Assembly: GCA_005881425.1 (NCBI GenBank) | Contig: VBIC01000103.1 | Coordinates: 26,817 to 86,843, forward strand | Source: Chloroflexota bacterium | Lineage (GTDB): Bacteria; Chloroflexota; Dormibacteria; CF-121 | Reading direction: 5' to 3' | DNA length: 60,027 bases | Shown here: positions 1-60,027 of the stretch, in pieces | How positions within the stretch are numbered: position 1 is the stretch's first letter | Layout of the letters: each line of letters opens with the position of its first letter | Notes under the pieces: model-generated | What the model saw: only the letters and a program-made list of their open reading frames with translations | Told to the model about the DNA's origin: nothing | Databases searched by the model: none | Translations under genes and position numbers: made by a program

Positions 1-1
1 C

Positions 2-928
2 AGAGGCGGGCGCGGCGGCCGCGGCAACACCACCTATCGCAGCGCCACGCGGCAGGCGCCGAGGATGGCGGAACTGGGAGAGCCGGGTGAGGCTCGCTGG
101 CTCAGCCTGGAGCTGAAGCTCATCGCCGACGCCGGCCTGGTCGGGCTGCCCAACGCCGGCAAGTCGACCCTGCTCAGCGCCGCCAGTGCGGCGCGTCCCA
201 AGGTCGCCGACTACCCCTTCACCACCCTGGAGCCGGTTCTGGGTGTGGTCACCCTCGCCGACGATGCCAGCTTCGTCATGGCCGACCTTCCGGGGCTGAT
301 CGAGGGTGCCCACGCCGGGGCTGGGCTGGGCCACAAGTTCCTGCGCCATGTGGAGCGCACCCGGTTGCTGATCCACGTCATCGACGCCAGCGCCGGAGAC
401 GAGACCGAGCTGTGGAACGCTTACCAGCAGGTGCGCACCGAGCTGCGGCGCTACAGCGCGACGCTGGCGCGCCGCCCCCACCTGCTCGCGCTCAACAAGA
501 TGGACCTGGTGGGGGACGGCGCCGCGGTCACGGCGCTGCGCCAGCGCCTCGTCCGGCTGCGGCGGCGGTCCTTCCCCATCTCGGCGGTGAGTGGTGAGGG
601 GGTGACGGACCTGCTCTGGGCGGCATGCCGAATGCTCCGCAGGACGGAGCCCGCGGCGGCCCCCATCCCCGCGCTCAAGGTCTATCACGGTCCGGCAGGG
701 GCCCAGCCCTTTACGATCGCCCGCTCGGATGACGGCTTCCGGGTCTCCGGTCCGCAGGTGGAGCGGCTGCTGGCGATGACCGACCTCAACAACCCGGAGG
801 CGCTCAGCCATTTCCAGCGGATGCTCGAGCGCTGGGGCCTGAACGAGGCTCTCGTGCGCCAGGGCGCCCAGGGCGGGGAGACGATCCACATCAAGGATGC
901 GGAGTTCCTCTACGATCCCAACCGCTGA
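2..928 (+). CDS. obg: GTPase Obg (5' end outside window)
   Basis: Essential GTPase that binds the 50S ribosomal subunit late in its assembly. The reading frame is open from base 2, and the first residues are the end of the glycine-rich Obg fold ([18 protein letters not shown]), so the start lies upstream of the window. The G domain shows G1 GLPNAGKST, switch/G3 [21 protein letters not shown]4 NKMD and G5 SAVSGEG. The last 80 or so residues form the OCT domain, ending [14 protein letters not shown]. It overlaps nadD by 32 bases. obg-nadD-rsfS is a common bacterial order, and the visible part looks intact. Confidence 0.97.
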
Positions 929-1541
929 GCAGTCGGGCGCCATCGGCCTGCTGGGCGGGACGTTCGATCCGATCCACTGCGGCCACCTCGCGGCCGCCCG
1001 GCAGGTGCGGGAACGGGCGGGATTGGAGCAGGTCTGGCTGATGCCGAACGCGCTGCCGCCCCACCGGGCCCAGCCTCCCGAGGCCGGCGCACAGGACCGC
1101 CTGGCGATGGTGCGCCTGGCGCTCGATGGCGACCCGGCCCTCGGAGTCTGCGACCTCGAGATCGCCCGCGGCGGCCGCTCCTACACAGTCGACTCGCTGG
1201 ACGCCCTGCGGCAGCTTCATCCCGATCGATCCTTCGCCCTGCTCCTCGGTTACGACGTCGCGCTCGGCATTCGGGGCTGGCGGGAGCCCGACCGCCTTCT
1301 CCGCTCGACCCCGATCGTGGTCTTCAACCGGGCCGGCGAGTCCCCACCCTCACGGGCGCGGTTGGGAGAGCTCGGCTTCGACCTGGGCCGCACCAGGCTG
1401 ATCGAGATCGACTCGCCCGCCGTCTCCGGGCACGAGCTTCGCGTCCGGCTGCGGCGCGGGGAACCGGTGGAGGACCTGGTGCCGGCAGCCGTCGCGGAGT
1501 ACATTCGGCGGCACCGGCTCTACGAAGGGCGCGTGGGATAA
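897..1541 (+). CDS. nadD: Nicotinate-nucleotide adenylyltransferase
   Basis: Transfers the AMP part of ATP to nicotinate mononucleotide in NAD synthesis. The nucleotidyltransferase signature [12 protein letters not shown] lies near residues 20-31. The C-terminal ISSTxIR-type motif appears as [10 protein letters not shown], followed by [16 protein letters not shown]. At 214 residues it has the usual length. The start at 897 lies inside obg. No alternative ATG/GTG/TTG sits just before the GGTFDP strand, so the overlap is probably real and implies translational coupling. rsfS follows after 10 bases. Confidence 0.95.
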
Positions 1542-1551
1542 TCGAGGCTGG

Positions 1552-1956
1552 ATGACCTCCCTGCAGCTGGTACGGCTGATCGCGAAAGCGGCGGCGGACA
1601 AGAAAGCGCGGGGCGTCATCCGCCTCGACGTGCGGCAACGGACCTCGCTCGCCGATTACTTCGTGATCTGCGAAGGAGACACCGACCGCCAGGTTCGCGC
1701 CATCACCGACTCCATCCTCCGAGCCTGCCGGGACCAGGGCGCCCGACCCTTTCACATGGCCGGCTACCAGGAGGGCTCCTGGGTCGTGCTCGACTACGCC
1801 AGCGTGATCGTGCACGTGTTCCTTCCCGGTGAGCGCGAGTACTACGATCTGGAGTCGCTCTGGCGGGGCGCGGCGCCGCAGCGGCGCCGGACCGGCAACG
1901 GGGAGCGCGTCGCGGGCGCGGCCGCGCGTCCACGCCGCCGGCTGACCTCGCCCTAG
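1552..1956 (+). CDS. rsfS: Ribosomal silencing factor RsfS (Iojap family)
   Basis: RsfS binds ribosomal protein uL14 and blocks subunit joining when nutrients are scarce. The Iojap core is clear: residues 18-40 carry a KKARGVIRLDVRQ-type strand, then SLADYFVICEGDTDRQV, GYQEGSWVVLDYASVIVHVF and REYYDLESLWRGA. The 134-residue protein ends in a roughly 25-residue Arg/Ala-rich tail not needed by the family core. It is the third gene of the obg-nadD-rsfS run. Confidence 0.95.
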   Translation: MTSLQLVRLIAKAAADKKARGVIRLDVRQRTSLADYFVICEGDTDRQVRAITDSILRACRDQGARPFHMAGYQEGSWVVLDYASVIVHVFLPGEREYYDLESLWRGAAPQRRRTGNGERVAGAAARPRRRLTSP

Positions 1957-2029
1957 GTTCCCGCCGGCCCCAAGGCGCCGGCATCGATTGTGCACCGCGC
2001 CTGGAGTCCGGCCGGTCAGGCATGCCATA

Positions 2030-3709
2030 ATGAGCCCGCGCCCTGCGGCGCTTGGGCGCGGAGTACGAACCTTGCCGCAAGCGAAACCGCCGGTCCGCCG
2101 CTCGAATCCCTTCGTCAGCGTCGACGACGTCAGGCAGGGCGCCCTGCCCGAGGCGAGTGAGCTGGCGGCCGGCTCGGACGGCCTGGGCCGCGAGGTGGTC
2201 TGGTGCGCCGTGCTGCGCGCCCGCGCGCCTGCGTTCGACCCGCTGCGAGGCGGCGAGCTGGTTCTGATCGACCCGGCGGTGATCCCGGTAGTCGATCCCC
2301 GCCTGACTCTGGCCCGGCTGGTCGATTCGCTGCAGGCCGCCGGGATCGCCGGCATCGTGGTTCGGGGCCGCGCCGACGCCCAGGCACGCCGGGCGGCGCA
2401 AGCCCACGCGCTCCCTCTCTTCCAGGTGGCGGATGCCGCCAGCCTGGACCTGGATGAGCTCGAGCAGCAGGTGCTCCGCTACATAGTCGACCGGCGCGCG
2501 GAGCTGCACGAACGCACCGCGGACCTGCACCGGCAGCTGAGCGAGCTGGCCCTCGCCGGGCGCGGGCTGCGCGCCGTGCTCGACCGCCTGACCGAGCTGG
2601 CCGGAGTGCCCGTCATCTTCGAGCACGGTACGGTCATCGAGTACATCGCCGCCGGCCGCGATCGGACGGTGCCGGTCGAGGTGGAGGCGGCGGTGCTGCA
2701 GCAGCGCCACGCCCTGACAGACTGGCTGCGGGACGTGCCGCTCTCCGCCTTCGATCCGCCGGTGACGGACCGCCCCCTTCCCGGCGGCGGCTCCAGGCTG
2801 GTGGCCCCGATCCTGGTCCAGGGGACGATCGCCGGGTTCGTCTCCCTGGTCGGGAGCGTGGGTCAGCTGGGCGAGGTCCACCGCCTGGCGGTGGGGCGTG
2901 CTTCCCATGCCTGCGCCATCGAGCTGGCCCGCGACCGCGCGGCCAAAGAGGCGAGGGACGAGCTCGAGGAGGACGTGCTCGACATCCTGACCGGTGGACG
3001 GCCGGGATCGCACGCGGCCGCGGCCGAGCGCCTGCTGCGTAAGGGGATCGAGATCGACGGCCGCTACCTGGTGGTTGCGGGCCAGGCGCAGGAGGCCGCC
3101 GCGCCTCGCCTGCGCGGTGCCTGGGAGCGCCTCCTCGGCGGAATGCGCCTGCCGGCGCTGGTGCGCGATCGCGAGGGCTCGACGCTGGCCATCGTGAGCC
3201 TCGGCGGGCGCCGCCCGCCCGAGCCCGCGTCCCTCCTGCGCGAGCTCCATCAGGCGGGACGGGCGGTCTGCGGCCCCCTGGCCATCGGCCATGGGGTGGT
3301 GCGCAGCGGCGCCGCGGAGGTGGCGAGCGCGGCCCGCGAGGCGGAGCAGGCGCTGGGCATGGGGCGCCGGCTCTACGGACCGGACCGCATCGTCGCCTTC
3401 CAGGACCTCGGTCTCTACCGCCTCCTCTACTCCCTCAAGGGGCAGCCCGAGCTGGACCGCTTCACCGACGAGACCCTGGCCCGGCTGCTGGACCGCGACC
3501 GCGGCGGCGAGCTGCGCAGGACGCTGGCGGCCTACCTGGAGTCGAACGGGAGTCCGACCGAAGCTGCGCTCCGCCTCAAGCTGCACCGCAACACGGTGCT
3601 CTACCGCCTCTCCAGGATCGAGGACTCGCTCGGCGTCGACCTCCGCGACGCCGACGCTCGCCTTACCCTGCACCTGGCCCTGCGCATCCAGGACGTGCTC
3701 GAGTCCTAG
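2030..3709 (+). CDS. PucR/CdaR-family transcriptional regulator
   Basis: DNA-binding regulator of the PucR family, whose members sense metabolites such as purine-degradation intermediates or sugar acids. The N-terminal PucR domain shows FDPLRGGELVLIDP. A middle GGDEF-like/CdaR region follows, and the C-terminal helix-turn-helix reads SNGSPTEAALRLKLHRNTVLYRLSRI as two adjacent helices near residues 510-535. I chose the ATG at 2030. A TTG at 1988 and a TTG at 2072, just before PucR-domain similarity starts, are in frame and possible. Its target is not evident; the convergent SGNH gene and the terpene operon are neighbours only. The effector is unknown. Confidence 0.85.
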   Translation: MSPRPAALGRGVRTLPQAKPPVRRSNPFVSVDDVRQGALPEASELAAGSDGLGREVVWCAVLRARAPAFDPLRGGELVLIDPAVIPVVDPRLTLARLVDSLQAAGIAGIVVRGRADAQARRAAQAHALPLFQVADAASLDLDELEQQVLRYIVDRRAELHERTADLHRQLSELALAGRGLRAVLDRLTELAGVPVIFEHGTVIEYIAAGRDRTVPVEVEAAVLQQRHALTDWLRDVPLSAFDPPVTDRPLPGGGSRLVAPILVQGTIAGFVSLVGSVGQLGEVHRLAVGRASHACAIELARDRAAKEARDELEEDVLDILTGGRPGSHAAAAERLLRKGIEIDGRYLVVAGQAQEAAAPRLRGAWERLLGGMRLPALVRDREGSTLAIVSLGGRRPPEPASLLRELHQAGRAVCGPLAIGHGVVRSGAAEVASAAREAEQALGMGRRLYGPDRIVAFQDLGLYRLLYSLKGQPELDRFTDETLARLLDRDRGGELRRTLAAYLESNGSPTEAALRLKLHRNTVLYRLSRIEDSLGVDLRDADARLTLHLALRIQDVLES

Positions 3710-3735
3710 CCGGTCGGCTGCGACTGGCTCAGGAC
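3703..3735. terminator. Hairpin between convergent genes
   Basis: GTCCTAGCC (3703-3711) pairs with GGCTCAGGAC (3726-3735) with one bulge. It spans the stop of the PucR gene and the stop of the convergent SGNH gene. There is no T-run, so a bidirectional terminator is an inference. Confidence 0.4.
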
Positions 3736-4502
3736 GGCGCCCGCAGGGCAGCCGGCTGGGCGGCCTGCGATGCGATGCTGTCGTCGTCGCGGTAGCCGGG
3801 GAGGCTGGCCAGCACGATCGCGGCGATCGCCGCATGTCCCTGGTCTCCGGGATGGAACCAGTCGGAGCTTCCCAAAAAGACGGGCGCCCCGTGAGGCGCG
3901 TGGAAGGCGTCGACGGCGTAGAAGCCGCTCAGGCTGGCGAAGATCCCGCCATGACGCTCGCAGGTGCTGCGAATGATTCCGTCGATCGCGTCGGAAGGAA
4001 GCCAGCTGCCGATGCAGAGCACCCGGGTCGCGGGTGTCGCGACCGCGCTGACGATGGCCTCGTACTGCTGCCCGAAGGCGTCGAGCGGGGTGTTGAATCC
4101 GACGTCGTTGGTGCCCAGCTCGATGGTTACCAACGCTGGTTGCGCCGCCTCCACCGCCGCCAGCTGGGGGAGGGCCCAGGCAGCTCTGGCGCCGCTGCGG
4201 GCGTAAAGATCCAGCCGCATGCCCAGCTGGTTCGCCACGAGCGCGGGGAAGATGCGGTCGGCTGCGACTGCGTATTTTCCCTCGCTGATGCTGTCCCCCA
4301 GGGCGACGTAGGTCCGGCCGCGGAGCGAGCTGGAGTCGGCCGCGGCCCGCACTCCGAGCACGGCCGCCGACTCAGGCGCGTTCGAGCCGGGCCTGGCGGC
4401 AATGACCGAGGCCGGCTGCCAGGCCAGCGCGCTGCAGGCGATCGTGGCGACGATCAATCCACGGAGCGCGCGCAGGCGCCCCGGGTTCCGTTGTCGATTC
4501 AA
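3729..4502 (-). CDS. Secreted SGNH/GDSL-family hydrolase
   Basis: Probable extracytoplasmic esterase or lipase. An N-terminal basic-hydrophobic signal (residues about 8-36, LRALRGLIVATIACSALAW) precedes block I ALGDSISEGKYA (catalytic Ser), block III GTNDVG (oxyanion Asn) and block V DWFHPGDQGH (catalytic Asp/His pair). At 257 residues it is a normal length. It lies 46 bases downstream of the prenyl synthase on the same strand, so it may be the last gene of the diterpenoid operon. A role in trimming an ester of the terpenoid is possible but not shown. The substrate is unknown. Confidence 0.85.
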   Translation of the reverse strand: MNRQRNPGRLRALRGLIVATIACSALAWQPASVIAARPGSNAPESAAVLGVRAAADSSSLRGRTYVALGDSISEGKYAVAADRIFPALVANQLGMRLDLYARSGARAAWALPQLAAVEAAQPALVTIELGTNDVGFNTPLDAFGQQYEAIVSAVATPATRVLCIGSWLPSDAIDGIIRSTCERHGGIFASLSGFYAVDAFHAPHGAPVFLGSSDWFHPGDQGHAAIAAIVLASLPGYRDDDSIASQAAQPAALRAPS

Positions 4503-4548
4503 TGGCGCTCAGCCTCCCCTGCTGCGGGCCAACCCGCTGTCCACCATT

Positions 4549-5610
4549 CTAGGAAACTGGACGACCCAGCCCTGATTCGAGGGTCAGCACCATCTCGGCC
4601 AGAGCCCGCAGGGCCCAGTTGGGCCGGTCCGACATGGCGAACAGGTGCAGTCGCGCTTCAGCCAGGTGATCGACCGCCTGCCGGAAGCAGAGCGTGCGGG
4701 CGTTGGCCTGGGCCAGGATGGTGCGGGCCGCGTCCAGCTCGGGCGGGGTGAAGGTGGCGCGGGTGAGCAGCGAGCGCAGCCGGCGCCGTCCGCTGGCCGG
4801 CCCGCGACTGAGGGCGATGATCGCGGGCAGAGTCTTCTTTCCGTTGCGCAGGTCGCTGCCCACGGGCTTGCCCATCTCAGCCTCCGTTCCCCAGATCCCG
4901 GTGACGTCGTCGATGATCTGATAGGCGATCCCCAGCTCCCGGCCGAACTTGCCGGCTCTGTCGGCCGCGACCGCGCCAGCTCCCGCGGCCAGGGCGCCGA
5001 GGCGCGCCGCGCATTCGAAGAGGCCGGCGGTCTTGAGCGCGACCATGGCCAGGTACTCCTCCAGGGTCACGTCGACGCGTTGTTCGAACTGCAGGTCCAG
5101 GACCTGGCCCCGGCAGAGCCCGATCATGGCCGTGGTGAGCAGCGCCAGTGCCGGGCGCAGCCGGTCCTGGTGGCGGGCTGGTAGCAGCTCGACCACGGCT
5201 GAAGTCACCAATGCCTCGAGCGCCGCGCCGGCGTTTATCGCCTGGTCCGCGCCCCAGACCTTCCACAAGGAAGGGCGTCCACGACGGAGCGGGTCCCCGT
5301 CCTGGACGTCGTCGAAGACCAGCGAGAAATTGTGCACCAGCTCCACCGCGACCGCGGCCCAGACCGCGTCGGCGTAGCGGCGGCCCATCGCCTCGCAGGT
5401 GAGCAGGGCCAGGTTGGCCCGCATCCGCTTCCCCGGACGGGCCGCGTCCTGGCGCAGGCCCAGGTGATAGCTGACCATCTCGGTCAGGAGCGCCGTCTCG
5501 GTGGTCCCGATGCTCTGAGCCAGCCGGACCAGCTCGCGGTCGAGGGCGGTGTTCATGGCCTCGAGGCGGCTCTGGCGGCTGACAAAGGCCCGATCGCGGA
5601 CCGCGCTCAC
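4549..5610 (-). CDS. Polyprenyl (probably geranylgeranyl) diphosphate synthase
   Basis: Trans-isoprenyl diphosphate synthase that condenses IPP with allylic diphosphates. The first Asp-rich motif is DDVQD (residues 100-104). The second reads DDVTG (234-238) followed by IWG, the form common in actinobacterial GGPP synthases in place of DDxxD. The frame is open far upstream, but sequence before GTG 5610 is out-of-frame fni. The GTG at 5610 overlaps the fni stop as GTGA, which fixes the start; ATG 5556 is an alternative. In this operon the product most likely feeds the class II/class I diterpene cyclases, so C20 is inferred. Confidence 0.9.
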   Translation of the reverse strand: MSAVRDRAFVSRQSRLEAMNTALDRELVRLAQSIGTTETALLTEMVSYHLGLRQDAARPGKRMRANLALLTCEAMGRRYADAVWAAVAVELVHNFSLVFDDVQDGDPLRRGRPSLWKVWGADQAINAGAALEALVTSAVVELLPARHQDRLRPALALLTTAMIGLCRGQVLDLQFEQRVDVTLEEYLAMVALKTAGLFECAARLGALAAGAGAVAADRAGKFGRELGIAYQIIDDVTGIWGTEAEMGKPVGSDLRNGKKTLPAIIALSRGPASGRRRLRSLLTRATFTPPELDAARTILAQANARTLCFRQAVDHLAEARLHLFAMSDRPNWALRALAEMVLTLESGLGRPVS

Positions 5611-6662
5611 CGCGTCTCCCGGAGAACCGAACTGGCTTTCAAGGCGCGCAGGTCCGGGGCGCCCACGCAGAAGAGCGCCACCCGCAGCTGCCAGGCGAAT
5701 CCCTCGAGCAGCGCCCGCACCGGCTCCTCGCCGTCCTGGGCGGCGGCCAGCACCGCGTGGGCGAAGCCGACCAGGTCGGCTCCCAGGGCCAGCGCCTTGG
5801 CCGCCTCCAGCCCGCTCCGGATCCCGCCGCTGGCGATCAGAGGTAGCATCGGAGCCGCCTCGCGCACCTGGTGGAGGGCCTCCGCGGTGGGAATGCCCCA
5901 CTCGGAGAATGCCAGCGCCAGTTCCACCTCCTCGGCGCGCTCGCGCCGGAACGCCTCTACCCGAGCGAAGCTGGTGCCGCCCATGCCGGCCACGTCGATC
6001 GCCCTGACCCCCGCCCCGGCGAGGGCGCGGGCGCACTCGGTCGAGATCCCGCAGCCCACCTCCTTGACGATCACTGGGACCGGCAGGGCGCGGCAGACTC
6101 CCGCGATCTTCTCCAGCAGGCCGGCGAAGTTGTGGTCGCCCTCCGGCTGGAGAGCCTCCTGGAGAGGGTTCAGGTGCAGCACCAGCGCGTCGGCGCCGAT
6201 CATCTCCACCGCCTCCAGGCAATGCTCGGCCCGCATCCCGTAGTTCAGCTGGACCGCGCCCAGGTTGGCGAAGAGGAGCACGTCGGGAGCCACGCTGCGC
6301 ACCTGGTAGGTGCCGCGCAGGTCCTTGTGAGTCAGCCCGGCACGCTGCGAGCCGACGCCGAAAGCGAGCCCCAGCGTCTGCGCCACCAGCGCCAGCCGGC
6401 GGTTGATGTCACCGGACGCCTTGGCGCCTCCGGTCATGCTCGAGATCAGGAAGGGCAGCTTCAGCCGGCGGTCGAGGAAGGTGGTGGAGAGGTCGACCGA
6501 ATCGAGATCCAGCTCGGGGAGCGCGCGATGGATGAAGCTCCAGCGCTCGAAGCCGGCGCTGCGCGCTGATTGCACCGAGGCCTCGAGCGAAAGCCGCAGG
6601 TGCTCGAGCTTGCGCGCGGAGATCTGGTTGAGCTGCTTGCCGGTGGCGTCCAGCGCCGCCAC
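5607..6662 (-). CDS. fni: Type 2 isopentenyl-diphosphate delta-isomerase (FMN)
   Basis: Interconverts IPP and DMAPP using reduced FMN, giving the starter unit for the adjacent prenyl synthase. It has a TIM-barrel of 351 residues, with N-terminal RKLEHLRLSLEASVQS, LPFLISSMTGGA (FMN-binding), FGVGSQRAG, LHLNPLQEALQPEGD, VIVKEVGCGIS, DVAGMGGTSF and a C-terminal phosphate-binding ASGGIRSGLEAAKALALGAD. All family blocks are present and unbroken. It starts two bases after the stop of the upstream GGDEF/HD-GYP gene and ends in a GTGA overlap with the prenyl synthase, so it is tightly co-transcribed. Confidence 0.95.
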   Translation of the reverse strand: MAALDATGKQLNQISARKLEHLRLSLEASVQSARSAGFERWSFIHRALPELDLDSVDLSTTFLDRRLKLPFLISSMTGGAKASGDINRRLALVAQTLGLAFGVGSQRAGLTHKDLRGTYQVRSVAPDVLLFANLGAVQLNYGMRAEHCLEAVEMIGADALVLHLNPLQEALQPEGDHNFAGLLEKIAGVCRALPVPVIVKEVGCGISTECARALAGAGVRAIDVAGMGGTSFARVEAFRRERAEEVELALAFSEWGIPTAEALHQVREAAPMLPLIASGGIRSGLEAAKALALGADLVGFAHAVLAAAQDGEEPVRALLEGFAWQLRVALFCVGAPDLRALKASSVLRETR

Positions 6663-6664
6663 GC

Positions 6665-9077
6665 TCAGCCCGCCATGGCGGTGGCGTCCTGCGCCTCGTG
6701 ACCCTCGTGCCCCTCGTGTTCGGCTCCGCCGGGATCATCGGCCGCGCGCCTCCGCATCATCTGGATGAAGTAGTCGACGATGATCGGGTCGAACTGGCTG
6801 CCCTTACCGGCTTCCAGCTGGGCCAGGGCGAACTCCGGGGTCCGGCGCTGCCGGTAGGGCCGGGTGGAGGTCATCGCGTGGTAGGCGTCGCAGACCGACA
6901 CGATGCGGGCGTGCAGGGGGATGTTCTGCCCCGCCAGGCCGTCGGGATAGCCGCTGCCGTCGTACCACTCGTGATGGTGCAGGACGACGTTCAGGATCTG
7001 CCGGAAGGCCTTGATCGGCTGGAGGATGCGAGCTCCCAGGATGGGATGCATGCGCATGATCAGCTTCTCGTCCTCGTCCAGCTTTCCTTCCTTGAGGAGG
7101 ACCTTGTCGACGACGCCGATCTTGCCCACGTCGTGGAGGATGGCGGCCAGGCGCAGCTGGTTCTTGTGGGCCGGCGAGAGCTGCAGCATGTCGGCCAGGT
7201 CCTCGGCCAGCTTGGCCACCGACTGCGAGTGGCCGCTGGTGTAGGGGTCCTTGGCGTCGATCGAGGCGGCAAGCGCGTTGAGCGCCTCCAGGGTGGTCTC
7301 GCTGTTGGGCGAGAGCATGCCTTCCGCGAGCTCCTCCAGGTGGCTGGAGTTGGCGATCTGGCCGAGCCGCTTCTCCAGAGTGGCGACCATCCCCGGCCCG
7401 ACCGTGTCGGCATTGGCCAGCTGGGCGACGACCTCGCCCAGCACCGAATCGAGGGCGGCCACGCTTTCCAGCTCCGAGGCGCCGCAGATGCAGTTGCGGC
7501 CGCGTTTCTTGGCCATGTACATGGCCAGGTCCGCCCGGTTCAGCAGCTCGTCGCGGGACTTGGCGTCGACCGGATAGGTGGCCCAGCCGACTGACGCCGT
7601 GAGCGGGGCGAAGATGGTCTTGGGGTTGTACATGAAGACCTTGGTCGCAGATCTCCTGGGCCCGGATCGGCGCCGTCTGCAGATCGACGCCGGGCAGGAT
7701 GGCGACGAACTCCTCCCCCCCGTAGCGGGTCACCACGTCCTCGCGGCGCATGGTGGTCGAGATGGTTCGCGCCGCGGCCTTGAGAGCCACGTCGCCGGCG
7801 GCATGGCCGAAGCTGTCGTTGTAGACCTTGAAGCGGTCGAGGTCGACCATCATCACCGTGATCGAGCCGCCGTTGGCGCGGGTCTTCTCCAGCTCCTCGT
7901 CGAGACGGGTGTGGAAGTAGCGGTGGTTGGGAAGCCCGGTGACGGAGTCGGTGACCGACAGTTTCTGCGCCTGATCCAGGGTGTGAGCGTTGCGCATGGC
8001 GATGCCGGCCCGCTCGGCGAAGGTGAGCAGCAGCTCCTGCTCCGTGTCGCGCAGAGGATTGGCCCTGGCCGTGAAGCCGACCACCATGTCGGCGATGGCG
8101 CGGGACCCGTGGAAGACCGGGACCCGGACCCAGAGGCCGTCCTTGAGCGGGGTCGGGTCCCCGGCCAGCAGGTTGCGCAGGTCCTGGACCTGGGTGACCT
8201 GCTCGCTGGTGGCGGGCGGTAGGGCGAGGTGGGCGCTGCTCAGGTCCAGGCCCCCGTGCTCCTGCTTGAGCTCGGCGTTCCAGTCGATGAAGAGCGCCGA
8301 GGCCGGGGGCTGGGTCTCGTCCTGGCCGATCAGCGAGGGCATCTGGACCTGGAGCAGCAAGGCGTCCGCGTTGAGCAGCGAGCGTCCCCTCTCGGCCGCC
8401 AGCTGGCAGGTCTGCTCGAACTCCAGGTCGCGGTTCAGCTCGACCGTGACCTGGGAGAGCGCGGCGTGGGCCCGCTCCAGCTCGTCCTGCAGGGCGCGCT
8501 CCGCCTTGCGGGCACGGTCGCCGACGAAGCCGACGAAGATCCCGGTCACGGCGACGAAGCCGGTCCGAAGGGCGAGGTCGGTCAGGTCCCGGCCTGCCGG
8601 CCAGACGCCGTTGTCGAGGTCGGTGTAGAAGACCACGCCGCTGTAGCTGAGGACGATGGTGGCGACACCGAGGATGGCGGCCACGCCACCGAAGCGCACG
8701 GCCGAGGTGACCGTGACCGCGAAGTAGGCCAGGAAGAAAGGAGACGTGATGCCGCCCGTGACCGCCACGCCGCCGGTCACGAACAGGACGTCCCCGATGG
8801 CCGAGATGTAGCCGCGGGTCAGCCAGGCCGGCTTGCGGGGCAGGAGCACGAACTGGAGCACGGTGTTGTAGACGGCGCCGACCGCGATCAGGCCGACGAG
8901 CGGGAAGGCCTGCGCCGGCTTGAGGTGGAGGAAGGGCACGGTCAGGGTGGCGAGCGCGATGCTGAGCCAGCGGATCATGATGATCCGTCGCTCCATCTCG
9001 ACCGCCGAGCCCTCTATGGTCTGGGTCTTGGTAGGCGGCGTGCGCTTGGCGAGAGTCAGCTTGATCGCTCCGCTCAT
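6665..9077 (-). CDS. Membrane GGDEF/HD-GYP c-di-GMP protein, interrupted by a frameshift
   Basis: Would make and/or degrade c-di-GMP. The N-terminal part (9077 to about 7645) has five or six hydrophobic segments (residues about 32-185), a coiled coil, a GAF-like region and a GGDEF domain with active-site GGEEF. After RAQEICDQ the frame is lost. The remainder of the domain (TASVGWATYP, AMYMAKKRGRN) and a complete HD-GYP domain (AILHDVGK, HHHEWYDGSGYPDGL) continue in another frame (7633 to 6665). Deleting one base at 7639-7644 restores a single protein of about 803 residues. The cause may be a sequencing error or a true mutation. The gene starts 40 bases after the class I terpene synthase and ends 2 bases before fni, so it lies inside the terpenoid operon. 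Confidence 0.85.
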
Positions 9078-9117
9078 CGCCGTCTCACCGCCTGCGCCCG
9101 TGCCATCCTGGTCATGC

Positions 9118-10032
9118 TCAGCCTGCCTTCAGGACCGCCCGATCTGACCGAGGAGCACGCGGCCGGGGCACGGCGTAGAAATCCAGGAGCACCTGGGTGC
9201 TGTCGATCAGGTGGGAGAGGAACTGCTGGGTCACGCCGGTCCGGCGCTCGCGGGCGATCGCCTTCTGCAGCGACTCGAACTCCTCTTCCATCAGGTGCTG
9301 CACGGCGGTCCGGGCCCACTCCAGGCTCTGCTCGCCCTGGCCGGCGGCGATCAGGTCGACGGAGTTGAACCGTCCCTGGGAGGCCTCGCGCTCGTGCGTG
9401 CGCAGGTCGTTGGCCAGCCGGACCACCCGCGAAGCCTGGCAGATGTGGCCGAAGATGCGGTTCTTCAGCTCCTGGGCGACGTCCTGGTAGGAGAAGGCCA
9501 GGATCGACACCTGGACGATGGGGAAGCTGCTGCTGTACATCCCGTTCGCCAGGTAGGCGTCGAGCGTCACGCGCTCCTTGTGCTTGAGCCAGTGGTTTTC
9601 CTGGAGCATGGTCCAGATCGACTTCTCCCAGACCAGGTGGCGCATCGCCGTCCACTCCTCGGGGACCTCGTCGTCCACGAACTGGGCCTCCAGCTTGCGC
9701 GAGATGGTGGCGTTGACCAGAGGCATCTGGCTCAGGTCGCGGTTGTGCCAGAGCAGGAACATCTGGCAGACCCGGCGGTAGTCGCCCAGGTCGAGTCCGG
9801 GATCGACCTCCTCGAGGTAGTCGTCGATATAGACGATGTAAGCCATGGTCCGCGCCAGGGTCAGGGCCTGCTCGAAGGTGGCTCCGGGATGGAGCAGCAG
9901 CGCCGCCCGGCAGACCTCGCCCAGCATGTCGCTGCCCCTCGGGTTGTCGGCGATCAGGTGCTCGATCACCGGCGTCTCGTCGGGCTGCCGGCGGAGTATG
10001 TCCTTGAGCTTGTTGATCCTTCGATCTATCAT
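9118..10032 (-). CDS. Class I terpene (diterpene) synthase
   Basis: Ionises an allylic diphosphate and cyclises or rearranges the cation. Both metal-binding motifs are visible: the Asp-rich DDYLE (residues 70-74) and the NSE triad N208-D-L-R-T212-H-E-R-E216. The length, 304 residues, suits a bacterial class I enzyme. Its ATG overlaps the stop of the class II cyclase as ATGA, the arrangement expected when the class I enzyme uses the bicyclic diphosphate made by class II. The product cannot be read from sequence; labdane-related diterpene is inferred. Known analogues of this pairing are terpentetriene and tuberculosinol pathways. Confidence 0.9.
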   Translation of the reverse strand: MIDRRINKLKDILRRQPDETPVIEHLIADNPRGSDMLGEVCRAALLLHPGATFEQALTLARTMAYIVYIDDYLEEVDPGLDLGDYRRVCQMFLLWHNRDLSQMPLVNATISRKLEAQFVDDEVPEEWTAMRHLVWEKSIWTMLQENHWLKHKERVTLDAYLANGMYSSSFPIVQVSILAFSYQDVAQELKNRIFGHICQASRVVRLANDLRTHEREASQGRFNSVDLIAAGQGEQSLEWARTAVQHLMEEEFESLQKAIARERRTGVTQQFLSHLIDSTQVLLDFYAVPRPRAPRSDRAVLKAG

Positions 10033-11585
10033 GACGCCCTCCGAGAAAGAAGGATGCGTGCCGCCAGCACCGCCGAGCGGACGACCTGGGTCGGTCCGTA
10101 GAGGGTCTTGCCGATGAACATGGGGAGGACCTGGTCCTCCTGCGGCTGGGTGAGGAACCGTTCGGCGGCATCGAGGTCGAGCCTGAGCCCGGCGATCATC
10201 GCCGGCGGCGCGGCCAGGCAGGCGAGCACCGCGTAGGCGGTCTCCTCGGCGCTGCCTTCTCCGAACCAGCCCCAGGAGCCGTCCTCCCGCTGAGCCTTGG
10301 CCAGCCAGCGCAGGGCAGGCTGGCAGAGGTCTGGTGCCGGCGCGAGGAGCGCGAAGACGGCGTGGGCGGTGGCATAGAAGGGGGAGCTATGCCACTTGTC
10401 GACCCAGTGGTCGCCGTCGACGCGCGCGTCGCGAAGGAACCGGATCAGCTTCTGCTGCAGGAGGTGCTGGCGCGGGAAGCTGGAGCACGCCTGCAGCACC
10501 TCGAGGACGTGGGCATTGGTGGTCACCGACGGGTCGCGCTCCAGGGGGAAGGTCATGAAGAAGTTGACGCCCTCGAAGGGCCGCAGCGGCCCCATCGAGA
10601 TCGGGTACCCGAATCGGTGCAGCACGCTGAGGGTCAGGGCGGTGTCGTCGGCGTCGGGCCGCAGCCCCTCCCTGGAGACTCCGACACCGTCGTCGCCGAG
10701 CGCCTGGGCCAGTCCCAGCAGGTGCCGGTGGGCCTCGGCCGGCCGGTGGTTGGCGCGGGCCAGGTTGTAGAGGACCCAGGCCGTCTCGAAGACTTCGAAA
10801 GGCTGGACCACCGGGAGGCTGCCGTCGGTGCGCGGCCGGACCACGGCGTCGAGGTACTCCCAGCAGCGGTCGTCATCTCCTCGGGTCAAGAAGAAGGCCG
10901 TCGCCGAGGGTGAGTTGGCGAAGGAGCCGTTGGCGGACAGGCGAGTGCGGATACCGGCCACGTCCAGGCGGGCGCCCAGGTACTCCAGCGAGTGGAGGAG
11001 TGGCGTCTGGACGTTGTAGACCAGCCGGGGCGGGATGTGCCCGATCTTGGCGTCGCGCTGGGCCACGATGCCGTTGAAGCGCTCGTAGGGGAGAGGGAGC
11101 TCCCGGGTGCGCGCCTCGTCCAGGAGGGCGGGGAGTAGAACCTCGAACCCGGCCGTGTCCGGGCCGGTCTGCCAGTCGGCCGTCTCCTCGTGCAGGTAGG
11201 TGAGCGCCTGGGTGCGCGCCCGGTGAACCTGGGCTCCGGCCTGCAGGTTGGGCGGAAGGTCGGCCAGCGCCAGCACCGCTCCCAGGGTGGAGAGCAGGCG
11301 TTCCTTGGGGACCGCGAGGCGGGTCCCGAAGCTGCCGTCCGGGTTCTGATGGCGAAGCAGCCAGCCCAGAGTCTGGGGAAACGCCAGCTGGTCCTCGTGG
11401 CCCTTCCGTCGCAGCCTGGCCACGTAGGCGGTGTCGTAGGCGGAGGCCGAGATGTCACCCTTCTGGAGCGCGTCCAGGACCGACCGGACCTCCCCCACAA
11501 GGGGCATCTGCGGGGCCAGTGCGGCGCCGGCCCAGTCGCTGGACTGGAGTTCGAAGCGTTCCGTGAGCGACCCCCTTGCTGCCAT
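10029..11585 (-). CDS. Class II diterpene cyclase
   Basis: Protonation-initiated cyclase converting geranylgeranyl diphosphate to a bicyclic (labdadienyl/copalyl-type) diphosphate. The catalytic DxDD motif is DADD at residues 311-314 (in LRPDADDTALTL). The family's SAYDTAYVARL block is near residues 48-58 and GSFANSPSATAFFL near 220-233. No class I DDxxD site is present, so it is monofunctional. I chose ATG 11585 (518 residues), which begins where family similarity begins. The frame is open to GTG 11717, but that extension has no similarity. It is the first gene of the minus-strand operon. Confidence 0.9.
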   Translation of the reverse strand: MAARGSLTERFELQSSDWAGAALAPQMPLVGEVRSVLDALQKGDISASAYDTAYVARLRRKGHEDQLAFPQTLGWLLRHQNPDGSFGTRLAVPKERLLSTLGAVLALADLPPNLQAGAQVHRARTQALTYLHEETADWQTGPDTAGFEVLLPALLDEARTRELPLPYERFNGIVAQRDAKIGHIPPRLVYNVQTPLLHSLEYLGARLDVAGIRTRLSANGSFANSPSATAFFLTRGDDDRCWEYLDAVVRPRTDGSLPVVQPFEVFETAWVLYNLARANHRPAEAHRHLLGLAQALGDDGVGVSREGLRPDADDTALTLSVLHRFGYPISMGPLRPFEGVNFFMTFPLERDPSVTTNAHVLEVLQACSSFPRQHLLQQKLIRFLRDARVDGDHWVDKWHSSPFYATAHAVFALLAPAPDLCQPALRWLAKAQREDGSWGWFGEGSAEETAYAVLACLAAPPAMIAGLRLDLDAAERFLTQPQEDQVLPMFIGKTLYGPTQVVRSAVLAARILLSRRAS

Positions 11586-11797
11586 TGGCGGCGAACTTGA
11601 CAGGAGGCTACCGCCGCCCTGTTGCGAGAGACGTTTCGATGGCGCGACACCGCCGCGAAGGTGGGGTGGGAACCGGCTCGGCGCGTTGCCGTCACGGCTC
11701 CGTGCGATCGGTAACACTGCGGTGATCCCGGAAAGCCCCGCGCCGGCCTGGCGTTGTCCCCGCTGCCGGCAGCCCAGCGCCGCCGGCGAGGGATCAG

Positions 11798-13051
11798 GTG
11801 TCAGGAGTCAGCGGGAGCGCGGTGGGCCTTGGTGGCCGGGCCCGGGCGATGGTCGCGATCCACGCCGCCTACACGGCGGCGACGTTGCTCGCGGTCACCT
11901 TCCTTTCCATATTCCTCTGGCGCGCCGGCCACGACCTGACCCTGATCGCCCTCTTCACCGGGCTGACCACCCTCACCATTCCCCTGGCCTTCGTGCTCAA
12001 CGGGGTGGTCTTCCGCCGCGCCGGCGCGGGGACCTCGATCCGCCTGGGACTCGCCGCGCTGGGGCTGACGTACCTGGCCGTGATCGGGCTCGGCCAGAGC
12101 GCCGTCCACTGGGTACTGCCGCTCGGGCTTCTGCGTGGGCTGGGCGAAGGCTGGTACTGGGCCGGCTATCACCTCGCTACCTACGACTCGACCGATGAAT
12201 CCAATCGCGATCGCTACTTCGGGGCTCAGGCCGCGGTCAACTGGCTGCTCACCGCGCTGCTGCCGCCTGTGGCGGGCGCAACCATCGTCGCCGGCAGCCG
12301 TTGGGGCGGCGCCTACTTCGGCTACCAGGTGGTATTCGGCGCCGCGGCGCTGGTGCTGGCGGGGGCGGTCGTCCTGGCCGGCAGGCTGGAATGCGGGCAA
12401 AGGCCCGCGTTCTCACTGCGCGAGGCGGTGGTCGTCGGCCGGCGGAATGCGCCCTGGCGCTGGGTGACCTGGGCCCGCCTGGCGGACGGCTTCTCCGGCT
12501 CGCTCAGCGGCCTGGTCCTGACGGTCTTGACCTTCCTTCTATTGCGCAACGAGCAGCAGGTGGGGACCTTCAACGGCCTCCTCGGGTTGATCGGGGTGGC
12601 GATCAGCGTCGGACTTGCCGCCTTCATGCGGCCGCGTTACCGGATCCCCGTCGCCCTGGTCGGCGCGGCCATGCTGGTGCTCTCGACCCTGGTGCTGCCG
12701 CTCTATCTCTCGGCAACCGCGCTCTTCGCCTACGGCGTGCTGCGGGCCTTCGGCGGTCCCCTCCACGGCAATGCGCTGGCGCCTATCGCCCTGCAGGTGA
12801 TCGATCGCGACCCTCGGGCCCGCGACCGGCGCTACGAGTACATCGTCCACCAGGAGCTGTGCCTGGGAGCCGGCCGCGTGCTCAGCATCGGAGCTTTCCT
12901 CCTGCTGGCGGCGCCGGTCGACCAGCTCCTCCTGTCGCGGATCGCGATCGTGGTCTGCGGCGCGGCCCCGATGGTGATCCTGGCCATGTTCGCCCAGATT
13001 CGGGCGAGCGTGCCGGCCGCTGACACGCGCGCCCTCCCGGCCGCGGCATAG
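11798..13051 (+). CDS. MFS transporter
   Basis: Inner-membrane protein with about 12 hydrophobic segments over 417 residues, for example TAATLLAVTFLSIFLW, LTTLTIPLAFVLNGVVF and a re-entry half beginning WARLADGFSGSLSGLVLTVL. A charged central loop near residues 200-220 separates two six-helix halves, the classical MFS plan. The GTG at 11798 is weakly supported; ATG 11849 is a possible alternative. It is divergent from the diterpene operon across about 210 bases, so export of the terpenoid is a reasonable inference, not a demonstrated role. Confidence 0.8.
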   Translation: MSGVSGSAVGLGGRARAMVAIHAAYTAATLLAVTFLSIFLWRAGHDLTLIALFTGLTTLTIPLAFVLNGVVFRRAGAGTSIRLGLAALGLTYLAVIGLGQSAVHWVLPLGLLRGLGEGWYWAGYHLATYDSTDESNRDRYFGAQAAVNWLLTALLPPVAGATIVAGSRWGGAYFGYQVVFGAAALVLAGAVVLAGRLECGQRPAFSLREAVVVGRRNAPWRWVTWARLADGFSGSLSGLVLTVLTFLLLRNEQQVGTFNGLLGLIGVAISVGLAAFMRPRYRIPVALVGAAMLVLSTLVLPLYLSATALFAYGVLRAFGGPLHGNALAPIALQVIDRDPRARDRRYEYIVHQELCLGAGRVLSIGAFLLLAAPVDQLLLSRIAIVVCGAAPMVILAMFAQIRASVPAADTRALPAAA

Positions 13052-13074
13052 GGGCTGTCAGTTCGAGGACCCGT

Positions 13075-13091
13075 GGGTATAATCGCTGGCG
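13075..13091 (+). promoter_or_regulatory. First copy of a stable-RNA promoter -10 region
   Basis: GGGTATAATCGCTGGCG contains a perfect TATAAT (13078-13083). It matches the sequence just before the tRNA at 13321-13337 in 16 of 17 positions. The second copy starts a tRNA about 8 bases after its -10 box, so this copy should also start a transcript near 13091. Confidence 0.55.
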
Positions 13092-13275
13092 AGCGAGCCG
13101 CAGTCAAGCGGCGAGCTCCGAGCTCGGCCGCCAGGCGCAAGGTCAGAAGATAACGCGCCCGTCTCGTGATCCGACGGTGACTCGATTTGCGCCGCGCGTT
13201 TTGGTCCCCGGCCGAGTGAGGCCTTGAGGCTCGGCGAGCGCGACAAGCGAGGCGAGCCTCCGCCGGCCGCGTAGG
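13091..13275 (+). ncRNA. Candidate structured non-coding RNA
   Basis: No credible coding frame lies here. Nested complementary segments are visible: CTCGGCCG (13123-13130) with CGGCCGAG (13209-13216); inside it GGCGCAA (13134-13140) with TTGCGCC (13187-13193); innermost CCGTC (13159-13163) with GACGG (13173-13177). A further hairpin pairs GAGGCTCG (13226-13233) with CGAGCCTC (13253-13260), and the 3' side carries CCGGCC/GGCCGG (13263-13278). The segment follows a copy of the tRNA promoter. I see no SRP GGAA-loop core or tmRNA tag. Ends are approximate. High GC makes chance stems easy, so this is tentative. Confidence 0.4.
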
Positions 13276-13320
13276 CCGGAGCGCTGCCATCCGGCGCGAG
13301 CTGATGGTCAATAACAGCCT

Positions 13321-13337
13321 GGGTATAATCCCTGGCG
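13321..13337 (+). promoter_or_regulatory. Promoter -10 region of tRNA-Ala(CGC)
   Basis: TATAAT at 13324-13329 lies 7 bases before the first tRNA nucleotide at 13337, so transcription would start at or next to the mature 5' end. No clear -35 hexamer is seen. Confidence 0.6.
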
Positions 13338-13409
13338 GGGCGATAGCTCAGCTGGCAGAGCGCCGCGTTCGCATCGCGGAGGTCGAGAGTTCGAGTCTCT
13401 TTCGCTCCA
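13337..13409 (+). tRNA. tRNA-Ala (anticodon CGC)
   Basis: A full cloverleaf can be drawn. The acceptor is GGGGCGA/TCGCTCC with the G3:U70 pair that marks alanine tRNAs. The D arm is GCTC/GAGC, the anticodon stem CCGCG/CGCGG with loop TTCGCAT (anticodon CGC), the variable loop AGGTC, and the T arm GAGAG-TTCGAGT-CTCTT. The discriminator is A at 13409, followed by AAA, so CCA is not encoded. The local base composition drops right after its 3' end, which makes it a likely integration target. Confidence 0.92.
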
Positions 13410-13585
13410 AAACCTATCATTATGGCCTCGTCTCCGAGCGAGTATCGCTGACAAGGTTGCCTTTCAAAAGGTGGTCCTTCTTCGGCGAGCTGCTTGGTCT
13501 ACTCGGGAAGACTTCCAGACTCATCCACAGCTATGGTGATCCGCGCCATGACCGAGGGCCCAGTGCGCATGCCTCGCCGCGTATG

Positions 13586-13792
13586 CTACCGGTCTTTTTC
13601 GGCAAACCATTCGACCACAGCCTCCGCGCGGCTGTGCACTCCATGTTGTCGATAGAGACGCTTGAGGTGCGTCCGGATGGTGCTTTGGGAGACACCGAGC
13701 TTATGCCCGACCTCTTTGTCAGAGAGGCCGGATCCGATCAGTTCTAGAATCTCGGCTTGCCGTCGCGTGACCTTCATCGCACTACCGATCAC
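13586..13792 (-). CDS. Stand-alone LuxR-type helix-turn-helix protein
   Basis: A 68-residue protein that is almost entirely a LuxR/GerE DNA-binding domain: VTRRQAEILELIGSGLSDKE, then VGHKLGVSQSTIRTHLKRLY and ending AEAVVEWFAEKDR. No receiver, PAS or ligand-binding domain is attached. ATG 13792 or the ATG five codons later (MKVT) could start it. It is divergent from the acyl-CoA dehydrogenase operon, with 506 bases between, and is the obvious candidate regulator of that cluster. It may be the surviving domain of a longer regulator. Confidence 0.75.
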   Translation of the reverse strand: MIGSAMKVTRRQAEILELIGSGLSDKEVGHKLGVSQSTIRTHLKRLYRQHGVHSRAEAVVEWFAEKDR

Positions 13793-14298
13793 GGCGTAGG
13801 TTCAGCGGGGTGGCTAGCGACCGTTTTCCCGCTGGCGAGTGAATCATGCTCATTACACTCTACAGGCTGCAAGGTACCGCTACTCAACAACGACCGATAA
13901 ATCCCAGCCTCAGATCATCGCGCGCACAAACACGCCACTCCGGGAGAAATTTCTGGTGACGGCGCATGATGAAATGAAGGAGCGGTAGCAGGTACTGTTT
14001 CTGAGCGGCCTATGACTTTTGCCAAAGCTTGTTGCCAGTCGGCAATCAACGTCACCAGGTTTGCTTCTAGGATTGAGTCCGGCTAAGCGGCGCCCGGCTT
14101 TTGGGAAAATCAGCGCAGCGTTCTCCGGGTCTCCTTGTCCCCCATTTTGGGGAATTGACCCGTCGCGCATGAAGGACCATTCTTAGATCGTCACCGCTTG
14201 CGGAGGGAGCCATAGCCGGAACTCGGGCGAAGTCTTCGCGGTGGAAAATATTTGCAAGCGGAAGGCAGAGGTCGCCTGTTAGGGAGCGACTATGAACC
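13793..14298 (+). other. 506-base intergenic region with possible promoter and dyad
   Basis: No supported gene is visible. TTGACC (14155-14160) followed after 17 bases by CATTCT (14178-14183) is a plausible but weak promoter for the rightward operon. CCCCATTTTGGGG (about 14140-14152) is a small palindrome upstream of it. GTCGC (14271-14275) and GCGAC (14286-14290) form a dyad enclosing the AGGGAG ribosome-binding sequence just before ATG 14299. Confidence 0.35.
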
Positions 14299-15486
14299 AT
14301 GCGAATGGAGTGGACGCCCGAACAAGATCGGCTTAGGCACGAATACGAAGAGTTAGCACGCTCAACAGTGGCGCTGAGAGCTGCGGAATGCTACCAGGCC
14401 GGCACCCTTGACCATCATTCGTGGGAAACGCTCACGGAATGTGGATTCTGGCGGCTTGCCGTGCCGGCTAAATATGGAGGCGCCGGAACGTCGTACTGGG
14501 ACTTCGTCGCAGCTCTCGAGGGGCTCGCGAGCGGTGCGGGTGATCTTGGTTTCCTGCTCTCTGTAATCGCTCACAGCGGAACTCTCCGCGGTCTTGTGGA
14601 ATTCGGCACCGACTGCCAGCGGAGGCGCCATCTCGAGCCGCTTATGGCCAAGGCGATCGCGTCGACTGCTATCACGGAGGCCTCTGGGGGGTCTGACGTG
14701 GCGCGGATTCGGACAGGCGCGGTTGCCGTTGCCAATGGTTATGCGATAACGGGACAAAAGTGTCACATTACGAACGCTCCGATAGCCGATATCGCGTTGC
14801 TTCTAGCCCGCGTTGCCGGCCTCGGCAGGCGCGACATTACCATTTTCGTGATCGAGCGAACCACGCCCGGGATCGAGATGGGGCCACCGGAGCCGATGTT
14901 GGGCAATCGTACTAGTCCAACAGGGTCCATTACCCTTCAGAACGCGGTAATCGCAGCGGATGAGATCCTCGGCAGTATCGGCAACGGCCTTGAGCCGATG
15001 TATTCCGTAATCTCCCACGATCGAGTCCTCTATGGAATCGTCGCAGCAGCTTTCATAGATCCGCTAGTCGACCAAGTCCTGAGGTTTGTGGAACAGCGCC
15101 AGGCATTCCGCTCGCCAATTGCGGAACATCAATATGTCCAGGGTCGCGTAACCGATCTCGTGATACTCCGTGACACGATTCGATGGGTCTCTTACGGCGC
15201 TCTCGGTCGGCTACTGACGGGCCACCCTGAAGCGTCGGCGAGCTGCTCTGTAGCGAAGCTCGCAGCATGCGAAGGTCTCTGTCAAGCCACTCAGCATGTT
15301 ATGGCGATCTTCGGGCACATCGGTTACATGGCTGGTCCCATTAGTCGAGCAGCGGCTGACGCACTGGGTACCAGAATTGCGGGCGGCACTGCTGAAATGC
15401 AGCGCAAGAATATCTTCCATCAGGTCGTGGGCCGGCCAGCAAAGGCCCAAGAAGCTACATGCCATACGGGCTTCGCGCAAACCTGA
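14299..15486 (+). CDS. Acyl-CoA dehydrogenase family protein
   Basis: FAD-dependent flavoprotein expected to introduce a double bond into an acyl-thioester. The 395-residue protein has the family plan: N-terminal helices (GFWRLAVPAKYGGAGTSYWD), the FAD/substrate strand AITEASGGSDVARIRTGA, KCHITNAPIADIALLLARV, GSITLQNAVI, and a C-terminal helical domain with RIAGGTAEMQRKNIFHQVVG. Codon use is visibly less GC-biased than the flanking backbone. It is the first gene of a cluster with a thioesterase, KAS III and an aminotransferase, so a carrier-bound or CoA-bound acyl chain in a small biosynthetic pathway is more likely than bulk beta-oxidation (inference). Confidence 0.88.
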   Translation: MRMEWTPEQDRLRHEYEELARSTVALRAAECYQAGTLDHHSWETLTECGFWRLAVPAKYGGAGTSYWDFVAALEGLASGAGDLGFLLSVIAHSGTLRGLVEFGTDCQRRRHLEPLMAKAIASTAITEASGGSDVARIRTGAVAVANGYAITGQKCHITNAPIADIALLLARVAGLGRRDITIFVIERTTPGIEMGPPEPMLGNRTSPTGSITLQNAVIAADEILGSIGNGLEPMYSVISHDRVLYGIVAAAFIDPLVDQVLRFVEQRQAFRSPIAEHQYVQGRVTDLVILRDTIRWVSYGALGRLLTGHPEASASCSVAKLAACEGLCQATQHVMAIFGHIGYMAGPISRAAADALGTRIAGGTAEMQRKNIFHQVVGRPAKAQEATCHTGFAQT

Positions 15487-15896
15487 GCGCTCGCCTGCTG
15501 CACACGGTCTCCCCGTCCGAGACCGCAGCCCGCTGGGGAAACCAGCTCGACGTTATGGCGACACCAATTTTGCTCTGGCTTGCGGAATTGGCGTGTATGC
15601 AATGTTTGGCGGAGCATCTGGGCTCTGGAGAATTGACCGTTGGCGTGGGTCACAGGGTTCGGCACCAGGCGCCCACACCCGTCGGCTGGCAGGTAACTGT
15701 CACAGCGACCCTCAAACAGATACGCGGCAAAGTCCTCATCTTTGAGGTCGCCGCAAATGACGGAGTTGAGGATGTCTTCAGTGGCACGCACACGCGAGCC
15801 CTTTTGAACAGGCAGCGCTTCCTAGAAAGGATCTCGCGCAAGAACCTTGAACGACCATGCGATTCCCGGACGGAAAACGAGAAGGAGGGAAGGTGA
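15459..15896 (+). CDS. FlK-like hotdog thioesterase
   Basis: Probable acyl-CoA thioesterase of the fluoroacetyl-CoA thioesterase type. Family blocks seen are VMATPILLWLAELACMQCL, TVGVGHRVRHQAPTPVGWQV and VEDVFSGTHTRALLNRQRFL, a single hotdog domain over residues 20-130. It overlaps the acyl-CoA dehydrogenase by 28 bases and its TGA overlaps the KAS III GTG, so the three genes are translationally coupled. FlK-type enzymes hydrolyse small or toxic acyl-CoAs; the substrate here is not known. The last 15 residues are charged and outside the domain. Confidence 0.8.
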   Translation: MPYGLRANLSARLLHTVSPSETAARWGNQLDVMATPILLWLAELACMQCLAEHLGSGELTVGVGHRVRHQAPTPVGWQVTVTATLKQIRGKVLIFEVAANDGVEDVFSGTHTRALLNRQRFLERISRKNLERPCDSRTENEKEGR

Positions 15897-16960
15897 ACCA
15901 GACTACCGATGGTATCGGCATCATTGGTACGGGTGCGTACCTGCCCAGGCGTAGGCTGGACAATTCAGAAGTGGCCACTCTTACTGGTTGCGATCCGGGC
16001 TGGATCGTCGAACGGACAGGTATTCACTCACGGCGGGTTGCCGATCATGCCGAAGCAACGTCAGATTTGGCTGTAGTGGCCGCACGTCGAGCGTTGAGAA
16101 GGGCTGACCTGTCTGCTGACCGGATAGATCTCATCATCTTAGCCACATCTACCCCAGACTGGCCACTGCCAGCAACTAGCTGTCGTCTACAAGCTTTGCT
16201 TGGGTGCCGAAAGATTCCGGCATTCGACCTGAACGCGGTCTGCACAGGCTTTGTCTATGCACTTGTAGCCGCAGCGAGCCTACTGCGCGATTCGGGTTTC
16301 CGATTCGCCCTGGTCATCGGCGCCGATACCTACTCGCGGATTCTCGACGTTCATGATCGAGCGACCGGCGTTCTCTTTGGTGATGGAGCAGGCGCCGCGA
16401 TTGTCGGTCGAGTGCCGCTCGGTTACGGCATTTTTGCGACGGATTTAATGGCAGACGGCACGAAGACGGAGCTTGTGCAGGTGCCAGCCGGCGGCAGTCG
16501 CAGACCTGCGTCAGTCGACACGGTCAAGGCCGGCGGACATTACTTCAAGATGGACGGCAGAGGGGTCAAACGGTTCGTTAAGGAGGAGGTGCCGCAAGCT
16601 ATCCATCGGGTCCTTGAGTCAGCGGCGCTGAAGGTAGATCAGGTCGATCTGATCATCACTCATCAAGCGAACGGTGTTCTACTTGACGATTGTTTGACGG
16701 CTGCAGGCGTCGATCTTGCCAAGATTCATCGAACGATTGACCGCTACGGAAATACAGCGGCAGCGTCAATACCGATCACGATAGACGATGCCGTACGCGC
16801 CGGCCGGCTGCGGGATGGTGACCGGCTGCTTCTGGTTGGTTTCGGAGGAGGAATGACGCTCGGGTCCGTTGTTCTTCGCTGGTATCGTCAAGGGGCTCGG
16901 GTCGCTGGCGACACCGAAGAGCGCGCTTTAACTGACATCCCCCTGGTGCTAGGGGAATGA
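15893..16960 (+). CDS. 3-oxoacyl-ACP synthase III (KAS III/FabH-like)
   Basis: Decarboxylative condensing enzyme using an acyl-CoA primer. The Cys-His-Asn triad is visible: FDLNAVCTGFVYAL (Cys), LIITHQANG (His) and DRYGNTAAASIP (Asn); the GFGGGMTLG C-terminus is complete. The start is fixed at GTG 15893 by a strong Shine-Dalgarno GAAGGAGG (15881-15888) and a GTGA overlap with the thioesterase stop; the in-frame ATG 15857 has no such support. Position in a cluster with an aminotransferase suggests priming a specialised acyl chain, not housekeeping fatty-acid synthesis. Confidence 0.88.
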   Translation: MNQTTDGIGIIGTGAYLPRRRLDNSEVATLTGCDPGWIVERTGIHSRRVADHAEATSDLAVVAARRALRRADLSADRIDLIILATSTPDWPLPATSCRLQALLGCRKIPAFDLNAVCTGFVYALVAAASLLRDSGFRFALVIGADTYSRILDVHDRATGVLFGDGAGAAIVGRVPLGYGIFATDLMADGTKTELVQVPAGGSRRPASVDTVKAGGHYFKMDGRGVKRFVKEEVPQAIHRVLESAALKVDQVDLIITHQANGVLLDDCLTAAGVDLAKIHRTIDRYGNTAAASIPITIDDAVRAGRLRDGDRLLLVGFGGGMTLGSVVLRWYRQGARVAGDTEERALTDIPLVLGE

Positions 16961-17061
16961 AGGTGCTGCCAGCACAGGTCGTTTTCCCTCAGGCAAACGC
17001 CGAACGCGCCTTCGGCCGGGTGACAGATCTGGCAGTGAATTCCCACCATTCCATGGAGTAG
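16957..17061 (+). CDS. Possible 34-residue peptide between KAS III and aminotransferase
   Basis: An ATG overlaps the KAS III stop codon as ATGA and opens a frame of 34 codons (begins MKVLPAQVVFPQANAE, ends AVNSHHSME), closed by TAG five bases before the aminotransferase ATG. It fills almost the whole 105-base gap, and the GGAG that serves the aminotransferase lies in its last codons. No family is recognised. It could be a real small protein, a coupling leader, or chance; overlap at both ends is the only support. Confidence 0.4.
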   Translation: MKVLPAQVVFPQANAERAFGRVTDLAVNSHHSME

Positions 17062-17065
17062 ATGA

Positions 17066-18394
17066 ATGATTACAGCGTTGCAGAACGTAGAGAGTGTCGT
17101 CGAACGTTACCGACAAGGGACGCCCAGATCCCGTGAGCTGTTCAACGCTGCCCTGCGCACTTTCCCTGGCGGAAACAGCAGGACTTCGATCTATCTGGAC
17201 CCTTACCCATACTACTTCGAAAGCGGCTCGGGTTGTCGAATCCGCGACGCTGACGGTGTTGAACGGCTGGACTTCATCAACAACTACTCCGCCCTAATCC
17301 TCGGGCACGCCCACCCGAGGGTTGTCGCGGCCCTCAGCGTCCAGGCTGCGAGAGGGACGTGCGCCGCCGCTCCATCCGAGCTGGAGATCCGCCTCGGTCA
17401 GAAGATCCAGGAACGGCTACCGAGCATGCAGCTCCTGCGGTTTACGAACTCGGGGACCGAGGCTACGATGATGGCTCTAAGGGTCGCTCGGGCGTTCACG
17501 GGTCGCGATCTGATCGTTAAATTCCGAGGCGGCTACCACGGAACCCACGACTACGCGGCGGTAAACGCGGCCGCCGCAGCAGGGGTTGTAGGCGGCGGTA
17601 GCGAGAGCGATGCCGGCATCCCCTCGGCGGTTTCGGATACGGTGATTGTGCTACCGTTCAACGAACGGACGATCGCGGAGAGGGCTCTTACGATAAACGG
17701 CAACCGCATCGCTGCGCTCATTGTGGAGCCGGTGATTGGCGCCGGTGGCGTAATCCCGCCGGAAGAGGGATTCCTTGAGTTCCTGCGCGAGATCACTCGC
17801 GACCTTGGGATCTTGTTGATCTTCGACGAGGTGATTGCTTTCAGGCTTTCTTACAATGGAGCACAAGGTTACTTCGGTGTAAGTCCCGATCTCACCGCGC
17901 TCGGTAAGATTATCGGTGGCGGACTCCCGATCGGCGCGTTCGGAGGCCGGGCAGAGATCATGGAGCAGCTCGATCCACGAAGAGACAACTACATAGGCCA
18001 TGGAGGAACATTCAACGCGAATCCGATGTCGCTTGTCGCCGGTCTGGCCACTCTCCAGGAGTTGACGCCTGACATCTACGCTCTGCTTGCCAGACTTGGT
18101 GACTATGCGCGAACAAGATTGGAGAACCTGTTCCATGACAGGGGGTTGAAGGCTCAGGTTACTCAAGTTGGATCGCTCTTCAACATCCACTTCACTGACA
18201 GGGCGGTTAGAAATTATGAGGATGTCCTGCGAGGCAACCGGACACTGCAGAAGACGCTGGCGCTGGCCCTATTCAACGACGGCGTAGTATTCACTGGGCG
18301 AGGAATGGGATGTCTGTCGACCCCAATGGTAAACGCTGACATCGACACGTTTGTAGATGCAGTCGACCAGAGCCTTGACTCAATGCATCTTTGA
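17066..18394 (+). CDS. Class III PLP aminotransferase, glutamate-1-semialdehyde aminomutase-like
   Basis: Fold-type I PLP enzyme of 442 residues. Seen are the phosphate-binding RFTNSGTEATMMALRVARA, GGYHGTHDY, the cofactor Asp in LLIFDEVIAFRL, the Schiff-base Lys in LGKIIGGGLPIGAFGG, and GTFNANPMSLVAG. It resembles HemL, but N-terminal RTFPGGNSRTSIYLDPYPYY and its cluster context (KAS III, acyl-CoA dehydrogenase, thioesterase) point to transamination or 1,2-aminomutation of a non-heme keto or aldehyde substrate (inference). The start at 17066 is preceded by GGAG seven bases upstream. Confidence 0.85.
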   Translation: MITALQNVESVVERYRQGTPRSRELFNAALRTFPGGNSRTSIYLDPYPYYFESGSGCRIRDADGVERLDFINNYSALILGHAHPRVVAALSVQAARGTCAAAPSELEIRLGQKIQERLPSMQLLRFTNSGTEATMMALRVARAFTGRDLIVKFRGGYHGTHDYAAVNAAAAAGVVGGGSESDAGIPSAVSDTVIVLPFNERTIAERALTINGNRIAALIVEPVIGAGGVIPPEEGFLEFLREITRDLGILLIFDEVIAFRLSYNGAQGYFGVSPDLTALGKIIGGGLPIGAFGGRAEIMEQLDPRRDNYIGHGGTFNANPMSLVAGLATLQELTPDIYALLARLGDYARTRLENLFHDRGLKAQVTQVGSLFNIHFTDRAVRNYEDVLRGNRTLQKTLALALFNDGVVFTGRGMGCLSTPMVNADIDTFVDAVDQSLDSMHL

Positions 18395-18461
18395 AGATCC
18401 GCAGGGTTGTTACTAGAGGTATCTCCGCGCTGTCCGACGCGCGTACGCGGTAGCGCTCCAA

Positions 18462-18482
18462 GACGTCCGATGGCTGGACGTC
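18462..18482. terminator. Hairpin between aminotransferase and EamA genes
   Basis: GACGTCC (18462-18468) pairs perfectly with GGACGTC (18476-18482) around a seven-base loop and is followed by TCTCAT. It could act as a weak terminator or attenuator before the transporter. Confidence 0.35.
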
Positions 18483-18545
18483 TCTCATAATGGATCGAAG
18501 CCCGAGTCGGCCAGGCTGTGAGTATTCGGGCAAACTTGGGGACGA

Positions 18546-19484
18546 GTGAAAGCTGAAGAGCAGCCAGGCACGACCTTGGGTTTGTTACTGGTCCTCGTCT
18601 CGGCGACGGGTTATGGATCGCAGGCCATCTTCGCTCGGCTGGCATACTCCGCCGGAGCCAATGTCTCTACAGTCCTTTTGCTGCGGTTTCTGCTAGCTGT
18701 TGCCGTCTTATGGGGTGCCCTCGCGGTGACCAGACGAATAAAGTTTGCCTGGCACATTATCCGGAGCCGAGGGCGTCTGCTGGGCTTGTTTGCGCTGGGG
18801 GCCGTCTTCTCGGGCAATGCGGCGGCCTACTTCAGTGCCCTCACTTACCTCCATGTTGCGGTGGTGGCTTTGTTGTTTTACCTGTACCCTGCCATCGTCT
18901 TGATATTCTCCGCGGTCTTTCTCCATGAGCGGCTGGGGATATTGAAGCTGACGGCGTTGATGCTGGCTGTGAGTGGTTCGGCACTGACCGTAGGTCCACC
19001 AGGCTCAGTGGCCTTACCCGGAGTCGGTGGTGGTCACATAGCCCTAGGCCTCGTCTTGGCGCTAGGTGCGGCAGTCGTTTACGCGATCTATATTGTGTTG
19101 GGCAACCATCTTACGGCGGGGATACCGTCAGATGTGGCTGCCGCCGTAAGCATGACGGGCACGGCGATTGTGTTCGGCCTCGGCGCGCTGGCGGGCGACG
19201 GTGCGACTTTGCGCGTTTCAGCAAGCGCCGGGGCCTCGATTGCCGCTATCGCATTATTTTCAACAGTCATAGCTACGTCTCTCTTCCTGGCTGGACTGGA
19301 GCGCTTAGGGCCAAGCAAAACAGCCATTGTGGCAACAGTTGAGCCTGTGGTCACGCTGGTCCTAGCAACTGTCGTATTGCATGAGCCACCAGCGTGGTTT
19401 CAGACGATTGGGGCGGCCTTGATTCTGGCCGCCGTCATGCTGGCGCAGCGCGCTCCCAGAGTTGTGCCGGCAGTGCAGGAGTGA
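18546..19484 (+). CDS. EamA/DMT-family transporter
   Basis: Membrane exporter of the drug/metabolite transporter superfamily: 312 residues, about ten hydrophobic segments in two EamA repeats. First-repeat blocks are VSATGYGSQAIFARLAYSAG and LYPAIVLIFSAVFLHERLG; the second repeat has FLAGLERLGPSKTAIVATVE, then VVTLVLATVVLHEPPAWFQ. Translation starts at GTG. It ends the cluster that begins at 14299 and may export its product or a related amino compound (inference). Confidence 0.85.
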   Translation: MKAEEQPGTTLGLLLVLVSATGYGSQAIFARLAYSAGANVSTVLLLRFLLAVAVLWGALAVTRRIKFAWHIIRSRGRLLGLFALGAVFSGNAAAYFSALTYLHVAVVALLFYLYPAIVLIFSAVFLHERLGILKLTALMLAVSGSALTVGPPGSVALPGVGGGHIALGLVLALGAAVVYAIYIVLGNHLTAGIPSDVAAAVSMTGTAIVFGLGALAGDGATLRVSASAGASIAAIALFSTVIATSLFLAGLERLGPSKTAIVATVEPVVTLVLATVVLHEPPAWFQTIGAALILAAVMLAQRAPRVVPAVQE

Positions 19485-19776
19485 TGTCGTGAGGGTGGCG
19501 TCGTAACCCCTCCTGCGGTTGACACTTCAGGCTGCGGATTGCATTGATCCCAAATGCCTCCTGCCGGACCTCGACCGGCTTCCGGTACTTGAGCCACTGG
19601 TGCGGGCGCTCGCGCTTGTAGTCGAGGATCCAGCTCGATACTGGGACCAGCGCCTCGGCGAAAGATGCGTAGTCCTGGAGCCACACCTCCTCTTGTCTGA
19701 GGGACAGAATGATCCGCTCGACGAGCGCATTGCCGTCCGAAGCTCGACGTGCAAGAGGTCTCCTTGTTTCAGATGT
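19435..19776 (-). pseudogene. IS3-family transposase (OrfB) C-terminal remnant
   Basis: Minus-strand translation gives DGNALVERIILSLRQEEVWL, then QDYASFAEALVPVSSWILDY and KRERPHQWLKYRKPVEVR. This is the end of an IS3-type DDE integrase core, including the last catalytic Glu (VER) and the RPHxxLxYRxP box. Upstream the frame is closed by a stop, and the Asp-containing part and OrfA are missing, so this is a decayed fragment. It overlaps the 3' end of the EamA gene. It marks past transposition within the accessory region. Ends of the element could not be defined. Confidence 0.75.
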
Positions 19777-19966
19777 TTGCCGACTGGCAAGCGCCTAGCG
19801 GCCTTTAACTGATGAACTTGCCACCGCAAGGCCACGTTCGATCACGCTCAGTTAATTCCTCTCCTTAGGCCGGTTTGTCCCTTGTCACCGAACATGACAA
19901 TCCGGATGATAGATAAGTCTCGATCTCTTTGCAGCGCACGCTGCGGACTATCTAGGGGGTGGCCAA

Positions 19967-22900
19967 ATGATTCGAGGGAAGTCGGGCATAGGCGTCTTTG
20001 CGCTGGTCGCGAGTCTCTTCTTTGCAGCCCAGGGAATTCCATTGAGCCAGGCCGAGGCTTCGAGCGCCCACCCGGCGGCGGGCGTCGGCTCCTGCACGCT
20101 CAAAGGCTGGAACCCCAACTCCGATCCCAACGACGCCGCAGACCTGCCTCAAGGCATGCGTCCGCAAACGTACAAGCCTGACGATTACGACTGCACCGGC
20201 GCCAAGTTCGCCGCACCGGGCGTCGAGTTCGCGAATTTCCCCCAGCCGCAAAACTTCCAGTCGCACGACTTCCGCGTTGGCAACCAGCGGACGATCCTTT
20301 CGCCGTTAACGCAAGCCGCCGCGACGTCCAACCCGCTCGCTCCGTACTTCCCGCCGTTCACTCACTTCGTGATCCTCTACCGAGAGAACCACACCTTCGA
20401 CGACTACCTCGGCGACTGCGCCACTACGATTCAGGCCGGCTGCAATGGCGTCGTGCAGGGAACGAACCACATCAGTTCCGTGCCCAACCTCCACACGCTT
20501 GCCAAGACTTATTCGATGATGGACGCCTACAGCACGGGCACGCAGCCCCCGAGCGGCCCCAACCACTGGTGGCTCTTCTCGGCCCAGTCGTCTTCCAGCT
20601 CGCAGCAGCAGTCTTACCCGGCCGCGACCGGGACGGAGTTCGACCGCTTCCTGAAGGGCCCCGTCGGCGGCTACCCGTTCATCATGAACGGCGACTTCTA
20701 CTGGATGCTCAACAGCGGCAGCGGGTATTGGCGCAACCCTGCCACCAACGCCATCGAGGTGCTGCCGGTCAACCGGCCCGGCACGAACATCCCGGAGGAG
20801 CTCAACTACAACCACTACACGTGCTGCGGCCAGAACGACCCCGACCAGACCATCGCCAACGATTACATGAGCTTCGTGACGGCGAACGGCCTGCCGACCT
20901 ACTCCTACGTCGAGCTGTTCAACGACCATCCCGGCACGTACCAGGACATCCCGACCAACGACGCTGTCACCAAGCAGGTCGTCGACTCCATCATGAACAA
21001 CGCGACCTACAAGGACAACACGCTCATCGTGGTCACCGAGGACGACACCCAGAACGGCAACAACGGCCCGGACCACGTCAGCAACACCTACCGCGTGCCG
21101 ATCGTCGTCGTGGCATCGCCGACCTACATGAAGCAGCACTACCTCAGTCACGTCGCCTACACGACGAGCAACGTGCTGGCCGCGATGGAGCGCGTGATGG
21201 AGAACGTCCATCCGGGCGTCATCGACCCTAACAACAACATCGGCCTGGGGACGTTTCCCATGACGACCGCCGACCAGGCGGCTCTCGGCGACCCCCTCGA
21301 GGACGTCTGGACCCAGGGCGCCACCCCGCTCTCGGCCACGGCCTCCGGCACGCCGACGACGGGCAACGCGCCGCTCAGCGTGTCCTTCACCGGCTCGGCC
21401 ACCGGCGGCACCGCCCCCTACTCCTACAGCTGGAACTTCGGCGACGGGTCGGCGGCGAGCAGTGTCCAGAACCCGAGCCACACCTACAATTCGGCCTGCA
21501 CCTGCACGGCGACGCTTACGGTCACGGACAGCTCTGCGCCGGTGAAGACCGCCACCTCGAGCGTCACGATCACGGTCAGCGCCGTCGGCAACCCGCTTGC
21601 GGCCACCGCCTCCGCCACGCCGACGTCCGGCCAGATCCCGTTGGATGTCGCCTTCACCGGCACCGCAACCGGTGGAACCCCACCCTACTCCTACAGCTGG
21701 GACTTCGGCGACGGGTCCGCGACGAGCACGCTCCAGAACCCCAGCCACACCTACAAATCCGCGGCGACCTACACCGCGACCCTCACGGTCACGGACAGCT
21801 CTTCGCCGGTGAAGACGGCCACGTCGAGCGTCACCATCACTGCCTCACCCGTCGCGGGAACGCCGCCGGGCGCGCCAACGGGTCTGACCGCCAGCGCCGG
21901 CAACGCCCAGATCTCCCTGAGTTGGGCGGCGCCCGCCAGCAACGGGGGCGTCTCCATCACCTCCTACAAGGTCTACCGCGGTACGGCCAGCGGTGCCGAG
22001 ACGCTGCTGACGGCGGGCGGCTGTAGCGGACTCAGCGCCGTGCTCTCGTGCACGGACACCGGCCTCACCAACGGCCAGTCGTACTTCTACAAGGTCAGCG
22101 CCGTCAACGCGATAGGCGAGGGCGCGCAGAGCAACGAGGCGAGCGCCAAGCCGGTAGCCAACCCGTTGTCACAGAACTTCGACGGCAGCAGCGCCATCCC
22201 GCCGGGCTGGACAGCGACGGGCCTGTGGCGCGTCGGCTCCGACTGCCTGGGCGCGGCCTCCGCGCCGAACTCGCTGCAATTCAACTCGGCCTCGACCTGT
22301 GATTACAACCCGCTACGTTCAAGCGGGTTCGCGACCAGCCCCGCCTTCGACATCTCAACGGCATCGGCCCCGACCCTGACCTTCAACACGAAGTACCACG
22401 TCGAGTCGTACAGCGGCCACACCGACCAGATGAAGGTGCAGGCCAAGACCGCCACCGGCGCCTGGACGACGTTGTGGACCCGGGACAGCACCAACCCGGC
22501 CCAGACCACCTTCACCGGAGTCACACTCGACCTGTCGGCCTTCAAATCCACCGGCACCCAGGTCCGGTTCAGCTTCGACAGCATGGACACCTATCCGCGC
22601 AGCTACCCCGGATGGGCCGTGGACGACGTCGTCGTGCAGGCCGGCGCCGGCAGCGTCACCGTGACCAACCCGGGCTCGCAGTCCGGTACGGTCGGCGCCG
22701 CGACCAGCCTGCAGATCTCCGCCACCGACACGGCCGGCGGCGCGCTGACCTACTCCGCAACCGGCCTCCCCACGGGTCTGACGATCAACTCCTCGACGGG
22801 CCTGATCTCAGGCACTCCGACCATCGCCGGCACGTATTCGGTCACGGTCACGGCGACAGACTCGACCGGCCCGTCGGGATCCGCGAGCTTCACCTGGACG

Positions 22901-23389
22901 GTCAAGTCCTCGTGCACACCTTCCCAGCTGCTCGGTAACCCCGGCTTCGAGACCGGCAGCGCCGCACCGTGGTCGGCGACAGCGAGTGTGATCGACAACA
23001 GCAGCAGCGAGCTGCCACATTCCGGCAGCTGGGACGCCTGGCTGGACGGCTACGGCACCAACCACACCGACACGCTGTCCCAGTCCATCACCCTGCCGAC
23101 AGGATGCAGCTCGTACCAGTTCAGCTTCTGGCTGCACGTCGACACCGCGGAGACCTCGACCACGACTGCGTACGACACGCTCAAGGTCCAGGTGCTTAGC
23201 AGTTCGGGTACGGTCCTGGCGACCCTGGCGACGTACTCGAATCTGGACCACAACACCGGATACACCCAGAAGAGCTTCAGCCTGGCCTCCTACGCCGGAC
23301 AGGCCGTCATCCTGAAGTTCACCGGCACGGAAGACTACATCTACCAGACGTCCTTCGTCATCGACGACACTGCAGTCAACGTGAACTGA
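19967..23389 (+). CDS. Secreted phosphoesterase with PKD, Fn3 and putative-Ig repeats
   Basis: A 1140-residue exported protein. A signal peptide (residues 1-30, ending SQAEA) precedes a phosphoesterase domain of the phospholipase C/acid phosphatase type (about 125-430) with FVILYRENHTFDDYLG, GTQPPSGPNHWW and VVTEDDTQNGNNGPDHVSN. Two PKD repeats follow (about 455-545 and 550-630; each has SYSWxFGDGSA and NPSHTY), then Fn3 (about 640-725), a carbohydrate-binding or MAM-like region, a He_PIG/cadherin-like repeat (LTYSATGLPTGLTINSSTGL) and a C-terminal beta-rich domain. AGGGGGTGG gives a strong Shine-Dalgarno. It likely acts on extracellular phosphate esters; the substrate is unknown. Confidence 0.85.
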   Translation: MIRGKSGIGVFALVASLFFAAQGIPLSQAEASSAHPAAGVGSCTLKGWNPNSDPNDAADLPQGMRPQTYKPDDYDCTGAKFAAPGVEFANFPQPQNFQSHDFRVGNQRTILSPLTQAAATSNPLAPYFPPFTHFVILYRENHTFDDYLGDCATTIQAGCNGVVQGTNHISSVPNLHTLAKTYSMMDAYSTGTQPPSGPNHWWLFSAQSSSSSQQQSYPAATGTEFDRFLKGPVGGYPFIMNGDFYWMLNSGSGYWRNPATNAIEVLPVNRPGTNIPEELNYNHYTCCGQNDPDQTIANDYMSFVTANGLPTYSYVELFNDHPGTYQDIPTNDAVTKQVVDSIMNNATYKDNTLIVVTEDDTQNGNNGPDHVSNTYRVPIVVVASPTYMKQHYLSHVAYTTSNVLAAMERVMENVHPGVIDPNNNIGLGTFPMTTADQAALGDPLEDVWTQGATPLSATASGTPTTGNAPLSVSFTGSATGGTAPYSYSWNFGDGSAASSVQNPSHTYNSACTCTATLTVTDSSAPVKTATSSVTITVSAVGNPLAATASATPTSGQIPLDVAFTGTATGGTPPYSYSWDFGDGSATSTLQNPSHTYKSAATYTATLTVTDSSSPVKTATSSVTITASPVAGTPPGAPTGLTASAGNAQISLSWAAPASNGGVSITSYKVYRGTASGAETLLTAGGCSGLSAVLSCTDTGLTNGQSYFYKVSAVNAIGEGAQSNEASAKPVANPLSQNFDGSSAIPPGWTATGLWRVGSDCLGAASAPNSLQFNSASTCDYNPLRSSGFATSPAFDISTASAPTLTFNTKYHVESYSGHTDQMKVQAKTATGAWTTLWTRDSTNPAQTTFTGVTLDLSAFKSTGTQVRFSFDSMDTYPRSYPGWAVDDVVVQAGAGSVTVTNPGSQSGTVGAATSLQISATDTAGGALTYSATGLPTGLTINSSTGLISGTPTIAGTYSVTVTATDSTGPSGSASFTWTVKSSCTPSQLLGNPGFETGSAAPWSATASVIDNSSSELPHSGSWDAWLDGYGTNHTDTLSQSITLPTGCSSYQFSFWLHVDTAETSTTTAYDTLKVQVLSSSGTVLATLATYSNLDHNTGYTQKSFSLASYAGQAVILKFTGTEDYIYQTSFVIDDTAVNVN

Positions 23390-23402
23390 CGTGACAGACG
23401 GA

Positions 23403-23432
23403 GGAGGCGCGAGCGACAACGCTTGCGCCTCC
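23403..23432 (+). terminator. Strong hairpin after the phosphoesterase gene
   Basis: GGAGGCGCGAGCG (23403-23415) pairs with CGCTTGCGCCTCC (23420-23432), 13 pairs including one G-T, around loop ACAA, 14 bases after the stop codon. No long T-run follows. Confidence 0.65.
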
Positions 23433-23494
23433 CAGGCCGATCTTGGCGGACCGTGTAAGCAAATTGCGCGGTCGGTAGTCAAACCGCTTGTGGC

Positions 23495-23524
23495 TTGACA
23501 GCGTCGTAAGGATCTCTGTACGCT
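23495..23524 (+). promoter_or_regulatory. Probable promoter of the ALDH-LysRS operon
   Basis: Consensus -35 TTGACA (23495-23500), an 18-base spacer and -10-like TACGCT (23519-23524). It lies about 175 bases before the first gene, in a 310-base gap that otherwise contains only the terminator at 23403-23432. The leader between 23525 and 23699 has no recognised element. Confidence 0.45.
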
Positions 23525-23699
23525 CCAAAGAGAGTAGGCGGCGGGCGATAGGCCCATGAGGGTCCGGGGGGTGGCAGTGTGCAAGAACTGCCCCAAGTGG
23601 TGGCAACGACCATTACTTTGACGACGAGTTGGCGGGGGCGTTCCCGTCGGCCCTGGCACCCTCTGTCGAGATTCGGGTAGGGCCGCGGCCTGCGCACAG

Positions 23700-26354
23700 A
23701 TGAGGGAAGCCGGAGCCAGCATGCGGTCCAACGGCCGAATTCACTTCGAAGACGTGGCGCACATGGCAGCGCTCTTCGCAGATCATCTTCGTGATCGGCG
23801 GGAGCAGATTGACTCAGCCCTGGCGCTCTACGCCAGCATGCCCGCGGTCGAGGATGAATTGGCACGGGCAACCTATCTGCTCGAACACCTGGAGGAGAAC
23901 CGGAAATATTTCGAGACTAGGGTCGGACGTGTGGCTGCGTTTCTTCCCCGCAACCAGCTGCTCTATGCCACCACCTACATGGGTGTGGTGCCCGCCCTGA
24001 TGTCGGCTGAATGTCATGTGCGGCCACCCGAATCGGCCCACCCTGCATACCGCCGCCTGATCCAGGCCGTCGACTTCGCCGGATTCTTTCCCAATCTCCA
24101 TTTTTTCGTGGGCAGGCGGACCGACTTCGTCACCGGCAACGCCCGTACCGCGGACGTGGTGATCTTCACCGGTACCTATCCAAATGGTGAGGCCGTCAGG
24201 AAGCAACTGCGAAGCGACGCGATGTTCCTCTTCAGCGGCTCGGGCCACAACCCCGTGATCGTCCGCCAGGATGCGGATGTGGACCAGGCGGCAGAGGCGA
24301 TCATCCGCCTTTGCTATCACAACCAGGGACAGGACTGCTCCGCGCCCAACGCGATCCTGGTCCATCGGTCCATCTTTCCGGCATTGTTCGACGAGCTGTT
24401 CAGGCGGACCCTGTGGGTCGAGGCGGCGATGAAATCAGGCCGTCATCCGCAGAACATGATCGCCCCGAACACCGATGGTCCGCACCTGGTTGCCACCGCG
24501 GAAGCCTTTCTCAGGCTGCGGCCCTACCTGGTTCACGGCGGGTCCCTCGAGGTCAAGAGCCAGCTGATCTACCCCACGATCTTCCGGAAACCGCTGGCTG
24601 CCGGTCCTCATCTGACGGAGTTTTTCGCGCCGGTGATCATGCTGCAGGACTATGACCACGAGGCGGAGTTGCGCCAGTACTTCGGCCATCGGAGATACCG
24701 GCCGAACGCCATGTACGTGATGGTGTTTGGCACTGACCCTCGGATCGACGCCGTGGCCGATATTGAGCTCCACCCGCCAGATACCGTGCTCCACAACCGG
24801 GATCTGCACCTCGAAGAGACGGGGACTCGTCCTTACGGCGGCTATGGTCCGGAGGCTTCTTTCATCCACTTTGCCGGAAGCAAACGGCCATCACCAATCC
24901 TGCCGCAGCGAGAGATCTACCGTTACGCCGTCGGGATCCAGGGCATGGAGTCCGGCAATCAGAGAGAACCGCGCTCGAGGTCAAGGACCGCCCGCGATAC
25001 GGAACTCGACAAGGTGCGGAAATTGAGCGGTCTGGGCGTAAGGTGCTACACGCCACATTTCGTTCCCTCCACGAATTCCGGGGCCCTCGTCCAGCGATAC
25101 GAGAATCTCGTCAACGGCGAATCGACCACCTGCCGTGTGACCGTGGCGGGACGGATCCTTGCTTGCCGCAACAGCGGCATGTTCCTCGATCTCTGGGACG
25201 CGTCCGGCAAGATACAGGTCCTCTGCCACAGTTCGCAATTACGCGCGCGCGACGTCGAACTTCTGAAGTTGGTAAGCCCCGGAGATCTGCTTGGTGTAAC
25301 CGGTACGGTGAGGAGAACCCAGCGCGGGGAGCTGACGATTGAGGCCGAGGAGCTTGCTCTGCTCGCCAAGGGCCTCCTCCCGACGTCAGACCGGGCCCTG
25401 GGCGCGGCGGTGTTGAGAGGTCAGTTGAATCGTCAGGCGGTGGATGGTAAGCGGAGGCTGCTCATCCACACCCAGGCTCTAGCCGCAGTTCGGCAGGTGA
25501 TGCACTCTCAGATGTTTGAAGATGCGGCCGGCTGGGCGCTCGAGCCGGGACAGGCAGTCGTTCCCGGAGCCCAGATGGAAAGCGGAAGGCCGCCGTGGTT
25601 CAGCTCGCTGCTGGCTAATGGTCTGACTGACCGCCTTTATCGCGTACATGAGCGAGTTCAAGCCTCCGATTCGCAGCCTGACAGCGTCCTGATGGTCGAG
25701 GCCGCCCAGGCATTCGCCGGCTGGCGGGACATGATGGCCCTTACGGAACGACTGATTGGATCGGCGGCGCGGCGCCTGACCCAGGTGGGTCTGCTGGCCA
25801 AGGGCACCGGCGGGCCTGGTCGCGCGTTCGACAGTCAACCGGTGCTCGCGGTGATCGAGCAGGAGACCGGTGTCTCCTATTCCGGCATCGAAACCGACGA
25901 GGAGGCGCGTCAAATGGCTCGTCTTCTGGGATGTGAGATCGCCGGCCATCCGTCCTGGGGCCGGTGTGTCGCCCTGGTCTTTCTAAGGAAGGTGGCGCCC
26001 AGACTCAGGTCGCCCATCCAGGTTACCCATCTGCCAAGAGACATTTCACCGTGGGCGGTTGCGGATTCGGATGACCCGCGGTTGGCAGAGTCCTATCTGA
26101 CCTTGGAGCGGGGACAGGTGATCGCCAGCGGATTCACGCTGCTCAACGATCCGTTCGAGCTCGCCAGGCTGGCAGCGAGCCGGGATCGGGCCGAGCCGGA
26201 GGCCGACATGGCGGAAGACGAGGAGGCCCTGACGGCGGCCCTCGAACGTGGCATGCCGCCGTCGGCAATCATGCGCACGACCGTGGCCCCGTTCGAGCTG
26301 GCTGAGGGTCAGCCCAGGGCGGACCGACTGGCGCTGGTGAGTATCGAAGGATGA
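23700..26354 (+). CDS. Fusion of aldehyde-dehydrogenase-like and degenerate lysyl-tRNA synthetase-like domains
   Basis: An 884-residue two-part protein. Residues about 15-415 are ALDH-like: VVIFTGTYPNGEAV (NAD-binding turn, 153-166), LFSGSGHNPVIV (177-188, where ALDHs carry the Glu base) and NQGQDCSAPNAILV with nucleophile Cys213. The missing Glu resembles CoA-acylating enzymes. Residues about 433-884 follow class II LysRS: the OB fold (TVAGRILACRNSGMFLDLWD, GDLLGVTGTVRRTQRGELTI), AFAGWRDMMALTERLI, ISPWAVADSDDPRLAESY, LLNDP and EEALTAALERGMPP. Motif 2 FRNE is replaced by ERVQASD, the lysine-pocket NxFxE by SGFTL, and the glycine/Arg motif 3 is lost. It therefore probably does not aminoacylate tRNA. 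No function is assigned. The start could also be ATG 23721. Confidence 0.8.
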   Translation: MREAGASMRSNGRIHFEDVAHMAALFADHLRDRREQIDSALALYASMPAVEDELARATYLLEHLEENRKYFETRVGRVAAFLPRNQLLYATTYMGVVPALMSAECHVRPPESAHPAYRRLIQAVDFAGFFPNLHFFVGRRTDFVTGNARTADVVIFTGTYPNGEAVRKQLRSDAMFLFSGSGHNPVIVRQDADVDQAAEAIIRLCYHNQGQDCSAPNAILVHRSIFPALFDELFRRTLWVEAAMKSGRHPQNMIAPNTDGPHLVATAEAFLRLRPYLVHGGSLEVKSQLIYPTIFRKPLAAGPHLTEFFAPVIMLQDYDHEAELRQYFGHRRYRPNAMYVMVFGTDPRIDAVADIELHPPDTVLHNRDLHLEETGTRPYGGYGPEASFIHFAGSKRPSPILPQREIYRYAVGIQGMESGNQREPRSRSRTARDTELDKVRKLSGLGVRCYTPHFVPSTNSGALVQRYENLVNGESTTCRVTVAGRILACRNSGMFLDLWDASGKIQVLCHSSQLRARDVELLKLVSPGDLLGVTGTVRRTQRGELTIEAEELALLAKGLLPTSDRALGAAVLRGQLNRQAVDGKRRLLIHTQALAAVRQVMHSQMFEDAAGWALEPGQAVVPGAQMESGRPPWFSSLLANGLTDRLYRVHERVQASDSQPDSVLMVEAAQAFAGWRDMMALTERLIGSAARRLTQVGLLAKGTGGPGRAFDSQPVLAVIEQETGVSYSGIETDEEARQMARLLGCEIAGHPSWGRCVALVFLRKVAPRLRSPIQVTHLPRDISPWAVADSDDPRLAESYLTLERGQVIASGFTLLNDPFELARLAASRDRAEPEADMAEDEEALTAALERGMPPSAIMRTTVAPFELAEGQPRADRLALVSIEG

Positions 26355-27670
26355 TCTGCCAGAAGGAGGCTCAGGGCAGCGGCAGGCCGGATCAGGATCA
26401 CCTCCTGAGCCTGGCCGTCGAAGCCTACTTGTTCGGCTTCGCCTCGGTCGAGATGTTCCGCACCATGGACGACCTGGCCAGAGCGGAGAGAAATGGTCTC
26501 GGCCTGGATTTCAACCGATTCACCCACGCGCGACGGCTGGCGGCGAGCGACAGCAAGTGGCTCGCCGCGCCCAACACCGAAATGCTCTATTCCAATGCCT
26601 GGCTGGACCTGAGTCAGGGTCCTGTCTTGCTGGAGATCCCCGACATGGGGAGTCGTTACTACGTGGTTCAGCTGCTCGATTTCTTTGCCAACAGCTATGC
26701 CCATCTCGGTAGCCGCACACTGGGCAACCGGGGAGGCCGGCTGGTGATCGAAGGTCCTGGCTGGTCGGGCCAAGTGCCTGAGGGACTGACGGTTCTCGAA
26801 TCGCCGACCAGCTTCGCCTGGATTCTGGCCCGCATACACGTCCGGGATGGCGAGGCGCTTCCGGCTGTCAATGCCCTGCAGGACCAGCTTGAGGTCGCGC
26901 CTCTAAGGGCCTCAGGCCAGAGCCTGGCCGTGGGAGAGAGGTGGCCGCGGTTCCGAAACCGCAGCGCCATCGACTTCTTCGTAAACCTGGATCAGGTCTT
27001 ACGCCGGAATCCGCCACTTCCGGGCGATGCCGGCTGGATCGCCCGCTTGCGGCAGCTGGGCTTGCTTGGCGACCAATCCCTCGAGGCCGACGCCATCGAC
27101 CCTGGCTTGAGGGGCATCCTCGAACGAGCGGTTGCCATCGGGCAGCAGCGTATTGCCGAGCGCGAGTCGCAGTTCGAAACCTATTGCCCAGGATGGATCT
27201 GGGAGGGGCTAAGCGCCGGCAGCGGCGCCCGGGACCACCTCAGCCGCGCGGCGTCGGCAAAGGCGGGTCTGGGCATCCTCTGCGCCGAGGAGGCCATCTA
27301 TCCGCTCGCCTACGTCGATGCCCAGGGTCATCCGCTCGATGGCCGATGCAGCTATCGGCTCAGCTTCTCTCCCCAGGAGTTGCCCCAGGCGAAATATTTC
27401 TGGTGGGTCACCGTCTATGAGCTGCCTGACTACCGCCTGGTGGCGAATTCCCTGAGCCGTTACGTTTGGGGCAGCGTCAGAGGCCGCTTGGACCCCGCGG
27501 CTGATGGGAAGTTGGAGGTGTTGCTGCAGCCCGATTGTCCGGCAGGCTCGAGCTCCAACTGGCTGCCGACGCCGGCTGAGGGAAAGTTTGCCGTCGCTCT
27601 CCGGGTGTTTGGACCCTCAAAGGCGATGCTGACCGGAAGACATCGCTTGCCCCAGGTGGTGCGGCTATGA
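26351..27670 (+). CDS. DUF1254/DUF1214 domain protein
   Basis: A 439-residue protein with the DUF1254 pattern: SLAVEAYLFGFASVEMFRTM, LAAPNTEMLYSNAWLDLSQG, PVLLEIPDMGSRYYVVQLLD, and C-terminal DUF1214 blocks FWWVTVYELPDYRLVANSLS and VLLQPDCPAGSSSNWLPTPA. No signal peptide is visible, unlike many family members, so it is probably cytoplasmic. The biochemical role of this family is not established. It starts by ATGA overlap with the ALDH-LysRS fusion gene and ends by ATGA overlap with the sulfotransferase, so it belongs to that operon. Confidence 0.85.
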   Translation: MICQKEAQGSGRPDQDHLLSLAVEAYLFGFASVEMFRTMDDLARAERNGLGLDFNRFTHARRLAASDSKWLAAPNTEMLYSNAWLDLSQGPVLLEIPDMGSRYYVVQLLDFFANSYAHLGSRTLGNRGGRLVIEGPGWSGQVPEGLTVLESPTSFAWILARIHVRDGEALPAVNALQDQLEVAPLRASGQSLAVGERWPRFRNRSAIDFFVNLDQVLRRNPPLPGDAGWIARLRQLGLLGDQSLEADAIDPGLRGILERAVAIGQQRIAERESQFETYCPGWIWEGLSAGSGARDHLSRAASAKAGLGILCAEEAIYPLAYVDAQGHPLDGRCSYRLSFSPQELPQAKYFWWVTVYELPDYRLVANSLSRYVWGSVRGRLDPAADGKLEVLLQPDCPAGSSSNWLPTPAEGKFAVALRVFGPSKAMLTGRHRLPQVVRL

Positions 27671-28944
27671 GAAGGACGCTCAGCTACCGGTTGGTGGACG
27701 GCATCGGCCGCACCTTCCATCGCCGCGGCCTGGTCAAGCTCGGTCTGGATCCGGACGAGCTGTGCGCGGAAGCGCAGCGAAGGGTCGGTCTCAATGACTT
27801 TGGAGAAGACGATTTCCGGCGCCCTCTGCAAATGCTGGTCCGCTGCCTGGGAGAGGAGGCAACGTTGACCTTCGTGGGCCGCCTCTTTGCCAGGGAGGTG
27901 CTCATCCAGAAGCTCATCAACCGGCTCCTGCTGACCGACTCCCTGCGTCGTCATCCCGAGATTCTGGAGGTAGACATTCGAGCGCCGATCTTCATCACCG
28001 GATTGCCGCGGACGGGCACGACCCTGCTGCATAGACTCATGGCCCAGGATCCGTCGCTGCGCCACCTCCAGATGTGGGAGGTATGGCAGCCGGCGCCGCC
28101 GCCGGATCCAGATACCTACAGAGCCGACCCTCGCCGCTCCAAGCGCGCATACAACAACTCGGACGCGCCCGGGATGCTCGGCAGGCTCTGTGCTCTGGAG
28201 GACTGGCTCATCGGACGCGAGACGGTTCAAAAGCGTCAGGCAGCGCACTGGGTTGAGATGTCCGAGCCGGAAGAGTGTCAGCTGCTCTTCATGAACTCCT
28301 TCCTCAGCCAGGAGTTCGTCCTCTTCTTTGCCGACGCGATCCCTTCCTACATCATGTGGCTGCTCGATCAGGAGCTGACCGCTGCCTACATGTATTACCG
28401 GCGGCAGCTGCAGCTACTGACCTGGAAGTTTCCGAATCAGCGCCTGCTCCTCAAGTCTCCAATGCACTTGCAGGGTATGGATGCACTCTTCCGAGTCTTC
28501 CCCGATGCGACCGTCCTCTGGACTCATCGGGACCCGCGAAGCGTAGTTCCGTCCTGGTGCAGCCTCAACCGGATCGACGGTGAGATCTACAACGACGCTT
28601 GCCCTGACGGAGTCCGTCGCCTGGGACAAACCGTTCTCGAGTGGCTGGGCAGGGAGATGGACCGGGCGCTGCGTTTGCTACCCGGACTTCCCTCGGAACG
28701 GATCGTTCATCTCTCCTATCGAGCGCTGGTGGCTGCTACAGTGCCGTTCGTGCTCGATTTGCGGGGCCGGCTCGGTCTTCGAGCAGACCAGGCTACCGAA
28801 GAGCGAATGCGGAACTGGATGAGCCATGACGGCAAACAGAGTCGCGGGGTGCACAGATACCAGGCAGGCAGCTTTGGGCTGGATGACGAGGTGGTGGACG
28901 AGCGCTTCAGCTCCTATCGCCGCGCCTTCGCGGGTCAGCTGTGA
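27667..28944 (+). CDS. Sulfotransferase-family protein
   Basis: A 425-residue PAPS-dependent sulfotransferase-like protein. The 5'-phosphosulfate loop is IFITGLPRTGTTLLHRLMAQ (near residue 115), and the 3'-phosphate-binding segment is VLWTHRDPRSVVPSWCSLNR. LLLKSPMHLQGMDALFRVFP and the C-terminal NWMSHDGKQSRGVHRYQAGS match the bacterial Sulfotransfer_3-type family. The acceptor is unknown. ATGA and GTGA overlaps tie it to the DUF1254 gene before and the small transporter after, suggesting that the operon's product is sulfated (inference). Confidence 0.87.
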   Translation: MRRTLSYRLVDGIGRTFHRRGLVKLGLDPDELCAEAQRRVGLNDFGEDDFRRPLQMLVRCLGEEATLTFVGRLFAREVLIQKLINRLLLTDSLRRHPEILEVDIRAPIFITGLPRTGTTLLHRLMAQDPSLRHLQMWEVWQPAPPPDPDTYRADPRRSKRAYNNSDAPGMLGRLCALEDWLIGRETVQKRQAAHWVEMSEPEECQLLFMNSFLSQEFVLFFADAIPSYIMWLLDQELTAAYMYYRRQLQLLTWKFPNQRLLLKSPMHLQGMDALFRVFPDATVLWTHRDPRSVVPSWCSLNRIDGEIYNDACPDGVRRLGQTVLEWLGREMDRALRLLPGLPSERIVHLSYRALVAATVPFVLDLRGRLGLRADQATEERMRNWMSHDGKQSRGVHRYQAGSFGLDDEVVDERFSSYRRAFAGQL

Positions 28945-29288
28945 ATCACCCGGGCGCGTCCCTGATCGTCGTCTGGGGGCTGACCCTGGTCAGCTCGGGA
29001 TTCTTCATCCTCTGCGATTCGCTCAGCGCCAACTGGGCCAAGGTGGGAAGCCGCCTCAGCCTGGCGGTGGTCATCGTCCTTTCTCCGACGGCCTACCTGC
29101 TCTTCGGGCTCCTGGCGGGCAAGGTCAACCTGGCCATCGCCGGCTCGCTCGTCAATCTGATGATCATGATCGGTGCCGTTCTGGTCGGACTCTTCTATTT
29201 CAAGGAGAAGCTGACGTCGCTGCAGTGGCTAGGCATCGCCTTTGCCGCGCTGGCGATCCTGACCCTCAGCCTGAGCGCCCGCAAGTGA
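28941..29288 (+). CDS. Small four-helix EamA/SMR-like transporter
   Basis: A 115-residue protein with four hydrophobic segments (ASLIVVWGLTLVSSGFFILC, LSLAVVIVLSPTAYLLFGLL, LAIAGSLVNLMIMIGAVLVG, LGIAFAALAILTLSLSA) and FKEKLTSLQWLGI before the last. This is a half-size EamA or SMR unit that would act as a dimer. GTG 28941 overlaps the sulfotransferase stop. It is the last gene of the four-gene operon, with an export role inferred. Confidence 0.75.
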   Translation: MNHPGASLIVVWGLTLVSSGFFILCDSLSANWAKVGSRLSLAVVIVLSPTAYLLFGLLAGKVNLAIAGSLVNLMIMIGAVLVGLFYFKEKLTSLQWLGIAFAALAILTLSLSARK

Positions 29289-29424
29289 ACGCTCGCTGGG
29301 CGAGCACTCGACGCGCTCAACGCCTGAACAAATAGTTATATCGAACGCAGCTATTTGCTGACAGCCGCCGTGCGAATAAGAATGGCATCATCACGCCATC
29401 AGCAGATGGGAAGGAAGGTCCACG

Positions 29425-30231
29425 ATGCCGAAAGCGACGTCTTTGATCACGGGGGCCCTTGCGGCCGCGACCTCTCTCCTCCTCGCCGCGGCCCCGGCGC
29501 CGCAGGCGCTTCTTTATCACCGGCCGATCGTCGCCGTCAACCCCAACCAGTCGAACAACTGGTCGGGCTACAACCAGGGCGCCCTGGAGAAGGGGGTGCA
29601 GTTCCACCAGGTCTCCGCCACCTGGGCCGTGCCTACGGCCACCCGGCATAAGGCCGGTGAGAACGAGTACTCCTCGAGCTGGGTCGGCATCGGCGGCGGC
29701 TGCGTCGACGCCGGCTGCACGGTCGGTGACACGACCCTGATCCAGGCCGGTACCGAGCAGGACGTCAGCAGCTCCGGGACGGCCAGCTACAGCGCCTGGT
29801 ACGAGCTGATCCCCGCGCCCAGCCTCTCGGTGTCCCTGCCGGTCAAGGCTGGTGACCAGATCCACGTGGACATTCGCGAAGGCACGCCGCAGCTGTGGAC
29901 CATCCTGATCCAGAACCTGACCACCGGCCAGAGCTTCAGCACCACCGTCCCCTACTCCTCGAGCTACGCCACCGCGGAGTGGATCGAAGAGACGCCGATC
30001 GTGATCGACAGCAACGGCAACGCCTCGGTCGGTCCCTTGCCCAAGCTCTCGACCGTCAAGTTCGACACCGGCCTGGCGAACAGCGTCAATCCCAGGCTGC
30101 TGGCCACCGAGGAGATCCAGCTGATCGACTTCAACGGCCAGGTGCTCGCCACCCCGTCCAGCCCGGATACGGACACCGACGGCTTCAACGACTGCTCTTA
30201 CGCCACGAGCTGCGCCAGCTTCACCTCCTGA
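29425..30231 (+). CDS. Secreted G1-family (eqolisin) glutamic peptidase
   Basis: Acid peptidase of family G1, whose catalytic pair is a Gln and a Glu. A signal peptide (residues 1-27, ATSLITGALAAATSLLLAAA) is followed by NNWSGYNQGALEKGVQFHQV, SATWAVP, SSWVGIGGGC, DTTLIQAGTEQ (catalytic Gln), YSAWYELIPAPS and ATAEWIEETPIV (catalytic Glu). Length is 268 residues; only a very short pro-region is present. The start ATG follows GGAAGGTCCACG. Monocistronic, with a terminator at 30255-30283. Expected to work outside the cell at low pH. Confidence 0.88.
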   Translation: MPKATSLITGALAAATSLLLAAAPAPQALLYHRPIVAVNPNQSNNWSGYNQGALEKGVQFHQVSATWAVPTATRHKAGENEYSSSWVGIGGGCVDAGCTVGDTTLIQAGTEQDVSSSGTASYSAWYELIPAPSLSVSLPVKAGDQIHVDIREGTPQLWTILIQNLTTGQSFSTTVPYSSSYATAEWIEETPIVIDSNGNASVGPLPKLSTVKFDTGLANSVNPRLLATEEIQLIDFNGQVLATPSSPDTDTDGFNDCSYATSCASFTS

Positions 30232-30254
30232 GGCGAGCTGAGAACGACCCCATG

Positions 30255-30283
30255 GAGGCCCTGCCGGCGGCCGGCGGGGCCTC
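30255..30283 (+). terminator. GC-rich hairpin after the G1 peptidase
   Basis: GAGGCCC at 30255 pairs with GGGCCTC ending at 30283, with inner GCCGG/CCGGC complementarity, 24 bases after the stop. No T-run follows. Confidence 0.55.
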
Positions 30284-30355
30284 TCCTCGCCGTTCGAGCT
30301 GGATGGGCGCCGCTACGCATGTTTGGCCCTGACCGGATGGACATAGACTAAGGAC

Positions 30356-32305
30356 ATGGCTCAGCTCGGGCCCGGCGGCTCGCCGCCGGTCCCCAACCCG
30401 CAGGCGCCGCCCCCCCAGCGTCCCTGGCTGCGGATCGGAGTCATGGCCGCCCTGGTCGGACTCTACGTCCTCTTCCTCGTCTTCCAGTCGCCGCTGGGCC
30501 GCTCGGTCGGCGGCTCCTCCCGGGAGACCATCACCTATTCCCAGCTCAAGACCCAGATCGCGGCCGACAACGTCAAGGACCTGACCATCCAGGGCCAGGA
30601 TGCCTGGGGCGATTTCAACAACGCGGCCAGCGTCGACGGCGCCGCCTCCAACACCCAGTTCAGCACCACCGTCCCCGCGACCGATCCGAGCATCTATCCC
30701 CTGCTCGACCAGTACCACGTCAAGTACGACTACAAGCAGGACAACGGCGGGCTGGGCAGCCTGCTGATCAACTTCCTGCCCTTCCTGCTGCTGATCGGCT
30801 TCTGGATCTGGATCCTGCGCCGCAGCGGGCAGGCGACCCAGGGGATCTTCTCCTTCGGTCGGAGCCGGGCCCGGATGCAGGCTCCCGGCAGTCCCAAGAC
30901 CACATTCCAGGACGTGGCCGGAGTCGAGCAGGCGCAATTCGAGCTGCAGGAGATAGTCGACTTCCTCCGTGACCCGCAGCGCTTCCAGCGGCTGGGCGGC
31001 AAGATGCCCAAGGGTGTGCTGCTGATCGGCCCACCGGGAACGGGCAAGACGCTGCTGGCGCGGGCCGTCGCCGGTGAGGCGGGCGTACCCTTCTTCAGCA
31101 TCTCGGCCTCCGAGTTCGTCGAGATGTTCGTGGGTGTCGGCGCCTCGCGGGTGCGCAGCCTTTTCGAGGAAGCCAAGAAACACAGCCCGGCGGTGGTCTT
31201 CGTCGACGAGCTGGACGCAGTCGGTCGCCAGCGCGGCGCGGGCCTGGGCGGCGGGCATGACGAGCGCGAGCAGACCCTCAACCAGCTGCTCGTCGAGATG
31301 GACGGGTTCGACCAGCGCGAAGCGGTGGTGGTGCTGGCCGCCTCCAACCGGGCCGACGTCCTCGACCCGGCGCTCCTCCGCCCCGGCCGCTTCGACCGGC
31401 GGGTGGTGGTCGATCGGCCGGATCGTCGCGGGCGTCTGGCCATCACCAAGATCCACACCCGGGGCGTGCCCCTGGACCCGGATTGCGACCTCGACGTGAT
31501 CGCCCGCTCCACGCCCGGGCTGGTCGGCGCCGACCTGGCCAACCTGGTCAACGAAGCCGCCCTGCACGCCTCGCGCACCAACGGGACCACGGTCACGATG
31601 CACGATTTCGAGGAGTCGTTCGACCGGGTGGTCCTGGGCGCCGAGCGCAAGATCATGCTCAGCGAGGCGGAACGGCGCGTGATCTCTTTCCATGAATGCG
31701 GCCACGCGCTGGTCGCCTGGTATCAGCCCCAGTCCGACCCGGTGCACAAGATCACGATCGTCCCCCGCGGCCAGGCGCTGGGCGTCACCCAGTCGATTCC
31801 CACCGATGACCGTCACAACCTCTCCGAGGACTACCTGAAATCCCGGATCGCCATGGCCCTGGGCGGCCGGGCCGCCGAGCAGCTGGCCCTGGGCGGGATA
31901 ACGACCGGCGCCCAGAACGACCTGGAAACCGCGACCGCCCTGGCGCGGCGCATGGTCATCTCCTGGGGCATGAGCCCCAAGCTCGGCCTTTTCTCTTTCG
32001 ACGATTCTCCGGACGCCGTCTTCCTGGGACGGGAGCTGACCGGCAATCCGCACATCAGCCAGAGGACGGCCGGGATCATCGACGAGGAGGTGACCCGGCT
32101 GCTGGACGACGGCTACCAGACCGCGGAGCGGATCCTGACCGCCAACCGGGCCAAGCTGGAGCTGCTGGCCGAGGCGCTGCTGCGGGAGGAGGTCCTGGAA
32201 GAGGACCAGATCGCCCGCATCGTAGGTCCTCGCGCCCTCGAGGGCGGCGCCATCGACCGTCCCTTTCGCAAGTCCGCGGTGCAGGACGGGGGCTCCCAGA
32301 TATGA
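30356..32305 (+). CDS. ftsH: ATP-dependent zinc metalloprotease FtsH
   Basis: Membrane-anchored AAA+ protease for membrane-protein quality control. Two transmembrane segments (residues about 24-42 and 135-156) flank an extracytoplasmic loop. Then come Walker A GPPGTGKT, Walker [12 protein letters not shown], the SRH region and the zinc site HECGH with a downstream acidic ligand region. At 649 residues it is normal. Its stop overlaps the lon start as ATGA; co-expression of the two AAA+ proteases is implied. Confidence 0.96.
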
Positions 32306-34758
32306 CCAGCTCCGAGGAACGCATGCGCAGGGAGGCCGGCGCCACGGGAGCGCCTGCGGCTGGGGAGGAGGCCGGCCTCCAGCCGGCGTCCCGACGCCTC
32401 CCGCTGGTGCCGCTTCGCGACGACGTCGTCTTTCCCCGGCTGATCGTGCCCCTCTCGGTGGGACGGCGGACCTCCATTGCCGCGATCACGGCGGCCATGG
32501 ATGCCGACAAGCAGGTGCTGCTCGTCGCGCAGCGCGACCCGCAGATCGACGATACCAAGGAGGGCGACCTCTACGGGACGGGCACGGTGGCCGAGATCAA
32601 CGGCATGCGGCAGACCCCGGCGGGCGTGCAGATGCTGGTCGCCGGCCAGTTTCGAGCCCGGATCCTGGGCTTCAGGCAGTTCAAGCCCTACATCGAGGTC
32701 GAGGTCGAGCCCATCGCCGACCAGGTGCAGCCGGGGCTGGAGCTGGAGGCGCATATGCGCTCGGTCAAGAGCCTGTACGAGAAGTACGTCGAATCCGGGG
32801 CCGCGGTTGCGCCCGAGGTGGCCGCTACCGTGGCCAAGACCGACGACGCCGCCTATCTCGCCGACCTGGTGGCCGCGGCTCCGGACCAGACTCTGGACCA
32901 GAAGCAGGCCATGCTCGAGACGCCCAGCGTCATCGAGCGCCTCCGTCTCCTGGCCCTGTTCCTCACCAAGCAGATCGAGATCCTGGAGCTGAAGGCCAAG
33001 ATCCAGAACGAGGTCCAGAGCACGATCGGCAAGCTGCAGCGGGAGCAGATCCTGCGCGAGCAGCTCAAGGCGATCCGCAAGGAGCTGGGTGAGGACGAAG
33101 AGGGCGCGGACGTGGCCCACCTGCGGCAGAAGATCGAAGACGCCGGCATGCCCGACCCGGTCAAGGAACGAGCGCTCAAGGAGGTCGATCGGATGCAGAG
33201 CATCCCGGCTGCCTCCCCAGAGGTCGGCATCATCCGCACCTACCTGGACTGGCTGGTCGGCCTGCCCTGGGGCCCGCCCGCCCAGGAGACCTGGGATATC
33301 AAGCTCGCAGCCAGGGTCCTGGACCAGGATCACTACGGGGTGGAGAAGATCAAGGAACGGATCCTGGAGTACATGGCGGTGCGCCAGCGGTCACAGAGCC
33401 TGCGCTCGCCCATCCTCTGTTTCGTGGGGCCGCCGGGGGTGGGCAAGACCAGCCTGGGGCGTTCGATCGCCCGCGCCCTGGGACGCAATTTCGTGCGCCT
33501 CTCGCTGGGCGGCATCCACGACGAGGCCGAGATCCGAGGCCATCGCCGGACCTACATCGGCGCCATGCCCGGCCGGATCCTGCAGCAGATGAAGGCTGCC
33601 GGGGCGCGCAACCCGGTCTTCATGCTGGACGAGATCGACAAGGTCGGGGCGGACTGGCGGGGCGATCCCTCCTCGGCGTTGCTGGAGGTACTCGACCCGG
33701 AGCAGAATCACACCTTCTCCGACCACTACCTCGAGGTGCCCTACGACCTCTCTCAGGTCCTCTTCATCACCACGGCCAACGTAGTGGACACGATCATTGC
33801 CCCACTCCGCGACCGGATGGAGATCATCCGCCTTCCCGGATACACGGAGGAGGAAAAGCTGCGCATCGCGGAACAGTTCCTCAAGCCCCGCCAGCTGCGA
33901 GAGCACGGCCTGACCACCGAGAACCTGGAGCTGCCTCTGGCTACGCTGCGAGCCCTGATTCGCGATTACACGCACGAGGCGGGCGTGCGCAACCTGGACC
34001 GGGAGATCGCCAACATCTGCCGCAAGATCCCGCGACGGATCGCCGAGGGTGACACGGAGACGGCGGTGGTGCGGCCCGAGGACCTGGTCGGCTACCTCGG
34101 ACCATCCCGATTCGATTTCGGCCTGGCCGAGCTCGAGGACCAGGTGGGGGCGGCGACCGGCGTGGCCGTCAACGAGTACGGGGGCGACGTGATGACGGTG
34201 GAAGCGATCGCCATGGAAGGTCAGGGCGAGTTCGCCCTGACCGGACAGATCGGCAAGGTCATGGAGGAATCGGCCCGGGCGGCGGTGAGCTATGCCCGCG
34301 CCCACGCTCTCGAGCTGGGGATCAAGTCCGACTTCTTCCGCGATCACTTCTTCCACATCCACGTGCCGGCGGGCGCCATCCCGAAGGACGGCCCGTCGGC
34401 CGGCATCACCATCGCCACCGCCGTGGTCTCGGTCCTCACCGAACGAGCCGTCCGGCGAGACGTAGCCATGACCGGCGAGATCACCTTGCGGGGCAAGGTG
34501 CTTCCCATCGGTGGTCTCAAGGAGAAGCTGCTGGCCGCCCACCGGGCCGGCATCACCACCTTCATCCTCCCCGAGAAGAACCGCAAGGACCTTCACGAAG
34601 TGCCGGCGGAGGTCAAGGAGGCGATGGAGCTCATCTTCGTCAAGCACGTGGACGAGGTCCTGGCCAAGGCGCTCCTGCCCCACGTGCGTCCGGCGGCCAG
34701 CGGACGCGCGCTCGGCTTCCACCGTCCGCTCGCCGGCCCGACCGGCACCGTGAACTAG
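32302..34758 (+). CDS. lon: ATP-dependent Lon protease
   Basis: Cytosolic AAA+ serine protease of 818 residues. The N-terminal LON substrate domain (about 30-230, LPLVPLRDDVVFPRLIVPLS) is followed by the ATPase domain with GPPGVGKTSLGRSIARALGR and MLDEIDKVG. The protease domain has catalytic Ser in KDGPSAGITIATAVVS and Lys in GGLKEKLLAAHRAGI. It has a Pro/Ala-rich N-terminal leader and a short C-terminal tail. Coupled to ftsH by a 4-base overlap. No heat-shock promoter element was recognised. Confidence 0.96.
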   Translation: MTSSEERMRREAGATGAPAAGEEAGLQPASRRLPLVPLRDDVVFPRLIVPLSVGRRTSIAAITAAMDADKQVLLVAQRDPQIDDTKEGDLYGTGTVAEINGMRQTPAGVQMLVAGQFRARILGFRQFKPYIEVEVEPIADQVQPGLELEAHMRSVKSLYEKYVESGAAVAPEVAATVAKTDDAAYLADLVAAAPDQTLDQKQAMLETPSVIERLRLLALFLTKQIEILELKAKIQNEVQSTIGKLQREQILREQLKAIRKELGEDEEGADVAHLRQKIEDAGMPDPVKERALKEVDRMQSIPAASPEVGIIRTYLDWLVGLPWGPPAQETWDIKLAARVLDQDHYGVEKIKERILEYMAVRQRSQSLRSPILCFVGPPGVGKTSLGRSIARALGRNFVRLSLGGIHDEAEIRGHRRTYIGAMPGRILQQMKAAGARNPVFMLDEIDKVGADWRGDPSSALLEVLDPEQNHTFSDHYLEVPYDLSQVLFITTANVVDTIIAPLRDRMEIIRLPGYTEEEKLRIAEQFLKPRQLREHGLTTENLELPLATLRALIRDYTHEAGVRNLDREIANICRKIPRRIAEGDTETAVVRPEDLVGYLGPSRFDFGLAELEDQVGAATGVAVNEYGGDVMTVEAIAMEGQGEFALTGQIGKVMEESARAAVSYARAHALELGIKSDFFRDHFFHIHVPAGAIPKDGPSAGITIATAVVSVLTERAVRRDVAMTGEITLRGKVLPIGGLKEKLLAAHRAGITTFILPEKNRKDLHEVPAEVKEAMELIFVKHVDEVLAKALLPHVRPAASGRALGFHRPLAGPTGTVN

Positions 34759-34773
34759 AGCCGCGCCGCCGGC

Positions 34774-35283
34774 GTGATGCGCACCTGCGCCGTCGTCCTC
34801 GCGGCCCTGCTGCTCTCGGGCTGCTCGCTCCAGCAGGACGTCAGCACCGCGAGCCCCAGCGGCAGGGTGGGCGCGCCCGCCCCAGCGCTGCGGGGCTCGA
34901 CCCTGGACGGCGGCTCGATCCGGGCCGACTACAGCTCGGCCTCAACCGTCCTGGTCTTCTGGGCGGCCTGGTGCGGCCCCTGCCGCAGCGAGCAGCCGGG
35001 GCTCAACCGGATCGCACGCGACTACCAGGCGCGGGGCGTCCGGCTGATCGGCATCGACGTGCTGGACCACGACCGCGCCCTGGCGGTCGCCTTCCTGCAC
35101 GAGTTCAACGTGCCCTACCCGAGCGTCTACGACGGATCGGGGAGCCTTACCGCCGCCTTCGAGGTGGATTACCCGCCCACCATCCTGCTGGTCGATCGGC
35201 GGGGGATGGTGGTGGCCCGCTACCCAGGTGAAGCGTCCGAAAGCCAGCTTCGAACGCTGATCAATCAGAGGTTGCTGGTCTGA
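34774..35283 (+). CDS. TlpA-like thioredoxin-fold lipoprotein
   Basis: Periplasmic-side, membrane-anchored redoxin. Residues 1-17 form a lipoprotein signal with lipobox LLSGC. The thioredoxin fold contains FWAAWCGPCRSEQPG (CGPC active site) and the cis-Pro segment VDYPPTILLVDRRG. At 169 residues it is typical of TlpA/ResA proteins that reduce disulfides in cytochrome c maturation or protein repair. It starts 15 bases after lon (GTG 34774 or ATG 34777) and is convergent with the tiny gene ending at 35287. Confidence 0.88.
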   Translation: MMRTCAVVLAALLLSGCSLQQDVSTASPSGRVGAPAPALRGSTLDGGSIRADYSSASTVLVFWAAWCGPCRSEQPGLNRIARDYQARGVRLIGIDVLDHDRALAVAFLHEFNVPYPSVYDGSGSLTAAFEVDYPPTILLVDRRGMVVARYPGEASESQLRTLINQRLLV

Positions 35284-35286
35284 ACC

Positions 35287-35382
35287 CTACTTGGTCCTTC
35301 GCTGCCAGCGCGTCGCCTTCAACATCTTCTTGTGCTTGTGTTTCCGCATCTTCTTGCGGCGTTTCTTGATTACCGATCCCAA
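35287..35382 (-). CDS. bS22-like / AURKAIP1-COX24 small ribosomal protein
   Basis: A 31-residue, strongly basic peptide beginning MGSVIKKRRKKMRKHKHKKM and ending ATRWQRRTK. It closely resembles the 33-residue actinobacterial bS22, found on the mycobacterial 30S subunit, whose signature is MGSVIKKRRKRMSKKKHRK. It starts at TTG 35382, with AGGGAA a few bases upstream, and stops with TAG at 35287-35289. It is too short for routine gene finders. Convergent with the TlpA-like gene and divergent from the thiolase. Confidence 0.82.
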   Translation of the reverse strand: MGSVIKKRRKKMRKHKHKKMLKATRWQRRTK

Positions 35383-35512
35383 TCGTTCCCTGCCGTTCCT
35401 TTTTCTCTAGCGTCAGTCGACTCAGGCCGCGGGGGCGCCGCAGGCCGCCGGTAATTGTACGCGAAGGAGCGGAACAGACGGGCGTCGCCCGGTGTTTACA
35501 ATGGAGAAGGGA

Positions 35513-36670
35513 ATGAGCGAAGCCGTAATCGTAGAAGCCGTTCGCACACCGATCGGCCGGCGCGGCGGCAAGCTGGCCCCAGTACGGCCCGACGACCTGC
35601 TGGCGCTGACACTTGACGAGGTCACCCGGCGGGCCGGGTTGGACAAAGCCCAGGTCGATGACGTGGTCGTGGGCTGCGTCACCCAGACGGGCGAGCAGGG
35701 ATTGAACATCGGCCGGGCGGCGGTCCTGATCGCGGGCTTCCCGATCGAGGTGCCGGGGACCACGATCAACCGCTTCTGCGGCTCAGGACAGCAGGCCGTC
35801 AACTTCGCCGCCCAGGGCGTGCTCTCCGGCGCCCAGGACGTCGTGATCGGGGCCGGCGTGGAGAGCATGACCAGGGTGCCGATGGGATCGGACGCCCTGG
35901 GTCCGGGCGAGGGCCCCTTGAGTCCCAGGCTCTCCGACCTTTACGAGATCATCCCTCAGGGCAACTCGGCGGAGATGATCGCCCGCAAGTGGGGCTTCGA
36001 CAGGGCCCGGCTCGACGAGTTCTCGTTCCAGAGCCATGCCAAGGCCGGGCAGGCTATCCAGGAAGGCCGCTTCCAGCGGGAGATCATGCCCATCACGGTC
36101 CAGCAGAACGGCTCGAGCTACACCGTCGATACGGACGAAGGGGTGCGCATCCCTCCCTCCCGGGAGAAGATGGCGCAGCTGAAGCCCTCCTTCCAGGAAG
36201 ACGGTGTGGTCACGGCCGGTAACTCCAGCCAGATCTCGGACGGAGCCGCCGCCGTGCTGGTGATGACAGCCGAGAAGGCGAAGGAGCTCGACCTCCGGCC
36301 GCGGGCGCGCATCCTCGCCCAGGCGATCGTCGGCTCGGATCCGACCATCATGCTGACCGGACCGATCCCGGCCACCGCCAGGGTGCTGCGCAAGGCGGGG
36401 CTTCGGCTCGAGGACATCGACCTGTTCGAGGTCAACGAGGCCTTCGCTCCCGTGGTTCTGGCCTGGCAGCACGAGACCGGGGCCGACATGGAGAAGGTCA
36501 ATTACAACGGCGGCGCCATCGCCCTGGGCCATCCACTCGGCGCCAGCGGGGCCCGTCTGATCACGACTCTGCTCCACGAGCTGGAGCGCCAGGGCGCCCG
36601 CTACGGCCTGTCCACGATGTGCATCGGTTACGGGATGGGCATCGCCACCGTCATCGAGCGCCTGGATTAG
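35513..36670 (+). CDS. Acetyl-CoA acetyltransferase (thiolase)
   Basis: Thiolase of about 385 residues for reversible acetoacetyl-CoA formation or 3-ketoacyl-CoA cleavage. The acylated Cys is in [17 protein letters not shown], the second block is [31 protein letters not shown] holds the catalytic His, and [15 protein letters not shown] holds the second Cys. ATG 35513 is preceded by GGAGAAGG and starts at the usual [15 protein letters not shown]; an in-frame GTG at 35492 is less likely. TACAAT at 35497-35502 may be its -10 box. Confidence 0.93.
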
Positions 36671-36708
36671 CCCCGACCGACCGTCTGCTCCGGGGCGGCA
36701 AGGCCCGA

Positions 36709-37011
36709 TCAGATGCCGCGTCGGTCCGGGAAATGGATCGGCAGGTTGTGCCGGCGGCGCTCCACGAACCAGGAGAGGACGAAGAGGAAGATGACCTGGA
36801 GCAGGAAGTAGATGGCCACGAGCATGTCCAGCGAGGCGCTCTCGATCGCCTCTCCGTGGAGGACCGCCGCGGTCCCGATGCCGAAGAAGAGGAAAGAGCA
36901 AAGGTAGGACAGGAAGGCGAGCGAGTAGATTGCTTGCTTCCAGATCCGCCGGTTGTTGAAGAAACCGGTTTCGTCGGGGCGGCGGGGACGCTGACGTATC
37001 ACTGGGAGCAC
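36709..37011 (-). CDS. Small membrane protein of unknown function
   Basis: A 100-residue protein with two clear hydrophobic segments (IYSLAFLSYLCSFLFFGIGT near 28-47 and LVAIYFLLQVIFLFVLSWFV near 64-83) flanked by basic termini. No family is recognised. It starts 13 bases inside the end of the Flp-type pilin gene, so it is probably co-transcribed and could help pilin processing or assembly (weak inference). Confidence 0.65.
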   Translation of the reverse strand: MLPVIRQRPRRPDETGFFNNRRIWKQAIYSLAFLSYLCSFLFFGIGTAAVLHGEAIESASLDMLVAIYFLLQVIFLFVLSWFVERRRHNLPIHFPDRRGI

Positions 37012-37196
37012 TGGTTATCCACCTGCGCCTGGTAGTCGCCCACGTGAAGGATGCAGGTCTGCACCTTGTTGACCGTTGCCTGCACCTGGTTGCCCGCCAG
37101 GGCGATGACCGCGATGGTGATGGTGGCCACCATGATGAAGAGGAACGCATATTCGATCAGCGCCTGGCCCGCCTGTCGCCGTCTCCTCGTGGTCAC
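36999..37196 (-). CDS. Flp/TadE-type pilin
   Basis: A 65-residue pilin-like protein: a basic leader TTRRRRQAGQA, then the class III signal LIEYAFLFIMVATITIAVIA, with the conserved Glu five residues into the hydrophobic helix, and a short C-terminus with two cysteines (TCILHVG and NQCSQ). Prepilin peptidase would cut after the glycine of QAGQA. No tad/cpa machinery lies in the window. It overlaps the downstream membrane-protein gene. Confidence 0.75.
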   Translation of the reverse strand: MTTRRRRQAGQALIEYAFLFIMVATITIAVIALAGNQVQATVNKVQTCILHVGDYQAQVDNQCSQ

Positions 37197-37275
37197 TCTG
37201 GCAGCCTAGCATCGGGATTTCCTGGTTTCATCCGCCTTTCGGACCAATTCCAGCCTGGACGGCTTGCGAATGACC

Positions 37276-37770
37276 TTACGAAAGGGCGTCGAAGGCGGCG
37301 CGGAGCTTGTCGTAGGTGACCCGGATGTGCTCGCTCATCACCTTGACGTCACCGAGGACCGGCATGAAGTTGGTATCCCCGCTCCAGCGCGGCACCAGGT
37401 GCTGGTGCAGATGGTCGGCCACCCCTGCCCCCGCCACCTGGCCCAGATTCATGCCCAGGTTGAAACCGTCCGGTGAAAGCGCCATCCGCAGAGCGCGGAG
37501 GGAGCGCCGGGTCAGCGCCGTCAGCTCGCCGGCCGCCTCCAGGTCGAGCTCTTCCAGGTCGGCGACGTGGGCGGTCGGAGCCACCAGAAGGTGGCCGTTG
37601 CTGTAGGGATACAGGTTCATCAGGACCAGCGCGCGAGGGGATCGGGCCAGCACCAGGCGCTCAGCCTCCTGCCCCTGGGGCAGGGCGGCTGCCTCACAGA
37701 AGAAGCACGCCGACGGCCTGGGGCCTTCGATGAATTCCATCCGCCAGGGCGCCCAGAGCTGACGGGGCAC
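37276..37770 (-). CDS. HIT-family nucleotide hydrolase/phosphorylase-like protein
   Basis: A histidine-triad protein of 164 residues. The triad region reads VADHLHQHLVPRW, and the N-terminal PWRMEFIEG plus CFFC (residues about 22-25) match the Ap4A-phosphorylase-like HIT subgroup seen in actinobacteria. NLYPYSNGHLLVAPTAHVAD is the substrate-side strand. It likely hydrolyses or phosphorolyses dinucleotide or adenylyl substrates. The gene stands alone, divergent from tRNA-Ala(GGC). Confidence 0.9.
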   Translation of the reverse strand: MPRQLWAPWRMEFIEGPRPSACFFCEAAALPQGQEAERLVLARSPRALVLMNLYPYSNGHLLVAPTAHVADLEELDLEAAGELTALTRRSLRALRMALSPDGFNLGMNLGQVAGAGVADHLHQHLVPRWSGDTNFMPVLGDVKVMSEHIRVTYDKLRAAFDALS

Positions 37771-37806
37771 CCACCCATGATAGCGGTGGCCGGTTGAGGC
37801 TAAGCC

Positions 37807-37835
37807 CAGACACTACCACAATGGTGTGTTATACT
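37807..37835 (+). promoter_or_regulatory. Possible promoter for tRNA-Ala(GGC)-leuS
   Basis: CAGACA (37807-37812), a 17-base spacer and TATACT (37830-37835). The tRNA begins 72 bases downstream. A second, weaker -10-like TAAACT lies at 37881-37886. Confidence 0.35.
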
Positions 37836-37907
37836 GCGAAGCCGATGGCCAGGCGACCAGCCACCCTTTGGAGCTCTTGGTAAACTTGTGCCTCGACTCG
37901 CCGGCAT

Positions 37908-37983
37908 GGGGCTGTGGCGCAGCTGGGAGCGCGTCTGCATGGCATGCAGAAGGTCACGAGTTCGAATCTCGTCAGCTCCACCA
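37908..37983 (+). tRNA. tRNA-Ala (anticodon GGC)
   Basis: Complete cloverleaf: acceptor GGGGCTG/CAGCTCC with G3:U70 (alanine identity), D arm GCGC/GCGC, anticodon stem TCTGC/GCAGA with loop ATGGCAT (anticodon GGC), variable AGGTC, T arm ACGAG-TTCGAAT-CTCGT, discriminator A and encoded CCA (37981-37983). This differs from tRNA-Ala(CGC) at 13337, which lacks encoded CCA. leuS begins 14 bases downstream. Confidence 0.95.
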
Positions 37984-37996
37984 ATACCCCTCAGCC

Positions 37997-40456
37997 ATGG
38001 CCAGAACCGTTGCACCAGTCTACGATCCGCAGCTGATCGAGCCCAGGTGGCGGGCCGCCTGGAAGGCGGCCGGGCTCTTCCGCGTGACCGAGGACCGGAG
38101 CCGCCCCAAGTTCTTCCACATGGTGATGTTCCCCTATCCCTCGGGGCCGCTCCACATGGGGCACTTTCGCAACTACGTCTTCGGCGATACCTTCGCCCGC
38201 TACAAGCTGATGCGCGGCTACAACGTCTTGAACCCCTTCGGCTGGGACGCCTTCGGGCTTCCGGCTGAGAACGCCGCCATCCAGACGGGCATTCCCCCGC
38301 GGGTCTCGATCGAGAAGAACATCGCCATCTCGAAGCACGAGCTGGAGATCATGGGCATCGGCTTCGCCTGGGACCGCGAGATCGCGACTTCCAGCCCGGA
38401 TTACTATCGCTGGACCCAGTGGCTCTTCCTCAAGTTCTACGAACGGCGCCTCGCCTACAAGCGGATGGCCTCGGTCAACTGGTGTCCCAAAGACAACACC
38501 GTGCTGGCCAACGAGCAGATCGTCAACGGCGTCTGCTGGCGATGCGGGACCAGGCCCACCAAGAAGGACCTGGAGCAATGGTTCTTCAAGATCACCGCCT
38601 ACGCTGACCGTCTGCTCGACGACCTGGACAAGCTGGATCGGTGGCCGGAGCGGGTCCGGGTCATGCAGGCCAACTGGATCGGTCGCAGCCACGGGGCGGA
38701 GCTGGCCTTCACGGTCGAGGGACAGGAACCGATCCGGGTCTTCACCACCCGCCCCGACACGGTCTTCGGGGTCACCTTCATGGTGCTGGCCCCCGAGCAT
38801 CCCCTGGTCGCCCGGATCACCGCCCCGGCCCAGCGGCACGCCGTCGAAGCCTATGTGGAGCGGACCCGCAGCGAAACCGAGATCGAGCGGCTCTCGACCG
38901 AGCACGAGAAGACCGGTGTCTTCACCGGTGCCTACGCGATCAATCCCTGGAACGGAGAAAGGGTTCCGATCTGGATCGCGGACTACGTGCTCGTGACCTA
39001 TGCCACCGGAGCCATCATGGGCGTCCCGGGCAATGACACCCGCGATCTTGCCTTCGCCCGCAAATACCGGCTCCCGGTCAAGGAGATCGTGAGCCGCTCG
39101 CCCAGGCCGGCTGGGACGGTGGAGGGCACGGTCCTGGAGCTGGACCAGGGATACGCGGTCAACTCCGGTCCCTACAGCGGAATGCCCAGCCGGCAGGCAT
39201 TCGAGGCCATCGCCGCCGAGGCGGAGAAGCGGGGCATCGGCGTGCGCACCGTCACTTACCGGCTCCGTGACTGGCTGATCTCGCGGCAGCGCTACTGGGG
39301 TGTACCGATCCCGATCATCTACTGTCCTGACCACGGCATCGTCCCGGTGCCCGAAACCGATCTGCCGGTGGTCCTCCCGGAGAACGTCGAGTTCCGCTCC
39401 GATGGGCGCAACCCGCTGCTCTTCGTCGAGGATTTCGTGAACACGACCTGCCCTCGCTGCGGCAAGGCGGCCCGACGGGAGACGGACACGATGGACACCT
39501 TCGTCGACTCCTCCTGGTACTACCTTCGCTACACCTCGGCCCGCGAGGAGCGCGAGCCCTTCGATCCGGAGAAGGCCAGTTTCTGGATGCCGGTCGATCA
39601 GTACATCGGCGGGGTGGAGCACGCCATCCTGCACCTGCTCTACTCACGCTTCTTCACCAAGGTGCTGCACGACGCGGGCATGGTCGCGGTCGACGAGCCC
39701 TTCGCCGCCCTCTTCTCCCAGGGCATGATCCTCAGGCACGGGGCGGTGATGTCGAAATCGAAGGGTAACGGCGTCGAGCCCGACCAGATCGTGGAGCGTT
39801 ACGGTGCGGACACCGGGCGGATCTACGAGCTCTTCATCGGCCCGCCGGACCAGGACGCCGAGTGGAACGACCGCGGTGTCGAGGGGATATCGAAGTTCCT
39901 CCATCGAGTCTTCCGGATAGTGGTCGGGGAAGAGGAAGGATCGCCGCACCAGGGCCAGCCGGTGGGGGAGGTGGAGCTGCTGCGAAGCCTGCACGAAACC
40001 ATCGACAAGGTGACCCGCGATATCGAGGCTTTTCACTTCAACACCGCCATCTCGGCCCTGATGATCCTGGTCAACCGGATGCAGGACTACCTGCGGGGAG
40101 GCGGCGCGCGGAACGAGGCCTGGGCCACGGTCGCCCAGGGCCTCACCCGTTTGCTCGCCCCCTTTGCTCCCCACCTGGCCGAGGAGCTGTGGGAACGGCA
40201 GGGCGGGCGGGGTCTGCTCACCTTCGGCGATTGGCCATCGGTGGACCCGGCGCTGCTGGCCCGCAGCCTGGTGACCGTGGTGGTCCAGGTGGACGGCCGG
40301 CTCCGGGACCGGATCGAGATGGCCGCCGGAGCCGGTGAGGACGACGTCCGCCGCCGGGCGCTGGAGAGCGAACGGGTCAAGCGAGCCCTGGCCGGCCGGA
40401 GTGTCGCCCGGGCGGTCCTGGTCCCCGACCGGCTGATCAACCTGGTTTCCGCCTAA
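37997..40456 (+). CDS. leuS: Leucyl-tRNA synthetase
   Basis: Class I synthetase of 819 residues. The HIGH-type motif is [25 protein letters not shown]-type is [13 protein letters not shown], the CP1 editing region spans about 220-400 with TRPDTVFG and [14 protein letters not shown], zinc-type cysteines are present (CPRCGK), and the C-terminal helical anticodon-binding domain is complete. ATG 37997 starts the normal N-terminus ([14 protein letters not shown]). The open frame continues upstream through the tRNA, but that part is not protein-like. Only 13 bases separate tRNA CCA and ATG, with no Shine-Dalgarno. Confidence 0.96.
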
Positions 40457-40497
40457 CCGGACATGCCTCTGCCTGACTGCGCGGGGCCCGGCTGCTC

Positions 40498-41112
40498 ATG
40501 GGTTTAAGCGAGAACAATCTAGCCGGACTGTGTAAGGGGCTGATGGCGCGGCTTCGGGGCCGGGTCTACCGCTATGACTGGGCAATCGCGGCCGCGGTCA
40601 TCGTGGCGGCCGGCGTTCTCGGCCTGGTTGCCCTCTGGCCACGATCCGGGCCGCCGGGCCCCGCCGCTGCCGCGATTCCCGCGTCCGAGCTGGAAAGCTC
40701 CCAGGATCGCTGGGTCCTGGTCTTCGTCAGCGGGGCGGTCGAGCGGCCCGGGATCTACCGCTTGCTCCTGACCCAGCGGGTGGTCGATGCCGTCGTCGCC
40801 GCCGGCGGCGCGACCTCCGCGGCCGACCCCTCCTGCATGCCCAACCTTGCCGCCCGCCTCAAGGACGGCAGGCAGATCGTCATCCCCTTCGCCGGCCGCT
40901 GCAGCAAGGCCCGCTCGGCCCGGGTCGACGTCAACGACGCCAGCCGGGAGCAGCTGCTTGCCATTCCCGGCATCGATCCCTCCCTGGCGGACGCGATCAT
41001 CGCCTACCGCGCCTCGGCCGGCGGGTTCCAGAAGCTGAGCGAGCTCAAGAGCCAGCTTGGCGTCGACGCCGCCCTCTACAAGCAGCTGGCCAAAGCCCTG
41101 ACGGCGCCCTGA
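40498..41112 (+). CDS. comEA: ComEA-type DNA receptor (SLBB + helix-hairpin-helix)
   Basis: Membrane-anchored DNA-binding protein for transformation. One transmembrane segment (IAAAVIVAAGVLGLVALWP, residues about 25-43) precedes an SLBB-like domain (WVLVFVSGAVERPGIYRL) and a C-terminal ComEA HhH domain (VDVNDASREQLLAIPGIDPS, then KLSELKSQLGVDA). At 204 residues it is typical. ATG 40498 or ATG 40543 could start it. It is followed directly by comEC. Confidence 0.92.
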   Translation: MGLSENNLAGLCKGLMARLRGRVYRYDWAIAAAVIVAAGVLGLVALWPRSGPPGPAAAAIPASELESSQDRWVLVFVSGAVERPGIYRLLLTQRVVDAVVAAGGATSAADPSCMPNLAARLKDGRQIVIPFAGRCSKARSARVDVNDASREQLLAIPGIDPSLADAIIAYRASAGGFQKLSELKSQLGVDAALYKQLAKALTAP

Positions 41113-41171
41113 GCCGAGGCGGCGCCCCCTGGTGGGCGCTGGGGGCGGCCCTGGGCAGCGTCGCCGCCGGC

Positions 41172-43313
41172 GTGCTGGCGGGAGTCCTGCTCGACCCGCT
41201 GGCTCCCTGGCTGGGCCTGGCCGGGCTGGCCGCGGTCGTGGTCGCGCTCCTCCGCCGCGGTCGGGGCTGGCTGCTGATGCTCCTCCTCCTGGCCTGCTTC
41301 CTCCTCGGCGCCGCCCGGGGTGCGCTCAGTCCCGCGGTCAGCCTTCCGCCCGGGATCGGGGGGCAGCGTGCCGCCCTCGAGGGCCTGGTCGACGACGACC
41401 CGGTCCGCCGGGGCCGCAGCCTGCGGATCACGGTTGCCGTCGACCGCATCAGCCTGCGCGGCAGCTCCAGGCCGGTGCGCCTGCGCCTGATCGCGAGCCT
41501 CTACGGCGCGGCCGTAGTCGAGGCGGGTAGCCGGGTTCTGCTGACCGGCCAGATCCGCCGGCCCAGCCGCTTCGAGCAGTTCGACTACCGAACCTTCCTG
41601 GCGGACGAAGGCATCGCCGGAGTCGTCGAAAGCCCGCGCCTCGTGGACAGCCTGCCCGGCGCCGTCGATCCGGCGCACGCCTGGATCTTCACCATCCGTC
41701 ATGCCTTCGTCGAGGGGATCGACCGCGTCCTGCCCGAGCCCGAGGCGGCGCTGGTCCTGGGTGTGGTCTTCGGGTACCGTGCCGCCTTGCCTCCCGCCCT
41801 CGACCAGGCGATGATTACCAGCGGACTCATCCATATCGTCGTGATCTCGGGGCTCAAGGTTTCCCTCCTGGCGCGCCTCGTCCAGCGGTCGGTTGGCCGG
41901 GTCTGGCGAGCCGGAGGACCGTTGGTCGCGCTGGGAATGATGGGCCTCTACGCTCTCGTGTCCGGGGCCTCGGCCGCGGCCTTGCGGGCCACCGCCATGG
42001 GTGCTCTGGTGGTAGCGGCCGGCGTCCTCAGGCGCGACGCCCAGGTCTACGTCTCGATGGCCTTGACCGCAGCCCTGATGTTGAGCCTGAGACCGGCGCT
42101 GGCTCACGACGTCAGCTTCCAGCTCTCCTTCGCCGGCACGCTCGGGATAGCGGCCCTGACCGACCCCATCGCCCGCCGCCTCACCTTCCTGCCGGCGGTC
42201 GTGCGCGATCCCTTCGCCGCCACCTGCGCCGCCGAGCTCGCGACCTGGCCCCTGATGCTGGCCAACTTCCATCAGCTCTCGCTGGTCGGCCCGGCGGCCA
42301 ACGCGCTCGTGCTTCCGCTGCTGCCGGCGATGATCGTGCTCGGAGGCCTGGGCGCGCCCGCGGCGCTGGCGCTTCCGCCGGTGGGCTTCCTGCTGCTTCA
42401 CGGCGCGGGAGTGATCGCCCACTGGTTCGAGCTGGTCATCGGCCTGTCGGCTGCCCTGCCGGCGGCCGCGCTGGTGGTCCCCTACTTTCCCCAGCGCTGG
42501 CTGGCCGCGGCCGCGCTCCTCAACGGCGCCGGGCTGCTGGCGCTCAAGCTGCGCGTCTTCTTCTGGCAGCGCCGCCCCTGGTCTGTGCTGGCCGGCCTGC
42601 TGCTGCTGGCCGTCGCCCTGCTGCTGATCCGCCCGGACGGCCGCCTCCACGTCTACGCGCTCGACGTCGGCTCGGGTTCGGCGGTGCTGGTGCGCACCCC
42701 GGATGGCGAGCAGGTCCTGGTCGACGGGGGAGCCGACCCCGACCGTCTGGCGCAGGCGCTCGGCCGGGCCCTGCCGCCGACCGCACGACGGTTGCGCGCC
42801 TGGATCGTAACCGGCGGGAGGACGGCCGAGATCGGCGCCGCGAGCGCCGTCCTGGACCGCTTCCACGTCGATCGGGTCCTGGTCGCCGACCCCGATCCCT
42901 GGACGCCCAGCCTGCGCGCCGTGGTGGACCGGGCCCTGGCGCTGCACGTCCAGGTCGAGCTCCACCGCCTCGTCGCCTCGGTGGACGGCGTCACCGTGAC
43001 AGCCTTCCCCGATCAGGGCGCCCTGAGCGTGCGCAGCGGCGGGGCGGCCCTGGCGGTGGTCACACCCTACTGCTCCTGGGATCATCTCCCAGCCGGGATT
43101 CAGGGCGCGATCTTCACCGAGGGTGGGCCGCCGGAGTGGGACGACCCCGGGGCGCAGGGCTTCGCGGCGATCGAGGTCGGCGCCAGCGACCGTGGCGGCC
43201 TACCGGCTCGCGCCTTCCTCCAGGGCCTGGGCAGCTCGACCGTGCTCCGGACCGACCGCCTGGGAACGGTGGAGATCGTGCTGGGCGAGACCGGCTTTCA
43301 GCCGGCCGACTGA
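41172..43313 (+). CDS. comEC: ComEC/Rec2-family DNA channel protein
   Basis: Polytopic membrane protein for DNA uptake. Hydrophobic segments at the N-terminus precede an OB-like region, then the competence domain (HIVVISGLKVSLLARLV, LMLSLRPALAHDVSFQLSFA, GTLGIAALTDPIARRL). The C-terminal metallo-beta-lactamase-like domain begins VYALDVGSGSAVLVRTPDGE and VLVDGGAD, but the HxHxDH metal motif is absent (the position reads VTGGRTAEIGA). GTG 41172 is the first usual start codon; the frame is open and hydrophobic back to the comEA stop, so a CTG start at 41109 overlapping that stop cannot be excluded. Confidence 0.9.
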   Translation: MLAGVLLDPLAPWLGLAGLAAVVVALLRRGRGWLLMLLLLACFLLGAARGALSPAVSLPPGIGGQRAALEGLVDDDPVRRGRSLRITVAVDRISLRGSSRPVRLRLIASLYGAAVVEAGSRVLLTGQIRRPSRFEQFDYRTFLADEGIAGVVESPRLVDSLPGAVDPAHAWIFTIRHAFVEGIDRVLPEPEAALVLGVVFGYRAALPPALDQAMITSGLIHIVVISGLKVSLLARLVQRSVGRVWRAGGPLVALGMMGLYALVSGASAAALRATAMGALVVAAGVLRRDAQVYVSMALTAALMLSLRPALAHDVSFQLSFAGTLGIAALTDPIARRLTFLPAVVRDPFAATCAAELATWPLMLANFHQLSLVGPAANALVLPLLPAMIVLGGLGAPAALALPPVGFLLLHGAGVIAHWFELVIGLSAALPAAALVVPYFPQRWLAAAALLNGAGLLALKLRVFFWQRRPWSVLAGLLLLAVALLLIRPDGRLHVYALDVGSGSAVLVRTPDGEQVLVDGGADPDRLAQALGRALPPTARRLRAWIVTGGRTAEIGAASAVLDRFHVDRVLVADPDPWTPSLRAVVDRALALHVQVELHRLVASVDGVTVTAFPDQGALSVRSGGAALAVVTPYCSWDHLPAGIQGAIFTEGGPPEWDDPGAQGFAAIEVGASDRGGLPARAFLQGLGSSTVLRTDRLGTVEIVLGETGFQPAD

Positions 43314-43358
43314 CCGGGTGCGAAGCCAGTGACGAGCTGGCCGACGCGCGCGACTGCC

Positions 43359-43375
43359 AGCTGACCAGGTCAGCT
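43359..43375. terminator. Palindrome between convergent comEC and RnfD-like genes
   Basis: AGCTGACC-A-GGTCAGCT is a perfect palindrome (43359-43375) overlapping the stop of the minus-strand gene and lying 46 bases after comEC. It may be a bidirectional terminator. Confidence 0.45.
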
Positions 43376-45053
43376 AAGGGGCGGGTGCCAGATCTGTGTA
43401 GTCATTGATGATGACCTGTTGGCTGACGTTTGCCACCGTATCCAGACCCCAGCTCTTCGAATAGGGCGTGCTCGACCGCGACAGCACCGCGCCCGATGCA
43501 TCCCTGGTGGTGAAGGTGCTCGTCCCTTTGAGGGTCACGCCGACCAGTCGGGACGCTTGGCTGCTGAATTTGGGAAGGAAGAGGTCAAGGCTGACCTTGT
43601 CGAAGCTGTAGGTCTTCTGAATGATCTTTCCGGCGGCGATGTCCTGCTTGATGACGTCGGTGAATTCCTTGAGCCCATCGCCGGTGGCCCCCCTTTCTGC
43701 CAATTGCAGGTCGTGGGCGCGGCGCGCTTCAGATTCGATGATGAGGTCGAGCACCGCGTCATGCGCCATCCTGGTCGCGCTCTTTGGCGCGGACTGATCG
43801 AAGGCGACCACATCCGAGGCGATGGTGACATCTGGAATCGGCGGTAGGATCCACAGCTGTGCCGATGCCGAGGCGGGACCCGAACCGATCGGCGGCGGCA
43901 GGGCAGCAGCCGCGGACCTCGAGACCCAGTCACCGACCGCGGGCCCGGCGCCAACCGTGAGGGCGAGGGCGGGCGTCGACCCATCGGCGAGCCCAGCGGC
44001 CGGCTCAGGAGCGTGGGTCGATAGATCGGCGGCCACGGGCAGGGTGCCGATAAATAGCAGCGCCACGGCGAGCGCCGCCGGCAGGCGCCAGCCAAGGCGA
44101 CGCGACCGAGCCCTACGCCTCTCCCGGGCTTCGAGTGGGGCCAGAAACCGCGCCAGCGCGAAGCGCAAGGCACAGGCGATGACCAGGCTCGCCAGGATGG
44201 CGGTCTTGGTCGCGAACTCGAGTGTCGTCGGGCCGATCAGCAGAACCGCCAAGATGGCGACGAGAATGCCGAATGCCACACGCGCCATCGGGCTGTCGGG
44301 AACCGTCCTCGGGTCGGGAATCATGAAGAGGCCGAAGACCAGGAGTTCAGGCGAGCTGACCAGGATCTGCCAGAGTTCACGTCCGCACATCGGGGCCACG
44401 TGCCAGCTGGCGACCATGCAGTGGTCGGGCACCAGAGCAAGCGCCAGTGCCGTAAAGGCCGCAAACCCAGCCATGAAGGCCAGCTCGAGGCCGAGCAATC
44501 GCAGCTCCCACGCGATCAACACGCCCCCGATCACCAGCACCGCGTAGGTCACGATCAGCCATGGCCCGGGCGGGATCCACCACAAGTCCTGCGGTTCTGT
44601 GAGCTTGGGCCCTAGCGCGACGAAGGCGATGACCAGGCCAAGATTCGAGGGGTTGAAGATGTGCCGCCGACGCCAGCGGATCAGGTACTTCGACGCCATC
44701 GAGATAGCGACGACGCCGATAAAGATCCAGATCCCATGCGTGCTCCACCATTGGCCGTGCAATGTGCCGGGAGTTCGCAGGATGAACGCGGTACTGTTGC
44801 CGGTCAGCAATCCGCTTGCCGGCCACATGATCGCCGAGTCCTTGAAGAAGGCGACAACGAATTCGATCGCGGCGCCGGTCGCGAGACAGATGAGAATCTG
44901 CGCCACCGAGAGCCGGAAGCCGAGCACCGTCTGGCCCAGCACCTGAAGCGTCACCAGTACCGCGGCTACGTGCATTCGGGGATCGCGGATGCTGGGGAGG
45001 ATGACCGCATACTCCCGGCCGAGCAGCCGAACTGCCCGGCGCTTGGCGCTCAC
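43374..45053 (-). CDS. RnfD/NqrB/UnbU-like membrane protein with long C-terminal extension
   Basis: A 559-residue protein. The first 330 or so residues have about ten hydrophobic segments and family blocks DPRMHVAAVLVTLQVLGQTV, IMWPASGLLTGNSTAFILR, HIFNPSNLGLVIAFVALG and FMIPDPRTVPDSPMARVAFG, as in Rnf/Nqr subunit D and in UnbU-type proteins of enediyne loci. Residues about 345-559 form a soluble extension after a membrane segment, with no recognised domain. No other Rnf/Nqr subunits lie nearby, so it is an orphan. Function is unknown; a flavin or quinone electron-transfer role is only inferred from the family. Confidence 0.75.
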   Translation of the reverse strand: MSAKRRAVRLLGREYAVILPSIRDPRMHVAAVLVTLQVLGQTVLGFRLSVAQILICLATGAAIEFVVAFFKDSAIMWPASGLLTGNSTAFILRTPGTLHGQWWSTHGIWIFIGVVAISMASKYLIRWRRRHIFNPSNLGLVIAFVALGPKLTEPQDLWWIPPGPWLIVTYAVLVIGGVLIAWELRLLGLELAFMAGFAAFTALALALVPDHCMVASWHVAPMCGRELWQILVSSPELLVFGLFMIPDPRTVPDSPMARVAFGILVAILAVLLIGPTTLEFATKTAILASLVIACALRFALARFLAPLEARERRRARSRRLGWRLPAALAVALLFIGTLPVAADLSTHAPEPAAGLADGSTPALALTVGAGPAVGDWVSRSAAAALPPPIGSGPASASAQLWILPPIPDVTIASDVVAFDQSAPKSATRMAHDAVLDLIIESEARRAHDLQLAERGATGDGLKEFTDVIKQDIAAGKIIQKTYSFDKVSLDLFLPKFSSQASRLVGVTLKGTSTFTTRDASGAVLSRSSTPYSKSWGLDTVANVSQQVIINDYTDLAPAP

Positions 45054-45059
45054 GGCTGA

Positions 45060-45087
45060 GTAACGGTTGGAATACTCAAGCCGTTAC
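45060..45087. promoter_or_regulatory. Operator-like dyad between divergent genes
   Basis: GTAACGG (45060-45066) and CCGTTAC (45081-45087) form a perfect 7-base inverted repeat enclosing a second imperfect dyad (TTGGAATACTCAA). It occupies most of the 45-base gap between the RnfD-like gene and the divergent lipoprotein gene, a natural place for a shared regulator site. Confidence 0.45.
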
Positions 45088-45098
45088 ACCCCAAGGCC

Positions 45099-46115
45099 TT
45101 GTCAGTATTCCGCTTCCTGTTGTACGCATCGTACCGAGCACGGGCCGGGTTGATCGGAGCTGTCGTCATCGCCGCGCTCTCGGCCTGTGATCTTCCGTTT
45201 GGTCTCGACCTGCCTACGACCCGCAGCCTGGAGAGCGGCGCCACCGGCACTCTGCTCGCGGCCGACAGCTTCGAGATCACCGGATCGTACAGCGAAGGCA
45301 GCAACCAGTGGTCCATCGACCTGCAGCTGAGCCGCCCGGACTCCGAGCAGCTGACCGTCGCGACATCCAATCTCAAGCTCGAAGCCATCATCCTTGACAA
45401 CAACGCCTATTTTCGTGGGCAGCAGTTTCTCTCGGCGCACATGGGCAGCGATCTTGTTTCTCTCAGCCTTGTCAAGGCGGCGGGAAACGGGTGGTGGAAG
45501 GGCTCGGCGGGTCGTGTTCCCCAGTTGACGGACCTGACCGATGGAAACGGCTTCCGGTCGACGTTCCTTGGGCAGGCAATCACGCAGCGCACGGACCACG
45601 TGTCGGTGGATGGAATCGATGCGGTCGACCTGTCCGGCGCGCGGGGAGAGGTTTTTATCACTGCGCAAGCGCCCTATCGGGTGCTACGCGTGCGCCTGAG
45701 ACATGGTGTTGTCGTCGACGGCATTCGCGATGCCGACCTTCGCTTCGTTAATTACAACCGCGATCTCCACATCGCAGCCCCTGCCGAGGTGATTGATTTC
45801 TCGAATCTCAGCACCCTGCCGCCCATCTACACGGTCGTGTCGGTCGACACTTCCAGATGCGGCACGCCCTGCGCCGTCTCGGCTCTCCTCAAGAATCTCG
45901 GCGGGCTGCTCCATGCCAAGGCGCCATCCACCATCATCTTCACCATGACGGATACGGCCTCCCGGCAGGTTCTGGGAAGTTGCCAGACGCCGGTCCTGCC
46001 GGACGTCGCGTACAACGCGACGACGATGGTGACATGCTCTATCGAAAACGTGACCGCCGAGCAGTCAAACGCGGCCACCGTCACGGCGAAGCCGGACAAC
46101 CCGGGTCGCCTCTAG
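45099..46115 (+). CDS. Putative lipoprotein of unknown function
   Basis: A 338-residue exported protein with TTG start. N-terminal signal RARAGLIGAVVIAALSACD contains a lipobox (ALSAC), so lipid attachment is expected. Residues about 40-230 form a beta-rich segment with some resemblance in plan to LppX/LprG-type lipoproteins (not certain). The C-terminal third has two cysteine pairs (RCGTPC, GSCQ/VTCS) and an Ig-like texture. It is followed after 4 bases by the SH3-domain gene. Divergent from the RnfD-like gene. Confidence 0.65.
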   Translation: MSVFRFLLYASYRARAGLIGAVVIAALSACDLPFGLDLPTTRSLESGATGTLLAADSFEITGSYSEGSNQWSIDLQLSRPDSEQLTVATSNLKLEAIILDNNAYFRGQQFLSAHMGSDLVSLSLVKAAGNGWWKGSAGRVPQLTDLTDGNGFRSTFLGQAITQRTDHVSVDGIDAVDLSGARGEVFITAQAPYRVLRVRLRHGVVVDGIRDADLRFVNYNRDLHIAAPAEVIDFSNLSTLPPIYTVVSVDTSRCGTPCAVSALLKNLGGLLHAKAPSTIIFTMTDTASRQVLGSCQTPVLPDVAYNATTMVTCSIENVTAEQSNAATVTAKPDNPGRL

Positions 46116-46119
46116 GACC

Positions 46120-46977
46120 GTGACAAAGCTCGAGCTGGCCACATGGGCCCTGGTCATCGCTTTGTTAGGCGGTGAGGTCGGGCTCGCCGTGCTCCGGCCG
46201 TGGGACCATCACGTCGCCCTGTCGTTATCCGGCTCGCATACCTCGAGTCTCGTCGCGGCCAACAGCTCGCCGTCGCCGGGTGCGACGAGGCTGGTCAGCC
46301 CCTCCGCTGGTGGCAAGTGTCCGGACGTCGTGGTCCGCAGGGTCTTAGAACCCGCTACGATCCCGCGAAGCGCCTGGGTTCATGCTTCTGATGGAGTCAA
46401 CGTCCGGGCCGCCCCGTCACCTTCCGCGACGCGCCTCACGACGCTGGCGACGGGCACGCAATTGAACCTTCAGGGCGAACAGACCAACCCCGATGGCAGC
46501 ACCTGGTATCGAATTCGGCTCAGCGACGGCCGGGACGGTTGGTTGAGCGGCCGCTATACGACCAACTACCCAATCAGCCTTGCCTCCACCGACTCGCTGA
46601 AGATCTGGCTGCCTGTTGGCTATCAGTTCCGGTCGGTGGCACCCGGTAAGGCGGAGGCGGACTATGCGAACGGGCCGCTTCCGTTGCTCTACGTGGAGAG
46701 TGGTGCGAGGGCCCAAGCCCCGACCCAGTCAATGGTGCCGGCCGGCCTGCCCCGCCGGGCCGCGTGGACCGCGCGTTCCACGGAGCAGGCCCTTGTCGGC
46801 GATCTCCCCGCCACCGATCGCGTGTTCGGCGTCCTGCTGGCCGGCAGAGGCTGTCCCGCCCTCCTCCACGAGGTCAGGGTCACCACGGACACCCGTTATT
46901 ACGACTTCATCTTTCTGCTGGATGAGCCAAGCTCGCCGGTCGTGGCCCAGTTACTGGACAGCGCCACGGTGCAGTAA
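46120..46977 (+). CDS. Membrane-anchored SH3b-domain protein
   Basis: A 285-residue protein with GTG start. One N-terminal membrane helix (ELATWALVIALLGGEVGLAV) is followed by a Ser/Pro-rich linker and a bacterial SH3 domain (WVHASDGVNVRAAPSPSATR, GTQLNLQGEQ, WYRIRLSDGRDGWLSGRY, residues about 85-145). The remaining 140 residues are unrecognised. SH3b domains often bind peptidoglycan or other cell-surface partners. Likely co-transcribed with the lipoprotein just upstream. Confidence 0.75.
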   Translation: MTKLELATWALVIALLGGEVGLAVLRPWDHHVALSLSGSHTSSLVAANSSPSPGATRLVSPSAGGKCPDVVVRRVLEPATIPRSAWVHASDGVNVRAAPSPSATRLTTLATGTQLNLQGEQTNPDGSTWYRIRLSDGRDGWLSGRYTTNYPISLASTDSLKIWLPVGYQFRSVAPGKAEADYANGPLPLLYVESGARAQAPTQSMVPAGLPRRAAWTARSTEQALVGDLPATDRVFGVLLAGRGCPALLHEVRVTTDTRYYDFIFLLDEPSSPVVAQLLDSATVQ

Positions 46978-47003
46978 AGAGCGATCCGCACCGCACTCTC
47001 AGA

Positions 47004-47597
47004 TCAGGTGTCGTCGGCCTGGCTCAGGACTCTGGGCACGCCTGCGGCGTCGTACGACGGGTCGGGATGGATATCGAAGGCATCGGCAAGGCGCACGAAG
47101 AAGTTGAACAGGGCGCCGTCGTAGACGGCTTCGGCGATCTGCGCGTCGTTCCACCCGGCTTGGCGGAGACCTTCGACTTGCCCATCGCTGATGCGATAAG
47201 CATGGCGCGTCAAGGTCTCTACGAATTCCAGCAGCAGTCGATGTTTCGGCGTAACGGCGGCGGCCTCCAGGTCACCATCGCGCAAGGCCGCCGCGGTTCG
47301 CGAGTACTGCTCTCCCTGCAACTGCAGGAACCAGGCATGGCTGCTGAGTCAATAGTGGCAGCGGTTGAGCGCCGAGACATAGGAGGCGATCATTTCGTGC
47401 TCGGCCCGGCTGAGCGCGCCGTCCGTGAAGTGCAGCCGGCTCGCCTGATCGATAGCCCGCAGGAAGTCGGGTCGTAGGCTCATCGTCCGCAGGATGTCGG
47501 GAACGTTTCCCGTCGGCGAGGTTTTCTTCAGCTCTCGGTAGACGTCGGCGATCTCGCCCGATGCGTCGTTATCGTCGATCCACGCGATCCGAGCCAT
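47004..47597 (-). CDS. AhpD-like peroxidase-related protein with in-frame TGA (candidate selenocysteine)
   Basis: Carboxymuconolactone decarboxylase/AhpD-fold protein. The frame reads SRAEHEMIASYVSALNRCHY, then TGA (47349-47351), then LSSHAWFLQLQGEQYSRT and on to the true stop, in one frame, 197 residues if TGA is decoded. AhpD-type enzymes have CHYCxxxH; here Cys80 and His87 are kept and TGA83 stands exactly at the second redox Cys, giving CxxU. A hairpin at 47313-47330 follows at SECIS-like distance. Alternatives are a nonsense mutation or sequencing error. It lies 30 bases after aroQ on the same strand. Confidence 0.75.
47313..47330 (-). promoter_or_regulatory. Candidate bacterial SECIS hairpin
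   Basis: On the minus strand TTCCTGC-AGTT-GCAGGGA forms a 7-pair stem (one G-T) with a four-base loop having G at position 2. The stem begins 18 bases and the loop 25 bases after the TGA codon, within the 16-37-base window generally described for bacterial SECIS loops. Coding is maintained through it. Confidence 0.5.
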
Positions 47598-47627
47598 GAA
47601 GGCGCAACGCAGGTTCGATCACCCCGG

Positions 47628-48059
47628 TTACGATTTCTGACCTGCCAGGTAGTCGAGGGCCAGGAGGTAGCCGGCCGGGCCCAGTCCCATGATCACGCCG
47701 ACCGCCGCCGGCGCCGTGACCGAGCGGTGGCGGAACTCCTCCCGCTTGTAGAGGTTCGAAAGGTGGACCTCGACCACCGGCTTGCCGCAGCCGAGGAGCG
47801 CATCGTAGAGGGCGAGGCTGGTGTGGGTCAGCGCGCCCGGGTTGACGATCACCCCGTCACAGCCGGGCCCGAGCCGCTCCAGCTGGTCGATCAGCTCGCC
47901 CTCGTGGTTGGACTGGACGCATTCCACCTCACAGCGCAGCTGCTGAGCCCGCTGCCTGATGGCTGTCTCGATGTCGGCCAGGGTCGCCTTGCCGTATATC
48001 TCGACCTGACGCCGGCCGAGGGAGGCGAGGTTGGGGCCGTTGAGCACCAGGATCTTCAC
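47628..48059 (-). CDS. aroQ: 3-dehydroquinate dehydratase, type II
   Basis: Third step of the shikimate pathway. It is a 143-residue dodecameric-type enzyme: KILVLNGPNLASLGRRQVEI (the catalytic Arg/Tyr loop, here with YGKATL), CVQSNHEGELIDQLERLG, VNPGALTHTSLALYDAL and VEVHLSNLYKREEFRHRS. GTG 48059 is chosen because it starts the first strand and overlaps the aroKB stop as GTGA; the longer upstream frame is out-of-frame aroKB. Confidence 0.95.
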   Translation of the reverse strand: MKILVLNGPNLASLGRRQVEIYGKATLADIETAIRQRAQQLRCEVECVQSNHEGELIDQLERLGPGCDGVIVNPGALTHTSLALYDALLGCGKPVVEVHLSNLYKREEFRHRSVTAPAAVGVIMGLGPAGYLLALDYLAGQKS

Positions 48060-49645
48060 GAGAAGACCGCGTCCAGCGTGGCCTCGACGTCCCTTTGGGG
48101 AACCCGGCAGCCGTACTCGGCGCGCCCCGGACCGGCCAGCAGGACCCACCGGACCTCGCCCTCCTGGGCCTTCTTGTCGTGGCGCATCGCTTCCAGCAGG
48201 CGGGCGCGATCGCAGGCAGGACGGTCCGAGAGCAGGCCGAAGGCGCGGAGCAGCCTCTCCTGTCGCGCCGCGAGCTCCGGCGCGCAGCGGCCCGTCCGCC
48301 GGCTGAGGTCGGCCGCCGCCTGCATCCCCCAGGCGACCGCCTCGCCGTGGGGCACCGCCCCATACCCCAGGGCCGCCTCCAGGGCGTGCCCCACCGTATG
48401 CCCGTAATTGAGGATGGCCCGAACTCCGCGTTCCAGAGGATCGGCCTCCACCACGCGAGCCTTGATGGCGCAGGTCGAGGCGATCACCCGGCGGAGGAAG
48501 GCGCCGTCGCGCGCCAGCGCGGGCTCGACGCCGGCTTCGAGGTCCGCTAACAATTCCGTGTCGGCGATGATAGCCGACTTGACGACCTCGGCCCAGGAGG
48601 CTCGGTAGTCCCGCTCCGGCACGGTGGTCAGATACTGGACGTCGACCAGGACGGCGCAGGGCTGATGGACGGTCCCGATGAGGTTCTTGCCCGCCTCCAG
48701 GTTGATGCCGTTCTTGCCGCCGATGCTGGCGTCGACCATGGCCAGGAGCGTGGTGGGCAGCTGGAGCAGGGGCAGGCCGCGCAGCCAGGTTGACGCCGCA
48801 AAACCGGCGGCGTCGCCGACCGTCCCGCCGCCCAGGGCCACGATCGCCCCCAGCCGGTCGACCCCCACCGAGGCCAGGAACCGATAGAAGTCGGAGAGCG
48901 CCTCGATGGTCTTGGCCGCCTCACCGGCAGGCAGGGCGTGGAGGGCGGTCCGAAAGCCGCCCGATTCCAGGGCCTCCGCCAGCGCCGGGGCGTGGGTCGA
49001 GGCCAGCCGCGAATCGGAGGCGATGGCCACCGTTCCCCGCACGCCGGCGCGCTCCAGCGCCGGCGCGGCCAGGTGCAGCAGGCGCGCCCCGACCGTGATC
49101 TCGTGAGGATGGCCGGCGACCCGGACCGGGATGCGGGAGAGGCCGTCCAGAGGCAGGCGATCGGCGACCGCGGCGGCGACGGCCTCGGGCGGCCGCGCGT
49201 CGGTGGCGACCAGCAGGTCGGCCTCCCGATAGCGCGGCAGGCGGGCCGGCAGCAGGCGGCCGATGGCTGCGCCCACACCGGCCTCGAGCAGTGGCCGCTC
49301 GCCGGCGCCGTCCATCCGGCCGGCCAGCGTCTGCTCGCTGGCCAGCAGGGCGACGACGACGTTGCCCTGCCGCAGACGCGACCAGTTCTCCTCGCGCATC
49401 GGCGCCCCGCCTCCGACCGCCAGCACCTGCTGCTCGCCGGAGAGGGCGCGATCGAGGCAGGCGGACTCGCGGCGGCGAAATCCCTCCTCGCCCTCGCGCG
49501 CGAAGATGGCGCTGACCGGCATCCCGGCCTCCGCCTCCACGAGCTGGTCCAGGTCGACGAACGGCCGGCCCAGCCTGGCGGCGAGGATCGGCCCTACGGT
49601 GGATTTGCCGCTCCCCATGAAACCGGTCAGGACCACGCTGGTCAT
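48056..49645 (-). CDS. aroKB: Shikimate kinase / 3-dehydroquinate synthase fusion
   Basis: Two shikimate enzymes in one 529-residue chain. Residues 1-165 are shikimate kinase: P-loop VVLTGFMGSGKSTVG, DLDQLVEAEAG, VLAVGGGAP and the lid region LPRYREAD. Residues about 172-529 are dehydroquinate synthase: GGGTVGDAAGFAASTWLRGL, LPTTLLAMVDASIGGKNGIN and the metal-binding RAILNYGHTVGHALEAALG with PHGEAVAWGM. The two reactions are not consecutive (steps 5 and 2), so the fusion is for co-expression, not channelling. Tightly overlapped by aroC and aroQ. Confidence 0.95.
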   Translation of the reverse strand: MTSVVLTGFMGSGKSTVGPILAARLGRPFVDLDQLVEAEAGMPVSAIFAREGEEGFRRRESACLDRALSGEQQVLAVGGGAPMREENWSRLRQGNVVVALLASEQTLAGRMDGAGERPLLEAGVGAAIGRLLPARLPRYREADLLVATDARPPEAVAAAVADRLPLDGLSRIPVRVAGHPHEITVGARLLHLAAPALERAGVRGTVAIASDSRLASTHAPALAEALESGGFRTALHALPAGEAAKTIEALSDFYRFLASVGVDRLGAIVALGGGTVGDAAGFAASTWLRGLPLLQLPTTLLAMVDASIGGKNGINLEAGKNLIGTVHQPCAVLVDVQYLTTVPERDYRASWAEVVKSAIIADTELLADLEAGVEPALARDGAFLRRVIASTCAIKARVVEADPLERGVRAILNYGHTVGHALEAALGYGAVPHGEAVAWGMQAAADLSRRTGRCAPELAARQERLLRAFGLLSDRPACDRARLLEAMRHDKKAQEGEVRWVLLAGPGRAEYGCRVPQRDVEATLDAVFS

Positions 49646-50790
49646 CGCGGCAGAGCCCGCTTGTAGGCGCTCAGGTTGCGGCTGAGCTCGCGCATCGAGT
49701 CGCCGCCGAACTTGTCGAGCAGCACACTGGCCAGCGTCAGCGCCACCATCGCCTCACCGATCACCCCCGCCGCCGGCACCACGCAGACGTCGCTGCGCTC
49801 GTAATGGGCTCGTACCGCGCGGCGGGTCTTCACGTCGACGGAGTCGAGCGGCCGTCGCAAGGTGGCGATCGGCTTCATCATCCCGTGGACGACGATCGCC
49901 TCACCGTTGGAGATTCCTCCCTCCAGGCCGCCGGCTCGATTGGTGGGGTGGGTGAAGCCGCGACCCCTGCGATAGACCGGCGTGTCGTGCTCGCGCGAGC
50001 CGGGGAGGCCGGGCGCCTCCGCGCCGTTGCCGAGCGAGACCGCCTTGCAGGCCGGGATGCTGACGATCGCCTGGGCCAGGAGGCCGTCGAGGCGCGTATC
50101 CCACTGGCGGTAGCTGCCCAGCCCGGGCGGGACCCCTTCCGCGATCACCGTGAAGACTCCGCCCAGCGTGTCTCCGGCGGCCCTGGCGCCGTCGATGGCA
50201 GCCACCATGGCGCGGCTCGCGTCGTCGTCGGGACAGCGGACCGGTGACCGCTCCACCGCCGCCCAGCGGATGGTCCTGGGCAGCGCCGCCTCGACGCCGC
50301 CGATGGCCCTGGTGTAGCTGCGCACGCTGATCTCGAACTGGGCCAGCAGCTGCTTGGCGACACCGCCGGCTGCGACCCGGGCGGCCGTCTCCCTGGCGCT
50401 GGCGCGCTCCAGCACGTCGCGAGCGTCGTCCAGGCCGTACTTCAGCATCCCGGCCAGGTCCGCGTGTCCGGGGCGGACCCGGGTGATCGGCTTGCGCTTG
50501 ACGCCCTCGGCTTCGACCCGCATCACGGCCTGCCAGTTCTCCCAGTCGCGGTTCTGGACCTCGAGCGTTATCGGCGAGCCGAGGGTCCGCGCGCCGCGAA
50601 CGCCGGACACGATGCGGGCCGCATCCCGCTCGATCTTCATCCTCCCTCCGCGCCCGTAGCCGCCCTGGCGGCGGGCCAGGTCGACGGCGAGCTGCTCGGC
50701 CGTGAGCGGGAGTCCCGCGGGCACGCCGTCGATGATCACGGTCAGCTGGGGACCGTGCGATTCGCCCGCGGTCAAAAACCGGAGCGTCAT
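49642..50790 (-). CDS. aroC: Chorismate synthase
   Basis: Makes chorismate from EPSP with reduced FMN. Signatures: FLTAGESHGPQLTVIIDGVP (first His/Gly motif), RRQGGYGRGGRMKIERD, SARETAARVAAGGVAKQLL, and the third signature GGISNGEAIVVHGMMKPIAT. At 382 residues it is normal. It starts 17 bases after aroE and overlaps aroKB as ATGA. Confidence 0.96.
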   Translation of the reverse strand: MTLRFLTAGESHGPQLTVIIDGVPAGLPLTAEQLAVDLARRQGGYGRGGRMKIERDAARIVSGVRGARTLGSPITLEVQNRDWENWQAVMRVEAEGVKRKPITRVRPGHADLAGMLKYGLDDARDVLERASARETAARVAAGGVAKQLLAQFEISVRSYTRAIGGVEAALPRTIRWAAVERSPVRCPDDDASRAMVAAIDGARAAGDTLGGVFTVIAEGVPPGLGSYRQWDTRLDGLLAQAIVSIPACKAVSLGNGAEAPGLPGSREHDTPVYRRGRGFTHPTNRAGGLEGGISNGEAIVVHGMMKPIATLRRPLDSVDVKTRRAVRAHYERSDVCVVPAAGVIGEAMVALTLASVLLDKFGGDSMRELSRNLSAYKRALPR

Positions 50791-50806
50791 GTGGGCCGCA
50801 TCATAT

Positions 50807-51670
50807 CTAAGGCCCGGCGGGATCCTCTGCGATCGAGGCCCCGGCCGCCTCCTCGAGAGCGGCGCGCATGACGGCGAGCGGCGCCGGCCGGGCGGTCCAG
50901 ATCTCGAACGCGGCGGCCCCCTGGTAGAGCAGCATGCCCAGGCCGTTGACGGGCCTGGCGCCGGCCGCGCGGGCGGCCAGGAGCAGGCTCGTCCAGACCG
51001 GCCGGTAGACCAGGTCCACGATCACCTGCCCGGCCTGGAGCCGCCGCGGTTCGAGCGGTATGCTCCTGCCGTCCATGCCGATGGGCGTGGCGTTGACAAC
51101 CAGGTCGATCGCCTCCCGGGCCAGGATTCGGTCCACCTGGTCGAAGGCGACCGCGCGTCCCTGGCGAGGGCGGAGCAGGCGGCATACGTCGTCGGCGGCC
51201 GCCACCGAGCGGCTTGCCACGATCACTTCCGCGGCCCGGTCGCCCAGCTCGGCCGCAACCGCCCGGGCCGCCCCGCCAGCTCCCAGGATCAGCGCCCGCG
51301 CAGGCTGATCGACGCCGGCTTCCAGCAGAGAGCGCGCGAAGCCGGCGCGATCGGTGTTGTACCCGACCAGCCGGCCTCGCTCACGCGCGATGGTGTTGAC
51401 GGCCTTGAGGGAGAGGGCGGAGCCCGCCAGCCGGTCAAGGTGCTCGGTGACCGCGAGCTTGTGGGGCACGGTGACGTTGGCGCCGACGACGGCGCCATCG
51501 CGGCGGATGGTGCGCACGACCTCTGCGAGCTCAGCGGCGGGAACCCGCCGGGCAACGTAGCGCAGGTCCAGCCCGGCCGCGGAAAAGGCGGCGTTCTGGA
51601 AGACGGCCGAGAGGGAGTGTTCGACCGGGTCGCCGAGGAGGAGCACCTCCTGGGAGGGCGGATCAGCCAC
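50807..51670 (-). CDS. aroE: Shikimate dehydrogenase
   Basis: NADP-dependent reduction of 3-dehydroshikimate. The N-terminal substrate domain has LLGDPVEHSLSAVFQNAAF and GANVTVPHKLAVTEHLD (catalytic Lys). The nucleotide domain has LILGAGGAARAVAAEL and the C-terminal GLGMLLYQGAAAFEIWT. Length is 287 residues. It overlaps aroA by 8 bases. Confidence 0.95.
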   Translation of the reverse strand: MADPPSQEVLLLGDPVEHSLSAVFQNAAFSAAGLDLRYVARRVPAAELAEVVRTIRRDGAVVGANVTVPHKLAVTEHLDRLAGSALSLKAVNTIARERGRLVGYNTDRAGFARSLLEAGVDQPARALILGAGGAARAVAAELGDRAAEVIVASRSVAAADDVCRLLRPRQGRAVAFDQVDRILAREAIDLVVNATPIGMDGRSIPLEPRRLQAGQVIVDLVYRPVWTSLLLAARAAGARPVNGLGMLLYQGAAAFEIWTARPAPLAVMRAALEEAAGASIAEDPAGP

Positions 51671-52958
51671 CGGTCGCCCGGCGGAGCACGTCGAAGAACC
51701 CGGGGTAGGAGACGTCGACCCGATCCGCCCCGTGAATCGTCGTCGGGGAGCTGGCCACCAGCCCCGCGACCGCGAGCGCCATGGCGACGCGGTGGTCCTG
51801 CGCCGCGTCCACCGCAGCCCCCCGCAGTGGAGCCGGCCCCTCGATCACGATCCGGTCCTCCTGCTCCTCCAGGGTCGCGCCCATCGCGCTCAACCCCCTG
51901 GCCATGGCCCGAACCCGATCGCTCTCCTTCACCCGCAGCTCGGACACGCCGCTGATGACCGTCCGCCCGGACGCCTGGGTCGCGAGCACGGTGATGATCG
52001 GGATCTCGTCGATGGCCCGGGCCACACGCTCCGGCTCCACCCGGACCGCCCGCAAGGCGCCGCCGGCCACGCGAATCACCCCCCGAGGCTCGATCTCGAA
52101 CGCTTCAGGCTGCCGGCTCAGCGACACCCCCATCTCTTCCAGGAGATCGAGGAACGCGGTCCGGGTCGGATTGAGCCCCACGCCCTCGATCAGCGCAGTC
52201 CAGCCCCCGCGCAGGCTGGCCGCCGCCAGCAGGAAGGCCGCCGAGGACAGGTCGCCCGGGATCGCGATCTCAAGAGGGCGCAGCGGCGCCTGCTGCCCTT
52301 CGATGCAGACCTCGCCCGGCGCCCGGCGGACGGTCGCCCCCATCGCCGTCAGCAGCCGCTCGCCGTGGTCTCGGGTGGGAACACCCTCGAGCACGCAGGT
52401 GCGCCCCTCGGCCTGCAGTCCTGCCAGGAGCAGCGCGGACTTGACCTGCGCGCTGGGCGGCGACACCCGGTGCCTGATGCCCTCGAGCCGTCGGCCCTCT
52501 ACCCGAAGCGGCGGGTGTCCCTCGGTGGTCTCGATCGCGGCGCCCATCAGCCGCAAGGGAGACGCGATCCGATCCATCGGACGGCTGCTGAGGGAGCCGT
52601 CGCCGCTGAGCGTGGCCCGCACCGGGCTCCCGGCCAGCAGTCCCGCCAGCAGGCGCATGGTCGTCCCCGAGTTCCGGCAGTCGAGGCTCGCGGGCCCGGA
52701 GTCCCACTCGGCGATCGGGCGTCCGCCGACCAGCAGGCCGCCTCCGTCCGCCTCGATCGTGGCTCCCAGCCGGCGCAGGCAGGCGATGGTGGCGGCGACG
52801 TCCTCGCCCTGCGGAACGCCCTCGATCCGGCTGCGGCCACCGGCGATCGACCCCAGCAGGAGGGCGCGGTGGGCGATCGACTTGTCACCAGGGACGCGCA
52901 GCGCGGCCCGGAAGGTGCGGGCTGGCTGGACCTGCTCGACGCTCAGGCCCGCAGCCAC
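51663..52958 (-). CDS. aroA: 3-phosphoshikimate 1-carboxyvinyltransferase (EPSP synthase)
   Basis: Transfers enolpyruvyl from PEP to shikimate-3-phosphate. Seen: VPGDKSIAHRALLLGSIAGG (phosphate-binding Lys/Ser), LDCRNSGTTMRLLAGLLAGS (PEP-binding NSGTT), GDGSLSSRPMDR, IPGDLSSAAFLLAAASL, and ELRVKESDRVRAMARGL. The residue after the NSGTTMRL block and the SLSSRPM loop are close to class II-type enzymes, but glyphosate sensitivity was not judged. It overlaps tyrA by 16 bases. Confidence 0.95.
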   Translation of the reverse strand: MAAGLSVEQVQPARTFRAALRVPGDKSIAHRALLLGSIAGGRSRIEGVPQGEDVAATIACLRRLGATIEADGGGLLVGGRPIAEWDSGPASLDCRNSGTTMRLLAGLLAGSPVRATLSGDGSLSSRPMDRIASPLRLMGAAIETTEGHPPLRVEGRRLEGIRHRVSPPSAQVKSALLLAGLQAEGRTCVLEGVPTRDHGERLLTAMGATVRRAPGEVCIEGQQAPLRPLEIAIPGDLSSAAFLLAAASLRGGWTALIEGVGLNPTRTAFLDLLEEMGVSLSRQPEAFEIEPRGVIRVAGGALRAVRVEPERVARAIDEIPIITVLATQASGRTVISGVSELRVKESDRVRAMARGLSAMGATLEEQEDRIVIEGPAPLRGAAVDAAQDHRVAMALAVAGLVASSPTTIHGADRVDVSYPGFFDVLRRATGG

Positions 52959-53797
52959 CCTCGCGCCTGCGCCCGGCTGGCCTCGAAGAGCTCCTCGACG
53001 CTGGCATCCTCAGCCAGAAGCCGCCGGCGGTACTCGCTGATCGACGCCTCCAGGCGGTCCACGGCCGAGAGCAGGGCCTCGCGATTGTGCTCGGCGATGG
53101 CGGCGTACAGGCGTGGGTCGCCGGTCGCCAGCCGGATCATGTCGCGGAATCCCGGCCCGCCCAGGGCCGCGGTCCGCTCCGGCTCCCCCGAGGCCGCGAC
53201 GGCGCCGGCGTAGGCGGAGCTCAGGAGAAAGGCCACGTGGCTCACCAACGCCACCCGACGATCGTGTTCCTGCGGGTCCATGAAGACGGGACGGGCGCCG
53301 ATGGCGCGGACGCAGGCGAACCATTCCTCGAACGGCTCGAGGTCCTGGCCGGGCCGCGGGGTGAAGATCCAGGGAGCTCCCTGGAAGAGGGATTCCCGGG
53401 CGGCGCCGAGCCCGCTCTCCGTCCGTCCCGCCATGGGATGGCCGCCGAGGAAGCGGTCCGGGTCGGCCATTCCCTTGACCGCCCAGCCGACGACCCGGTC
53501 CTTGACGCTGCCCAGGTCGGTCAGCAGTCCCTGGGGCATGGCCCGGTCGAGCGCTCTCAAGACCTGTGAGGTCGACCCGAGCGGGGTCGCGATCACCGCC
53601 ACGTCCGCCCCCGCGGCCTGGTCCAGGCTGGTGCCGGCCGACGTGACCGCCCCGCTGCTGAGCGCCGCCTCCGCCTGGAGCGCGTCCCTGGTGATGCCGT
53701 GGACGGCGATCTGGGGCCGCTGTGAGCGCAGCGCCATCCCCAGGGAGCCGCCCATCAGACCGACCCCGACGATGGCGACCCGGCGGATCGCGCTCAC
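52943..53797 (-). CDS. tyrA: Prephenate dehydrogenase
   Basis: NAD(P)-dependent oxidative decarboxylation of prephenate for tyrosine. The Rossmann motif is [19 protein letters not shown] at the N-terminus, then GSVKDRVV and [20 protein letters not shown] (catalytic His). The C-terminal helical domain contains [20 protein letters not shown]. No ACT domain follows, so allosteric tyrosine control by ACT is not expected. GTG 53797 overlaps the aroF stop. Confidence 0.93.
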
Positions 53798-54807
53798 AGC
53801 TTCGTGCCCAGCGTCTGGGCGATGGTACGCACCGCCTGCATCAGGTTGCGGAAGTCCTCCGGGGTCAGCGATTGGGCTCCGTCGGAGAGCGCGGCCTCAG
53901 GGTGGGGGTGGACTTCGATCATCAGGCCGTGGGCTCCGGCCGCGATCCCGGCCATCGCCATCGGCGCCACCAGCGAACGGCGCCCGGTCCCGTGGCTGGG
54001 GTCGACGATCACCGGCAGATGGCTCAGCTCGCGTACCAGCGGGACGGCGTTGAGGTCGAGCGTGTTGCGCGTATAGGTCTCGAAGGTCCGGATGCCCCGC
54101 TCGCAGAGGATGACGTCGTAGTTGCCCTGGGAGAGGACGTACTCGGCGGAGAGGAGCCACTCCTCGATGGTGGCCGACATGCCCCGCTTGAGGAGCACGG
54201 GGATGCGGGTCCGGCCGACCTCGGAGAGGAGGGCGAAGTTCTGCATGTTGCGGGCGCCTATCTGGAGCACGTCGGCGACCTCGCCGACCGCCTCGATGTC
54301 GGCGGGTGTGAGCACCTCCGCCACCACCGGCAGGCCGGTCTCCTTGCGCGCCTGGGCCAGGATGCGCAGCCCGTCGTGGCGCAGGCCCTGGAAGGTATAG
54401 GGCGAGGTCCTGGGCTTGAAGGCGCCGCCGCGGAGGGCGTGGGCTCCCGCGTCGCGAACCTGCCGGGCGGTCTCCAGGAAGACCGCCTCCGACTCCACCG
54501 AGCAGGGACCGGCCACGATCCAGAGCCCATCGCCTCCCACCTCGCGGGTCCCCACGGTGACCTTTGTGTTGCGCGGGCGGAACTCACGGTTGGACAGCTT
54601 GAACGGCTTGCTGATCGGGACCACGTTGGCCACGCCGGGAGCCTCCTCGAAGAGGTCGCGCAAGGCCACCGGGTTGACCCCGATCACTCCGATCACTGTC
54701 CGCTCCTCACCCGAGCTCATGTGGGTCTTGAACCCGTGCGACTCGACCTGCTCGACCACCGCCCGGACCTGGGCGGGAGTCGCGTCGTGGCGCATGACGA
54801 TGATCAC
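53794..54807 (-). CDS. aroF: 3-deoxy-7-phosphoheptulonate synthase (AroF-type, N-terminal regulatory domain)
   Basis: First committed shikimate step. Residues 1-75 are a ferredoxin-like regulatory domain ([20 protein letters not shown]). The catalytic barrel has [68 protein letters not shown] (metal His) and [18 protein letters not shown]. At 337 residues it is the Thermotoga-like type Ibeta. It is co-transcribed with aroH just upstream, a pairing in which chorismate mutase can associate with and regulate this enzyme in some bacteria. Confidence 0.95.
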
Positions 54808-55172
54808 GGGCGGCTCCTCAGGCGGCTCGCGCCGCGCAGGTAAATGAAGCGCAGCTCGGACGCCGCGCGTTCGGTGTTGACCAGGACCAGCACGCGGATG
54901 CAGCGCGGCACGTTGCCGTCCTGGCCGGCCGCAAGCTCCATCTCGTGGCCGCAGAGCATGGGCACCTCAGCCCATCCCATCCGGCGCGCGGCCACGGCCG
55001 GGAATTCCGCCGTCAGATCCCGGGTGGTGGTGAACCAGGCGGCGGCGACGTCGGAGCGCACGATCCCGTTTTCGTCGAGGAGGGCGCCCAGCAGTTCCTG
55101 GGTGGCTTCCACGATCGCCTGCGGGGAATCCTCCTCGACCGTGGTCGCACCGCGGATGCCACGAACCGCCAT
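54804..55172 (-). CDS. aroH: Chorismate mutase, AroH type
   Basis: Monofunctional trimeric-type chorismate mutase of 122 residues. It starts VRGIRGATTVEEDSPQAIVE, with the active-site Arg in RGIRGAT, followed by FTTTRDLTAEFPAVAARRMG, VPMLCGHEMEL and IRVLVLVNTER. First gene of the aromatic operon; the strong hairpin at 55243-55275 lies just upstream, so its promoter should lie in 55173-55242. Confidence 0.95.
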   Translation of the reverse strand: MAVRGIRGATTVEEDSPQAIVEATQELLGALLDENGIVRSDVAAAWFTTTRDLTAEFPAVAARRMGWAEVPMLCGHEMELAAGQDGNVPRCIRVLVLVNTERAASELRFIYLRGASRLRSRP

Positions 55173-55242
55173 GGGAGACCAAATTGTAGATCGGCCCCCA
55201 GGCCAGAGGGAATCGCCAGACCAATAGAAGGATGGGATGAGC

Positions 55243-55275
55243 CTGAGCCGGCGGGCCGCCGGCCCGCCGGTTCAG
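55243..55275 (-). terminator. 15-pair hairpin separating the CBS-BON operon from the aro operon
   Basis: On either strand CTGAG followed by CCGGCGGGCC (55248-55257) pairs with GGCCCGCCGG (55261-55270) followed by TTCAG around a 3-base loop, with one G-T pair. It lies 18 bases after the BON gene stop on the minus strand. No T-run follows. Confidence 0.65.
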
Positions 55276-55292
55276 CGCAGTCGGTCAACTGA

Positions 55293-55889
55293 TCAGGCGC
55301 TCGACTCCCGGCGCACGTCGGCCTGGTTGGGCGAGACCGTGCCCGGCAGATGCAACAGGTTCTCGACCCCGGCCACGCCGTGAATGTGCCGGGCGGCCCG
55401 CTCGATGGCCTCGATCTGGTCCGGGCGGGAAAGCTCGCCCCGCAGCACGACCACCCCGTTGCGCACGTCTACCGAGATCCCACCCTTGGGCAGGCCGGTT
55501 TCCCGGAAGATCTCGCTCTCCACGCGGTCGGCGATGGTCACGTCGTCTCCGGCGGGCCGTCCGCTGCTCAGGTGGACGACACGCTGCTTCAGCCCAACCG
55601 TCTGGGCATTCATTCCGCGCCCCATCCGGCCCACCTCCCCCGCCCAGCGGCGGATCAGGCCTGAGAGCCGATCCTGAGCCTCCACCCGTCGCCTGCGGCC
55701 GCGCTCGGGGTCCAGGAAGTAGGCGAGCAGCCCGCCGATGGTGCCGCCGACGAGCAGCGCGGAGACCCGCGGGCCGCCACGGCGGCCGCGGGCCCGCGAC
55801 TTGAGGTCCTTGAGCGTCTGGTCCGCTTCGCGGCCGGGCTTGATCGCCCTGGCCCGGGCGGTGAGCGCTCTGGCTCTGGTCCGGATCAC
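55293..55889 (-). CDS. BON-domain protein with a hydrophobic segment
   Basis: A 198-residue protein. A basic N-terminus is followed by a glycine-rich hydrophobic stretch (SALLVGGTIGGLLAYFLDPE, about 43-62), a YtxH-like arrangement. After a charged helix, a C-terminal BON domain (about 118-185) shows DRVESEIFRETGLPKGGISV, RNGVVVLRGELSRPDQIEAI and IHGVAGVENLLHLPG. BON domains bind membranes or ligands and often occur in stress proteins. It starts one base after the CBS gene stop. Confidence 0.8.
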   Translation of the reverse strand: MIRTRARALTARARAIKPGREADQTLKDLKSRARGRRGGPRVSALLVGGTIGGLLAYFLDPERGRRRRVEAQDRLSGLIRRWAGEVGRMGRGMNAQTVGLKQRVVHLSSGRPAGDDVTIADRVESEIFRETGLPKGGISVDVRNGVVVLRGELSRPDQIEAIERAARHIHGVAGVENLLHLPGTVSPNQADVRRESSA

Positions 55890-55890
55890 G

Positions 55891-56310
55891 TCAGGCGCCC
55901 CTGGTCACGCCGACCGTGGCCTTCTCCGCCGCGCCCTTGCCGCCGGTGGCCTGCACCAGGTTGCCGTGGCTGAGCACGCCGACCAGCCGGCCGCCTTCGA
56001 CCACCGGGAGCCGCCGGACCTCAGCCTGGTCCATCTTCCTGGCCGCCTTCTCGAGGTCGTCCTCGGGGCTGATCGTTTGCACTTCCACGCTCATCACGTG
56101 CTCCACCGTCTCGCTGGCGAGATCGTGGCCTTCGGCAAGGCAGCGGATGACGATGTCCCGGTCGGTGATGACCCCGACCAGCTTCTCGTCCCCCTCGACC
56201 ACCGGTATGAAGCCGGAGTTCTCCTGCTTCATCTTGCGGGCGACGTCCCTGAGCGTGTCGTTGGTCTTCGCCTTGGTGATGGTCTTGGCCATCGCGTCAC
56301 GGACCTTCAT
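55891..56310 (-). CDS. Two-CBS-domain protein
   Basis: A 139-residue protein made of two CBS repeats: MKVRDAMAKTITKAKTNDTL through VEGDEKLVGVITDRDIVIRC, then EHVMSVEVQTISPEDDLEKA through VVEGGRLVGVLSHGNLVQAT. Such pairs usually bind adenine nucleotides. ATG 56310 is supported by GAGGAGG ten bases upstream and by the start of the first repeat; the much longer open frame beyond it is not protein-like. It shares an AT-rich divergent region with the small gene at 56419. Confidence 0.87.
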   Translation of the reverse strand: MKVRDAMAKTITKAKTNDTLRDVARKMKQENSGFIPVVEGDEKLVGVITDRDIVIRCLAEGHDLASETVEHVMSVEVQTISPEDDLEKAARKMDQAEVRRLPVVEGGRLVGVLSHGNLVQATGGKGAAEKATVGVTRGA

Positions 56311-56418
56311 GGCGCGCACCTCCTCAGTTGCGGGATATTGAGGGTTCAGCCCTCTATTATACCACTGACTATATACTGGTTTATGATAGCGGTATATCCA
56401 GTTCGGGAGGTGAGCGCG
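56311..56418. promoter_or_regulatory. AT-rich divergent promoter region
   Basis: An unusually AT-rich stretch (56355-56400) between the CBS and small-protein genes. On the minus strand TATAAT (in GGTATAATAGAGG) is a perfect -10 box for the CBS gene, followed by a GAGGG-TTCAG-CCCTC hairpin in its leader (56340-56354). On the plus strand TATGAT is a possible -10 for the gene at 56419. No good -35 boxes are seen. Confidence 0.5.
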
Positions 56419-56658
56419 ATGGCGGAACGCATCAGCCGGCGCCGCGAAAAGGAGCCCGAGCTCAGGCCGCAGGACCCCAGGGGGATCAAACGCAAGCTGA
56501 GTCACGAGATGGCCGGTCAGCCCCCGCCCGAGCAGGCCAGGCGGGTCCTGGAGGAGGTCGATCGCGAGGTCTCGGGCGAGTACGAGCGCGAGCAGGAGCA
56601 GAAGGCGGCTGGAGTCAGTCGAAGAGCTTCCGGAGGTCGACCGACGCCTCGGCCCTGA
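56419..56658 (+). CDS. Small highly charged protein
   Basis: A 79-residue protein rich in Arg and Glu, beginning MAERISRRREKEPELRPQDP and containing QARRVLEEVDREVSGEYERE, probably a long helix. ATG 56419 is preceded by GGGAGGTG at normal spacing. No family is recognised. Its end overlaps the convergent ligase gene by 44 bases. Bases 56535-56568 of this gene recur as a perfect inverted copy inside moaA. Confidence 0.6.
   Translation: MAERISRRREKEPELRPQDPRGIKRKLSHEMAGQPPPEQARRVLEEVDREVSGEYEREQEQKAAGVSRRASGGRPTPRP
56535..56568 (+). repeat. 34-base inverted repeat, copy A (in small-protein gene)
   Basis: The reverse complement of 56535-56568 is identical over all 34 bases to 57767-57800 in moaA. 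Here the sequence encodes ARRVLEEVDRE, which fits the charged helix, so this looks like the source copy. Confidence 0.9.
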
Positions 56659-57637
56659 GCTGGACCAGGGTGCACTCGCGCGGCGGTTTGTCCGGCCGCC
56701 AGCGCAGAAAGCGCACGCCGTGCCTGAAGCGGTCGCCCTCCAGGCGATCGAAGCCCACCTCGCAGACCAGCTCCGGGCGCAGCGGCTCCCATTCCATGCT
56801 GCGTTCGGTGGCCCACCGGCTGGGACCGCCGGGGGTACGCCCCTCGCCGAAGTCCGAGGGTCCACGGTGCGCCTCCAGCAGCGCGACCAGCTCCCGGCGC
56901 TGGGCGTCGTCGAAGCTCGAGGTGTGTCCAACGTACTCGAGCGTCTTGCCCCGGTAGGCGCCGAGCAGGAGCGAGCCGACCCGTTTCCCGTCCTTGCCCC
57001 AGCGGAATCCGCCCACCACGCAGTCCGCTGTCCGCTGCTCCTTGACCTTGATCATCGCCCGCTCGCCGGAATGGTAGACGTCGTTCAGCCGCTTGGCCAC
57101 GATGCCGTCCAGGCCCGTGCCGCGGTACTCGTTGAGCCAGCCGAGCGCCGTGTCCACGTTCGCGGTCAGCGGGCTCAGGTATACGGGCGGTGGAGGTGAG
57201 CCGAGCATCGCTTCCAGCCGTGCTCGTCGCTCACTCAGCGTCAGCTGGCGGAAGTCCTGTTCGCCGTCGGCGAGGGCGTCGAAGGCGATGTACGAGGCCG
57301 GGGTCTCGGCAGCCAGCATCTTGATCCGCGAGGCGGCCGGATGGATGCGCTGCAGCATCAGGTCGAAGTCCGTGCCCTGGCCGGTGAAGATCACGATCTC
57401 GCCGTCGAGGACGACTCGCGGGGGGGCGATCCGCTGCAGGGCGGGGACCAGCTCCGGGAAGTAGCGCGCGAGGGGCTTCTCGTTCCGGCTGTAGAGCGCG
57501 ACCTCGTCGCCGTCTCTGAAGGCCAGGCAGCGAAACCCGTCCCATTTCGGCTCGTATTGCCAGCCTTCGCCCCGCGGCAGCCGGGACTGGACCTTGGCCT
57601 CCATCGAGGAGATGGGCGGAGTGATCGGCAGGCGCAT
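56615..57637 (-). CDS. ATP-dependent DNA ligase (LigC/LigD-ligase type)
   Basis: A 340-residue adenylating ligase without nuclease or polymerase domains. Nucleotidyltransferase motif I is EPKWDGFR (Lys near residue 31); others are VVLDGEIVIF (III), YIAFDALA, GLDGIVAKRLNDVYHSGERA (IV) and MIKVKEQRTADCVVGGFRWG (V). The OB fold follows (ELVCEVGFDRL, FLRWRPDKPPRECT). No Ku gene is in the window. It would serve in DNA break or base-excision repair. Divergent from moaA. Confidence 0.92.
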   Translation of the reverse strand: MRLPITPPISSMEAKVQSRLPRGEGWQYEPKWDGFRCLAFRDGDEVALYSRNEKPLARYFPELVPALQRIAPPRVVLDGEIVIFTGQGTDFDLMLQRIHPAASRIKMLAAETPASYIAFDALADGEQDFRQLTLSERRARLEAMLGSPPPPVYLSPLTANVDTALGWLNEYRGTGLDGIVAKRLNDVYHSGERAMIKVKEQRTADCVVGGFRWGKDGKRVGSLLLGAYRGKTLEYVGHTSSFDDAQRRELVALLEAHRGPSDFGEGRTPGGPSRWATERSMEWEPLRPELVCEVGFDRLEGDRFRHGVRFLRWRPDKPPRECTLVQLRAEASVDLRKLFD

Positions 57638-57689
57638 CGATCCATTGTGGCAGCGCTACACTGGCTGGGTGGAAGGGCATCCCTCAGTC

Positions 57690-58631
57690 GTGCTCCGAGA
57701 CACGTTCGGCCGCGTGGCCGACGACCTGCGGATCTCGGTCACCGACCGCTGCAATTTCCGCTGCGTCTCGCGATCGACCTCCTCCAGGACCCGCCTGGCC
57801 GTGCTCCTGGTCCAGGAGTGCGGCGTGCGCACCATCCGCCTGACCGGCGGCGAGCCCCTGGTGCGCCGGGGCATCGAGGAGCTGACCGCGATGCTGGCCG
57901 CGATCGATCCCCGGGTGGACCTGGCCATGACCACCAACGGGATCCTGCTGCAGGAGAAGGCGGCGGCTCTGCGGTCCGCCGGCCTGCGCCGTCTCAACGT
58001 CAGCCTGGACACGCTCCACAGCGACCGCTTCAAAGCCATCGTCCGGCGGGACGCCTTCGATCGGGTGCTGGCGGGGCTCTGGGCGGCAAGGGAGGCCGGC
58101 TTCAGCCCGATCAAGCTCAACGTGGTCGTGATGCGGGGGCGCAACGACGACGAGATCCTGGATTTCGCCCGCCTGGCCCGGCGGGAAGGCTACGAGGTCC
58201 GGTTCATCGAGTTCATGCCGCTCGACGCGCAGGGGGACTGGAGCGCCGACGCGGTGGTCGCCAGCCGCGACGTGATCGAGGCCATTGATCGCGAGTTCCC
58301 CCTTCAGGCCGCGCCCGAGGAGCGGCCGGCGCCCGCCACGCGCTTCAGGTTCAAGGACGGGAGCCCGGGCGGGATCGGCGTCATCCCCTCGGTGAGCGAC
58401 GCCTTCTGCCGGGTCTGCAACCGGATCCGTCTCACCGCGGACGGCCGCCTGCGCACCTGTCTCTTCTCCCTCCGAGAGCACGACCTGCGCGGTCCGATGC
58501 GGGCCGGGGCCTCGGACCGGGAGCTCGTCAGCGCCATCGCCGCCGCGGTCTGGCAGAAAGAGGAGGGGCACAAGATCGGACAGGCCGACTTCGTGCGCCC
58601 GGCCCGATCGATGAGCCAGATCGGCGGCTGA
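57690..58631 (+). CDS. moaA: GTP 3',8-cyclase MoaA with disrupted radical-SAM cluster motif
   Basis: First enzyme of molybdenum cofactor synthesis, a two-cluster radical-SAM protein. LRISVTDRCNFRCV shows Cys21 and Cys25, but the expected third Cys (CVYC) is Arg28, and the next 15 or so residues expected before GVRTIRLTGGEPLVRRG are missing or replaced. The foreign stretch is a perfect inverted copy of 56535-56568. The rest is normal: TTNGILL, RLNVSLDTLHSDRF, RFIEFMPLDAQGDW and the C-terminal cluster FCRVCNRIRLTADGRLRTCL. The frame is intact, but the protein as written should not bind its SAM cluster. Starts at GTG 57669 or ATG 57594 are alternatives. Confidence 0.88.
   Translation: MLRDTFGRVADDLRISVTDRCNFRCVSRSTSSRTRLAVLLVQECGVRTIRLTGGEPLVRRGIEELTAMLAAIDPRVDLAMTTNGILLQEKAAALRSAGLRRLNVSLDTLHSDRFKAIVRRDAFDRVLAGLWAAREAGFSPIKLNVVVMRGRNDDEILDFARLARREGYEVRFIEFMPLDAQGDWSADAVVASRDVIEAIDREFPLQAAPEERPAPATRFRFKDGSPGGIGVIPSVSDAFCRVCNRIRLTADGRLRTCLFSLREHDLRGPMRAGASDRELVSAIAAAVWQKEEGHKIGQADFVRPARSMSQIGG
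57767..57800 (-). repeat. 34-base inverted repeat, copy B (in moaA)
   Basis: Perfect inverted match to 56535-56568, placed exactly where the third radical-SAM cysteine should be. It translates as non-MoaA residues (SRSTSSRTRLA), so this looks like the recipient copy. Confidence 0.9.
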
Positions 58632-58657
58632 GGCGGATTCGCTCCGAGAGCGCGCAG

Positions 58658-59029
58658 ATGGCCGCCGAGCTCGCCGACGAGAAGTGCGTCCCCTGCAGGG
58701 GTGGGACGCCGCCGCTTCAGTCGGACCAGATCGCGGTTCTGCTGCCCCGCGTCGAGGGATGGCGGGTGGAGGATGAACGCAAGCTGGTCAAGTCCTTCAA
58801 GTTCCGCGACTGGCTGGACGCGGTCGCCTTCGTCAACGAGGTCACTCCCATCGCCGAGGCCGAGGGCCACCATCCGGACCTCTACGTCCGCTGGGGCCAG
58901 GTCACGGCGTACCTGTGGACCCACAAGATCGACGGGCTGACCACGAGCGATTTCGTGATGGCGGCCAAGCTGGACCGCGCCTTCGGGGCGCACCGGCCCG
59001 CCGCGACCTCCGCCGGCGCCACTGCATGA
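58658..59029 (+). CDS. Pterin-4a-carbinolamine dehydratase-like protein
   Basis: A 123-residue PCD/DCoH-fold protein. The active-site pattern is EGHHPDLYVRWGQVTAYLWT followed by HKIDGLTTSDF; it also has LLPRVEGWRVEDERKLVKSF. An N-terminal CVPC may be a local addition. It follows moaA by 26 bases. PCD-like proteins in Moco gene clusters are thought to act in cofactor metabolism instead of phenylalanine hydroxylation, which this context supports. Its stop overlaps holA as ATGA. Confidence 0.9.
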   Translation: MAAELADEKCVPCRGGTPPLQSDQIAVLLPRVEGWRVEDERKLVKSFKFRDWLDAVAFVNEVTPIAEAEGHHPDLYVRWGQVTAYLWTHKIDGLTTSDFVMAAKLDRAFGAHRPAATSAGATA

Positions 59030-60006
59030 TCACCCTCCTGCACGGCGCCGAGAGCTACCTGGTCGACCGCGCCGCGCGTCAGCTGCTGGACCGCTTGAGG
59101 AGCGGGGTGACGGTGGACTTCAACTACGAGGACGTGGCGGCGGAGACCCTGACCCCCGACTCCTTCGTGCAGATGCTCTCCACCCTGCCCTTCATCGACG
59201 CCACCCGGGTGCTCGTCCTGCGTGAGCTCGGACTGCTGAGCGGCCGCAAGGAACGGGGAGGCGGGGCGGAGCGGGCCGCCGCGGCCCTGGAGTCGATACC
59301 CGATTCCACCCACCTGGTCCTGATCCTGCACGACGTCGCCAGTCCCGGCAACCCGATGATGAAGGCGATCGCGGCCGCCGTCCGCGACCGGCGCGCCAGC
59401 ATCGAGCGGTTCGACCCTCCACGGCGGGCCGATCGGGCGGGCTGGGTCCGCCGGCTCGCCGAAGAGCGGGGACTCACGATCACCCCGGGCGCGGTCCGCC
59501 TCCTGCTCCAGCGCGTCATCCCGGACCTGCTGGTGATCGAGCAGGAGATCGTCAAGCTGGAGCTGGCCGCCTTTCCCCAAAAGCGCATCGAAGAGCGTAG
59601 CGTCGACGCGCTCGTCGGCGAGTCCAGGGAGGACGAGGTCTGGGCGCTCAGTGACGCCATGGGATCGGATCGTCCCGGCGAGATGGGAGCGGTGCTGCAG
59701 TCCCTGCTCGACGCCGGCCGCGAGCCGACCTACCTCCTCTACACGCTGGTCGCGCACTACAGGCGCCTGCTGCACGCGCGCGCTATCCGCGACCAGGACC
59801 TGGGCCTCGAGGCCCTGCAGGGGCAGCTCAGGGATCATCCCTTCGTAGTCGAGAAGGCCTACCGTCAGGCGGCCGGCTTTCGCACCGAGGAGCTGGAGTG
59901 GGGCTTTCGGGAGCTGCTGCGGATCGAGGAGCAGATCAAGCTCGGGGAGCTGGACGGGAGGCTGGCGATCGAGGGATTCGTGCTGCAGCGGACGCTGCAG
60001 GGCTGA
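59026..60006 (+). CDS. holA: DNA polymerase III subunit delta
   Basis: Clamp-loader delta subunit of 326 residues that opens the sliding clamp. It has N-terminal MITLLHGAESYLVDRAARQL, FVQMLSTLPFIDATRVLVLR, HLVLILHDVASPGNPMMKAI, the middle DLLVIEQEIVKLEL and the C-terminal collar YLLYTLVAHYRRLLHARAIR with FRELLRIEEQIKLGELDG. ATG 59026 overlaps the PCD stop and begins the canonical first strand; the open frame before it is PCD read out of frame. The final 21 bases of the window hold no gene. Confidence 0.93.
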   Translation: MITLLHGAESYLVDRAARQLLDRLRSGVTVDFNYEDVAAETLTPDSFVQMLSTLPFIDATRVLVLRELGLLSGRKERGGGAERAAAALESIPDSTHLVLILHDVASPGNPMMKAIAAAVRDRRASIERFDPPRRADRAGWVRRLAEERGLTITPGAVRLLLQRVIPDLLVIEQEIVKLELAAFPQKRIEERSVDALVGESREDEVWALSDAMGSDRPGEMGAVLQSLLDAGREPTYLLYTLVAHYRRLLHARAIRDQDLGLEALQGQLRDHPFVVEKAYRQAAGFRTEELEWGFRELLRIEEQIKLGELDGRLAIEGFVLQRTLQG

Positions 60007-60027
60007 GGCCCTCCGCCTAGCGCTTTC

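Follow-up and report, generated by a model that had tools for sequence, protein, structure and literature searches.

The gene and its surroundings

The analysed window, a stretch of 60,027 nucleotides from a Chloroflexota draft genome, carries on its minus strand a coding sequence at 47004-47597, predicted to encode an AhpD-like selenoprotein of 197 amino acids. The reading frame opens with an ATG at 47597 and closes with a TGA at 47006-47004; between them lies a single further in-frame TGA, at codon 83 (47351-47349). The translation MARIAWID...LNRCHY[TGA]LSSHAWFLQLQGEQYSRTAAALRDGD... runs on up to the terminal TGA, and standard gene calling would cut the gene short at the internal one. The internal triplet occupies the second position of a CxxC/U motif within the active-site sequence RCHY[TGA]LSSH. 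Three further sites complete the arrangement E-x11-C-xx-U-xxx-H on the minus strand: (i) Glu68 (47394-47396), the spacing equivalent of the AhpD proton-relay glutamate; (ii) Cys80 (47358-47360), the first, resolving-side cysteine of CHYU; (iii) His87 (47337-47339), the spacing equivalent of the relay histidine. None of these residues, nor position 83, varies across 31 aligned sequences. The preliminary description, made from the sequence of the window, had placed the TGA at the second cysteine of the AhpD CxxC, with the first cysteine and the histidine kept, and had seen family-like sequence continuing behind it. Both observations stand, as Cys80 and His87 are retained, the TIGR01926 and CMD profiles cross the TGA and the C-terminal part is conserved.

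The end of the aroQ gene (Pfam DHquinase_II), on the same strand, lies 30 bp upstream. A functional connection with the shikimate genes has been rejected, since the relatives examined have no aro genes beside the selenoprotein gene. The neighbours conserved within the organism's own family are a downstream convergent SH3-domain gene, a gene at 45099-46115 and a gene at 43374-45053. The last of these (minus strand) encodes a strongly conserved, membrane-like protein of 559 residues without a Pfam match, and adjoins the selenoprotein gene both in the own family and in one other family of the class. No partner is suggested by an operon in the neighbourhoods examined.

Family assignment and conservation of the TGA codon

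With position 83 entered as C in place of U, the protein scores 93.4 bits against the peroxidase-related model TIGR01926, above the curated cut-off of 81.8, and its relatives reach 92.8-99.4 bits; the score against Pfam CMD is 46.8 bits. The equivalog model NF041238 (AhpD_rel_CFYUT, alkylhydroperoxidase-related (seleno)protein) describes a related AhpD-like domain with Sec at the equivalent place, but it is longer (357 positions) and its cut-off of 175 bits is missed with 69.9.

The nearest solved structures by sequence are the AhpD-related 3c1l, 2oyo, 6k40 and 2prr, and in two structure alignments (3c1l, 2oyo) a CxxC lies at the position aligned to CxxU. An AlphaFold2 model of the protein has a pLDDT of 94.2, with 2prr, 6k40 and 3c1l as its best PDB matches (TM 0.73-0.80). 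As modelled, the protein has an AhpD-type helical fold. These four Cys-type, peroxidase-related AhpD proteins share the fold and the aligned active site, whereas they carry Cys where Sec is predicted here. The overall fold match to the structure of Mycobacterium tuberculosis AhpD (1knc) is weak, with a TM of 0.49. The proton relay of that enzyme consists of Glu118, Cys130, Cys133 and His137 (PMC3141380), spaced as E68, C80, U83 and H87; it differs in the position of the catalytic helix pair, which is permuted, and in the use of Cys133 in place of Sec83.

AhpD-like selenoproteins with CxxU have been described from the Sargasso Sea (PMC1088965) and from Global Ocean Sampling data (PMC2398784), and a 2026 review lists the selenoprotein family "AhpD-like, TIGR01926, CxxU" (PMC13188914). 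The remark in the preliminary description that Sec forms of AhpD-like proteins had been predicted in other bacteria is thereby documented. The gene is a further member of this already described family, with which it shares a score above the cut-off of the family model, the CxxU motif, Sec at the second cysteine and a SECIS-like hairpin shortly downstream (PMC1088965, PMC13188914). The differences from the known CxxU family relate to the host, which is here soil-type Chloroflexota and relatives rather than the Sargasso Sea, and to the close homologues (E <= 1e-60, genome searches), which all carry TGA. No paper dealing with this lineage has been found in the open-access literature searched.

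The same TGA is present at codon 83 in 88 of 88 related loci, all of which continue in frame; these loci include repeats of the same genomes, and the stretch from the TGA to the hairpin is represented by 56 distinct sequences. Among 61 relatives, 23 close homologues (E below 1e-60) have been identified, with the TGA in 23/23; the N-terminal frame of one of them (L029) is broken. A phylum scan of 400 genomes returned 22 homologues at E below 1e-30, each with exactly one TGA, of which 18 were already among the 23 and four were new. A scan of named genomes, queried only with the part downstream of the TGA, returned 61 loci with the TGA in all 61. The collection scan relied on two peptide patterns, H[TAS]WFLQLQ and [EA]QIAEA[AV]Y; it was free of bias at the TGA codon but may overlook diverged members. 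The organisms named belong mostly to Chloroflexota and Dormibacterota, and also to Planctomycetota, Armatimonadota and Acidobacteriota; one homologue record carries the label Proteobacteria. The protein is conserved on both sides of the TGA; downstream of it, in the C-terminal part of the alignment, 43 columns are invariant. The alignment of homologues, proposed as a check in the preliminary description, places Cys at the same position in more distant homologues of the class, in the forms CPYC, CTYC, CLYC and CDYC (L030-L035 with CxxC), and TGA in the 88 close loci.

A lone TGA one base away from the Cys codons TGC and TGT, in a window taken from a draft assembly, could be a nonsense mutation in a pseudogene or a miscalled base. 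The recurrence of the identical triplet in 88 loci from independent assemblies of several phyla, together with the 43 invariant columns behind it, refutes this explanation and leaves it a negligible probability.

A Sec-only orthologous group, lacking a Cys form among close homologues, whose spread took in Chloroflexota, Planctomycetota, Armatimonadota and Acidobacteriota while the hairpin in the coding sequence stayed nearly unchanged, is conceivable but is put forward tentatively, as a proposal more doubtful than not.

Further AhpD-like candidates have been noticed in relatives. A more distant second selenoprotein candidate of a class relative (L036, G031:C29:1334-1732, minus strand) reads CHY[TGA]TQSH, with an 8-bp hairpin after the TGA, CACGCAGA-GTA-TCTGCGTG. 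Four distant AhpD-like matches contain one internal TGA each (G001:C48:2071-2598, G040:C66:2871-3263, G041:C10:14495-14974 and G055:C92:40932-41282) and are possibly other selenoproteins.

A SECIS-like hairpin within the coding sequence

Downstream of codon 83 a bacterial SECIS-like hairpin, TTCCTGC-AGTT-GCAGGGA, is located at 47313-47330 (minus strand), with arms at 47330-47324 and 47319-47313 and the loop AGTT at 47323-47320. It has seven pairs, including one T-G, starts 18 nt past the TGA and places its loop 25 nt past it, with G second in the loop. The bSECIS model provides for a loop 16-37 nt from the UGA, G among the first two loop bases, a stem of 4-16 bp, a loop of 3-9 nt and a minimum free energy of -7.5 or below (PMC13188914). 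The hairpin conforms to all of these rules (25 nt, AGTT, 7 bp, 4-nt loop), and the folding energy of the 48-nt hairpin region is -13.9 kcal/mol. The geometry given in the preliminary description, including its place within bacterial SECIS limits, has been reproduced. Its statement that such a hairpin would seldom come after a TGA arisen by chance proved too strong: comparable hairpins (>= 7 bp, with the spacing and loop-G rules) follow 151 of the 1438 TGA triplets of the window (10.5%, both strands), and the argument from a single hairpin is weakened to that extent.

The codons F90-L-Q-L-Q94, which form the hairpin, have undergone no synonymous change in 23 relatives, compared with a median of 0.41 (41%) for 174 windows of five codons within this gene. 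In 23/23 relatives the codon for Leu93 is TTG, which makes up only 5% of their other Leu codons. In 2 of 50 distinct FLQLQ-type sequences an arm pair has changed from C-G to T-A (U-A in the RNA) through CTG>TTG and CAG>CAA, both silent and together compensatory; these two sequences stem from seven loci, most of which carry the label Anaerolineae or Chloroflexi, and may represent a single event. Six Acidobacteriota sequences have the peptide FLRVQ and keep the lower six pairs and the G second in the loop, with the top pair open. As judged from these sequence comparisons, the hairpin is under constraint at the RNA level, i.e. functional as RNA. It is the comparative evidence, and not the single hairpin, that settles the selenoprotein case.

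The same data bear on a reading as two genes, in which the TGA would be a true stop and a second protein of 105 residues would start from a TTG at 47321. An open reading frame with this start (47321-47004) is indeed present in the open reading frame listing. The supposed start is, however, the invariant Leu93 codon in the hairpin loop, replaced by GTC or GTT in Acidobacteriota; the AhpD profile spans the TGA, and a stop there would part Cys80 from the remaining relay residues within one helix pair. This arrangement does not hold up against the conservation data, and its probability is negligible.

Decoding machinery and predicted function

In bacteria, Sec is decoded by SelB bound to a hairpin downstream of the UGA. 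The organism's own genome contains an intact selA (G000:C51:27980-29146, 473.6 bits) and, adjoining it, an intact selB (G000:C51 25977-27836, 361.1 bits). The selD gene is represented by an N-terminal fragment of 87 residues at a contig end (L166:2-262, start of G000:C60), whose score of 116.7 bits is under the cut-off of 125 because the contig end cuts the gene. This selD is itself of the Sec type, with a TGA at the catalytic position, SHGAGUACK (GAGUACK motif).

Searches of the own draft, about 90% complete and in 227 contigs, with RF01852 and with a relative's tRNA-Sec DNA as query turned up no tRNA-Sec gene (selC); the RF01852 matches are tRNAs for Ser, Leu, Arg and Lys, and there is no selC near selA-selB or selD. 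In the relatives, ARAGORN detected tRNA-SeC(tca) in 14/14 loci checked. Among the 23 genomes with the protein, selA is over the cut-off in all 23 and tRNA-Sec is present in 19; the remaining four, the own genome and three others, are drafts with a completeness of 75-90%. An assembly gap is the best explanation for the missing selC. Absence of selA, selB, selC and selD had been named in the preliminary description as grounds for giving up the selenoprotein reading; selA, selB and a fragment of selD are there, and only selC was not found in the incomplete draft, though it occurs in close relatives.

The lack of a detected tRNA-Sec in the own assembly, and the Cys normally found here in the AhpD family, would agree with UGA codon 83 being read as Cys or another residue, through readthrough without Sec or through Sec machinery charged with sulfur. 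Against this stand the intact selA and selB, a selD that is of the Sec type, tRNA-SeC(tca) in relatives and the terminal TGA of this very gene, where the triplet still serves as an ordinary stop; such a reading is very improbable, if slightly less so than a pseudogene or a pair of genes.

With a probability of about 0.96, on sequence evidence, the gene encodes a real AhpD-like (TIGR01926, CxxU) selenoprotein in which UGA codon 83 is read as Sec. Gene structure, the universal TGA, hairpin constraint, the Sec genes, the fold and the relay residues are established by the analysis; actual Sec insertion, catalytic activity, substrate and reductant are inferred. In the proposed mechanism SelB, Sec-tRNA and GTP would bind the hairpin just 3' of codon 83, and the UGA would be decoded as Sec. 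Sec83 would then stand in for the second cysteine of the CxxC site of AhpD, within the E-x11-C-xx-U-xxx-H proton relay. At the position of M. tuberculosis AhpD Cys133, it is probably a reactive selenolate that reduces either a peroxide or a disulfide. In resolving it, Cys80 would close a selenenyl-sulfide bond, which a dithiol partner in the cell would then reduce again. The most likely function is that of a thiol/selenol peroxidase or disulfide reductase, with a modest preference for the peroxidase over a general disulfide-reductase role; with codon 83 almost certainly read as Sec, the protein counts as a selenoprotein of the antioxidant type.

The locus illustrates clearly how a SECIS hairpin inside a coding sequence can be held fixed at its synonymous sites, and it includes a compensatory change that is silent. 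If the Sec-only group is true, the needs of the RNA hairpin would be part of the reason why the FLQLQ peptide is kept. A well-supported selenoprotein and its decoding machinery are added to soil-type Chloroflexota and their relatives, a lineage in which selenoproteins are little documented.
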